From assembly GCA_012517145.1 (NCBI GenBank), contig JAAYVM010000103.1, positions 1-35,796 of the forward strand: 35,796 nucleotides of DNA, written 5' to 3'. Position 1 is the first letter of the stretch; the number at the start of each line of letters is the position of its first letter. Shown here in pieces: positions 1-35,796 of the stretch. The stretch is from Acholeplasmataceae bacterium (GTDB taxonomy: Bacteria; Bacillota; Negativicutes; Acidaminococcales; Acidaminococcaceae). The notes under the pieces are model-generated. The model did no database searches and was not told the DNA's origin. It saw nothing but the letters and a program-made list of their open reading frames with translations. A program made the translations under genes and the position numbers.

Positions 1-84
1 GACGGAAGTGGATAACCACATGGAGTATGACCGGTATTAAAGCCGACCGTCTGGGCAAAACGAGCCCGGATTGTCGGCTTTTTT
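1..84 (+). promoter_or_regulatory. ZTP (pfl) riboswitch, 3' part, with overlapping terminator
   Basis: The window opens inside a ZTP/ZMP-sensing riboswitch. Seen: a GTGG-ATAA-CCAC hairpin (8-19), the conserved TGGAG that follows it, and the CCGTCTGGGCA block (47-57) diagnostic of the pfl motif. AGCCGAC (41-47) pairs with GTCGGCT (73-79), followed by six T residues, forming an intrinsic terminator that overlaps the ligand-binding 3' domain. Known for this class: ZTP or ZMP, which signals folate shortage, blocks the terminator and turns on one-carbon genes. The fhs and folD genes immediately downstream fit exactly. The 5' half lies outside the window. Confidence 0.88.
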
Positions 85-132
85 CGTATATAATGATTTA
101 AGGGCTGGCCCCGGAATTTAAGGAGGATATCT

Positions 133-1803
133 ATGTTAACTGATATTGAAATTGCACAACAGGCAAAAATGCTCCCCATTACCGAAGTGGCAAAAAAACT
201 TGGCATAGCAGAGAATGATATTGAAATGTACGGGCGCTATAAGGCCAAATTGTCCATGGATCTTATTCGCAGCTTAGAAGCAAAAAAAGCTGGCAAATTG
301 ATTCTGGTTACCGCTATAACTCCGACACCTGCCGGTGAAGGCAAATCGACAACGACAGTTGGTTTGGCACAAGGTCTCGCCAAAATTGGCAAAGATGTCA
401 TCGTAGCTCTGCGTGAACCATCACTTGGACCTTGCATGGGCGTTAAGGGCGGCGCTGCCGGCGGCGGTTATTCCCAAGTTGTGCCGATGGAAGATATTAA
501 CCTCCATTTTACAGGTGATTTTCATGCCATTACGTCGGCTCATATGTTGCTTTCAGCTATGCTGGACAATCATATCCAACAGGGTAATCTCCTGAATATA
601 GATCCGCGCAGGATTGTCTGGAAACGTGTAGTAGACATGAATGACCGTGAGCTGCGTAACATAGTTGTAGGACTTGGCGGCAAGGCACATGGTGTGCCGC
701 GCCAGGATGGCTTTGACATCACAGTTGCATCAGAAGTAATGGCTATCTTGTGTCTGGCCAGCAGCCTGAAAGATCTGAAAGAACGCCTCAGCAAAATTAT
801 TGTGGCGTATACTTATGCCGGTGAACCGATTACTGCCGGCATGATCAAGGCACAAGGGGCAATGGCGGCTCTTTTGAGAGATGCCATCAAACCGAATCTG
901 GTGCAGACTTTGGAGAATGTACCAGCAATAATTCACGGCGGTCCTTTTGCCAATATAGCACATGGCTGTAACAGCGTCATGGCTACGAAAACGGCCATGA
1001 AGCTTGCTGATTATACTGTCACAGAGGCAGGATTCGGTGCCGATCTTGGCGCTGAAAAGTTTTTTGATATTAAATGCCGTTATGCCGGACTGAAACCTGA
1101 TGCTGTCGTACTTGTTGCCACAGTTCGTGCTCTTAAAATGCACGGCGGTGTACCAAAAACCGGCCTGGCTGAACCTAATGTCGAAGCTGTAAAAAAAGGC
1201 CTTGTTAATCTGGAAAAACACATTGAGAATATTAAAAAATTCAACGTGCCTTTGGTTGTTGCTATCAATATCTTCGCTCAGGATACTGAAGAAGAGTTGG
1301 AGGCAATCCGCAGCCACTGTGCAACACATGGCGTTAATGTAGCTTTATCCGATGTTTTTGCCAAAGGCGGCGAAGGCGGTATAGCCTTGGCCGAAGAAGT
1401 CGTTGCTTTGGCTGAATCCGGCAAAGCTGATTTTGCCCCTATCTATGAAGATAGCCTGACGCTGAAGGAAAAGATCAACACAATTGCCCGGGAAATCTAC
1501 GGAGCTGCTGCTGTTTCTTATGCGAAAGAAGCAGAAACTGCTTTAAAACAATACGAAGAGATGGGCTATGGCAGCTTGCCGGTCTGCATGGCCAAAACAC
1601 AATATTCACTCTCCGATGATCCAGCTTTGCTCGGTCGTCCGGAAGGTTTTACCATGACCGTTAAGAATGTACGTATCTCAGCAGGTGCGGGTTTTGTAGT
1701 TGTACTGACTGGGGATATCATGACGATGCCTGGTTTGCCGAAGGTACCGGCGGCTGAGAAAATCGACGTTAGTGATGACGGCGTCATCAGCGGCCTATTC
1801 TGA
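133..1803 (+). CDS. fhs: Formate--tetrahydrofolate ligase
   Basis: This cytoplasmic enzyme uses ATP to join formate to tetrahydrofolate, giving 10-formyl-THF for purine synthesis or the methyl branch of acetogenic metabolism. The 556-residue length is normal for the family. Near residues 63-80 lies the nucleotide-binding stretch [16 protein letters not shown]. It is followed by the family-typical [14 protein letters not shown] and [14 protein letters not shown] segments. The start is supported by a perfect AGGAGG at 121-126, seven bases upstream. The gene sits behind the ZTP riboswitch terminator and is followed after 16 bases by folD, so both are probably one transcript induced by ZTP. No anomaly was seen. 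Confidence 0.97.
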
Positions 1804-1819
1804 TAAAAGAGGTAAAAGG

Positions 1820-2650
1820 ATGGAAACATTACTAATGTCTGGCAAGCCGGTTGCTGATGCTGCCAGAGAAAGAATTGCTGCCAAAATTGCCGCAGCTAAA
1901 ACCAACGGCAAACAAGTTACCCTGGCAATCGTTACAGTAGGTGACGACCCGGCTTCACATGTTTATAAAAGCCGTTTGATTAAAATGACAGAAAGCCTGG
2001 GCGCAGGTGTGAGAACGGTTGAATTGCCGGCAACTGCATCTCAGGAAGAAGTTGAGGCAGTAATAAAAGAATTGAATGCTGACGAGAAAGTCACGGGAAT
2101 ACTGCCGATGATGCCTCTGCCAAAGCATTTGAACAGCGACGCCGTCGGAGCATTATTAGCGCCGGCGAAAGATGTCGATTGTTTGAATCCGTTTAACGCC
2201 GGTGAATTATATCTCGGCCGCAGCCGCTGGGCACCATGTACACCCCGTGCCTGTATGGCAACTCTGGCACATTACGGTATCGAGCTGAAAGGCAAACACG
2301 TTGTTGTTCTAGGACGCAGCAATGTAGTTGGTAAGCCTGTCGCTCTGCTTCTATTGCAAGAACATGCTACCGTCACTATCTGCCATTCACGTACGCAGGA
2401 TTTGCCAGGTATTCTCAGGCAGGCTGACATTATCGTGGCGGCAGTCGGTATTCCTTCTTTTGTAAAACAGGATATGGTCAAAGAGGGTGTTGTGATTGTC
2501 GACGTTGGTATCAACGCTGTCGACGGCAAACTGCTTGGCGATGTTGATGCAGCCGTAGCAGAAAAGGCCTCTGCTTTCACTCCTGTTCCGGGGGGCATTG
2601 GCGTGGTAAGTAATATGATGGTAATGGATATGCTCAGCAGAGATTTATAA
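1820..2650 (+). CDS. folD: Bifunctional methylene-THF dehydrogenase / methenyl-THF cyclohydrolase
   Basis: FolD interconverts 5,10-methylene-THF and 10-formyl-THF using NAD(P), the step next to Fhs. The protein has 276 residues from the ATG at 1820. That start is preferred over the in-frame ATG at 1772, which lies inside fhs, because it follows an AAGAGGT ribosome site just after the fhs stop. Typical features are VYKSRLIKMTESLGA near the N terminus with the catalytic-region Lys, a DVD motif, the Rossmann segment VVVLGRSNVVGKPVA and the C-terminal TPVPGGIG. Several usually strict positions differ: PCTPRA instead of PCTPxG, and GGIGVVSNM instead of the common GGVGPMT. It is therefore a somewhat divergent FolD, but no core motif is lost. 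Co-transcribed with fhs and ends at a strong terminator. Confidence 0.95.
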   Translation: METLLMSGKPVADAARERIAAKIAAAKTNGKQVTLAIVTVGDDPASHVYKSRLIKMTESLGAGVRTVELPATASQEEVEAVIKELNADEKVTGILPMMPLPKHLNSDAVGALLAPAKDVDCLNPFNAGELYLGRSRWAPCTPRACMATLAHYGIELKGKHVVVLGRSNVVGKPVALLLLQEHATVTICHSRTQDLPGILRQADIIVAAVGIPSFVKQDMVKEGVVIVDVGINAVDGKLLGDVDAAVAEKASAFTPVPGGIGVVSNMMVMDMLSRDL

Positions 2651-2655
2651 AAAAT

Positions 2656-2715
2656 AAGCACTGTCGTTCAATGAAGAAAACAGTTTTCTTCGTGACGATA
2701 GTGCTTTTTATTTTA
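2656..2715 (+). terminator. Terminator after fhs-folD
   Basis: AAGCACTGTCGT (2656-2667) pairs with ACGATAGTGCTT (2695-2706), and an inner GAAGAAAAC/GTTTTCTTC hairpin stacks inside. A T-rich tail follows. It sits six bases after the folD stop. Confidence 0.85.
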
Positions 2716-2738
2716 TTAAGTCAAAAGGATGTGTTGAA

Positions 2739-3236
2739 ATGGCGGCAGAAATTCAATTCCGTTTTGCGGTAAGAGAAGATGTTCCCTTGATTTTGAAGTT
2801 TATCAGAGATTTGGCGGCTTATGAAAATTTGTTGGATAAAGTTGCAGTAAGCGAAGCCATATTGGAGGATTGGTTGTTTGATCAGCCAAAAGCGGAAGTT
2901 ATCTTTTGTGAACTTGCCGGCAGACCGATAGGCTTTACTCTTTTTTTCTATAATTTCTCCACATTTTTGGGCCAAAGCGGGATTTTTTTAGAAGATTTGT
3001 ATATAGAACCTGCTTATCGTGGTCGCGGCTATGGTAAAGCGATTTTTGGCAAATTGGCAGAAATCGCTATAGAACGCGGATGCGGACGTCTGGACTGGTG
3101 GTGCCTCAATTGGAATAAACCTAGTATAGATTTTTACGAATCTCTCGGTGCTAAACATCTTGAGGAATGGCGTATCTACCGTTTGTCGCGGGAAAATCTT
3201 TTGCATTTATTACCGGTAAAGAATGAAAAGGCTTAA
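2739..3236 (+). CDS. GNAT-family N-acetyltransferase, SSAT-like
   Basis: This 165-residue single-domain GNAT enzyme transfers an acetyl group from acetyl-CoA to an amine. The acetyl-CoA pyrophosphate-binding motif A is YRGRGYGKAIFGKLAEIA (about residues 88-105). It is followed by LDWWCLNWNKPSIDFYESLGA, where the NxPSIxFY pattern and the trailing GA resemble spermidine/spermine and thialysine acetyltransferases (SSAT group). A polyamine or related diamine is therefore the likely substrate, but this is inference from motif similarity. The start follows AAAGGATG upstream. The stop codon overlaps the stop codon of the convergent phosphatase gene, so the two 3' ends share bases 3233-3236. Its own promoter is not obvious; it lies just after the folD terminator. 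Confidence 0.85.
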   Translation: MAAEIQFRFAVREDVPLILKFIRDLAAYENLLDKVAVSEAILEDWLFDQPKAEVIFCELAGRPIGFTLFFYNFSTFLGQSGIFLEDLYIEPAYRGRGYGKAIFGKLAEIAIERGCGRLDWWCLNWNKPSIDFYESLGAKHLEEWRIYRLSRENLLHLLPVKNEKA

Positions 3237-4375
3237 CTGTTATTCCGCTTTTTCTTTTCCTGCCGTAGGAGCAAGGAAATGCAGAAGGTCAGCCACATGA
3301 AACCGACTGCATAACCGGCTACGACATCAGTCGGATAATGAACGCCCAGATAAATGCGGCTGATACCAATGATAAGACTCAGGATGAAGGTCAAGGTTGC
3401 TATCAGTAAGCGCAACGGCCATGACTTTACTTCCCGCATCAGGAAAAAGGCCAGCATGCCGTAAAAGCACATGGTCGCCATGGCATGTCCGCTGGGAAAA
3501 CTGAAACTGTTTTCCTGCACCAGGAAAAAGGAATCAGGGCGCATGCGATGAAAAGCGTTTTTCAGGAGAACGCTGAGCAGACCGGCACCGGCAATACAAA
3601 TAGCAAGTGCTGAAATATCATACCAACGTTTCCTGTAAGCAAGCACGGTTATAGTAGTACCGACAATAATGGCATAACCTTTGCCGAAGCCGATATCGGT
3701 TATGAACAACATGAATTTATCAAGAGAAGGATTGGCATAATAGCGAACCAGCCAGATAAAAGCATCATCAAATAAAACAGCACTGGCTTGAATAAAGGTA
3801 TCCCACGCAAGGTCTAAAAAAGTGAAGAGCATCGCAACACTAAGAATAAAACCAGCAATAATGAATAGGGAGGGCCAACGTTCCTGTAATTCCAGAAGCT
3901 TATCCTTAGCTGGTTGGTAGAACGGTGATCTTTTAAAGTAATAACCGATAAGCCAGAGCAGCAAAGGTATTGCAATCAGGCTGAATGCGCCCAAACCAAA
4001 AAGCGTGGCGACAATAAAAGGGATGAAAGGATGGCCATGCAGTAAAAAAACGAAAGGCCTGTGTCTTATCTCTGCCTGCGGTGCAACCGTAAGCTGACCT
4101 CCGATCACAACAATTTGACCGCCAACTTTTGAGTCTGCATTAATTGTTAAATCACCGTCTACAACGAAAATATGTCCCTTGATATTACTGTCAATAACAA
4201 TATTTCCGCCCGCTGCCATCAAGGTTTTAATATTTTGGTCCTGTGTTATGACAGCATCTTTGTGAGTAAAAAAATTTTGCGCTTTTGGCGTATTGTTGGC
4301 GAGAATAAAAAAGCCGAGGGCAGAAACGATAATTAAACCAAGAAAGATTATGAGCAGTCCTCTATGTTTAAACAT
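3233..4375 (-). CDS. PAP2-family membrane phosphatase with N-terminal bactofilin-like segment
   Basis: This membrane protein of 380 residues has the three PAP2 phosphatase motifs in order: KNAFHRMRP (about 272-280), PSGH (about 294-297) and SRIYLGVHYPTD (about 339-350). The family dephosphorylates lipid substrates such as undecaprenyl pyrophosphate or phosphatidic acid. The N terminus has one membrane anchor (about 8-27). Next come some 60 residues with short alternating hydrophobic repeats (GNIVIDSNIKGHIFVVDGDL and onward) that look like a bactofilin-type beta-helix segment, then five or six more membrane spans. I chose the ATG at 4375, preceded by GGGGTGAG, over the GTG at 4384, which has no good ribosome site. 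The substrate is not deducible. It is convergent with the GNAT gene. Confidence 0.85.
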   Translation of the reverse strand: MFKHRGLLIIFLGLIIVSALGFFILANNTPKAQNFFTHKDAVITQDQNIKTLMAAGGNIVIDSNIKGHIFVVDGDLTINADSKVGGQIVVIGGQLTVAPQAEIRHRPFVFLLHGHPFIPFIVATLFGLGAFSLIAIPLLLWLIGYYFKRSPFYQPAKDKLLELQERWPSLFIIAGFILSVAMLFTFLDLAWDTFIQASAVLFDDAFIWLVRYYANPSLDKFMLFITDIGFGKGYAIIVGTTITVLAYRKRWYDISALAICIAGAGLLSVLLKNAFHRMRPDSFFLVQENSFSFPSGHAMATMCFYGMLAFFLMREVKSWPLRLLIATLTFILSLIIGISRIYLGVHYPTDVVAGYAVGFMWLTFCISLLLRQEKKKRNNS

Positions 4376-4439
4376 CGTTCTCACCCCGGCTATTCATAGT
4401 AATTGAAAAAAATTACAAATTACTATTTAGACAAAATAT

Positions 4440-5042
4440 TTATTTATCCTGCTCCGCAGGTTCCAAGTTTGCACAAAATTCATTAATGGCGGCTTCATCT
4501 ACCCGCATCGCCAGAATAGTTCTGGTAATCAGGTCGTCTAAGCTCCAACCGAGCATTTCGGCACCACGTTCGATGACCGGACGCGAACAGCCGGCGGCAA
4601 AATTCAAGGCTTTGTATTTTTTCTTCACGGATTTGAGTTCCATGTCCTGTACGCTTTTGGAAGGACGCATCAAGGCACAGGCACCGATTAGCCCCGTAAG
4701 TTCATCACAGGCATAAAGAATTTTTTCCATTTCATGCTCAGGTTTGATATCGACTGCGATTGCGTAACCATGACTGGCAGTTGCGCGGATGATGTCTTCC
4801 TCGAGTCCTGCTTCCCGCATCAGTTCCTGACCCTTGATACAGTGCTGTTCAGGATAAAGTTCGAAGTCGAGGTCATGCAATAAACCGACATTGCCCCAGA
4901 AAGCTTCCTGCTTGCCATAGCCCAGTTCGCGGGCAAAGTAGCGCATCATACCTTCTACAGTAAGGGCATGGCGCAGATGAAAAGGATCCTTGTTATATTT
5001 GGTCAGTAATTCCCATGCTTGGTCACGAGTCAATAAGGTCAT
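4440..5042 (-). CDS. HD-domain hydrolase
   Basis: A soluble 200-residue metal-dependent phosphohydrolase of the HD superfamily. The ligand residues are visible: H25 in LRHAL, the HD pair H56-D57 in LLHDLDF, an ASHGYA histidine near residue 91 and the ACDELTG aspartate near residue 112. This architecture matches small HDIG-type proteins that are widespread in Firmicutes and mostly uncharacterised; a nucleotide or phosphate-ester substrate is only inferred. It starts 24 bases after the cysK stop on the same strand, so it is probably co-transcribed with cysK. A functional link to cysteine synthesis is not evident. Confidence 0.82.
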   Translation of the reverse strand: MTLLTRDQAWELLTKYNKDPFHLRHALTVEGMMRYFARELGYGKQEAFWGNVGLLHDLDFELYPEQHCIKGQELMREAGLEEDIIRATASHGYAIAVDIKPEHEMEKILYACDELTGLIGACALMRPSKSVQDMELKSVKKKYKALNFAAGCSRPVIERGAEMLGWSLDDLITRTILAMRVDEAAINEFCANLEPAEQDK

Positions 5043-5066
5043 GCAATCAGTTCCTTTCGATTATCC

Positions 5067-5999
5067 TTAATCGATGAAGCCCGGGGCAGAAAGGTAACGT
5101 TCACCGGTATCCGGCAACAGAGCAACAATGACTTTGCCCTTGTTTTCCGGACGGTTAGCAAGCTGGGTTGCGGCATATACGGCAGCACCGCTGGAAATGC
5201 CTACCAGGAGGCCTTCGTTTTTGGCTAATTCCTTCACGGTGTTCAAAGCGTTATCGATTTCGACAGTTACAACTTCATCATAAATTTTGGTGTTCAGGGT
5301 ATCAGGCACAAAACCGGCACCGATGCCTTGAATTCTATGTGGGCCGGCAACGCCTTTGGAAAGAACAGGGGAGTCGGCCGGCTCTACAGCAACAATTTTA
5401 ACATTTGGGTTTTGAGATTTCAAGTATTCACCGACACCGGTGACAGTGCCGCCGGTACCAACGCCGCCAACGAAGATATCAACTTTGCCGTCGGTATCTC
5501 TCCAGATTTCCGGGCCGGTCGTTGCTCTATGGGTGGCCGGATTGGCTGGATTAACGAATTGACCTGGGATAAAGGAATCAGGGGTTTCTTTGGCAAGTTC
5601 TTCAGCCTTCTCGATTGCACCCTTCATGCCTTTTGCGCCTTCGGTAAGAACAAGTTCAGCACCGTAAGCCTTGAGCAGGTTGCGACGCTCAATACTCATT
5701 GTTTCCGGCATAGTCAGGATAATGCGATAACCTTTGGCTGCCGCTACGGAAGGAAGACCTATGCCTGTGTTGCCGCTGGTCGGTTCAATGATGACTGAGC
5801 CAGGTTTCAGGAGACCTTTTTTTTCGGCATCTTCAATCAAAGCCTTGCCGATGCGATCCTTCACGCTGCCGGCTGGATTGAAGTACTCCAGTTTAGCGAT
5901 GATTTCCGCATTTGGCGCATGTTTTTTGTTATAGTTGGTCAGTGATAAAAGTGGGGTATTGCCAATTAATTCAGTTAAACTTTTAACGATTTTAGCCAT
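5067..5999 (-). CDS. cysK: Cysteine synthase A (O-acetylserine sulfhydrylase)
   Basis: This PLP enzyme makes cysteine from O-acetylserine and sulfide in the cytoplasm. The 310-residue protein has the PLP lysine in PAGSVKDR (K47), the substrate loop PTSGNTG (73-79), the phosphate-binding GTGGTVTG near residue 181 and the SSGAA block towards the C terminus. Length and motifs are standard. It is read after its own leader region (6000-6165), separated from the upstream Rrf2 gene by a terminator, so it has a separate promoter. A ten-codon upstream reading frame ending in Cys and a possible regulator site lie in that leader. The neighbouring Rrf2 gene is a plausible regulator, since CymR and IscR-type Rrf2 proteins control sulfur and Fe-S genes. 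Confidence 0.96.
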
Positions 6000-6069
6000 A
6001 ATAGTTTCCTCTTTTCGTATAATGGATTTCGATAAATAAATTCGTGCAAGTTAAGGCAGCAGATAATAG

Positions 6070-6102
6070 TCAACATCGCCTGGTATGATGTGAGAATTTC
6101 AT
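6070..6102 (-). CDS. Possible cysteine leader peptide upstream of cysK
   Basis: A ten-codon reading frame, MKFSHHTRRC followed directly by TGA, lies about 70 bases before cysK on the same strand. Its ATG is preceded by AAGGAG with a ten-base spacing, a strong ribosome site for such a short frame. An in-frame ATG nine bases earlier (6111) is too close to that site. The cysteine codon is the last sense codon, a layout that would stall ribosomes when Cys-tRNA is scarce. GAGAAT and ATTCTC flank the start and could fold to hide the ribosome site. No classical terminator was found between it and cysK, so any effect would be on translation or RNA stability. This is inference. Confidence 0.4.
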   Translation of the reverse strand: MKFSHHTRRC

Positions 6103-6118
6103 GAATATCATTCTCCTT

Positions 6119-6143
6119 AATTCATATAGATATAATGGGAATT
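6119..6143 (-). promoter_or_regulatory. Possible Rrf2-type operator before cysK
   Basis: AATTC and GAATT flank an AT-rich 15-base core, forming an imperfect palindrome directly upstream of the leader ribosome site. Its position and the neighbouring Rrf2 gene suggest an operator. No strong -35/-10 pair could be assigned with confidence nearby. Confidence 0.3.
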
Positions 6144-6167
6144 AACTTTTGATAAAATTTTACCCTT

Positions 6168-6204
6168 AAAAAAAAGACCTGTCAAGCTTTTTTTGCTCGA
6201 CAGG
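6168..6204 (-). terminator. Terminator after the Rrf2 regulator gene
   Basis: CCTGTC..AGC (6178-6187) pairs with GCT..GACAGG (6195-6204), with one mismatch in the stem. On the minus strand the hairpin is followed by eight T residues. It separates the Rrf2 gene from cysK. Confidence 0.85.
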
Positions 6205-6210
6205 ATATGT

Positions 6211-6648
6211 TCATATTTCGTAGGTATAAGAAGTTTTTGCGTTATGTCGTTTTACCAGGTCGGCAAGAGTTATGTTGTCTACAACGTTGTTGATTGCCTT
6301 TTCCAGCTGGAGCCAGATGTCAAGTGTTACACATTCGCTGGCACGGGCACATGTCACATGTCCCTCTTCCAGACAGCTAACAGGAGCCAGGCTTCCTTCC
6401 AACACGCGCAGGATCTCGCCGACAGTATATTCGGCCGGGGTACGGGCCAGCATATAACCACCTTGGGCGCCGCGGGCACTTTTGACAAATCCTGCTTTGC
6501 TCAGCTGGGTGATAATTTGTTCCAGATATTTTTCGGAGATTTCCTGTCTTTTGGCAATATTTTTAATGGTGATATATTCGCCGGTATAATTAACGGCTAA
6601 ATCCAACATCAAGCGAAGGGCGTAGCGTCCTTTCGTTGAAATCTTCAT
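6211..6648 (-). CDS. Rrf2-family transcription regulator, IscR-like
   Basis: A 145-residue winged-helix regulator. The N terminus MKISTKGRYALRLMLDLA is the Rrf2 signature, and the recognition helix falls around SEKYLEQIITQLSKAG (38-53). Three cysteines at 92, 100 and 106 lie where IscR holds its Fe-S cluster, so a redox or Fe-S sensing role is likely; the spacing (8 then 5) is wider than the E. coli pattern. It starts four bases after the stop of the upstream membrane protein gene, so the two are co-transcribed, and it ends at a strong terminator before cysK. Control of cysK is inferred from proximity. A paralogue with identical cysteine positions lies at 32117-32584. Confidence 0.9.
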   Translation of the reverse strand: MKISTKGRYALRLMLDLAVNYTGEYITIKNIAKRQEISEKYLEQIITQLSKAGFVKSARGAQGGYMLARTPAEYTVGEILRVLEGSLAPVSCLEEGHVTCARASECVTLDIWLQLEKAINNVVDNITLADLVKRHNAKTSYTYEI

Positions 6649-6652
6649 AGTG

Positions 6653-7339
6653 TCACGATCCTTTTCTTTTTAATTTTTTGAGAAAATTTTGCCAAGCATA
6701 TTTTGCTTCCAAACGATGAGCTTTATTGAAGAATAGACCGAAAAATTCTCGCAGCAGCCGGCCGGCCGGCGTATCAAGCAAGTAGTCGGTAACATCTCTT
6801 AATAAAGGTATCATGTTGATAATTTTATAGATAATGGCAAACAAAGTGGAAAGCAGAGTTTGCAGAGCATATAGCAGTAATTGGATAATCAGCAACAGGA
6901 AAGCGATCATGGCTTCTGCAAAAAAACCAAGCAAGTTAAGCAAATTGATCAAGACAGAAGCAAACAGAGACCAGAACTGTCCAAACAGGTAGAATATTCC
7001 GTTGATTATTTTCAGCGCAAAATCAACAACAAAACCGAAGAACTGCGCAAAAGTATTAAAGATAATGCTAAGTGCCTGCATAAACATATTGCTGAATGAT
7101 GCGAACATTTTTGCGAACATGGGTGAGAAAAAAGCTAGAAAATGATTAATTAAAGCTGTTACAGCCGCCAAAATTGTCATCAGCAAAGAAATGACGTAAG
7201 TCAGGAGCTGCGGTAAAAACTGCAGAAGGGCTCGCAATCCTTCGCCAATGAAAGGCAGCAGAGTTCCGATATACAAAAGAAGGAAGATTAACGGAGCAAT
7301 TAAAAATTTATATACTAATCCCTGTTTCATCGCCATCAC
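6653..7339 (-). CDS. Hydrophobic membrane protein of unknown function
   Basis: I do not recognise a family. The 228-residue protein is strongly hydrophobic and rich in Phe and Leu, with one clear N-terminal membrane segment (about 10-30). A long series of amphipathic or membrane-embedded stretches follows to about residue 180. The tail is basic and soluble (AKYAWQNFLKKLKRKGS). The middle shows loose periodicity (repeats of xxFFxxF and LLNLLxF type), suggesting a helical bundle lying in the membrane. The first ATG at 7339 is used; in-frame ATGs at 7336 and 7330 are possible starts. It is the first gene of a pair with the Rrf2 regulator. Confidence 0.65.
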   Translation of the reverse strand: MMAMKQGLVYKFLIAPLIFLLLYIGTLLPFIGEGLRALLQFLPQLLTYVISLLMTILAAVTALINHFLAFFSPMFAKMFASFSNMFMQALSIIFNTFAQFFGFVVDFALKIINGIFYLFGQFWSLFASVLINLLNLLGFFAEAMIAFLLLIIQLLLYALQTLLSTLFAIIYKIINMIPLLRDVTDYLLDTPAGRLLREFFGLFFNKAHRLEAKYAWQNFLKKLKRKGS

Positions 7340-7484
7340 CTACCATAATTATAAGGAATAGTTATCATAAATGCAAAATAAATATGTCAGGCAAAATACC
7401 CAAGGGACAAAGTGTTTCTCTGGCAATCTCGAGATATGCCACATTGATGTCTATCGGTAAGGATTGAAGAGCTCCTCTGGCTGC

Positions 7485-7530
7485 TTCCACACGCGACAAT
7501 TCGCCTGCAAGCAGCCGGTCGCTGATGTGC
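7485..7530. repeat. 46-bp direct repeat, copy 1
   Basis: Begins TTCCACACGCGACAATTCGC and ends GGTCGCTGATGTGC. It matches 7597-7642 at 44 of 46 positions by eye (A/G and C/T differences). Confidence 0.9.
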
Positions 7531-7596
7531 AGCAAGCCCGTCACTTCTTTAATCCTTGCCTCTTTGTTTGTTCTAAATAACTCTGTTTGAATAACA

Positions 7597-7642
7597 TTCC
7601 ACACGCGACGATTCGCCTGCAAGCAGTCGGTCGCTGATGTGC
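7597..7642. repeat. 46-bp direct repeat, copy 2
   Basis: Begins TTCCACACGCGACGATTCGC and ends GGTCGCTGATGTGC. Lies 66 bases after copy 1, inside the decayed reading frame. Confidence 0.9.
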
Positions 7643-7731
7643 GAGAGGCCAGGCGCATCTTCATCCCTTGCGTATTTAACGGAATATAGAGCTAATATTT
7701 GCGAGAACTAATAATGAGTGCAAAATAAATG

Positions 7732-7760
7732 TTGACATAGGTGGATGCTTTTGCTAAACT
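7732..7760 (+). promoter_or_regulatory. Sigma-70/SigA promoter of the T-box ECF operon
   Basis: TTGACA (7732-7737), a 17-base spacer and TAAACT (7755-7760). It is placed correctly to start transcription just before stem I of the T-box leader. Confidence 0.8.
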
Positions 7761-7784
7761 TTGTGTTAATCTATAAGATAAATT

Positions 7785-8055
7785 CAATGATTGGGAAGAG
7801 TAGATCTGCAAAGCAGGCTTCAGCGAGCCGGTGACAGTGAGAGTCCGGCGCAAGGCAGCATTTTGAATGGGCCCAAGAGATACGGTTTGAGCCGGCATAG
7901 CCGGGGTAGACGCCGTCGGGAGACTTCACCCGTTAGCAAGGAAGGGAATATCGGCTAAAGCCCGTATTCCGAAGTAAGCAGGATTACTATAGGTAATCAA
8001 GCAGGGTGGTACCGCGAGAGTTTCTCGTCCCTACAGGGATGAGGGGCTTTTTTTA
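7785..8055 (+). promoter_or_regulatory. T-box riboswitch, probable tryptophan specifier
   Basis: A full T-box leader. Stem I closes with TTGGG (7791-7795) and CCCAA (7872-7876). The AGTA of the specifier-loop motif is at 7799-7802, and the distal AGCGAG...GGTGACA region lies near 7822-7837. The T-box sequence AGGGTGGTACCGCG is at 8003-8016. The terminator is CTCGTCCC (8024-8031) with GGGATGAG (8036-8043), then a T run. Counting back from the closing helix, the specifier triplet is TGG (7868-7870) followed by a purine, i.e. Trp. A one-base shift would give ATG (Met) or GGG (Gly). The TGGT bulge would pair best with a tRNA whose discriminator is A; tRNA-Trp usually has G, which would need a U-G wobble, so the specifier is not certain. 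Confidence 0.93.
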
Positions 8056-8085
8056 TTGCAAAAATTTTGATTGAGGAGGAAAAAG

Positions 8086-8667
8086 ATGAAAGAGGAACAA
8101 GTTTTTAAACCAGAAGTTGAATTGATTGAAGTGCCGCCGGCCAAGGATACTCATCGCTGGGTAGCGATAACAGCACTTTTGTTGGCCATAGGCGTTATTC
8201 TTCATACCATTAGTCCGAATATTGGCGGTGTGACCCCGAACTGGACAATTGCCATGTATTCTATTACCATCGGCCTGACTAATCCAAGCTTTTCACAATC
8301 TCTGGGTATCGGTTTTGTAGCAGGTCTGACACTGGTGCCTTCCTCGAAGTCGGCTTTCCCTCTCGGTAATATAGCAAGTGAATTGACAGGTGCCTTTGTA
8401 GCGGCGCTAGTCGTTAAATCGATGCTGAAAATGGGGCTTGCCAATTTCCGCTTCCGACCTTATCTGACAGGGTTTCTGGCTACTATGGCCAGCGGTTCGG
8501 TCTTCACCTTCATTTTAAAGCTTATTCTTAGTTTGCCGATGCATGTTTATATTTATGCTATGTTGCCGGTCGTGGCAACTGTCGCAGTGCTGAACGGTTT
8601 CATTACTCAGGTTTTGTTCGCACCTGCACAAAAACTGTTCTTTATCCAGGGGGCGCGGAAAAAATGA
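8086..8667 (+). CDS. trpP: TrpP-like substrate-binding (S) component of an ECF transporter
   Basis: A 193-residue membrane protein with about five or six spans. The segment IGVILHTISPNIGGVTPNWT (about 33-52) and the later SSKSAFPLGNIASELTGAFVA resemble the TrpP tryptophan transporter family. As the first gene of an ECF operon it is the substrate-specific S component. The ATG at 8086 follows GAGGAGGA and is preferred over the upstream in-frame TTG. The gene sits directly behind the T-box terminator, so expression should rise when the cognate aminoacyl-tRNA is low. Both family resemblance and the TGG specifier point to tryptophan, with methionine the main alternative. The stop overlaps the next start (ATGA). 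Confidence 0.78.
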   Translation: MKEEQVFKPEVELIEVPPAKDTHRWVAITALLLAIGVILHTISPNIGGVTPNWTIAMYSITIGLTNPSFSQSLGIGFVAGLTLVPSSKSAFPLGNIASELTGAFVAALVVKSMLKMGLANFRFRPYLTGFLATMASGSVFTFILKLILSLPMHVYIYAMLPVVATVAVLNGFITQVLFAPAQKLFFIQGARKK

Positions 8668-9524
8668 GTAACTACGCAGTTGAATTTAAAAATTTTCACT
8701 ATGCCTATAATGGCGGTGAGTTAGTTTTAAAAGATATCAATGTCAGCGTCAAAGAAGGTTCTTTTACGGTTCTTCTCGGACCAAGCGGTGCAGGCAAGAC
8801 TACGATGTGTAAGGCTATGGCGGGGATCATCCCTTATTATTACGGCGGCCGCTACGCAGGCTCGGTTGAAGTACTGGGTGAAGATACCAAGGGCAGGCGT
8901 GTTTCCGATATTGCGATGCATCTGGGTCTGATGCTGGAAGATTACGAAAGCCAGCTGGTATCTCTGACTGCCGGCGAAGAAGTTTCTTTTTCCCTCTTGA
9001 ATCACGGCTTTCCACCTGAAGAAGTCGAGGAACCTACGAAAAAAGCCTTGGAAGATGTAGGTTTGCCTGGCAGAGAGAACTATCAGCTGGATGAATTGTC
9101 CGGCGGCCAAAGGCAAAGACTGCTCCTGGCTTCTGTTCTTGCTGTTCATCCACGCGTATTGGTGTTGGATGAGCCTGTTTCGGCCATGGATCCGGAAGGC
9201 TCGGTTTCCTTATATAAGCTGCTTTATAAGATTCATCAAAAATATAACATGACTGTCATAGTCGTTGAACATAATCTCGATTATGTACTGCCCTATGTTA
9301 CCGATATGATAGTACTGCAGGACGGCGGTGTTGTGGCATCTGGTTCCTTTGAAGAGGCCGCGGCTGCAGCCTACGAGGATAGGGAACTCAGAAGAATTTT
9401 GCCGGCCCTGTGGCAGGTCAAGCTTAACCTTGAGAAACGTGACGGTATCCATCTTGGTATGTGGAGAAACACTAAAGACGCGATTGTCGAACTCAAAGAA
9501 AAGTATGGGAGGGCTGAGCTGTGA
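8664..9524 (+). CDS. ecfA1: ECF transporter ATPase, first
   Basis: A cytoplasmic ABC ATPase of 286 residues that, with its partner and EcfT, powers uptake through the S component. Walker A is GPSGAGKT (39-46), the ABC signature LSGGQ (145-149), and Walker B VLVLDE (165-170) followed by a histidine switch in VVEHNLDYV. The Q-loop position reads LEDYESQL. A C-terminal extension of about 50 residues follows the catalytic core. The start overlaps the trpP stop by four bases and the end overlaps the next ATPase, so translation of the set is coupled. Regulation is by the T-box upstream. Confidence 0.92.
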   Translation: MSNYAVEFKNFHYAYNGGELVLKDINVSVKEGSFTVLLGPSGAGKTTMCKAMAGIIPYYYGGRYAGSVEVLGEDTKGRRVSDIAMHLGLMLEDYESQLVSLTAGEEVSFSLLNHGFPPEEVEEPTKKALEDVGLPGRENYQLDELSGGQRQRLLLASVLAVHPRVLVLDEPVSAMDPEGSVSLYKLLYKIHQKYNMTVIVVEHNLDYVLPYVTDMIVLQDGGVVASGSFEEAAAAAYEDRELRRILPALWQVKLNLEKRDGIHLGMWRNTKDAIVELKEKYGRAEL

Positions 9525-10327
9525 TTGAAACAAGAGAAGTAAATTTTGCTTACAGGCGCGGCGAGCCTGTTATCAACGATATTGACTGCAAAATAGAAGA
9601 CGGTGAATTCGTGGCTTTGCTTGGCCATAACGGCAGCGGCAAGACAACCTTGAGCAGGCTTTTTATGGCCCTGATGCATCCTCGCTCCGGCGAAGTCTAT
9701 GTGGACGGTGAAAATATAGCGAAGAAAGAACCGGCCGATCTAGCTGATCGCGTTGGCTACGTTTTCCAGAATCCGGACTTGCAGATTCTTGCCGATACGG
9801 TCTGGGATGAAGTTGCTTACGGACCACGTAATAAAAAACTGTCCGAAGAAAAAGTGCGCGAGCAGGTGGAAGAAGCGTTGGCGGCAACCGGGCTTACCGA
9901 TTTTGCCGATGTTTATCCAAGAACCTTGTCCTTTGGTCAGAAACGTCGCCTCGGCGTAGCAGCAGCGCTGGCACTCAAACCGCGTATCCTGATTCTTGAT
10001 GAAATTACAAATGGACAGGACAGCCTGGAAAAAGAACAGATGATGAATTATCTGCGGGCAATCAACGAAGAACAAGGCATTACCATCGTGCTGATTACTC
10101 ATGACATGAATATTGCACGTTTGTATGCCCGCCGCGTTATTGTCTTGCATAACGGCAATCTCGTTTTCGACGATGTGCCGGAAGAGCTTTTTAACGGCAC
10201 GAAGGATTTGACAGAGTGGGGTTTGCAGCAGCCAACGATGGCAGCTCTGGCGGCAACTTTCGAACTTACGGCTGTTAATGCTGCTGACTTTTGCGCCCAG
10301 CTTACTTTGAAAGCAGGTGAGAAATAA
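9521..10327 (+). CDS. ecfA2: ECF transporter ATPase, second
   Basis: The second ABC ATPase of the ECF energizing module, 268 residues. It starts with GTG overlapping the stop of the first ATPase (GTGA). Walker A is GHNGSGKT (35-42), the Q-loop VFQNPDLQI is typical of EcfA proteins, the signature is LSFGQ (136-140) instead of LSGGQ, and Walker B is ILILDE (156-161). The residue after the catalytic Glu is Ile rather than the usual Pro (DEITNGQD), a mild deviation. The switch histidine is in LITHD. It forms a heterodimer with the preceding protein by family analogy. Confidence 0.92.
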   Translation: MIETREVNFAYRRGEPVINDIDCKIEDGEFVALLGHNGSGKTTLSRLFMALMHPRSGEVYVDGENIAKKEPADLADRVGYVFQNPDLQILADTVWDEVAYGPRNKKLSEEKVREQVEEALAATGLTDFADVYPRTLSFGQKRRLGVAAALALKPRILILDEITNGQDSLEKEQMMNYLRAINEEQGITIVLITHDMNIARLYARRVIVLHNGNLVFDDVPEELFNGTKDLTEWGLQQPTMAALAATFELTAVNAADFCAQLTLKAGEK

Positions 10328-10995
10328 TGAGAGTAACGGCCTTTACCCAATTGATAACTGTCTTGGCGGTTACCGCGGTGGTTTTTATTCTGCCTGTGCA
10401 GGCGGTTTCCTTTATCCTCGTACTTGAGCTTGCACTTTTGCTCTACATCAAGCATGACCGTATGACGATGGCGGCCATTGGTGCGCTGACTGTTTTTACA
10501 GGTATGATGATTTTACTGCAGTTATTGTTCCAATCTTCTCTCGAAGTTGCTATGATTGGCGGTCTGCGGATGCTGGTTATGACGATGGCCTTTCTTTGCC
10601 TGCTCGCCGCAACGAGGATACAAGATATTGCGCAAGCGTTAGTTGAACGATTTCATATGCCTTGCGAATATGCTTTCATGTTGACCACTGCTCTGCGTTT
10701 TGTACCGGATTTTCTTACTGATAGCTCGGCAACGCTGGATGCGCAGTCCTGCCGCGGTTATTCTAACCGTGGTAATGTTTTCAAACGTATGTATTCCTAT
10801 CTTGTTGTGATCAAACCATTGGTAATGCGCGCCGTAGCTAAATCTGATACCTTGGCGCTTAGCATGGAGCTTAAGGGATTTGGTGCCAACACTTATAAAA
10901 ACATGAAGAAACAGGAGCTGGGAATTGGCGACTATCTGGTGCTGACCGTTGTTATTATCCTGAGCACCTACAAATTCTGGGTCAAATATTTATAA
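10327..10995 (+). CDS. ecfT: ECF transporter transmembrane coupling component EcfT
   Basis: A 222-residue membrane protein that links the two ATPases to the S component. About four to five hydrophobic spans lie in the first 130 residues and one at the C terminus. The two coupling motifs that contact the ATPases are seen as SCRG (141-144) and ELKGFG (181-186). The second normally has Arg where Lys is present here. The ATG shares a base with the preceding stop (TAATG), so it is translationally coupled. It is the last gene of the T-box-controlled operon. Confidence 0.9.
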   Translation: MRVTAFTQLITVLAVTAVVFILPVQAVSFILVLELALLLYIKHDRMTMAAIGALTVFTGMMILLQLLFQSSLEVAMIGGLRMLVMTMAFLCLLAATRIQDIAQALVERFHMPCEYAFMLTTALRFVPDFLTDSSATLDAQSCRGYSNRGNVFKRMYSYLVVIKPLVMRAVAKSDTLALSMELKGFGANTYKNMKKQELGIGDYLVLTVVIILSTYKFWVKYL

Positions 10996-11015
10996 AAATG
11001 AAGAAAACGGCTAGC

Positions 11016-11056
11016 AATTGTCCAAAGGGGATCGTCCCCTTTGGACAATTTTCTTT
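11016..11056 (+). terminator. Strong hairpin after the ECF operon, also REP-like
   Basis: A perfect 16-bp inverted repeat, AATTGTCCAAAGGGGA (11016-11031) with TCCCCTTTGGACAATT (11035-11050), has a three-base loop and a short T-rich tail. It acts as an obvious terminator. Its GGGGA..TCCCC core recalls the larger palindrome at 32025-32091. Confidence 0.75.
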
Positions 11057-11171
11057 AGCTTGCTTTTTGCTTCTCTTCTACGCAGAAAGCGATAATTTTT
11101 TATTCAGACGTTGGTAAATTGGTGTATAATAACAAGTAATTGAACTTACAATTAAGGTTTATGATCAGGAG

Positions 11172-11981
11172 ATGAGTGCATTGCTGAATAAGAACGCACC
11201 GATAGGGGTTTTGGATTCAGGTGTAGGTGGCCTCAGCGTCTTAAAGTGCCTGAGGGAACTCATGCCACATGAAAACTTTATATATTTGGGTGATACAGCA
11301 CGTACGCCATACGGCCCTCGCAGCGAAAAGGAAGTAAGACAATTTGTAGGCGAGATGCTGGACTATTTTGAAACACAGAGTACAAAGCTTGTTGTTATTG
11401 CCTGCAATACGCTTACTGTGCTGGGCGTCGATACCTTAAAGGGCAATCATGAATTTGATATTGTTGGCATGTCCAAGGGTGCCAGACTAGTCTTAAATGG
11501 CAGCAATAATAAGACCATCGGCGTTTTTGCTACGGAGTTCACAATTAACTCGGGTGCTCATAAAGCTGCTATTACGGCTTTGGATTCAACTGCTACTGTT
11601 GTGCCGAAAGCTTGTCCCAAATTCGTGCCTTTAATTGAGGGTGAGAGGTTTGGCTCGACGGAAATTGCCGCCGCAGTTGCTGAATATGCCGTGCCATTGA
11701 AAGCGGCCGGTGTTGATACACTTATACTTTCCTGCACCCACTATCCTTTCATTAAGAAAGAGATTGAACGGGAAATGGGCGACAAGGTAAAAGTTATAGA
11801 TCCTGCGGAGCAGACTGCGCTTGATGCACAAATGGTTCTGCACAAAGCAGGGCTTTTGTCTGAAAACGCTGCGGGCCAGACTACCATTTGTTTTACTGCT
11901 GACCTGGCAAGGGGCAAACGCATTGCTTCACGTATGTTTGAAGTAGCTTCCTGTGACTTCAGAACAGTAAGTCTGGAATAA
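11172..11981 (+). CDS. murI: Glutamate racemase
   Basis: This cytoplasmic enzyme makes D-glutamate for peptidoglycan without a cofactor. The 269-residue protein carries DSGVGG (15-20), GDTARTPYG (40-48), the first catalytic cysteine in ACNT (C78) and the second in SCTHYPF (C188, H190). The segment after ACNT (LTVLGVDTL) is less typical than the usual TATA-like stretch, but all catalytic residues are present. The start follows CAGGAG. It is a single gene with its own terminator; an AT-rich promoter region lies before it (TTGGTAAATT to TATAAT near 11110-11132). Confidence 0.93.
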   Translation: MSALLNKNAPIGVLDSGVGGLSVLKCLRELMPHENFIYLGDTARTPYGPRSEKEVRQFVGEMLDYFETQSTKLVVIACNTLTVLGVDTLKGNHEFDIVGMSKGARLVLNGSNNKTIGVFATEFTINSGAHKAAITALDSTATVVPKACPKFVPLIEGERFGSTEIAAAVAEYAVPLKAAGVDTLILSCTHYPFIKKEIEREMGDKVKVIDPAEQTALDAQMVLHKAGLLSENAAGQTTICFTADLARGKRIASRMFEVASCDFRTVSLE

Positions 11982-11993
11982 AACAAGATAAAG

Positions 11994-12028
11994 AGCATTC
12001 CGGCTGTTATCTCCTTGGAGTGCTTTTT
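11994..12028 (+). terminator. Terminator after murI
   Basis: AGCATTCC (11994-12001) pairs with GGAGTGCT (12017-12024) with one G-T wobble, then TTTTTGTTTTTG. Confidence 0.8.
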
Positions 12029-12379
12029 GTTTTTGCTTACAAGAGTAACATATTTTTGATAAATTAATAATTTATAGCAGGAATTACAGGATTTATGTCT
12101 AAACATTAAGCATTCGGATAGTTTTGGGCTTGTTATTTTATTTTAAAATAGTAAATTTGTTGATAGATAAAGGCATTTCTGGTTTCGTCATCTTAAATCT
12201 AACTGATTTTGAACTTTTTTCGTAATAGTTCTTTGAAGGGAAGACTGAAATTATGATAATTTATGCAAAGTGGGTCTTGAAACAAGAGCAAACTTAGGTA
12301 CCGGTTTCACTTTTATGTGGAAGCGGTATTTTGTGTTTTTTGATAGCAAGTATCTTCTGAGAATAAAGGTGGTGGTAAA
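12029..12379 (+). promoter_or_regulatory. Leader region of the V-ATPase operon
   Basis: A 350-base AT-rich region without a gene. A hairpin TACCGGTTTCAC (12298-12309) with GTGGAAGCGGTA (12316-12327), with one mismatch and one wobble, is followed by TTTTGTGTTTTTTG. It looks like a terminator or attenuator just 40 bases before the first ATPase gene. A weak promoter may lie around 12233-12258 (TTGAAG and a TGATAAT-like box). Nothing else was recognised. Confidence 0.4.
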
Positions 12380-12685
12380 ATGTCAATATTGGAAGAAATA
12401 AAGGCAGCAGAAAAGGCAGCAGAAGAAGCAAAGCGCGACGCAAAGGTTAAGACAAGAAACATTATTCGTGAGGCTGAAGAAAATGCGTCCAGAGAGGCTG
12501 AGGCGATGCTTACTACGGCACAGCGCACGGCAAAAAAAGCCGTTGCCGCTGCAGAGGCAGAGGCGAAGATCAAAGCCAAGGCGATTGTGGAGGAGCGGAT
12601 GCTGGCTGATAGGCAGTTAGAGCTGGCAGCCAAGAAAAAGATAGCCGAGGCAGTAGAGTACGTTATAGAAAAGGTTGTGGTCTAG
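12380..12685 (+). CDS. ntpF: V-type ATPase subunit F/H (peripheral stalk, coiled coil)
   Basis: A 101-residue protein that is almost wholly charged, Ala-rich coiled coil, as expected for the small peripheral-stalk subunit paired with subunit E. It is the first gene of the operon, matching the ntpF position in Enterococcus hirae (order F-I-K-E-C-G-A-B-D). Assignment rests on position, size and composition, since such subunits have little sequence conservation. A purine-rich GGTGGTGG site precedes the ATG. The stop lies two bases before the ntpI start. Confidence 0.8.
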   Translation: MSILEEIKAAEKAAEEAKRDAKVKTRNIIREAEENASREAEAMLTTAQRTAKKAVAAAEAEAKIKAKAIVEERMLADRQLELAAKKKIAEAVEYVIEKVVV

Positions 12686-12686
12686 C

Positions 12687-15061
<2,375 letters not shown>

Positions 15062-15078
15062 TCAAGAGGGAGGTAAGA

Positions 15079-15690
15079 ATGGTGGCCATAAACAAAATTA
15101 TTTTAAAAATTCAGGAGGAAGCCTCCCAAGAAGTTGCTGATATGCTTGCAGCTGCCAAGATCAAAGCAACTGCTTCAGCAAACAAAATTAACGATGCAGC
15201 AATGGCAAAAGTTGAGGAGATCAAGGAACAGTCTGAAGTAGACGCTGTTGAAATTGCGAGACGCCAGTTGTTAATAGCTGAATTGGAGGCGCGCAAGAAC
15301 ACTCTTGACAGAAAACGTAAGGTCATCGAGGAAGTTTTTGAGCAGGCGGAAAATAAGCTTGCTGATTTGCCACAGGATAAATGGGAAAAACTAATTATAA
15401 GCACTGTTTTGAACGCTAGTGAGACTGGCAATGAGAAACTTTGCGTACCTTTAGCCGATATCGACAAGTATAAAAACGGCTTGCTTGCAAAGCTTAATGC
15501 TGCCTTAGTCGCAAGTGGCAAGAAAGGTGAACTTACATTGGCAGAAGAAACGGCGAAATTTGCCGGTGGAGTGTTACTTATTGGTAAAAATAGTGATTTC
15601 GACGGTTCATTTGAGACCATTTTAAGAGAAGTTCGCAGAAAATCGGAACGTGAGGTAGCGTCATTGCTGTTTGACGCGGAGGTGAATTAA
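15079..15690 (+). CDS. ntpE: V-type ATPase subunit E (peripheral stalk)
   Basis: A 203-residue soluble stalk protein. The first 100 residues form an Ala/Lys/Glu-rich coiled coil and the C-terminal half is globular (KFAGGVLLIGKNSDFDGSFETILREVRR), the typical subunit E end that contacts the catalytic head. It pairs with the small coiled-coil subunit encoded first in the operon. The start follows GGGAGGTAAG. The gap to subunit C is one base. Confidence 0.92.
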   Translation: MVAINKIILKIQEEASQEVADMLAAAKIKATASANKINDAAMAKVEEIKEQSEVDAVEIARRQLLIAELEARKNTLDRKRKVIEEVFEQAENKLADLPQDKWEKLIISTVLNASETGNEKLCVPLADIDKYKNGLLAKLNAALVASGKKGELTLAEETAKFAGGVLLIGKNSDFDGSFETILREVRRKSEREVASLLFDAEVN

Positions 15691-15691
15691 A

Positions 15692-16684
15692 ATGCCACAT
15701 CCAAGTTATGAGTACGCGGTGGGGCGCATCAGTGTTTTTTCCAGAAGAATGCTGACAGCAGCGCAACTTCGGCGTATTGCTGAAGCGACGGATGTTACGG
15801 AAGCTTTGGCTTTACTTTTGGAAACCGGTTACGGCGGCAATTTAACACCGGCGCAGGTTGTGCATACGGAGATAGATTATGTCATACGTGCCCAACTGCA
15901 GATGTCCAGAAAGATGGTGTGGGAGTTAACGCCTGACCCGGATTTGACCAGCTTATTCTTATTGGAAGTTGATACGCATAATATTAAGACATTTCTCAAA
16001 GCAAGGCTTATGGGAATCGAAGCACCGGATGTTCTGATAGAGGGAGGAGTTTTCCCTCTGGACTTCTTGAAAGATTGTGTCTATAACAAAAAGTATGACA
16101 AGTTACCGGATGCTTATCGGATTGCTATGAATAAAATAGAGATTGACCTGCAGCGGAGCATTGATCCACTGCTGTTCAGCGCTCAAATCGATTGCGCCAT
16201 GTTCAAACATATTAAGAGTGTTCTGGACAAGCGGGAAGAAGAAGGCTTTGTGCGCGAGTATTTTACGCTGATGGCTGATTTTCAAAATGCACGCAGTGTA
16301 ATTCGCAGCCGTATGCTGAACTGGAACAGTGATAAACTGCGGCCGATGCTTCTAGACTGCGGTGAGATTGACCATTCTGTATTTATTGAAGGTATGGATA
16401 CACCGCTGGAACAGCTTGGAGCTAAATTAAACCGCGGTCCAAATGGAAAACTCATCTCTCAAACTATTGAGGAATATGTTGCAACGGGCAATGTTCCAAT
16501 TTTGAAACGCAGAATGGAAACAGCTTTGATGAATGTGCTGAGGGCTGTTAAATGGGATGTGTCCACATTAGGACCTATTATTGGTTATTTGATGGGCAGA
16601 GAAGCTGAGGCTAAAGCTCTTCGCATAATTTTCGGGGCGAAGCGGGCAGGTTTTGAAATTGAACTGCCTGAGCTTTATGCTTAA
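15692..16684 (+). CDS. ntpC: V-type ATPase subunit C (AC39-like rotor collar)
   Basis: A 330-residue helical protein of the V/A-ATPase C (or d) subunit family, which forms the funnel joining the membrane ring to the central shaft. N-terminal YAVGRISVFSRRML and the later helical segments LLEVDTHNIKTFLKARLMG and IGYLMGREAEAKALRIIFGAK are characteristic of the family. The length is normal. It starts one base after subunit E, with its ribosome site GGAGGTGAA inside the end of that gene. Confidence 0.92.
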   Translation: MPHPSYEYAVGRISVFSRRMLTAAQLRRIAEATDVTEALALLLETGYGGNLTPAQVVHTEIDYVIRAQLQMSRKMVWELTPDPDLTSLFLLEVDTHNIKTFLKARLMGIEAPDVLIEGGVFPLDFLKDCVYNKKYDKLPDAYRIAMNKIEIDLQRSIDPLLFSAQIDCAMFKHIKSVLDKREEEGFVREYFTLMADFQNARSVIRSRMLNWNSDKLRPMLLDCGEIDHSVFIEGMDTPLEQLGAKLNRGPNGKLISQTIEEYVATGNVPILKRRMETALMNVLRAVKWDVSTLGPIIGYLMGREAEAKALRIIFGAKRAGFEIELPELYA

Positions 16685-16699
16685 GAAAGGCGGCATCGC

Positions 16700-17026
16700 A
16701 TGAAGGAAAGAAAAATTGCAGTAATAGGAGATCCTAGTTCGGTTATGATATTTAAAGCTATCGGACTTGATGTCTTTTATGAAGAAAAAGAGGCTCAAAT
16801 CGAGCAAAGGATACACAAACTAGCAGATCAGGGTTATGCGGCAATTTATATTACGGAAAAGGCAGCAGAACTTGCAAAGGACGCAATTGATATTTACGCG
16901 ACAGCAACCTTTCCGGCAATAATACCGATTCCCTCGAATACAGGAGTTTTGGGTATCGGAATGAACAAACTAAAATCGAATGTTGAGAAAGCAGTTGGTG
17001 CAGATATTCTATTCAGGGAAGGGTAG
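16700..17026 (+). CDS. ntpG: V-type ATPase subunit F/G (central shaft)
   Basis: A 108-residue central-stalk protein with the N terminus [20 protein letters not shown], the hallmark of archaeal-type subunit F (NtpG in Enterococcus). It ends with a C-terminal helix ([13 protein letters not shown]) that inserts into the catalytic head. Its length is standard. It is placed between subunits C and A as usual, with AAGGCGG upstream of the start. Confidence 0.93.
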
Positions 17027-17037
17027 GTAAGTGGCTG

Positions 17038-18810
17038 ATGAGTGGAACTATTGTAAAAGTAGCCGGCCCGCTGATCGTTGCTGAGGGCATGGATGACGTA
17101 CAAATGTACGACGTTGTCCGCGTAAGCGAAAAGCGGCTTATTGGCGAGATAATTGAATTAAGAGGCGATAGAGCGTCTATTCAGGTTTATGAAGAAACTG
17201 CAGGGCTGGGACCTGGTGAACCGGTAGAGTCAACCGGCGTACCTCTTTCGGTAGAATTGGCGCCGGGCTTGATTGAAGGAATATTTGACGGCATTCAAAG
17301 ACCGCTTGATGTTATACGGGCTATGGCAGGCGATCGTATTTCGCGCGGTATTGATGTACCGAAACTTAATCGTGAAAAGAAATGGGAATTTCATCCCACC
17401 GTTGGCGTAGGTGACAAGGTAGTCGGAGGAGATGTCATAGGGACAGTACAGGAAACTCCGGCGGTTTTGCACAAAATAATGGTTCCTCCTGATAAGGAAG
17501 GTACTATTGCCTGGATTTTAAAAGGTGAAGCTACTATTACTGAGCCTGTTTATAGATTGGAAATGAAAGACGGCAGCATGGCAGAATTCCCAATGCTGCA
17601 GGTATGGCCTGTTCGCAGAGGCCGTCCGTATACTGAAAAGCTGGCGCCGGAAGAACCGATGGTTACCGGCCAAAGAGTCGTTGACGCCTTGTTCCCAATT
17701 GCTAAAGGCGGTGTTGCCGCAGTTCCTGGGCCGTTTGGTTCCGGTAAAACTGTTATTCAGCACCAATTGGCAAAATGGGCAGATGCAGACATCATTATTT
17801 ATGTTGGCTGCGGCGAACGCGGTAATGAAATGACGGATGTTTTGATGGAATTCCCGGAACTGAATGACCCGCGTACGGGACTTCCTTTGATGAAGCGTAC
17901 AGTTTTGATAGCTAATACCTCTGACATGCCAGTAGCGGCACGTGAGGCTTCGATTTATACAGGCATTACTATTGCGGAATATTTCCGCGACATGGGCTAC
18001 AAAGTAGCAATCATGGCAGATTCAACTTCTCGCTGGGCAGAAGCACTGCGTGAAATGTCAGGCAGGTTGGAGGAAATGCCTGGTGAAGAAGGCTATCCTG
18101 CTTATCTTGCATCTCGTCTTGCAGAGTTTTATGAAAGAGCAGGCATTGTTGTTTGCAAAGGACATGACGGCCGTATTGGTGCGGTTTCCGCTATCGGAGC
18201 AGTTTCACCTCCTGGTGGTGATATTTCGGAACCAGTATCACAGGCAACACTGCGCATAGTAAAGGTTTTCTGGTGTCTGAGCTCATCTCTTGCTTATCGT
18301 CGTCATTTTCCGGCTATTGACTGGCTGCAAAGCTATTCCTTGTACTCGGACCGTCTGAAATCTTATTATAATACCTCAGTAGCACCTAACTGGTCGTCGC
18401 TTGTTAACAAAGTCATGCAGATTTTGCAGGAAGAGGCAGAATTGGAAGAGATTGTCCGCCTTGTCGGCGTCGATGCTTTGGGCCTGAAAGATCGTGTCAC
18501 GCTGGAATGCGCCCGCTCCATACGTGAAGACTTCTTGCATCAAAACTCTTTCCATGATGTAGATACTTATACATCCTTGGAGAAACAGCATAAGATGCTG
18601 GAAATGATTATAGGTTGGTATGAAAAGGCTCTTGCCGCTATTGAGCAGCATGTCAGCCTTGATAAACTGATTGATATGCCGGTTCGTGAACAAATAGGGC
18701 GCATGAAATATACACCTGAAAATGAATGTAATACAAAATTTGCTGCTATCAAAAAAGATATGGACGCCGAATTCGCAGCATTGACAGAGGGGAGTGACTT
18801 AAATGCGTAA
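17038..18810 (+). CDS. ntpA: V-type ATPase catalytic subunit A
   Basis: The catalytic nucleotide-hydrolysing or -synthesising subunit, 590 residues. Walker A is GPFGSGKTV (231-239), followed by the catalytic glutamate segment GERGNEM (259-265) and [17 protein letters not shown] further on. The insertion between residues 120 and 190 (non-homologous region) is typical of A-type subunits. The ATG at 17038 follows AGGGTAGGTAAG. It overlaps the next gene by eight bases, so A and B are translationally coupled. Confidence 0.98.
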
Positions 18811-20200
18811 GGATTATAAAACAATACGCGAGGTAGTTGGCCCGTTGATGTTGGTAGAAAAGGTTGAAGGCGTCAAATATGACGAGCTGGTTGAAATTCA
18901 GCAAGCTAATGGAGAAATCCGCAGCGGCAAAGTCCTTGTTATTGATGGTGATAAGGCATTGGTACAACTGTTTGAGACTTCCCAGGGCCTCAAGATTTCA
19001 GATGCTAAGGCACGTTTTTTGGGGCATGGTATCCGCCTCGGCGTTTCGCCGGCTATGTTAGGCCGTGTTTTTGACGGTATGGGCCGTCCGAAGGATGGCG
19101 GTGCTGATATTATTCCTGATGAATATCGCGATATAAACGGTGAACCATTAAACCCAGCTGCTCGCGACTATCCGGCTGAATTTATTCAAACTGGTGTTTC
19201 GGCTATTGATGGCCTTAATACTTTGGTACGCGGACAGAAACTGCCGGTGTTTTCCGGTTCGGGTTTGCCGCATGCCCAACTGGCTGCGCAAATAGCTCGT
19301 CAGGCAAAAGTCCGTGGAACAGGTGAAGGTTTCGCTGTTGTCTTTGCCGCAGTAGGTATCACTTTTGAAGAAGCAAATTATTTCATGAATGACTTTAACC
19401 GCACAGGTGCGTTGGAGCGTTCGGTCATGTTTATCAACCTGGCAAACGATCCGGCTGTAGAACGTATAGCTACACCGCGTATGGCGATTACAGCCGCCGA
19501 GTATCTTGCCTACGAGCTTGGCATGCATGTACTCGTTATTATTACCGATATAACAAACTATGCTGATTCACTGCGTGAAATATCAGCAGCCCGTAAAGAA
19601 GTACCGGGCAGACGTGGCTATCCTGGCTATCTCTATACTGACCTTGCTACTTTGTACGAACGTGCAGGTCGTATCAAAGGAAAGAAAGGTTCTATTACGC
19701 AAATACCAATTCTTTCTATGCCAGAGGATGATAAGACACATCCGATTCCGGACCTGACTGGGTATATAACAGAAGGACAGATTATTCTTTCCCGCGAATT
19801 GTACAGGAAAGGTCTTACGCCGCCGATTGACGTTTTGCCGTCGCTTTCACGTTTGAAGGATAAAGGCATTGGTGCTGAAAAAACACGTGAGGATCATGCT
19901 GACACTATGAATCAGTTGTTTGCAGCATACGCCCGCGGCAAAGAAGCGAAAGAACTGGCTACGATACTTGGTGATGCAGCTTTATCCAAAGTAGATAAGC
20001 TTTACGCAAAATTTGCTGATCAGTTTGAAAAGGAATATGTTTCTCAAGGCTACGAAACGAATCGTACTATTGAAGACACACTTGATCTTGGCTGGAAACT
20101 TTTGGGTATATTGCCAAAAACGGAACTAAAACGTATTCGCGAGGAATATATCGAAAAATATTATGTCCCGGCCAAAACTGATGATACAGAGGGGGAATAA
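18803..20200 (+). CDS. ntpB: V-type ATPase regulatory subunit B
   Basis: The 465-residue non-catalytic partner that alternates with A in the head. The Walker A position is degenerate, SGSGLPHAQ (151-159), as normal for subunit B. Conserved [24 protein letters not shown] and SYPGYL-like [10 protein letters not shown] segments are present. Its ATG lies inside the end of subunit A (eight-base overlap), with AGAGGGGAG as ribosome site. Confidence 0.97.
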
Positions 20201-20203
20201 CCA

Positions 20204-20875
20204 ATGGCAGTACGCGTAAATCCGACGCGTATGGAGTTGACTCGCCTTAAAAAGCGTTTGACAACTGCTGTCCGTGGCCATAAACTTCTGAAAGATAAAC
20301 GAGATGAAATGGTTCGCCAATTCATAATCCTTATACGCCGTAATTATGACCTGCGCCTTGAAGTTGAAAAAGCTGTGGAAGCCGTATCAACCCGTTTCAG
20401 CCTTGCCAAAGCACAGATGGGTGCTTTGCGTATTTCTGAAGCTTTGCTTTATCCTGCCCGCGCTGCCGTCTATGATGTCGGCGAACGTAATGTCATGAGT
20501 GTAAACGTTCCTACTATTTGTTACACTGGCAGTGATGAAAGCACTGATATTCCATATGCTTTCACGTTTACTTCCAGCGCGTTGGATAATGCGGTTATGG
20601 AATTGTCCGAACTTCTGCCGAAACTTTTGGAATTGGCAGAAGTAGAAAAAACTTGCAATCTTTTAGCTGATGAAATTGAAAAAACCCGTCGCCGTGTCAA
20701 TGCTTTGGAGTATGTCATGATTCCGGAAGTAGAGGAAAATATTAAATATATTACCATGAAGTTAGAAGAAAACGACAGGGCAAGCCTCGTTCGCCTGATG
20801 AAGGCCAAGGAAATGATGGCGGCTGCTGCCGAAAAAGCAGATAGGGAAAAAATGGCTGCCGCCGGTAATTTATGA
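20204..20875 (+). CDS. ntpD: V-type ATPase subunit D (central rotor shaft)
   Basis: The 223-residue rotor shaft, mostly two long helices. The N terminus NPTRMELTRLKKRLTTAVRG and the near-C-terminal RRRVNALEYVMIPEVEENI are the family signatures. The C-terminal tail is Lys/Ala-rich. It starts three bases after the B stop and ends the canonical ATPase set. No terminator is visible after it, so transcription probably continues into the racemase-like gene. Confidence 0.96.
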   Translation: MAVRVNPTRMELTRLKKRLTTAVRGHKLLKDKRDEMVRQFIILIRRNYDLRLEVEKAVEAVSTRFSLAKAQMGALRISEALLYPARAAVYDVGERNVMSVNVPTICYTGSDESTDIPYAFTFTSSALDNAVMELSELLPKLLELAEVEKTCNLLADEIEKTRRRVNALEYVMIPEVEENIKYITMKLEENDRASLVRLMKAKEMMAAAAEKADREKMAAAGNL

Positions 20876-20916
20876 TAAAATTAGCATGGTAGTAATTTAG
20901 CAAGGGAGATGAAAAA

Positions 20917-22197
20917 ATGGCAATGAAGAAGTATTCTTTTCACTACGGTCATGGGCACAAGGATTTTGCGCTTGATAGTGATCGCGTCATCAAAGAAGTA
21001 AAGATGGCGACAAAAGAGCCACTTCAGGATATAAAGGCCGCAGTTCTTGATGCCATTTATCATCCAATCGGTACTAAGCCGCTTAATGAAATCATAAAGC
21101 CTGGACAGACAGTGGCTTTTATCTGCAATGATCCAACGCGTGTTGCCAACAGCTTTGATTTTATGCCAGTATTGGTTAATGAGCTGAACAAACTGGGAAT
21201 TAAAGACGAAGACATGAGAATTGTCTTTGCTTTGGGTACTCACCGACTGATGACACATGAAGAAATGGTCGAGGGTGTTGGCGAAGAAGTTGCCGGCCGT
21301 ATCAAAATGCACAATAGTGATGCTAAAGCACAGGATGATTTCGAATATTTCGGAAAGACATCCTTTGGCACGCCTGTATGGATTAACAAACTTGTTTGTG
21401 ATGTTGATCACGTTATTTTGACAGGAACTATTGTTCACCATTATTTCGCCGGTTACGGCGGCGGGCGCAAAGCAATTCTGCCTGGTGTTGCGGCAATGGA
21501 AACCGTAAGGGTTAACCATAGTTTTATGTTAGATCCTCATTCTGGTCTTGGCAGATTGCATGGCAATCCTGTTTATGATGACCAGATGGAAGGCGTGGCG
21601 CTTTTTGCCAAGGGCCGCTCAATCTTTCTTTTTAATGCTATTTTGGATGATGAGCACCGTTTCTTAAAAATGTTTGCCGGTGACTACGACAAGGCTCATA
21701 TAGAAGCCTGTAAATTTGTCGACGAAGTTTACGGTGTGCCGATTCCGCAGGAGGCTGACGTGGTAATAGCAAGCTGCGGCGGTTATCCGAAAGATATCAA
21801 TGTTTATCAGATGCAGAAGACGATGGATAATGCCTGGTGTGCAGTGCGCGAGGGCGGCGTAGTTATTTTGCTGGCAGAATGCGCTGAAGGCAGTGGTTCT
21901 AAGGTTCTTGAAGAGACTTGCCGTAAGTATAATTCGCCGGATGCTATCAAAGAGCAATTAGAGCAAAATTTTGCCATAGGCGCCAATAAGGCTTTTGCGG
22001 TTACGCGTCTGATGAAAAAGGCTAAATATATTCTGGTTACAGCTCTTGATAAAGAGCTTGCTAAAGACATGCTTTTCGAAGCTGCAGTCGATACTGTCGA
22101 AGAAGCGCTTGCAAAAGCTGAAGAAATTGTCGGTAAAGATTATAAAGTAATTTTAATGCCGACAGGCAGCTTGACAGTACCGCTTTTGAAAAAATAA
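20917..22197 (+). CDS. larA: LarA-family nickel-dependent racemase homologue
   Basis: A 426-residue protein of the LarA family, whose founding member racemises lactate with a nickel-pincer (NPN) cofactor attached to lysine. The cofactor and active-site residues have counterparts: DPTR (R75), GTHR (H109), HHYFAGYGGGRK (H174/H175, K185) and NH (H201), at nearly the same numbers as in LarA of Lactiplantibacillus. Other LarA-like enzymes act on malate or aryl-lactates, so the substrate is open. Cofactor-synthesis genes (larB, larC, larE) are not in this window. The gap after ntpD is 41 bases without a terminator, so it is likely the last gene of the ATPase transcript. Confidence 0.85.
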   Translation: MAMKKYSFHYGHGHKDFALDSDRVIKEVKMATKEPLQDIKAAVLDAIYHPIGTKPLNEIIKPGQTVAFICNDPTRVANSFDFMPVLVNELNKLGIKDEDMRIVFALGTHRLMTHEEMVEGVGEEVAGRIKMHNSDAKAQDDFEYFGKTSFGTPVWINKLVCDVDHVILTGTIVHHYFAGYGGGRKAILPGVAAMETVRVNHSFMLDPHSGLGRLHGNPVYDDQMEGVALFAKGRSIFLFNAILDDEHRFLKMFAGDYDKAHIEACKFVDEVYGVPIPQEADVVIASCGGYPKDINVYQMQKTMDNAWCAVREGGVVILLAECAEGSGSKVLEETCRKYNSPDAIKEQLEQNFAIGANKAFAVTRLMKKAKYILVTALDKELAKDMLFEAAVDTVEEALAKAEEIVGKDYKVILMPTGSLTVPLLKK

Positions 22198-22214
22198 TAT
22201 TATAAGGTGAATTT

Positions 22215-22254
22215 AAATGGTTCCCATGCTGATAAGCATAGGAACCATTTTTAT
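22215..22254 (+). terminator. Terminator after the V-ATPase/LarA operon
   Basis: AAATGGTTCC (22215-22224) pairs with GGAACCATTT (22241-22250), with an inner ATGCT/AGCAT stem and a T-rich tail. Confidence 0.9.
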
Positions 22255-22377
22255 ATAACTCAATACAAAAAATAAACATAATCTAGTAAAGTATTATGGC
22301 AGGAGAATGAGTATACAAAAAAGAATATGTGAAATATTCATTTTGACAAAACAGTTATTTAAGAAAGGGGATTTATC

Positions 22378-22899
22378 ATGAGTGAGGTTGATCAAGATTT
22401 GAGCAAGTTGGTAAGTGATTATGCAATCGAAAATTTTAAACACGGTCTTAATTGTGCGGAAAGCGTTTTTGAAGCTTTGATTCGGGCCGGTGTTTTAAAA
22501 ATCAACAAGGATGCCGTAGGTATGTGTACAGGGTTTGGCGGCGGCATTGGTCTTTATGGAGCCACTTGCGGTGCACTTTCTGCAGCAGTTATGGCTAATA
22601 GCGCTGTCTATGGCCGTAAGGATCCTTATGCTGTAGATGCTGCTGTGCGAGGCTCAGAAATTGCCGATAAATACTACAGGCGTTATAATGCTTTGGTTCG
22701 TGAATTTGTGGAAAGAAATGGCTGTTCTTCCTGTGAAGGCATCAGCAGCAAATATGATGATTGGGAAGGCAAAGACAGAAAAATTTATTGTATGAAGATG
22801 ATTGGTGAGACTGCTGCACTTGCTTATAAATATTTGCAGATGCCGCAGGAGGAAGCTTTCAGCCTACCTTATGGTAAGAATATGAGGGATATGAGATAA
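22378..22899 (+). CDS. C_GCAxxG_C_C family putative redox protein
   Basis: A 173-residue protein with the cysteine pattern that names this family: NCAES near residue 22, MCTGFGGGIGLYGATCGALSA (about 48-68), then CSSC (about 119-122) and YCMKMIG further on. The family is annotated as a putative redox-active protein, possibly using cysteine disulfides or a metal site; its function is unknown. It has a strong GAAAGGGG ribosome site and is a single gene between terminators. The preceding 180 bases hold no clear promoter. It is not visibly linked to the convergent permeases. Confidence 0.82.
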   Translation: MSEVDQDLSKLVSDYAIENFKHGLNCAESVFEALIRAGVLKINKDAVGMCTGFGGGIGLYGATCGALSAAVMANSAVYGRKDPYAVDAAVRGSEIADKYYRRYNALVREFVERNGCSSCEGISSKYDDWEGKDRKIYCMKMIGETAALAYKYLQMPQEEAFSLPYGKNMRDMR

Positions 22900-22928
22900 A
22901 AGCCATCTGCTAAATCAAGTTTTGTCGT

Positions 22929-22972
22929 AAAAATAGCTCCAAGACTTTATATAAAGTCTCGGAGCTATTTTG
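22929..22972. terminator. Bidirectional-type hairpin between convergent genes
   Basis: AAAATAGCTCC (22930-22940) pairs with GGAGCTATTTT (22961-22971), with an AGACTTTAT/ATAAAGTCT inner stem. T runs on both sides can serve the redox gene and, less strongly, the permease operon. Confidence 0.8.
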
Positions 22973-23006
22973 TATTAGCAGTTAGCATTTTATATTCTCA
23001 TTTATT

Positions 23007-23546
23007 TTAATCGCTATATTTTTTGGCATTAGAATAGAGTTCGGCTATTTCGGCCTTGGAAGATACTTTTTCCAAAGCATAAGCGATGATGATTATACCA
23101 GGTATATTGATGAGTAAGCGTGTTATTGCAAAAGGAGCGCCTAAGGAAGTAAGTTCAAAAAGGAACATAGGGATTTTTGTTGTTGACCAGGCACCAATGA
23201 AAATAAGAATATTGCTGAATTTTGCACCTTTTTTCATTAAGACGGCGGCGACAGGAAAAGCACCATAAAGAGGCCCGCTAGCTGCTGAACCAAGAAAGAA
23301 GGAAAGCAAGATACCTTTAAAGCCAGAATTGGGACCTAGATGTTTCACCATAGTTTCTTTGGGAATCCAGACATCAAGTAGTCCAAGTAATATGAAGATG
23401 GGCGGGATCACCAGCAACATTTCTTTGAAGGAATAAGCCGTAATAGTTAATACTTTGAGACCAAGCGCATAGTTATAAATAAGTAAGAGAATGAACAGAG
23501 AACTTACCGCTACAAAAGCTTTGTATCTTAAGAGAATCTTTTTCAT
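23007..23546 (-). CDS. Permease half-protein (PF03773/DUF318-like), second half
   Basis: A 179-residue membrane protein with about five spans. The segment GFKGILLSFFLGSAASGPLYGAFPVAAVLMKKG is the pattern of the ArsP/DUF318 predicted permease family. In single-chain members two such repeats are fused; here the other repeat is the gene just upstream, with overlapping codons (ATGA at 23543-23546). The two chains probably form one transporter. Related proteins export metals or metalloids, but the substrate here is unknown. Expression should come from the CATATG-type promoter at 24061-24089. Confidence 0.75.
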   Translation of the reverse strand: MKKILLRYKAFVAVSSLFILLLIYNYALGLKVLTITAYSFKEMLLVIPPIFILLGLLDVWIPKETMVKHLGPNSGFKGILLSFFLGSAASGPLYGAFPVAAVLMKKGAKFSNILIFIGAWSTTKIPMFLFELTSLGAPFAITRLLINIPGIIIIAYALEKVSSKAEIAELYSNAKKYSD

Positions 23547-24025
23547 AGATTTGGTACCACCATTCCGATAGTATATGCTACTAAAAATGAGAAAAGAAAA
23601 GCAAAACCATTTCTGTACATTGCCAGTTTTAATCCAAAATATTTTTGCTCAATTGGCAGAGTAACAATTCCGACCATCATGAGGGTGGAGATAAAAGCTC
23701 CTAACTGCATGTAGCCTGCTCCGCCCTGCAGCAATAAAGCAGCTGTTGGGAAAGCTACAAAGCCAGGAATCAAAGTAACCGCACCTATAAGAGTCGCCAA
23801 TATTACACCTGTCCAACCTGATTCGCTGCCTATAACCTGAGCGATAAAAGCAGGCTCAACAACGGCCAGCAAGAAACTTACAAGTGCAATTACAACAAGG
23901 AATTCCGGCAAAATATTTTCAAAAGCTTTCCAAGCTTTTTTCAAAGCTTGTTTTGTTTTCATCTTATTTTTGAAAAATGAAATACCTAGGAGTGTCAGAG
24001 CAATAATGTATAATGCATAATCCAT
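23543..24025 (-). CDS. Permease half-protein (PF03773/DUF318-like), first half
   Basis: A 160-residue membrane protein with about four to five spans and the repeat GVILATLIGAVTLIPGFVAFPTAALLLQGGAG, equivalent to the conserved block of its partner. After the first membrane segment is a Lys-rich cytoplasmic stretch (FKNKMKTKQALKKAWKAFENIL) common at the start of this family. The ribosome site AAAGAGGTG precedes the ATG. Two promoters pointing to it carry the GACATATGTC palindrome, so it seems to belong to the same regulon as the genes transcribed the other way. Confidence 0.75.
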   Translation of the reverse strand: MDYALYIIALTLLGISFFKNKMKTKQALKKAWKAFENILPEFLVVIALVSFLLAVVEPAFIAQVIGSESGWTGVILATLIGAVTLIPGFVAFPTAALLLQGGAGYMQLGAFISTLMMVGIVTLPIEQKYFGLKLAMYRNGFAFLFSFLVAYTIGMVVPNL

Positions 24026-24060
24026 GTTTAGCGCACCTCTTTAAGTAAATTGTGAATATA

Positions 24061-24089
24061 AGAATACAATGATTTTCGACATATGTCAA
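24061..24089 (-). promoter_or_regulatory. Permease promoter with CATATG operator over the -35 box
   Basis: On the minus strand TTGACA (24089-24084), a 17-base spacer and TATTCT (24066-24061). The perfect palindrome GACATATGTC (24078-24087) covers the -35 box. Confidence 0.7.
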
Positions 24090-24144
24090 TAAATATAAAT
24101 AGTATTATGAAAATATAAGTATGGAAAATTTTCCCAAGATGTTA

Positions 24145-24172
24145 TTGACATATGTTAAAAACAAGATATAAT
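24145..24172 (+). promoter_or_regulatory. Promoter of the DUF5320 gene with CATATG operator
   Basis: TTGACA (24145-24150), a 16-base spacer and TATAAT (24167-24172). TTGACATATGTTAA overlays the -35 box. It lies about 70 bases before the DUF5320 start. Confidence 0.75.
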
Positions 24173-24196
24173 AAAAACATAAAGGGCATATGTCAA
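24168..24196 (-). promoter_or_regulatory. Second minus-strand promoter with CATATG operator
   Basis: On the minus strand TTGACA (24196-24191), a 17-base spacer and TATTAT (24173-24168). The -10 box overlaps the -10 box of the opposite promoter. The operator half-sites here read GACATATGCC. Confidence 0.5.
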
Positions 24197-24240
24197 TAAC
24201 AACCCTTTGTGATATTTTAAAATAATTGGAGGTGGCTTTT

Positions 24241-24516
24241 ATGCCGAGAAAAGACGCGACTGGCCCTATGGGTCGCGGTTCTATGACTGGAAGAGGTTTT
24301 GGAGTTTGTACAGGAGCTAATGCCAGTGGTTTTGGCAGAGGCATGGGAATAATGGGCTTAGGACTTGGTTTTAGAGGCTGTAGGAAAGGAGCTGGCTTCA
24401 GCGGTGTTAAGGTAAATAATGTCGCTGGCAATTCTGATAAAGAGTATCTTGCAAAACAAAAAGACCTTTTGGAAAAAAGACTTGAGCTTATTAACAAACA
24501 ATTAGAAGAAAAGTAA
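24241..24516 (+). CDS. DUF5320-type small Gly/Met-rich protein
   Basis: A 91-residue protein beginning MPRKDATGPMGRGSMTGRG, the pattern of DUF5320 proteins that accompany NifB/NifX-like, Mrp and DUF134 genes in anaerobes. The first 60 residues are rich in Gly, Arg and Met with two cysteines (VCTGAN and FRGCRKG). The last 30 form a charged coiled coil (KEYLAKQKDLLEKRLELINKQLEEK). The role is unknown; metal or cofactor handling is inferred from neighbours. The ATG at 24241 follows GGAGGTGG and is preferred over an in-frame upstream ATG at 24226. Controlled by the promoter/operator at 24145-24172. Confidence 0.75.
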   Translation: MPRKDATGPMGRGSMTGRGFGVCTGANASGFGRGMGIMGLGLGFRGCRKGAGFSGVKVNNVAGNSDKEYLAKQKDLLEKRLELINKQLEEK

Positions 24517-24517
24517 G

Positions 24518-24559
24518 AATACAATAATTAGCAGGGGTATCCCTGCTAATTATTGTATT
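24518..24559 (+). terminator. Hairpin after the DUF5320 gene
   Basis: A perfect 19-bp stem, AATACAATAATTAGCAGGG (24518-24536) with its complement (24541-24559), with loop GTAT. Only a short T run is present, so termination may be partial. Confidence 0.7.
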
Positions 24560-24703
24560 TAGACATTGTAGCCGGGTGATGCGTTGAATAGAAGTAAATT
24601 TGGTTCAAGCACATTTGACTTAACTCTCGCTTCTTTTGTATGATTGAAGAAAAAGCATGGTAATTCAGCGTTAATTCTATATAAAAGGAAAGAGAAAAAT
24701 TTT

Positions 24704-25629
24704 ATGAATAACATGAAATACGTATATGGACCTGTACCGTCCAGAAGGCTGGGTATATCCTTGGGGATAAGCCCCATTCCCAAGAAGACCTGTAATTATT
24801 CCTGCATTTACTGTCAACTGGGGCGAACGGATATAATGACCAATACGCGTAAAATGTTTTTTCCTGTTCAAAAGATCATGTCGGAATTTAATGAAGTTTT
24901 AAAAAAAGTATATTTTTTGATGTTGTTACAATCGTTGGTGAAGGAGAGCCGACACTATATTTGGGGCTGGGAGAACTTATAGATGCAATAAAGCAGAGAA
25001 CTGGTAAACCGGTGGCTTTGATTACGAACGGGGCTTTATTGTATGACAGCGATTTAAGACAAGAGGCAGCCAAGGCGGAAATCGTATTGCCTACTTTGGA
25101 TGCATATGATGAGGCCTCATTCAGAAAAATTAATCGGCCATTTGGTCAAATCAGCTTTGAAAGGGTTAATGCTGGACTGATTGCTTTTTCGGAAGAATAT
25201 GAAGGACAGCTTTGGCTGGAAATTATGCTGATGGCCGGCATAAATGACGACGAAGAGTCGTTGTCAAAATATGAGCAAGCTCTTAAAAAAAATAAATACG
25301 ACCGTCTTTACCTTAATACTCCCGTTCGGCCGCCGGCAGAGGCTGAAGTCGAAGTTCTTTCCTACGAAGCAATGAATAGAGCCGCTGCTCGGTTGGGGGG
25401 GATTTCCATTGATCTCCTTGTTTCAAAAGGTTTTCATAGCGAAATTGAAGATGATTACGAAGCCATTCTGAGCATTATCAAAAGGCATCCCATGAATCAG
25501 TTCGAAATCAGAAGTTTTTTAGAATCGCGTAACAGCCAGCGAATTGCTTGGATTATGTAGATGTTGGGGCGTGATGAAAATATTAATGTTCTGAATTATA
25601 GGGGGTTCAATACATATCGGCTTAAATAG
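24704..25629 (+). pseudogene. Radical SAM protein gene, interrupted by a frameshift and an in-frame TAG
   Basis: Together the frames encode a radical SAM enzyme of about 300 residues. [18 protein letters not shown] is followed by the Fe-S motif CNYSCIYC (C30, C34, C37). Then, one frame back, come [26 protein letters not shown] and LNTPVRPPAE, and a tail DENINVLNYRGF to TYRLK. The first break is a -1 change between 24898 and 24918, within T TTA AAA AAA G and a T6 run. The second is TAG at 25558-25560, after which the same frame continues with family-like sequence to 25629. Two lesions favour a decaying gene. Programmed slippage at the first site cannot be excluded, because the heptamer is a classic slippery one. 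The start follows AAAGGAAAGAG. Confidence 0.8.
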
Positions 25630-25641
25630 AACTCTTATTAT

Positions 25642-25669
25642 TTGACATATGTTGTAAACATTATATAAT
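25642..25669 (+). promoter_or_regulatory. Promoter of the DUF134-Mrp operon with CATATG operator
   Basis: TTGACA (25642-25647), a 16-base spacer and TATAAT (25664-25669). TTGACATATGTTG overlays the -35 box. It is nearly base-for-base the design of the 24145-24172 promoter. Confidence 0.78.
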
Positions 25670-25719
25670 TAATACACAATATTATATTTTTACAATAATT
25701 TAGGAAAAGGTGATTTACA

Positions 25720-26094
25720 GTGCCAAGACCAAGAAAAGGGAAAAAAGTTTGCTGCTTGCCGGAGATTAATCTTTATGGCCCTTTGAAATTACAGCGTGAA
25801 AATAATAAGTGCATATTGATGTCGGTAGAGGAATATGAAACGATTCGTCTCATTGATCTTGAAAAACTAACGCAGGAAGAATGTGGCGAAAGAATGCAGG
25901 TCGCAAGGACTACGATTCAGAAAATATATACTGATGCGCGCGAAAAGGTCGCCGAATCGTTGGTAAATGGCTGTATCTTAAAAATAGAGGGCGGAGACTA
26001 TCAACTATATAGTGAGATAGAAAAACCAATGGGTTGTGGAAGCTGCAGAAGAAGCAGATGCGGCAGAGGAAGAATGGAAAATAAGGATTTTTAA
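25720..26094 (+). CDS. DUF134 (UPF0251) predicted DNA-binding regulator
   Basis: A 124-residue protein starting with GTG and [21 protein letters not shown], the family's standard opening. A helix-turn-helix of sigma-70 region 4 type spans about [24 protein letters not shown] (55-78). The C terminus is Cys/Arg-rich ([12 protein letters not shown]), perhaps a metal or Fe-S site. DUF134 proteins are predicted regulators commonly found beside Mrp/NBP35 and radical SAM genes. Its own promoter has the CATATG palindrome, so it is the best candidate to bind that site and regulate itself, the permeases and the DUF5320 gene. That link is inference. The ribosome site is AAAAGGTG. Confidence 0.85.
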
Positions 26095-26115
26095 TAAGCT
26101 GAGGGGGAAGAGTCA

Positions 26116-26955
26116 ATGACCGATAAAAGTGAACAGGCTTGTTCCAATAATTGTGAATCTTGTAAGACTGAAACCAGTCCGGAGAATACGGATTTTTCCG
26201 CGAAACCGCATGAATTTAGCAGAATCAAAAAAGTAATCGGAGTGGTGAGCGGCAAAGGAGGCGTTGGTAAGTCACTAGTCACTTCTATGCTTGCAGTTGC
26301 AATGAATAAGAAAGGTTATAGTACGGCGATTCTTGATGCCGATGTTACCGGCCCATCGATACCGAAGGCGTTTGCTCTTAAAGGAAAGGCAGAAAGCAGC
26401 GAGTTCGGTCTTTTCCCAATGAAAAGCAAATCCGGGATTAAAATCATGTCGATAAATCTTTTGTTAGAAAATGATACCGACCCTGTACTTTGGCGTGGAC
26501 CACTTATCGGCGGCGCGGTAAAACAATTCTGGACCGATGTTATCTGGGGAGATGTCGATTATATGTTCATAGATATGCCTCCTGGAACGGGTGATGTTGC
26601 CCTTACCGTATTTCAATCAATCCCCGTTGATGGGATAATTGTTGTTACTTCACCACAGGAACTCGTTTCTATGATTGTCTCTAAAGCGTTGAAGATGGCG
26701 GAAATGATGAATATACCTATCATTGGGTTGGTAGAAAATATGTCTTATTTTAAATGCCCAGATACAGGGAAAGAATACAAAATTTTTGGTGAGAGCCATA
26801 TTGAAGAGACAGCGGCAGCTCATGATATAAAGATATTGGGTAAACTGCCGATAGATCCTGCTATTGCTACTGCCTGTGATAAAGGTGAAATAGAGCTTTA
26901 TGAGATTGACTGGCTTGCTTCAGTGGCAAAATATTTGGAAAACCATGTTGATTGA
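26116..26955 (+). CDS. Mrp/NBP35-family P-loop ATPase (Fe-S carrier type)
   Basis: A 279-residue cytosolic ATPase with the deviant Walker A GVVSGKGGVGKSLVTSM (about 43-59), the DADVTGPSIPK segment and DYMFIDMPPGTGDVALT. Family members bind and transfer Fe-S clusters. An N-terminal Cys group C9-x3-C13-x2-C16 (ACSNNCESC) resembles part of the NBP35 cluster site. Near the C terminus, where many relatives have CPxC, this protein has CPDT, so only one of the bridging cysteines is present. It follows the DUF134 gene by 21 bases and is co-transcribed from the CATATG promoter. Confidence 0.88.
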   Translation: MTDKSEQACSNNCESCKTETSPENTDFSAKPHEFSRIKKVIGVVSGKGGVGKSLVTSMLAVAMNKKGYSTAILDADVTGPSIPKAFALKGKAESSEFGLFPMKSKSGIKIMSINLLLENDTDPVLWRGPLIGGAVKQFWTDVIWGDVDYMFIDMPPGTGDVALTVFQSIPVDGIIVVTSPQELVSMIVSKALKMAEMMNIPIIGLVENMSYFKCPDTGKEYKIFGESHIEETAAAHDIKILGKLPIDPAIATACDKGEIELYEIDWLASVAKYLENHVD

Positions 26956-27023
26956 GAAAGCAGGCTAGACTCATTGGTAAAGGCTGCAATTCAACTTTTA
27001 CTTATAAGTGAGGTAGTTTAAGT

Positions 27024-27491
27024 ATGAGTGTAAGAAATATTAAGGAGTATAAGAAGGATGCTGTTTTACGTAAGAAATCCAATTACGTAAAGAAAGTCAA
27101 TCGGAAAATAATGGACCTAATCAGAGATATGGCTGATACGATGTACCATGCTAACGGGGTTGGTTTGGCTGCTCCTCAGGTCGGCATATCAAAAAGAGTC
27201 ATAACTATTGATATAGGTTCAGGTCTTATCAGTTTGATAAATCCCGAAATAGTGGAGCAAAAAGGCAATCAAACGGATATTGAGGGTTGCTTGAGCATAC
27301 CAGGAATTGTGGGGGAAGTAATTCGTCCCAACTGGGTAAGGATCCGCAGTTTAAATGAAAAAGGCGAACAGGTAGAACTTGAGGGCATGGGATTATTGGC
27401 GCGTGCTTTTTGCCATGAAATTGACCATCTCGACGGCATTTTGTTTATTGATAAGCTCGTACCAGGAACAGATAAGAATATCAATATATAG
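27024..27491 (+). CDS. def: Peptide deformylase
   Basis: This metalloenzyme removes the N-formyl group from new proteins. The 155-residue protein has all three motifs: GVGLAAPQ (45-52), EGCLS (87-91) with metal ligand C89, and HEIDH (131-135) with two His ligands and the catalytic Glu. The residue before HEIDH is Cys rather than the usual Gln (FCHEIDHLDG). It lies 68 bases after the ATPase gene with no terminator between, in a metal-related cluster rather than with fmt, so it could be an accessory copy; this cannot be judged from the window. Confidence 0.93.
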   Translation: MSVRNIKEYKKDAVLRKKSNYVKKVNRKIMDLIRDMADTMYHANGVGLAAPQVGISKRVITIDIGSGLISLINPEIVEQKGNQTDIEGCLSIPGIVGEVIRPNWVRIRSLNEKGEQVELEGMGLLARAFCHEIDHLDGILFIDKLVPGTDKNINI

Positions 27492-27493
27492 TC

Positions 27494-27530
27494 GCAATAA
27501 CTTATATATTGAAAAGTTATTGCTATTTAT
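27494..27530 (+). terminator. Weak terminator after def
   Basis: GCAATAACTT (27494-27503) pairs with AAGTTATTGC (27514-27523), followed by TATTTAT, with few consecutive T residues. Confidence 0.5.
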
Positions 27531-27587
27531 GTCATTAAGATACCATGTCAGACAAGTGCGCATATTTTCACTGAAAGGATAAGAAAA

Positions 27588-28313
27588 ATGTTCGAATGCA
27601 GCACGTTTATGTGGGTTGCGATTTTTGCACTGGCCGCGATGATAGTAAACGGCATCGGCATCTTGTTTGTATATAAAAACAAAGAAGCTGCATTAAATGC
27701 TAAGGAATACTTTATGTGTTTTGCTGCCGGCACTTTAATTTCTTCTTCTCTGACAGTGGCTTTCCCGCACGCATTGGAGAAAAACACAGGTGCGGGTTTG
27801 GCGGCTTTAGCAGGCTTTACTTTTATGTTTTTTTGTAATAAAATCATTAAATATAAAACCAAGGACAAGGAGTTAGCTTTCGGTATAACTGCATTGGTCG
27901 GTATCGGGATACATTCTTTTATAGATGGCATAATTTATTCTGTTACCTTCAGCGCAAGTACATACATAGGTTTGCTTGCAGGTGCAGGACTGGTAGCACA
28001 CGAATTTGCTGAAGGAGTAATTACTTTTGCAGCTTTGGTAAGTGCAAGTCTGAGTAGCAAAAAATCAATGTTTTATGCTTTTCTTTTTGCGGGTTTAACT
28101 ACTCCTATTGGAGCATTTTTAGTATATCCGGCTGTAAATCTTTTCAGCAGCTCAATTTTAGGAGCTGCACTTGGGTGGGTTTCAGGAGTTTTAATATATC
28201 TTTCGGCAGCCCATCTTTTGCCTGCTGTAAAAGATGGAGATCGTGGACATTCCTATTTTTCGTTTGTGTTTGGATTATCGTTATCTTTATTAATAGCATA
28301 TAGTCAAAAATAA
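27588..28313 (+). CDS. ZIP-family metal transporter
   Basis: A 241-residue membrane protein with about seven to eight spans, typical of ZIP divalent-metal importers. The metal-site motifs of transmembrane helices IV and V are HSFIDG (109-114) and HEFAEG (138-143). These match the His/Asp/Glu patterns that carry zinc, iron or manganese; which metal is not deducible. The ribosome site GAAAGGATAAG precedes the ATG. The next gene, a cupin, starts 21 bases after the stop. Confidence 0.88.
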   Translation: MFECSTFMWVAIFALAAMIVNGIGILFVYKNKEAALNAKEYFMCFAAGTLISSSLTVAFPHALEKNTGAGLAALAGFTFMFFCNKIIKYKTKDKELAFGITALVGIGIHSFIDGIIYSVTFSASTYIGLLAGAGLVAHEFAEGVITFAALVSASLSSKKSMFYAFLFAGLTTPIGAFLVYPAVNLFSSSILGAALGWVSGVLIYLSAAHLLPAVKDGDRGHSYFSFVFGLSLSLLIAYSQK

Positions 28314-28334
28314 AATTTAATGAGGGGGATTTTT

Positions 28335-28682
28335 ATGGTTGTTTCACATATTGATGAAGTAAAAGCGGTAAAAATGCAAATCCCGGGCGCTGAAAAAGCT
28401 TGGAAGAAGGTTTGTATTTCGCTTGAACAAGGATGGGACGGATATGTTATGAGAGTTTTTGAACTTGAGCCTGGTGGCAAGACGCCTCTTCATACGCATA
28501 CGTGGCCGCATATTAACTATTTTTTGCAAGGGGAAGGAACATTGTTTTTGAATGGTAAGGAGAATAATGTTAAAGAGGGTTCTTTTTCATATGTTCCGAG
28601 TAACGCAACTCACCAGATGATTAATCGCGGTGATACTGTATTCAGATTTATTTGTATTGTGCCGGAAGAGGGCGAGGCTTGA
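28335..28682 (+). CDS. Cupin-domain protein
   Basis: A 115-residue single-domain cupin. Motif 1 has PLHTHTWPHINYFLQGEG with metal-ligand histidines H53, H55 and probably H59, and motif 2 has H93 in PSNATHQMINRG. The motif 1 glutamate expected after the histidines is not at the usual place, so the metal set may be all-histidine. The ATG at 28335 follows GAGGGGG and is preferred to an in-frame ATG at 28320. It pairs with the ZIP transporter gene in one probable transcript. The function is unknown. Confidence 0.82.
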   Translation: MVVSHIDEVKAVKMQIPGAEKAWKKVCISLEQGWDGYVMRVFELEPGGKTPLHTHTWPHINYFLQGEGTLFLNGKENNVKEGSFSYVPSNATHQMINRGDTVFRFICIVPEEGEA

Positions 28683-28756
28683 ACCTGAAATAATTATAAG
28701 CTTTATGCTCGCATATAGATGTTAAGGATGCGAGTTAAGCGGTCGTAAATAAGTTT

Positions 28757-28822
28757 AAAAACAAAATGCATCACGAATGCCATGATATAGTTAGGGCATT
28801 CGTGATGCATTTTGTTTTTGTT
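28757..28822. terminator. Very long perfect hairpin terminator after the cupin gene
   Basis: A perfect 25-bp inverted repeat: AAAAACAAAATGCATCACGA starts the left arm (28757-28781), and its exact complement is at 28795-28819, with a 13-base loop. T runs follow on both strands. Confidence 0.85.
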
Positions 28823-28932
28823 TGAGAAATTATGCTTTGAACTCTGCTTTGCCTGAAAAAAAGCGGCTCTCTTTGTGGGTTTTACCCATATATTTTTGAC
28901 TAAAAAATGCATTTAGCCGCAGTCTTTTCTCG

Positions 28933-28983
28933 TTGACATATGTCTCCAATAAGGCTATACTCGATTTGTTAATGATATATGTC
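28933..28983 (+). promoter_or_regulatory. Promoter and paired CATATG operators upstream of the sensor gene
   Basis: TTGACA (28933-28938), a 17-base spacer and TATACT (28956-28961). The perfect palindrome GACATATGTC (28935-28944) covers the -35 box, and a near copy, GATATATGTC (28974-28983), lies just downstream of the likely start. Confidence 0.7.
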
Positions 28984-29244
28984 GATAATTAACATCAGCA
29001 TTGTAGTGATAATGAGGCAGAAGAGAAATTTTCAGATTTTTCAGTAGTGCTTTTAAAAAATAAGTGGTGCACGCAAGACATATATAATATGTTGTGCAAT
29101 GTGCAACTTTTTATAAAAAGCATATTTTAATACGGTTGACAGCAAAAATTGGTTATAAATAAACTATCGTAATTATTAAGGCGGTCTTATTGTTTAGTTT
29201 TACTTGGAATTCTAATTAAAACTATTATTTGGTGGGGTAAATTG
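28984..29244 (+). other. Long AT-rich leader of the sensor gene
   Basis: 260 bases without a gene between the operator-bearing promoter and the sensor start. It holds the inverted repeat ACATAT-ATA-ATATGT (29078-29092), a GTTGTGCAATGTGCAAC imperfect palindrome (29091-29107) and a second TTGACA (29136-29141) with only a weak -10. No reading frame with a ribosome site was seen. Confidence 0.4.
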
Positions 29245-31959
29245 ATGGGGAAAAAATTATTGATAGTGGATAATGTGAGGAGTAGAAGAGAAGCGCTTAA
29301 GGCCTCTCTATCACAAGAGTATAATGTGCTGGAAGCTGAAGATGGCTGCCAAGGATTGGAGACATTAGAAAAAGACAAGGACATTAAAATCGTTCTTTTA
29401 GAACTATTATTACCTAAGATGAGCGGGTTAGAGTTTTTGCAGATTGTACGTTCAAAGGAGGCTTATAAAAAACTCATTGTTATTGTAGTAACCTCTGAAG
29501 GAGAAACGTCTGACGAAAATTCGATACTTGGCATAGGTGCAGATGACTATATTTGTAAACCTTTTACTAATAAGGCAATTTCAGTGCGCATTAAGAATAT
29601 ACTAGCTAACAGGGAAATGCTGGCAGATTTAGAGAATTGTTTTTGTTTACAGGGAAATATTTTAGATGGAATGGAAACCGCGATTTACGTGGTGGATGCT
29701 ATAAATTATAATCTGTTTTATACGAACAGGGCAGCTATGCAATTAATGAATTGTACCAGCAAAAGTTACACTGGTAAGAAGTGTTATGAATTTTTTGGTA
29801 AAGGTACGCATCCATGTCATTTTTGCAAGCTTTTTATATCGCATACCGATAACAATAAGGCAGAAACTTATATTCCCTTTATCAATAAAACTGTGCAGGT
29901 TCGTGTTTGCATGATGAAATGGCTCGGAAGGCCGGCCTATATTACGTATATGACAGATATAACAGAGCAAAAACGTGCTCGTGAGTTAGCTGATGAGAGA
30001 TATAAAAAAGAACTTCAGCGACGTTGTCGCGTTGATTTGGACTTTATGGCATATCTTGTTTTTAATGTTACTAAAGGAACGGTTGTGGACCATGATCCGC
30101 ACGGGTTTCCTGTACCAACTATTGTTCCGGGGCAACCGGCAACAGAATTTGTAGAAAGAGTTTTGCCAACAGTGGTTGATTTTGGTAAAAGGCAAGAATT
30201 TGCGGATTTGTTAAAATTGGATAATTTGAGTAAATCTTATGATGCCGGTATTACTCTACTATCAATTGATTATCGGCGTTACTCAAGAAATGGTAAATAT
30301 ATAATGTGGGCTCGTTCTACGATTCAGCTTATGAAAGATCCACAAAATGATGATTTAACAGCATTTTTATATACATATGATATAAATGAAACAAAAATGA
30401 TGCAGGAGATTATTAATGCGGCTGTTCATTATGACTATGATATGATTGCCTATATCAATCTTGCTGCAGAGACCGCTAAATTATATGCTCAAAAGGATCA
30501 GCGTTTTAGAGGATTCATCGGCAGGGATTTTAGCTATGAAAAAGCAGTTGAGGAATATGTAAAAACATTTATTATTGCTGAAGAACGTAAAAATATCATG
30601 GAAAAAATGGCTATAAGTAATGTTCGCAGTAAGTTAAAAGAAAGTGACATTTATGAATTCGATATAGAGGTTATTGGAGCGGATAACGCAGCAAAGAAAA
30701 AAAAGCTCCGTTATGCTAATTTTGATAAAAACTATGGCATGGTTCTGTGGACTGAGGTTGATATTACTAATTTTGTAGAACAGCAAAAACTTATTTTAGA
30801 AGCACTTTTAGCGGCAACTAATGTAAATATTATCAGAACAGATTATTTATCCTCTATAAGTCGTGAAATGAGAATGCCATTTAAAAACATAACAGCATGT
30901 ATTAGAAATGCTATTGATAAAAGCGAAAGTGAAATAGTCAGGGAACAGTTAGAGGAAGCTAAGAGATATGTGGTACAATTAACGGAAATTGTAAACGACA
31001 TTATGGATATAAGTAATTTGGAAAGTAAGAAGATGCAGATTATGAATACCCAGTTTTTGCTTACAGATATGGTGTCTAGGCTAAAAAATAAATTTAAACA
31101 ATATTATACTTCAAAAAAACAAAAATTTATGATAGAGCAACAGGTTTTTCATGATAACTGTTTTAGCGATATAAAAGCTATTAGCCGTATTTTAGCAAAC
31201 ATTTTGGATAATGCTTTCAGATATACTGCTAAAGGCGGCAACATCATCTTGAAAGTTTATGAATTACCATCTGAAAGTAATGAAAGAGGCTTTTACAGGT
31301 TTGTTGTGAAGGACGATGGACCAGGAATCAGCCCAGAACTTTTGGAGAATATATTCACACCTTTTTATTGTTGTGTAGGTGGTAAATGTAAGAGTGAAAG
31401 TTCAGGATTGGGTATGGCAATTTCTAAAGGAATTGTTGATGAATTAGGTGGTACTATTTTTGTTAACAGTGAAATTGGCAATGGGACTATTGTTACTGTT
31501 GATTTACCATTATTACTTACTAATAATGAAAATGCTGGTGCAGAGGTTTTAGAGGAAAGCTGTAAAAGCATTGTTGACATGAAAATTTTGATTGTTGAAA
31601 AAAACCCATTATCCATTCTTGTTGCTCGAAAGTTGCTGGAAAAAAAGGGCGCACAGGTTTATTTGGCTGAGAATGGGCTTAAGGCTTTGGAGTTATTTGA
31701 AAATACCGGAGACAAGGGCTTTGATTGCATTTTAATCAATTTGTGTTCAGTTGAAATAGACGGCGCAGTAACAGCAAAAAAAATTCGGCAGAGTTATTAC
31801 CCATTGTCAGGTTCGGTGCCTATGATTGGATTTGGCGAAAAACTTACACAGGAAGAAAAGCGCCTTTACGTTGAGGCTGGTATTAATGATTTTTTAGAAA
31901 CACCATTGAAGTTTAAACAACTTTTGGAAATTATTTTAAATTTATGCAAAAATGGTTAA
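29245..31959 (+). CDS. Hybrid sensor protein REC-PAS-(PAS)-DHp-HATPase-REC lacking phospho-acceptor residues
   Basis: A 904-residue soluble signalling protein. Domains: REC 4-118; PAS about 126-235 with CHFCK; two further PAS-like regions about 255-515; dimerisation helix about 530-595; ATPase domain about 635-755 with an intact N box (NILDNAFRYT), DDGPG and SGLGMAISKG; second REC 779-900. Key sites are changed. REC1 has Glu53 for the phospho-Asp and D9-N10 for the acidic pair, though T83 and K105 remain. The H box reads SREMRMPF, with Arg540 instead of His. REC2 has Asn832 for Asp, E785-K786 for the acidic pair and no KP lysine (LETPL). ATP binding may persist but classical phosphorelay cannot run. 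The ATG at 29245 follows GGTGGGG. Preceded by the CATATG-type promoter. Confidence 0.9.
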   Translation: MGKKLLIVDNVRSRREALKASLSQEYNVLEAEDGCQGLETLEKDKDIKIVLLELLLPKMSGLEFLQIVRSKEAYKKLIVIVVTSEGETSDENSILGIGADDYICKPFTNKAISVRIKNILANREMLADLENCFCLQGNILDGMETAIYVVDAINYNLFYTNRAAMQLMNCTSKSYTGKKCYEFFGKGTHPCHFCKLFISHTDNNKAETYIPFINKTVQVRVCMMKWLGRPAYITYMTDITEQKRARELADERYKKELQRRCRVDLDFMAYLVFNVTKGTVVDHDPHGFPVPTIVPGQPATEFVERVLPTVVDFGKRQEFADLLKLDNLSKSYDAGITLLSIDYRRYSRNGKYIMWARSTIQLMKDPQNDDLTAFLYTYDINETKMMQEIINAAVHYDYDMIAYINLAAETAKLYAQKDQRFRGFIGRDFSYEKAVEEYVKTFIIAEERKNIMEKMAISNVRSKLKESDIYEFDIEVIGADNAAKKKKLRYANFDKNYGMVLWTEVDITNFVEQQKLILEALLAATNVNIIRTDYLSSISREMRMPFKNITACIRNAIDKSESEIVREQLEEAKRYVVQLTEIVNDIMDISNLESKKMQIMNTQFLLTDMVSRLKNKFKQYYTSKKQKFMIEQQVFHDNCFSDIKAISRILANILDNAFRYTAKGGNIILKVYELPSESNERGFYRFVVKDDGPGISPELLENIFTPFYCCVGGKCKSESSGLGMAISKGIVDELGGTIFVNSEIGNGTIVTVDLPLLLTNNENAGAEVLEESCKSIVDMKILIVEKNPLSILVARKLLEKKGAQVYLAENGLKALELFENTGDKGFDCILINLCSVEIDGAVTAKKIRQSYYPLSGSVPMIGFGEKLTQEEKRLYVEAGINDFLETPLKFKQLLEIILNLCKNG

Positions 31960-32023
31960 AATGATTTGCTAAAAATCAATGAAGGCAAAAAGGACGTTTA
32001 TTTTTCTTCTTTAAAGAGATAAG

Positions 32024-32092
32024 AAGAGACAAGGGGACGGTCCTAAAATGTCACTTTACACGTGACATTTTAGGACCGTCCCCTTGTCTCTT
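32024..32092. repeat. Large perfect palindrome, REP-like
   Basis: Arms of 30 bp (32025-32054 and 32062-32091) are exact complements with loop TTTACAC. The left arm begins AGAGACAAGGGGACGGTCCT. It lies between convergent genes (sensor and Rrf2) and may terminate both, but its GGGGACGGTCC core recalls dispersed palindromes of Firmicutes genomes, so it may be a mobile repeat unit. Confidence 0.85.
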
Positions 32093-32116
32093 TATTTAGT
32101 TTTCAGCCAACTTCGT

Positions 32117-32584
32117 TTATTTTTTATTCAAGTGAGACAGATAAGTAAGATAAAGACTAGGGGTACCTAATTTATTCTGCTGCATACGAAGGAGATCTGT
32201 CAGGGTAAGGTTATCCAGCAGTTCTTCTACGGTGGATTTAACAAGCTGCCAGACATCAGAGGAAATGCATTTATTGTAACGTGGGCAAAAACTTCCGTCT
32301 GAAGGTGCACAAGGTGTTAAGTCTTTGTAACTTTCAGTAACTTTAATGATTTGAGAAACACTATAATGCGATGGACTACTAGTCAGCCTATAACCACCGT
32401 GAGCTCCCCTTACGGCAACTACCAAGCCTGCTTTTGTTAATTTGGACATAATTTGTTCAACATATTTAGGAGACAAAGTTTCTTCTTCGGCAATATCCTT
32501 TACGGCTATATATCCCAATGTATAATGTTCTGCTAAATATAGCATTACTCGCAGTGCGTAACGACCTTTTGTAGAAATCCTCAT
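32117..32584 (-). CDS. Rrf2-family transcription regulator, IscR-like, second copy
   Basis: A 155-residue winged-helix regulator with the opening MRISTKGRYALRVMLYLAEH and recognition helix around SPKYVEQIMSKLTKAG. Cysteines at 92, 100 and 106 are at exactly the same positions as in the Rrf2 protein at 6211-6648, so it too may hold an Fe-S cluster. Otherwise the two differ at many positions. It is divergent from the unrecognised operon that starts at 32922, and the shared AT-rich region between them makes control of that operon plausible. The ribosome site AAGGAAGGA lies upstream of the ATG. Confidence 0.88.
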   Translation of the reverse strand: MRISTKGRYALRVMLYLAEHYTLGYIAVKDIAEEETLSPKYVEQIMSKLTKAGLVVAVRGAHGGYRLTSSPSHYSVSQIIKVTESYKDLTPCAPSDGSFCPRYNKCISSDVWQLVKSTVEELLDNLTLTDLLRMQQNKLGTPSLYLTYLSHLNKK

Positions 32585-32921
32585 GCGGTATAATCCTTCC
32601 TTCTTGTAGCTTAAGTAAAATGTTCGCGATGCTAATTTATATCATTATATTATAAACATAACATAAAAGAACAATGCAAACAATTGAATTTTAGTCAATT
32701 TTAGTAAAATTCAATTTATTTATAAAAATATTCCTATCTTATTGATGGGAATAACAATAACGTTAAATAATAGGTTTGAAAATTATTAGTAAAAATTAAC
32801 AAAATTTGGAAAAAATATACCTAGTGCAATAGTGGGAAAATGTAGTAAAAAGGCCCTTGTTTTCGGCATTCATTTTGTTATACTGACGCTAGAGACGAAG
32901 ACGGTGAGAGGGTGTAGGGGT
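32585..32921. promoter_or_regulatory. Divergent intergenic region with a promoter for the terminal operon
   Basis: An AT-rich region. The inverted repeat ATTGAATTTT/AAAATTCAAT (32683-32692 and 32706-32715) may be a regulator site or hairpin. On the plus strand TTGTTT (32857-32862), a 16-base spacer and TATACT (32879-32884) form a likely promoter for the operon starting at 32922. Confidence 0.5.
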
Positions 32922-33176
32922 ATGAAACGTAGAGACTTTTTTACTAAAGGATTTCCTGCATATGTTTTTAAAATGGGCGAAGCGTTTGTAGAAACAGCCG
33001 GGCTGGCGGAAGAAGAAAAGGCAGGATATTTTGATTCTTTTGAGTCTTGCTATCCATTATTATCTGAAGTTTCTTACGATATGCTCGTAGACACAGCTAA
33101 TAATTTGGGAATTTCGATAGAAGGGAAGAATAAATTAACATTAGCAAAGGAAATTTTCAGCAAAAAGGAAGTGTAG
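32922..33176 (+). CDS. Small protein of unknown function
   Basis: I do not recognise this 84-residue protein. It begins MKRRDFFTKGF, which looks like a twin-arginine motif but is not followed by a hydrophobic signal segment, so export is doubtful. The rest is acidic and helical (FVETAGLAEEEKAGYFDSFE...), ending with KLTLAKEIFSKKEV. The ATG at 32922 is chosen because it follows GTGTAGGGGT; an upstream in-frame extension has no ribosome site. It is the first gene of the operon and lies one base before the next. Confidence 0.6.
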   Translation: MKRRDFFTKGFPAYVFKMGEAFVETAGLAEEEKAGYFDSFESCYPLLSEVSYDMLVDTANNLGISIEGKNKLTLAKEIFSKKEV

Positions 33177-33177
33177 C

Positions 33178-34005
33178 ATGTACTATATCGACAGACTTCT
33201 AAATCAAGCGATTTGGCTTTTGCTTGAAAAAAATAATAAAAATGAACTGAGATATATAAGCCGCATAGAAACAGAAAGAACGGCATGGTATTTTTGGCTT
33301 GCAGGGGCAGCTGGTGTGTACGAATTCAGGCTTAAGGACTGCTATGAAGAGAATGGTCTTGAAAAAAGCACTTTTATGCTTAAATACTACCCGGATCCCA
33401 ATGAAGATACCTTTGAAGATTTCTCTTGCAGTGAACAGATCATAAGAATGAGCTCTTATTTTGATAATTCGATTATAGAAATCGACAAAGAGGAGCATGA
33501 TTCGTGCCCTTGCTGTGCAGGTGGGCATCATGTGCATGAACATGGTAAAGAATGCAAAACGAATTTGGTGAAGCGCAGAAGCAAAGGCATACCGAAACTT
33601 TTGAAACGTTCTCTTTTGCAGCCTTCATTGTTTCTGATTGGTGAAGTTGAATTTGACATGAAACAGGACATGCTTTTAAACAGTGCTTTTGTTACACAGA
33701 CAGAGTTTATACAATTTTCTGAAGAGGGATTATACGCTGGTCAGGACGATCAGGTATATGAACTTGTAGGAAAAGGTGAAGTTGATAGAAAAGTCAAAGG
33801 CTTGAATTTGTGCCGGGCATTTTATGATTTTTTGGTGGAAACTTTGTTTGGCGCAATATCAATAAAGCTGATTGGGGAGCAGACCTATTCCACCATAGGA
33901 TCTGTATCTTATCAGCGAAAAGACGGCAGTTATTATAATCGACGAGCGGATGATGTAAAAAAGGTAGAGGTGCATAACTGCTATAAGATTGGAGGCGCAG
34001 GATAA
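33178..34005 (+). CDS. Cys/His-rich protein of unknown function
   Basis: No family recognised for this 275-residue, apparently soluble protein. A dense cluster of possible metal ligands lies in the middle: CPCC (C110, C112, C113), then GGHHVHEH (H117, H118, H120, H122) and C126. This segment is flanked by charged sequence. The N-terminal part is Trp/Tyr-rich (TAWYFWLAGAAGVYEFRL). The C-terminal half reads like a beta-rich domain with basic patches. It follows the small gene by one base, so the two are coupled, and is followed after 37 bases by the 48-residue membrane peptide gene. Confidence 0.65.
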   Translation: MYYIDRLLNQAIWLLLEKNNKNELRYISRIETERTAWYFWLAGAAGVYEFRLKDCYEENGLEKSTFMLKYYPDPNEDTFEDFSCSEQIIRMSSYFDNSIIEIDKEEHDSCPCCAGGHHVHEHGKECKTNLVKRRSKGIPKLLKRSLLQPSLFLIGEVEFDMKQDMLLNSAFVTQTEFIQFSEEGLYAGQDDQVYELVGKGEVDRKVKGLNLCRAFYDFLVETLFGAISIKLIGEQTYSTIGSVSYQRKDGSYYNRRADDVKKVEVHNCYKIGGAG

Positions 34006-34042
34006 CCGCGGGAAATAATGTAGAAAGGGGGATAAAAATCTT

Positions 34043-34189
34043 ATGGACGATATAAAAGTCCCGGTAGTTGATGAAAGCGGGAAGTTTTCATGGCCGGCTT
34101 TTGTCGCCGGATTGATTTTGGGCGCTTTTTTGTTCTGGCTGACGATGCAGGTAATAGTGGCGCTTATGTTTTCAAGGACAGCAGCATAA
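34043..34189 (+). CDS. Small single-span membrane protein (48 residues)
   Basis: The frame starts with MDDIKVPVVDESGKFSWPAF and continues with one hydrophobic span (about 18-43, FVAGLILGAFLFWLTMQVIVALMF), then SRTAA and stop. It is preceded by AAAGGGGGATA at a suitable distance, and lies between two genes of the same strand with short gaps, so it is probably real. It resembles small subunits that anchor or stabilise membrane complexes, but no family was recognised. Confidence 0.65.
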   Translation: MDDIKVPVVDESGKFSWPAFVAGLILGAFLFWLTMQVIVALMFSRTAA

Positions 34190-34209
34190 TATCATAAGGA
34201 GGTTTAGCT

Positions 34210-35295
34210 ATGGGTCTTTCCAGACGTGATTTTCTGAAAGGATTGGCTGCAGGCGGCACTACGGGCTATTTAGCTATGGCTGGTGTGTCCTCAACCGTCA
34301 TGAAAGATGTGTTTCTTCCAACGGAACCTGTGGGCGATTTCGATATAGGAGAATGCAAGAGTGTGACGTGCAAGGTAATATCGGAAACAAGCTGGTTTAA
34401 AAATGCTGTAACTGTAGGAGATATACAAAAAGCAGGTGGACTTCTCGTTAATCAATATATTATTCCTTGGACCAGCGAAGGGGTAAAAGAAGGCTATAAT
34501 GGTGATAACCGCGGCGGGTATGCGACATTAGTAGATGTAGAACTTCTTGATGGGACCCACAAAAAGATATTGTTAGACTGTGGATGGAACACAAAGTGGA
34601 TGGATGAATGTTTTGCAAGAGAAGGCATTGATAAAATGCTTGATAAAAAAGAAATTGATATGTTATTTATCTCCCACGAACATTTCGACCATTACTGGGG
34701 TATAGAATCGGTTTTAAAACATTACCCTGATATACCAATCATTATTCCGAAAGGTTTTTATAAAGAGGGTCTCGATTTAATGAAAGGGGCCAGTTTCCCA
34801 GTCGCTAAAGTGAAAAATGATTATCCACATACAGGGAAACTGGAAGTAAGAGAATCAGGGAAAGTTCACCCCCTGTTCCCGGGCGCAGCGTCTATTTCTT
34901 TTGATTCAGCAATAATATGCAGAGTTACAGGCGAGCAAGGCCTTGTTTTTAATGTCAAAGACAAAGGCCTCGTTGCAGTAACTGGCTGCTGCCACATGGG
35001 CATTATTTCTTTCCTGGAGGACATAAAACACCGTATAAAGGGCGGCAGCAAAATATTTGGGGTTCAAGGAGGCTTACATATTTCTCCGTTTGAAGATTGG
35101 GATCCTCAGTACGATGATTTGATTTTGGCTTTGCCTGAATATGGCATTGAAATTATTGGCTGTAATCATTGTACCGGATACTTGACAGCAGAAAAAATGA
35201 TTAAAGCAGGCTTGCCGGTAGTAAAAGGAACAGCAAGGTTTAAGAGTAGAAAACCGTTGTTCCTGGGTAACGGTGATGTACTTAAATTCTGTTGA
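34210..35295 (+). CDS. Tat-exported metallo-beta-lactamase-fold protein (COG1237-like)
   Basis: A 361-residue protein with a clear twin-arginine signal, SRRDFLKGLAAGG (4-16), so it is folded and loaded with metal before export. The metallo-beta-lactamase motif HEHFDH (156-161) is followed by VTGCCHMGI (H262) and GCNHCTG (H320). These match the group related to RFAP synthase (7,8-dihydropterin-6-yl-methyl-aminobenzene-phosphate synthase) and other COG1237 proteins. Most of those are cytosolic, so the exported location is unusual. Substrate unknown. The ribosome site AAGGAGG lies upstream. Cysteine is the last residue (KFC). Confidence 0.85.
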   Translation: MGLSRRDFLKGLAAGGTTGYLAMAGVSSTVMKDVFLPTEPVGDFDIGECKSVTCKVISETSWFKNAVTVGDIQKAGGLLVNQYIIPWTSEGVKEGYNGDNRGGYATLVDVELLDGTHKKILLDCGWNTKWMDECFAREGIDKMLDKKEIDMLFISHEHFDHYWGIESVLKHYPDIPIIIPKGFYKEGLDLMKGASFPVAKVKNDYPHTGKLEVRESGKVHPLFPGAASISFDSAIICRVTGEQGLVFNVKDKGLVAVTGCCHMGIISFLEDIKHRIKGGSKIFGVQGGLHISPFEDWDPQYDDLILALPEYGIEIIGCNHCTGYLTAEKMIKAGLPVVKGTARFKSRKPLFLGNGDVLKFC

Positions 35296-35329
35296 ACTAA
35301 AAACTTAGATATATGGAGGCGTAAATAAT

Positions 35330-35796
35330 ATGATTAGCCTGAAAGACCATATGTGGCTTGAAAGCCGGATCATGGAGAACCGCTTGAAACACCCGGCGCG
35401 TGGGATTGTGGGAATAATGATTTCATTCGTCATGTTCTATATTCTGTGGTATGTATTTATGGACCCGCGGGGAATCTTAAGATGGTATACTCCCCAGTAT
35501 GGTTATATGTATGTTCGTTGGATTTTAATTGTCGCCATTTGGCAAGCATATGTATTTAATTTTTGGCCGTTTAAACTGCATTTTAGGGAAACGGCACATC
35601 CTCTTATAAATGGGGCCATACTTATTGCTGTTAACTTTGCGGTAGTAGGTGCTGTAATATGGGGATTCTTTTATAATTTTCTTGGTAAATATTCTATTCC
35701 GTATCTTAGTGTTGATGGGTTGGTTAAAATGGGAATGACCAATTTTTATGCACGGGAATATTCCTCTTTAGCAATTTTGATGTTTGCTGCTATTGC
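35330..35796 (+). CDS. Multi-span membrane protein, incomplete at the window end
   Basis: An open frame of 155 codons from the ATG at 35330 (ribosome site ATGGAGG) runs off the window. The sequence starts MISLKDHMWLESRIMENRLK. Four hydrophobic segments can be seen: near residues 25-43 (IVGIMISFVMFYILWYVF), 66-82, 96-115 and starting near 148. The rest of the protein is unseen. It is next in the operon after the Tat-exported protein and could be the membrane partner of that protein. No family recognised. Confidence 0.7.
   Translation, partial: MISLKDHMWLESRIMENRLKHPARGIVGIMISFVMFYILWYVFMDPRGILRWYTPQYGYMYVRWILIVAIWQAYVFNFWPFKLHFRETAHPLINGAILIAVNFAVVGAVIWGFFYNFLGKYSIPYLSVDGLVKMGMTNFYAREYSSLAILMFAAI

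Follow-up and report, generated by a model that had tools for sequence, protein, structure and literature searches.

The window, that is, the whole stretch of 35,796 nucleotides that was analysed, carries a gene for a protein with the architecture of a hybrid histidine kinase, followed by the gene of an Rrf2-family regulator and by a conserved set of genes that runs to the contig end (Table 1). The domains of the kinase-like protein follow each other in the order REC1-PAS1-PAS2-PAS3-HisKA-HATPase-REC2. Both receivers (REC) and the HATPase score well over the Pfam cut-off and HisKA falls slightly under it (22.5 versus 26.9 bits), while PAS2 and PAS3 are named PAS-like from their size, position and similar arrangement only. 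Hydropathy reveals no transmembrane segment in the protein. The AlphaFold2 models, whose alignment input consisted of four close sequences only, have a pLDDT of 41 for the full protein and of 52 for HisKA-HATPase, and are too poor for a fold search. Elsewhere in the window, an apparent V-type (A-type) ATPase operon (12380-20875) followed by a lactate-racemase-like gene (20917-22197) is read from the ORF translations only.

Table 1. Coordinates of the kinase-like gene, its domains and its neighbours in the window
Feature	Position	Strand	Basis
Pseudo-hybrid histidine kinase gene, 904 aa	29245..31959	+	Open frame, ATG start; Pfam; orthologues
REC1, residues 1-122	29245..29610	+	Pfam PF00072
PAS1, about residues 130-245	29632..29979	+	Weak Pfam PAS_9 match; alignment
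PAS1 Cys180, Cys191, Cys194	29782-29826	+	Alignment of 8 orthologues
PAS-like domain 2, about residues 250-395	29992..30429	+	Inferred; without Pfam match
Putative third PAS-like domain, about residues 396-515	30430..30789	+	Inferred from size and position alone
HisKA/DHp, residues 516-597	30790..31035	+	Pfam sub-threshold; alignment
HATPase_c, residues 598-762	31036..31530	+	Pfam, 84.5 bits
REC2, residues 779-904	31579..31956	+	Pfam PF00072
Perfect inverted repeat, 31 nt with a loop of 7 nt, in the gap between the kinase and Rrf2 genes, which are convergent	32024..32092		
Rrf2-family regulator, conserved neighbour	32117..32584	-	Pfam PF02082; synteny
p100, small conserved protein (MKRRDFFTKGFPAYVF...), no family, start approximate	32922..33176	+	
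p275, conserved protein, Cys/His-rich stretch, no family	33178..34005	+	
Tat-signal metallo-beta-lactamase (MBL)-fold protein, set marker	34210..35295	+	Pfam PF00753, PF10518
Predicted membrane protein, about 426 aa, no family, ended by contig end	35330..35796	+	

The phosphate-carrying residues of this protein are replaced one and all. The Asp site of REC1 is Glu53 (codon 29401-29403, +), and the second acid of this domain is also gone (Asn10), with Thr83 and Lys105 retained; the His site of HisKA is Arg540 (codon 30862-30864, +, in the context SISREMRMPF); and the Asp site of REC2 is Asn832 (codon 31738-31740, +). A preliminary description of this DNA had reported these three substitutions in an open frame of 904 codons, together with intact ATP-binding motifs (N box, DDGPG, GLGMA), and is confirmed on both counts, as the N (ILDNAF), G1 (DDGPG), F and G2 (SGLGMA) boxes are all in place. 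Its account of further losses in REC2 stands in part: the conserved Lys is indeed gone, replaced by Thr886 (codon 31900-31902, +), and the Thr/Ser site is Phe863, but the acidic pair has lost one member only: the first acid remains as Glu785, and the second is replaced by Lys786. The description had also raised a displaced functional His nearby; residues 516-600 contain none, so that the DHp region offers no displaced phosphoacceptor. The Thr position of the HExxT phosphatase motif is Met544 (codon 30874-30876, +; local residues R-E-M-R-M). E/DxxT/N is the general phosphatase motif of HisKA kinases (PMC11502775), and the window protein, with Met544 at the Thr/Asn position, lacks it; a role as transmitter phosphatase only was rejected on this ground. 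The loss of this Thr and the linked gene set treated below are additions to the preliminary description. As to class, both receivers match the receiver profile without its phospho-Asp (Glu53, Asn832), as the definition of Asp-less receivers has it; of the marks of a canonical hybrid histidine kinase the HATPase boxes alone are present, with His and receiver Asp missing; and a HisKA fold without phosphoacceptor His, in a gene under selection, marks the protein as a probable pseudo-histidine kinase.

In bacteria at large, the His is missing in 0.9% of HisKA domains and the Asp in 2.0% of receivers (PMC12632262). Family (profile) searches of the window genome found the His in all seven of its other HisKA kinases and the Asp in all 10 REC domains outside the window protein, and the related hybrid kinases of the same taxonomic family have kept His, ATP boxes, REC2 Asp and REC2 Lys in 14 of 14 cases. 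Among the orthologues, 6 of 7 sequences have lost the His against 0 of 21 other kinases, with Fisher values (2e-5, or 3e-4 if the Arg clade is a single count) that are a guide only, the sequences being related by descent. Sequencing error is excluded for Arg540 and Glu53 because both recur elsewhere, the former in two other assemblies and the latter in four other species. Recent decay of one copy, or an assembly error, was thus rejected for these two residues and could apply to Asn832 only, which among close relatives is seen in the window assembly alone.

The orthologues form a single clade separate from the paralogues (support 100/100). The full-length ones are found in L015 (94% identical), L016 (86%; the same as genome G009), L017 (78%; the same contig as G020), G033 (47%), G024 (41%) and G036 (40%), giving a sample of seven with the window included and of eight with the copy of G003 (56%), an N-terminal piece ended by the contig end, whose C-terminal half is absent from the contig that holds the G003 exbB. 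L015 and L016 share the gene order of the window at 86-94% identity, and their bin labels, Bacteroidia and Acholeplasmataceae, look misnamed. Searches at E 1e-70 in 380 genomes of the class found no homologue outside the taxonomic family, and a search of 398 genomes from the phylum gave a single further match, a 28% identical kinase with a canonical His. The nearest relatives over residues 244-900 are hybrid kinases from this family that are canonical, L036, L025 and L037 among them (26-31% identity). They differ from the window protein in that the His, the ATP boxes and both the Asp and the Lys of REC2 are all retained, that their N-terminal part is another one and that the HDPHGFPVPT block is missing.

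The distribution of residues across these orthologues allows the changes to be placed in order. The His site holds Arg in the window, L015 and L016, His in L017, Asp in G033, Glu in G024 and Ala in G036; by parsimony this takes four changes within the clade, of which at least three are independent losses, since a single loss could lie behind both the Glu and the Ala of the sisters G024 and G036. The REC1 site is Glu in the window, L015, L016, L017 and G033, Val in G024, Thr in G036 and Asp in G003; the REC2 Asp is kept in L015, L016, L017 and G036, and replaced by Ser in G033 and by Asn in the window and G024; the REC2 Lys is Thr in the three Arg carriers and Lys in the remaining orthologues. 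Therefore, the changes in the window protein came stepwise, and, judging from this distribution, Glu53 is the oldest, Arg540 and Thr886 follow, and Asn832 is the last and the sole recent private change, so that the three do not go back to a single event. Arg540 is encoded by CGT in the window and in L015, and by AGA in L016; therefore, the codon has turned over while Arg was kept. That description had also considered that sister strains might keep His and Asp, which would point to a recent decay of this copy. One genus (L017/G020) does retain the His, and with it the REC2 Asp, and Asn832 is private to the window, but Arg540 is common to three species.

Selection was estimated as dN/dS by the Nei-Gojobori method with codon bootstrap. 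The whole-gene ratio is 0.164 (0.11-0.23) for window-L015 and 0.167 (0.13-0.22) for window-L016, two pairs that lie entirely inside the Arg540 clade; the window-L017 comparison is rough, with dS close to saturation. On these ratios the kinase gene is under purifying selection, and the earlier proposal that selection maintains the protein although it runs no phosphorelay itself gains support from them and from the repeated loss of the His. The neighbouring MBL-fold gene has a dN/dS of 0.03, so the kinase gene does not belong to those under the strongest constraint. Constraint is strongest in PAS2 (0.06-0.07), followed by PAS1 (0.08-0.09); for window-L016 the values are 0.07 in PAS2, 0.09 in PAS1, 0.14 in PAS3, 0.18 in HisKA, 0.13 (0.08-0.22) in HATPase, 0.32 in REC1 (0.29-0.32 overall) and 0.34 in REC2 (0.34-0.36 overall). 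REC2 is thus relaxed by this measure, and HATPase is still constrained after the loss of the His. The HDPHGFPVPT block of PAS2 is identical in 8 of 8 orthologues and missing from paralogues, and Cys180, Cys191 and Cys194 of PAS1 are invariant in the same eight, with a similar Cys motif in some paralogues.

The genes beside the kinase belong to a conserved set, p100-p275-Tat-signal MBL protein-426-aa membrane protein-TatA-TatC, which lies at 32922-35796 in the window and at L015:3619-8738. Contig C136 of the window genome holds the rest of the membrane protein (90% identical to that of L015), tatA and tatC. Searches of Pfam and NCBIfam gave no family over the cut-off for p100, p275 or the membrane protein, the last of which is 61-94% identical across genera and families. 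In G020/L017, G033, G024 and G036 the kinase gene sits between tatC and exbB-exbD-tonB, on the same strand and with small gaps, and in G003 it follows tatC and runs to the contig end; upstream of tatC come tatA and the genes for the 426-aa membrane protein, the Tat-signal MBL-fold protein, p275 and p100, usually with Rrf2 near. The kinase gene of the window, L015 and L016 is instead found upstream of Rrf2, at the opposite end of the set, and exbB is absent after tatC in the window genome (C136) and in L016. An exbB-exbD-tonB cluster on contig C106 of the window genome was considered as part of the set and rejected as a different locus. The inverted repeat between the kinase and Rrf2 genes is probably a two-way terminator, and it looks like it could be either this or a REP-like element; L015 has it with compensating changes in both arms, and L016 has a different palindrome in the same place.

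Among 59 genomes of the family, the MBL gene is present in 10, and the kinase occurs in 7 of these 10 and in 0 of the 49 without the set. The remaining three, of genus g15, have the set and exbB-exbD-tonB with the kinase missing; therefore, the kinase is not essential to the gene set. No orphan response regulator or kinase adjoins the kinase gene in the taxonomic family. In G059 and G319, two genomes from the class that belong to other families, the set comes with a GAF/PAS kinase that has a canonical H box (VAHEIRNPLG) and with an NtrC-like sigma-54 regulator that retains its Asp, in the same place after the membrane protein. The canonical GAF/PAS kinase and NtrC-like regulator genes are seen at L128:9735-13194, there between the membrane protein and tatC, and at L129:4300-7906. 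Because these outgroup sets hold canonical signalling proteins at the same place, the gene set is, on gene order, normally linked to a signalling protein, which in the family of the window appears as a disarmed hybrid. A literature search for this kinase family together with Tat or ExbB found nothing.

The reading that we favour, at a probability of roughly 55%, is that the window protein is a conserved pseudo-hybrid histidine kinase that works in the cytosol as a phosphotransfer-independent sensor and scaffold. It would probably signal by binding partners and not by passing phosphate, because the phosphate-carrying residues are lost, the His has gone at least three times and the gene stands intact beside its set. 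Four catalytic residues are lost, the gene is under purifying selection, the His has been lost repeatedly and the gene co-occurs with the set. The PAS domains, with the Cys triad of PAS1 and the cassette-specific motif of PAS2, may perceive an internal signal, for which redox, a metal or a small molecule are candidates and the Cys triad a candidate site. This signal would alter the dimer, in which the kinase half could provide a surface for dimerisation and docking, perhaps ATP-bound in the clade of the window. The output would then be protein-protein contact, in which the protein pairs with, or blocks, another kinase or a response regulator, to the exclusion of self-phosphorylation, phosphotransfer and transmitter-phosphatase action. 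Its target is probably the expression or activity of the Tat/MBL-fold/membrane-protein set, plus TonB-ExbBD where present.

The main rival holds that the PAS half, perhaps with REC1, is the working part, and that HisKA-HATPase-REC2 is a vestigial output module being dismantled piecemeal, its losses reflecting relaxed constraint. Across the seven species, invariant columns make up 51% of PAS2 and 38% of PAS1 against 4% of HisKA, 7% of HATPase and 8% of REC2, and the dN/dS of REC2 (about 0.35), the stepwise losses in an order that differs between lineages and the disappearance of the N and G1 boxes in G024 and G036 all point the same way; the relaxed REC2 and the HATPase motif loss in these two orthologues would also fit a slow decay of the output half. 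Against this, every ATP-box residue is retained throughout the Arg540 clade, where the HATPase is constrained even after the His loss, and the entire C-terminal half is present in 7 of 7 full-length copies. The low HATPase ratio thus counts, as far as substitution rates tell, against a vestige in the Arg540 clade and not in G024/G036, and we regard this rival as rather unlikely.

The retained ATP boxes bring up a half-active partner, which would form a heterodimer with a canonical kinase and, from ATP bound by its own intact HATPase, phosphorylate the His of the other chain; it would thus be a catalytic subunit in spite of its missing phosphoacceptor. The boxes are intact and constrained in the clade of the window and largely intact in G033, and seven canonical HisKA kinases are available in the window genome. 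It cannot be the shared function of the family, however, because G024 and G036 lack the ATP boxes, and the genome holds no hybrid kinase with a closely similar DHp, the next best match being 27% identical (E 6e-21), which leaves this option improbable. For the same reason, the ATP-driven mechanism of the preliminary description cannot be general, and it may hold for the window's own clade. A lower chance still is given to a receiver that is constitutively 'on', with Glu53 imitating phospho-Asp and driving a downstream partner: this Glu is kept in five species and is the commonest substitute in Asp-less receivers, some of which it activates, but Asp-to-Glu by itself is often insufficient (PMC4395418), REC1 has a dN/dS of about 0.3, and Val, Thr or Asp stand at the site in orthologues at the same gene position, so that the phosphate mimic suggested earlier is no family trait. 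A decaying pseudogene that is still unbroken, which the private Asn832 and the one genus with His and Asp might recall, is already disfavoured and very improbable, given a dN/dS of 0.16-0.17 with an upper bound of 0.23, stops or frameshifts in 0 of 7 full-length orthologues (40-94% identity) and an Arg540 common to three species.

The origin of such a sensor can be sketched tentatively, with somewhat less than even odds: in this one family, a phosphorelay kinase tied to the Tat/MBL-fold/TonB set would have become a phosphorylation-free allosteric sensor, after which phosphotransfer was lost independently in at least three lineages, with replacing residues and an order of steps that differ between them. 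In that case, once contact had become the protein's mode of action, its lineages could do without phosphotransfer or were even favoured without it, and intermediates between His-plus-Asp and all-lost survive today. Databases contain many pseudo-histidine kinases and pseudo-receivers, and to our knowledge the mechanism by which those of bacteria work is mostly unknown. The family described here offers graded natural variants in the same neighbourhood, from a kept His to Arg, Asp, Glu and Ala, with and without the REC Asp and with and without the ATP boxes. It therefore makes accessible the question of what in a hybrid kinase stays important after phosphate transfer has ceased, and could let one follow the change of a kinase into a sensor without catalysis.

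Several known proteins resemble parts of this picture. DivL of Caulobacter, in the accessible text of PMC4211667, combines PAS domains with a HisKA/HATPase core that, as in the window protein, has another residue in place of the His but retains its core motifs, and it acts by binding a regulator and not by phosphotransfer; its chain 4q20 is among the sequence matches of the window protein (E 3.5e-11). According to the same text, nearly all DivL homologues have Tyr at the His site, and the window orthologues, which vary there (Arg, His, Asp, Glu, Ala), do not share this conserved Tyr. The known partners of DivL are DivK and CckA, and the accessible text describes no REC domains for it, whereas the window protein has two degenerate ones. 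RetS of Pseudomonas has a similar hybrid architecture and acts on another kinase by direct contact (PMC5992135), and its chain 6dk8 matches the core of the window protein (E 2.5e-11). In RetS, His, HExxT Thr and REC2 Asp are all retained and the HATPase is degenerate; the window protein presents the reverse pattern and thus lacks the combination typical of RetS. Phosphate siphoning as done by RetS is excluded for the window protein because the REC2 Asp is needed, and phosphatase action because HExxT is needed, its Thr (T428) being required for the transmitter phosphatase activity of RetS, whose third mechanism is independent of phosphosites (PMC5992135). Of the three, the residues of the window protein would leave open only the one in which contact inhibits or alters a partner kinase.

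Kinase-dead sensors are also represented by RocA, which modulates the canonical kinase CovS (PMC7028121), and by ChrS, which acts via ChrS-HrrS heterodimers (PMC9491836). RocA is a membrane sensor without receivers, in contrast to the two receivers and the absence of a transmembrane segment by hydropathy in the window protein, and ChrS, unlike it, became kinase-dead through a laboratory frameshift. By analogy, action by contact is within the reach of sensors that do not depend on a His, as DivL, RocA and ChrS show. Both REC1 and REC2 fit the definition of Asp-less or pseudo-receivers (PMC4395418, PMC12632262), but the best-described examples sit in response regulators, whereas here they are the two receivers of a His-less hybrid kinase.
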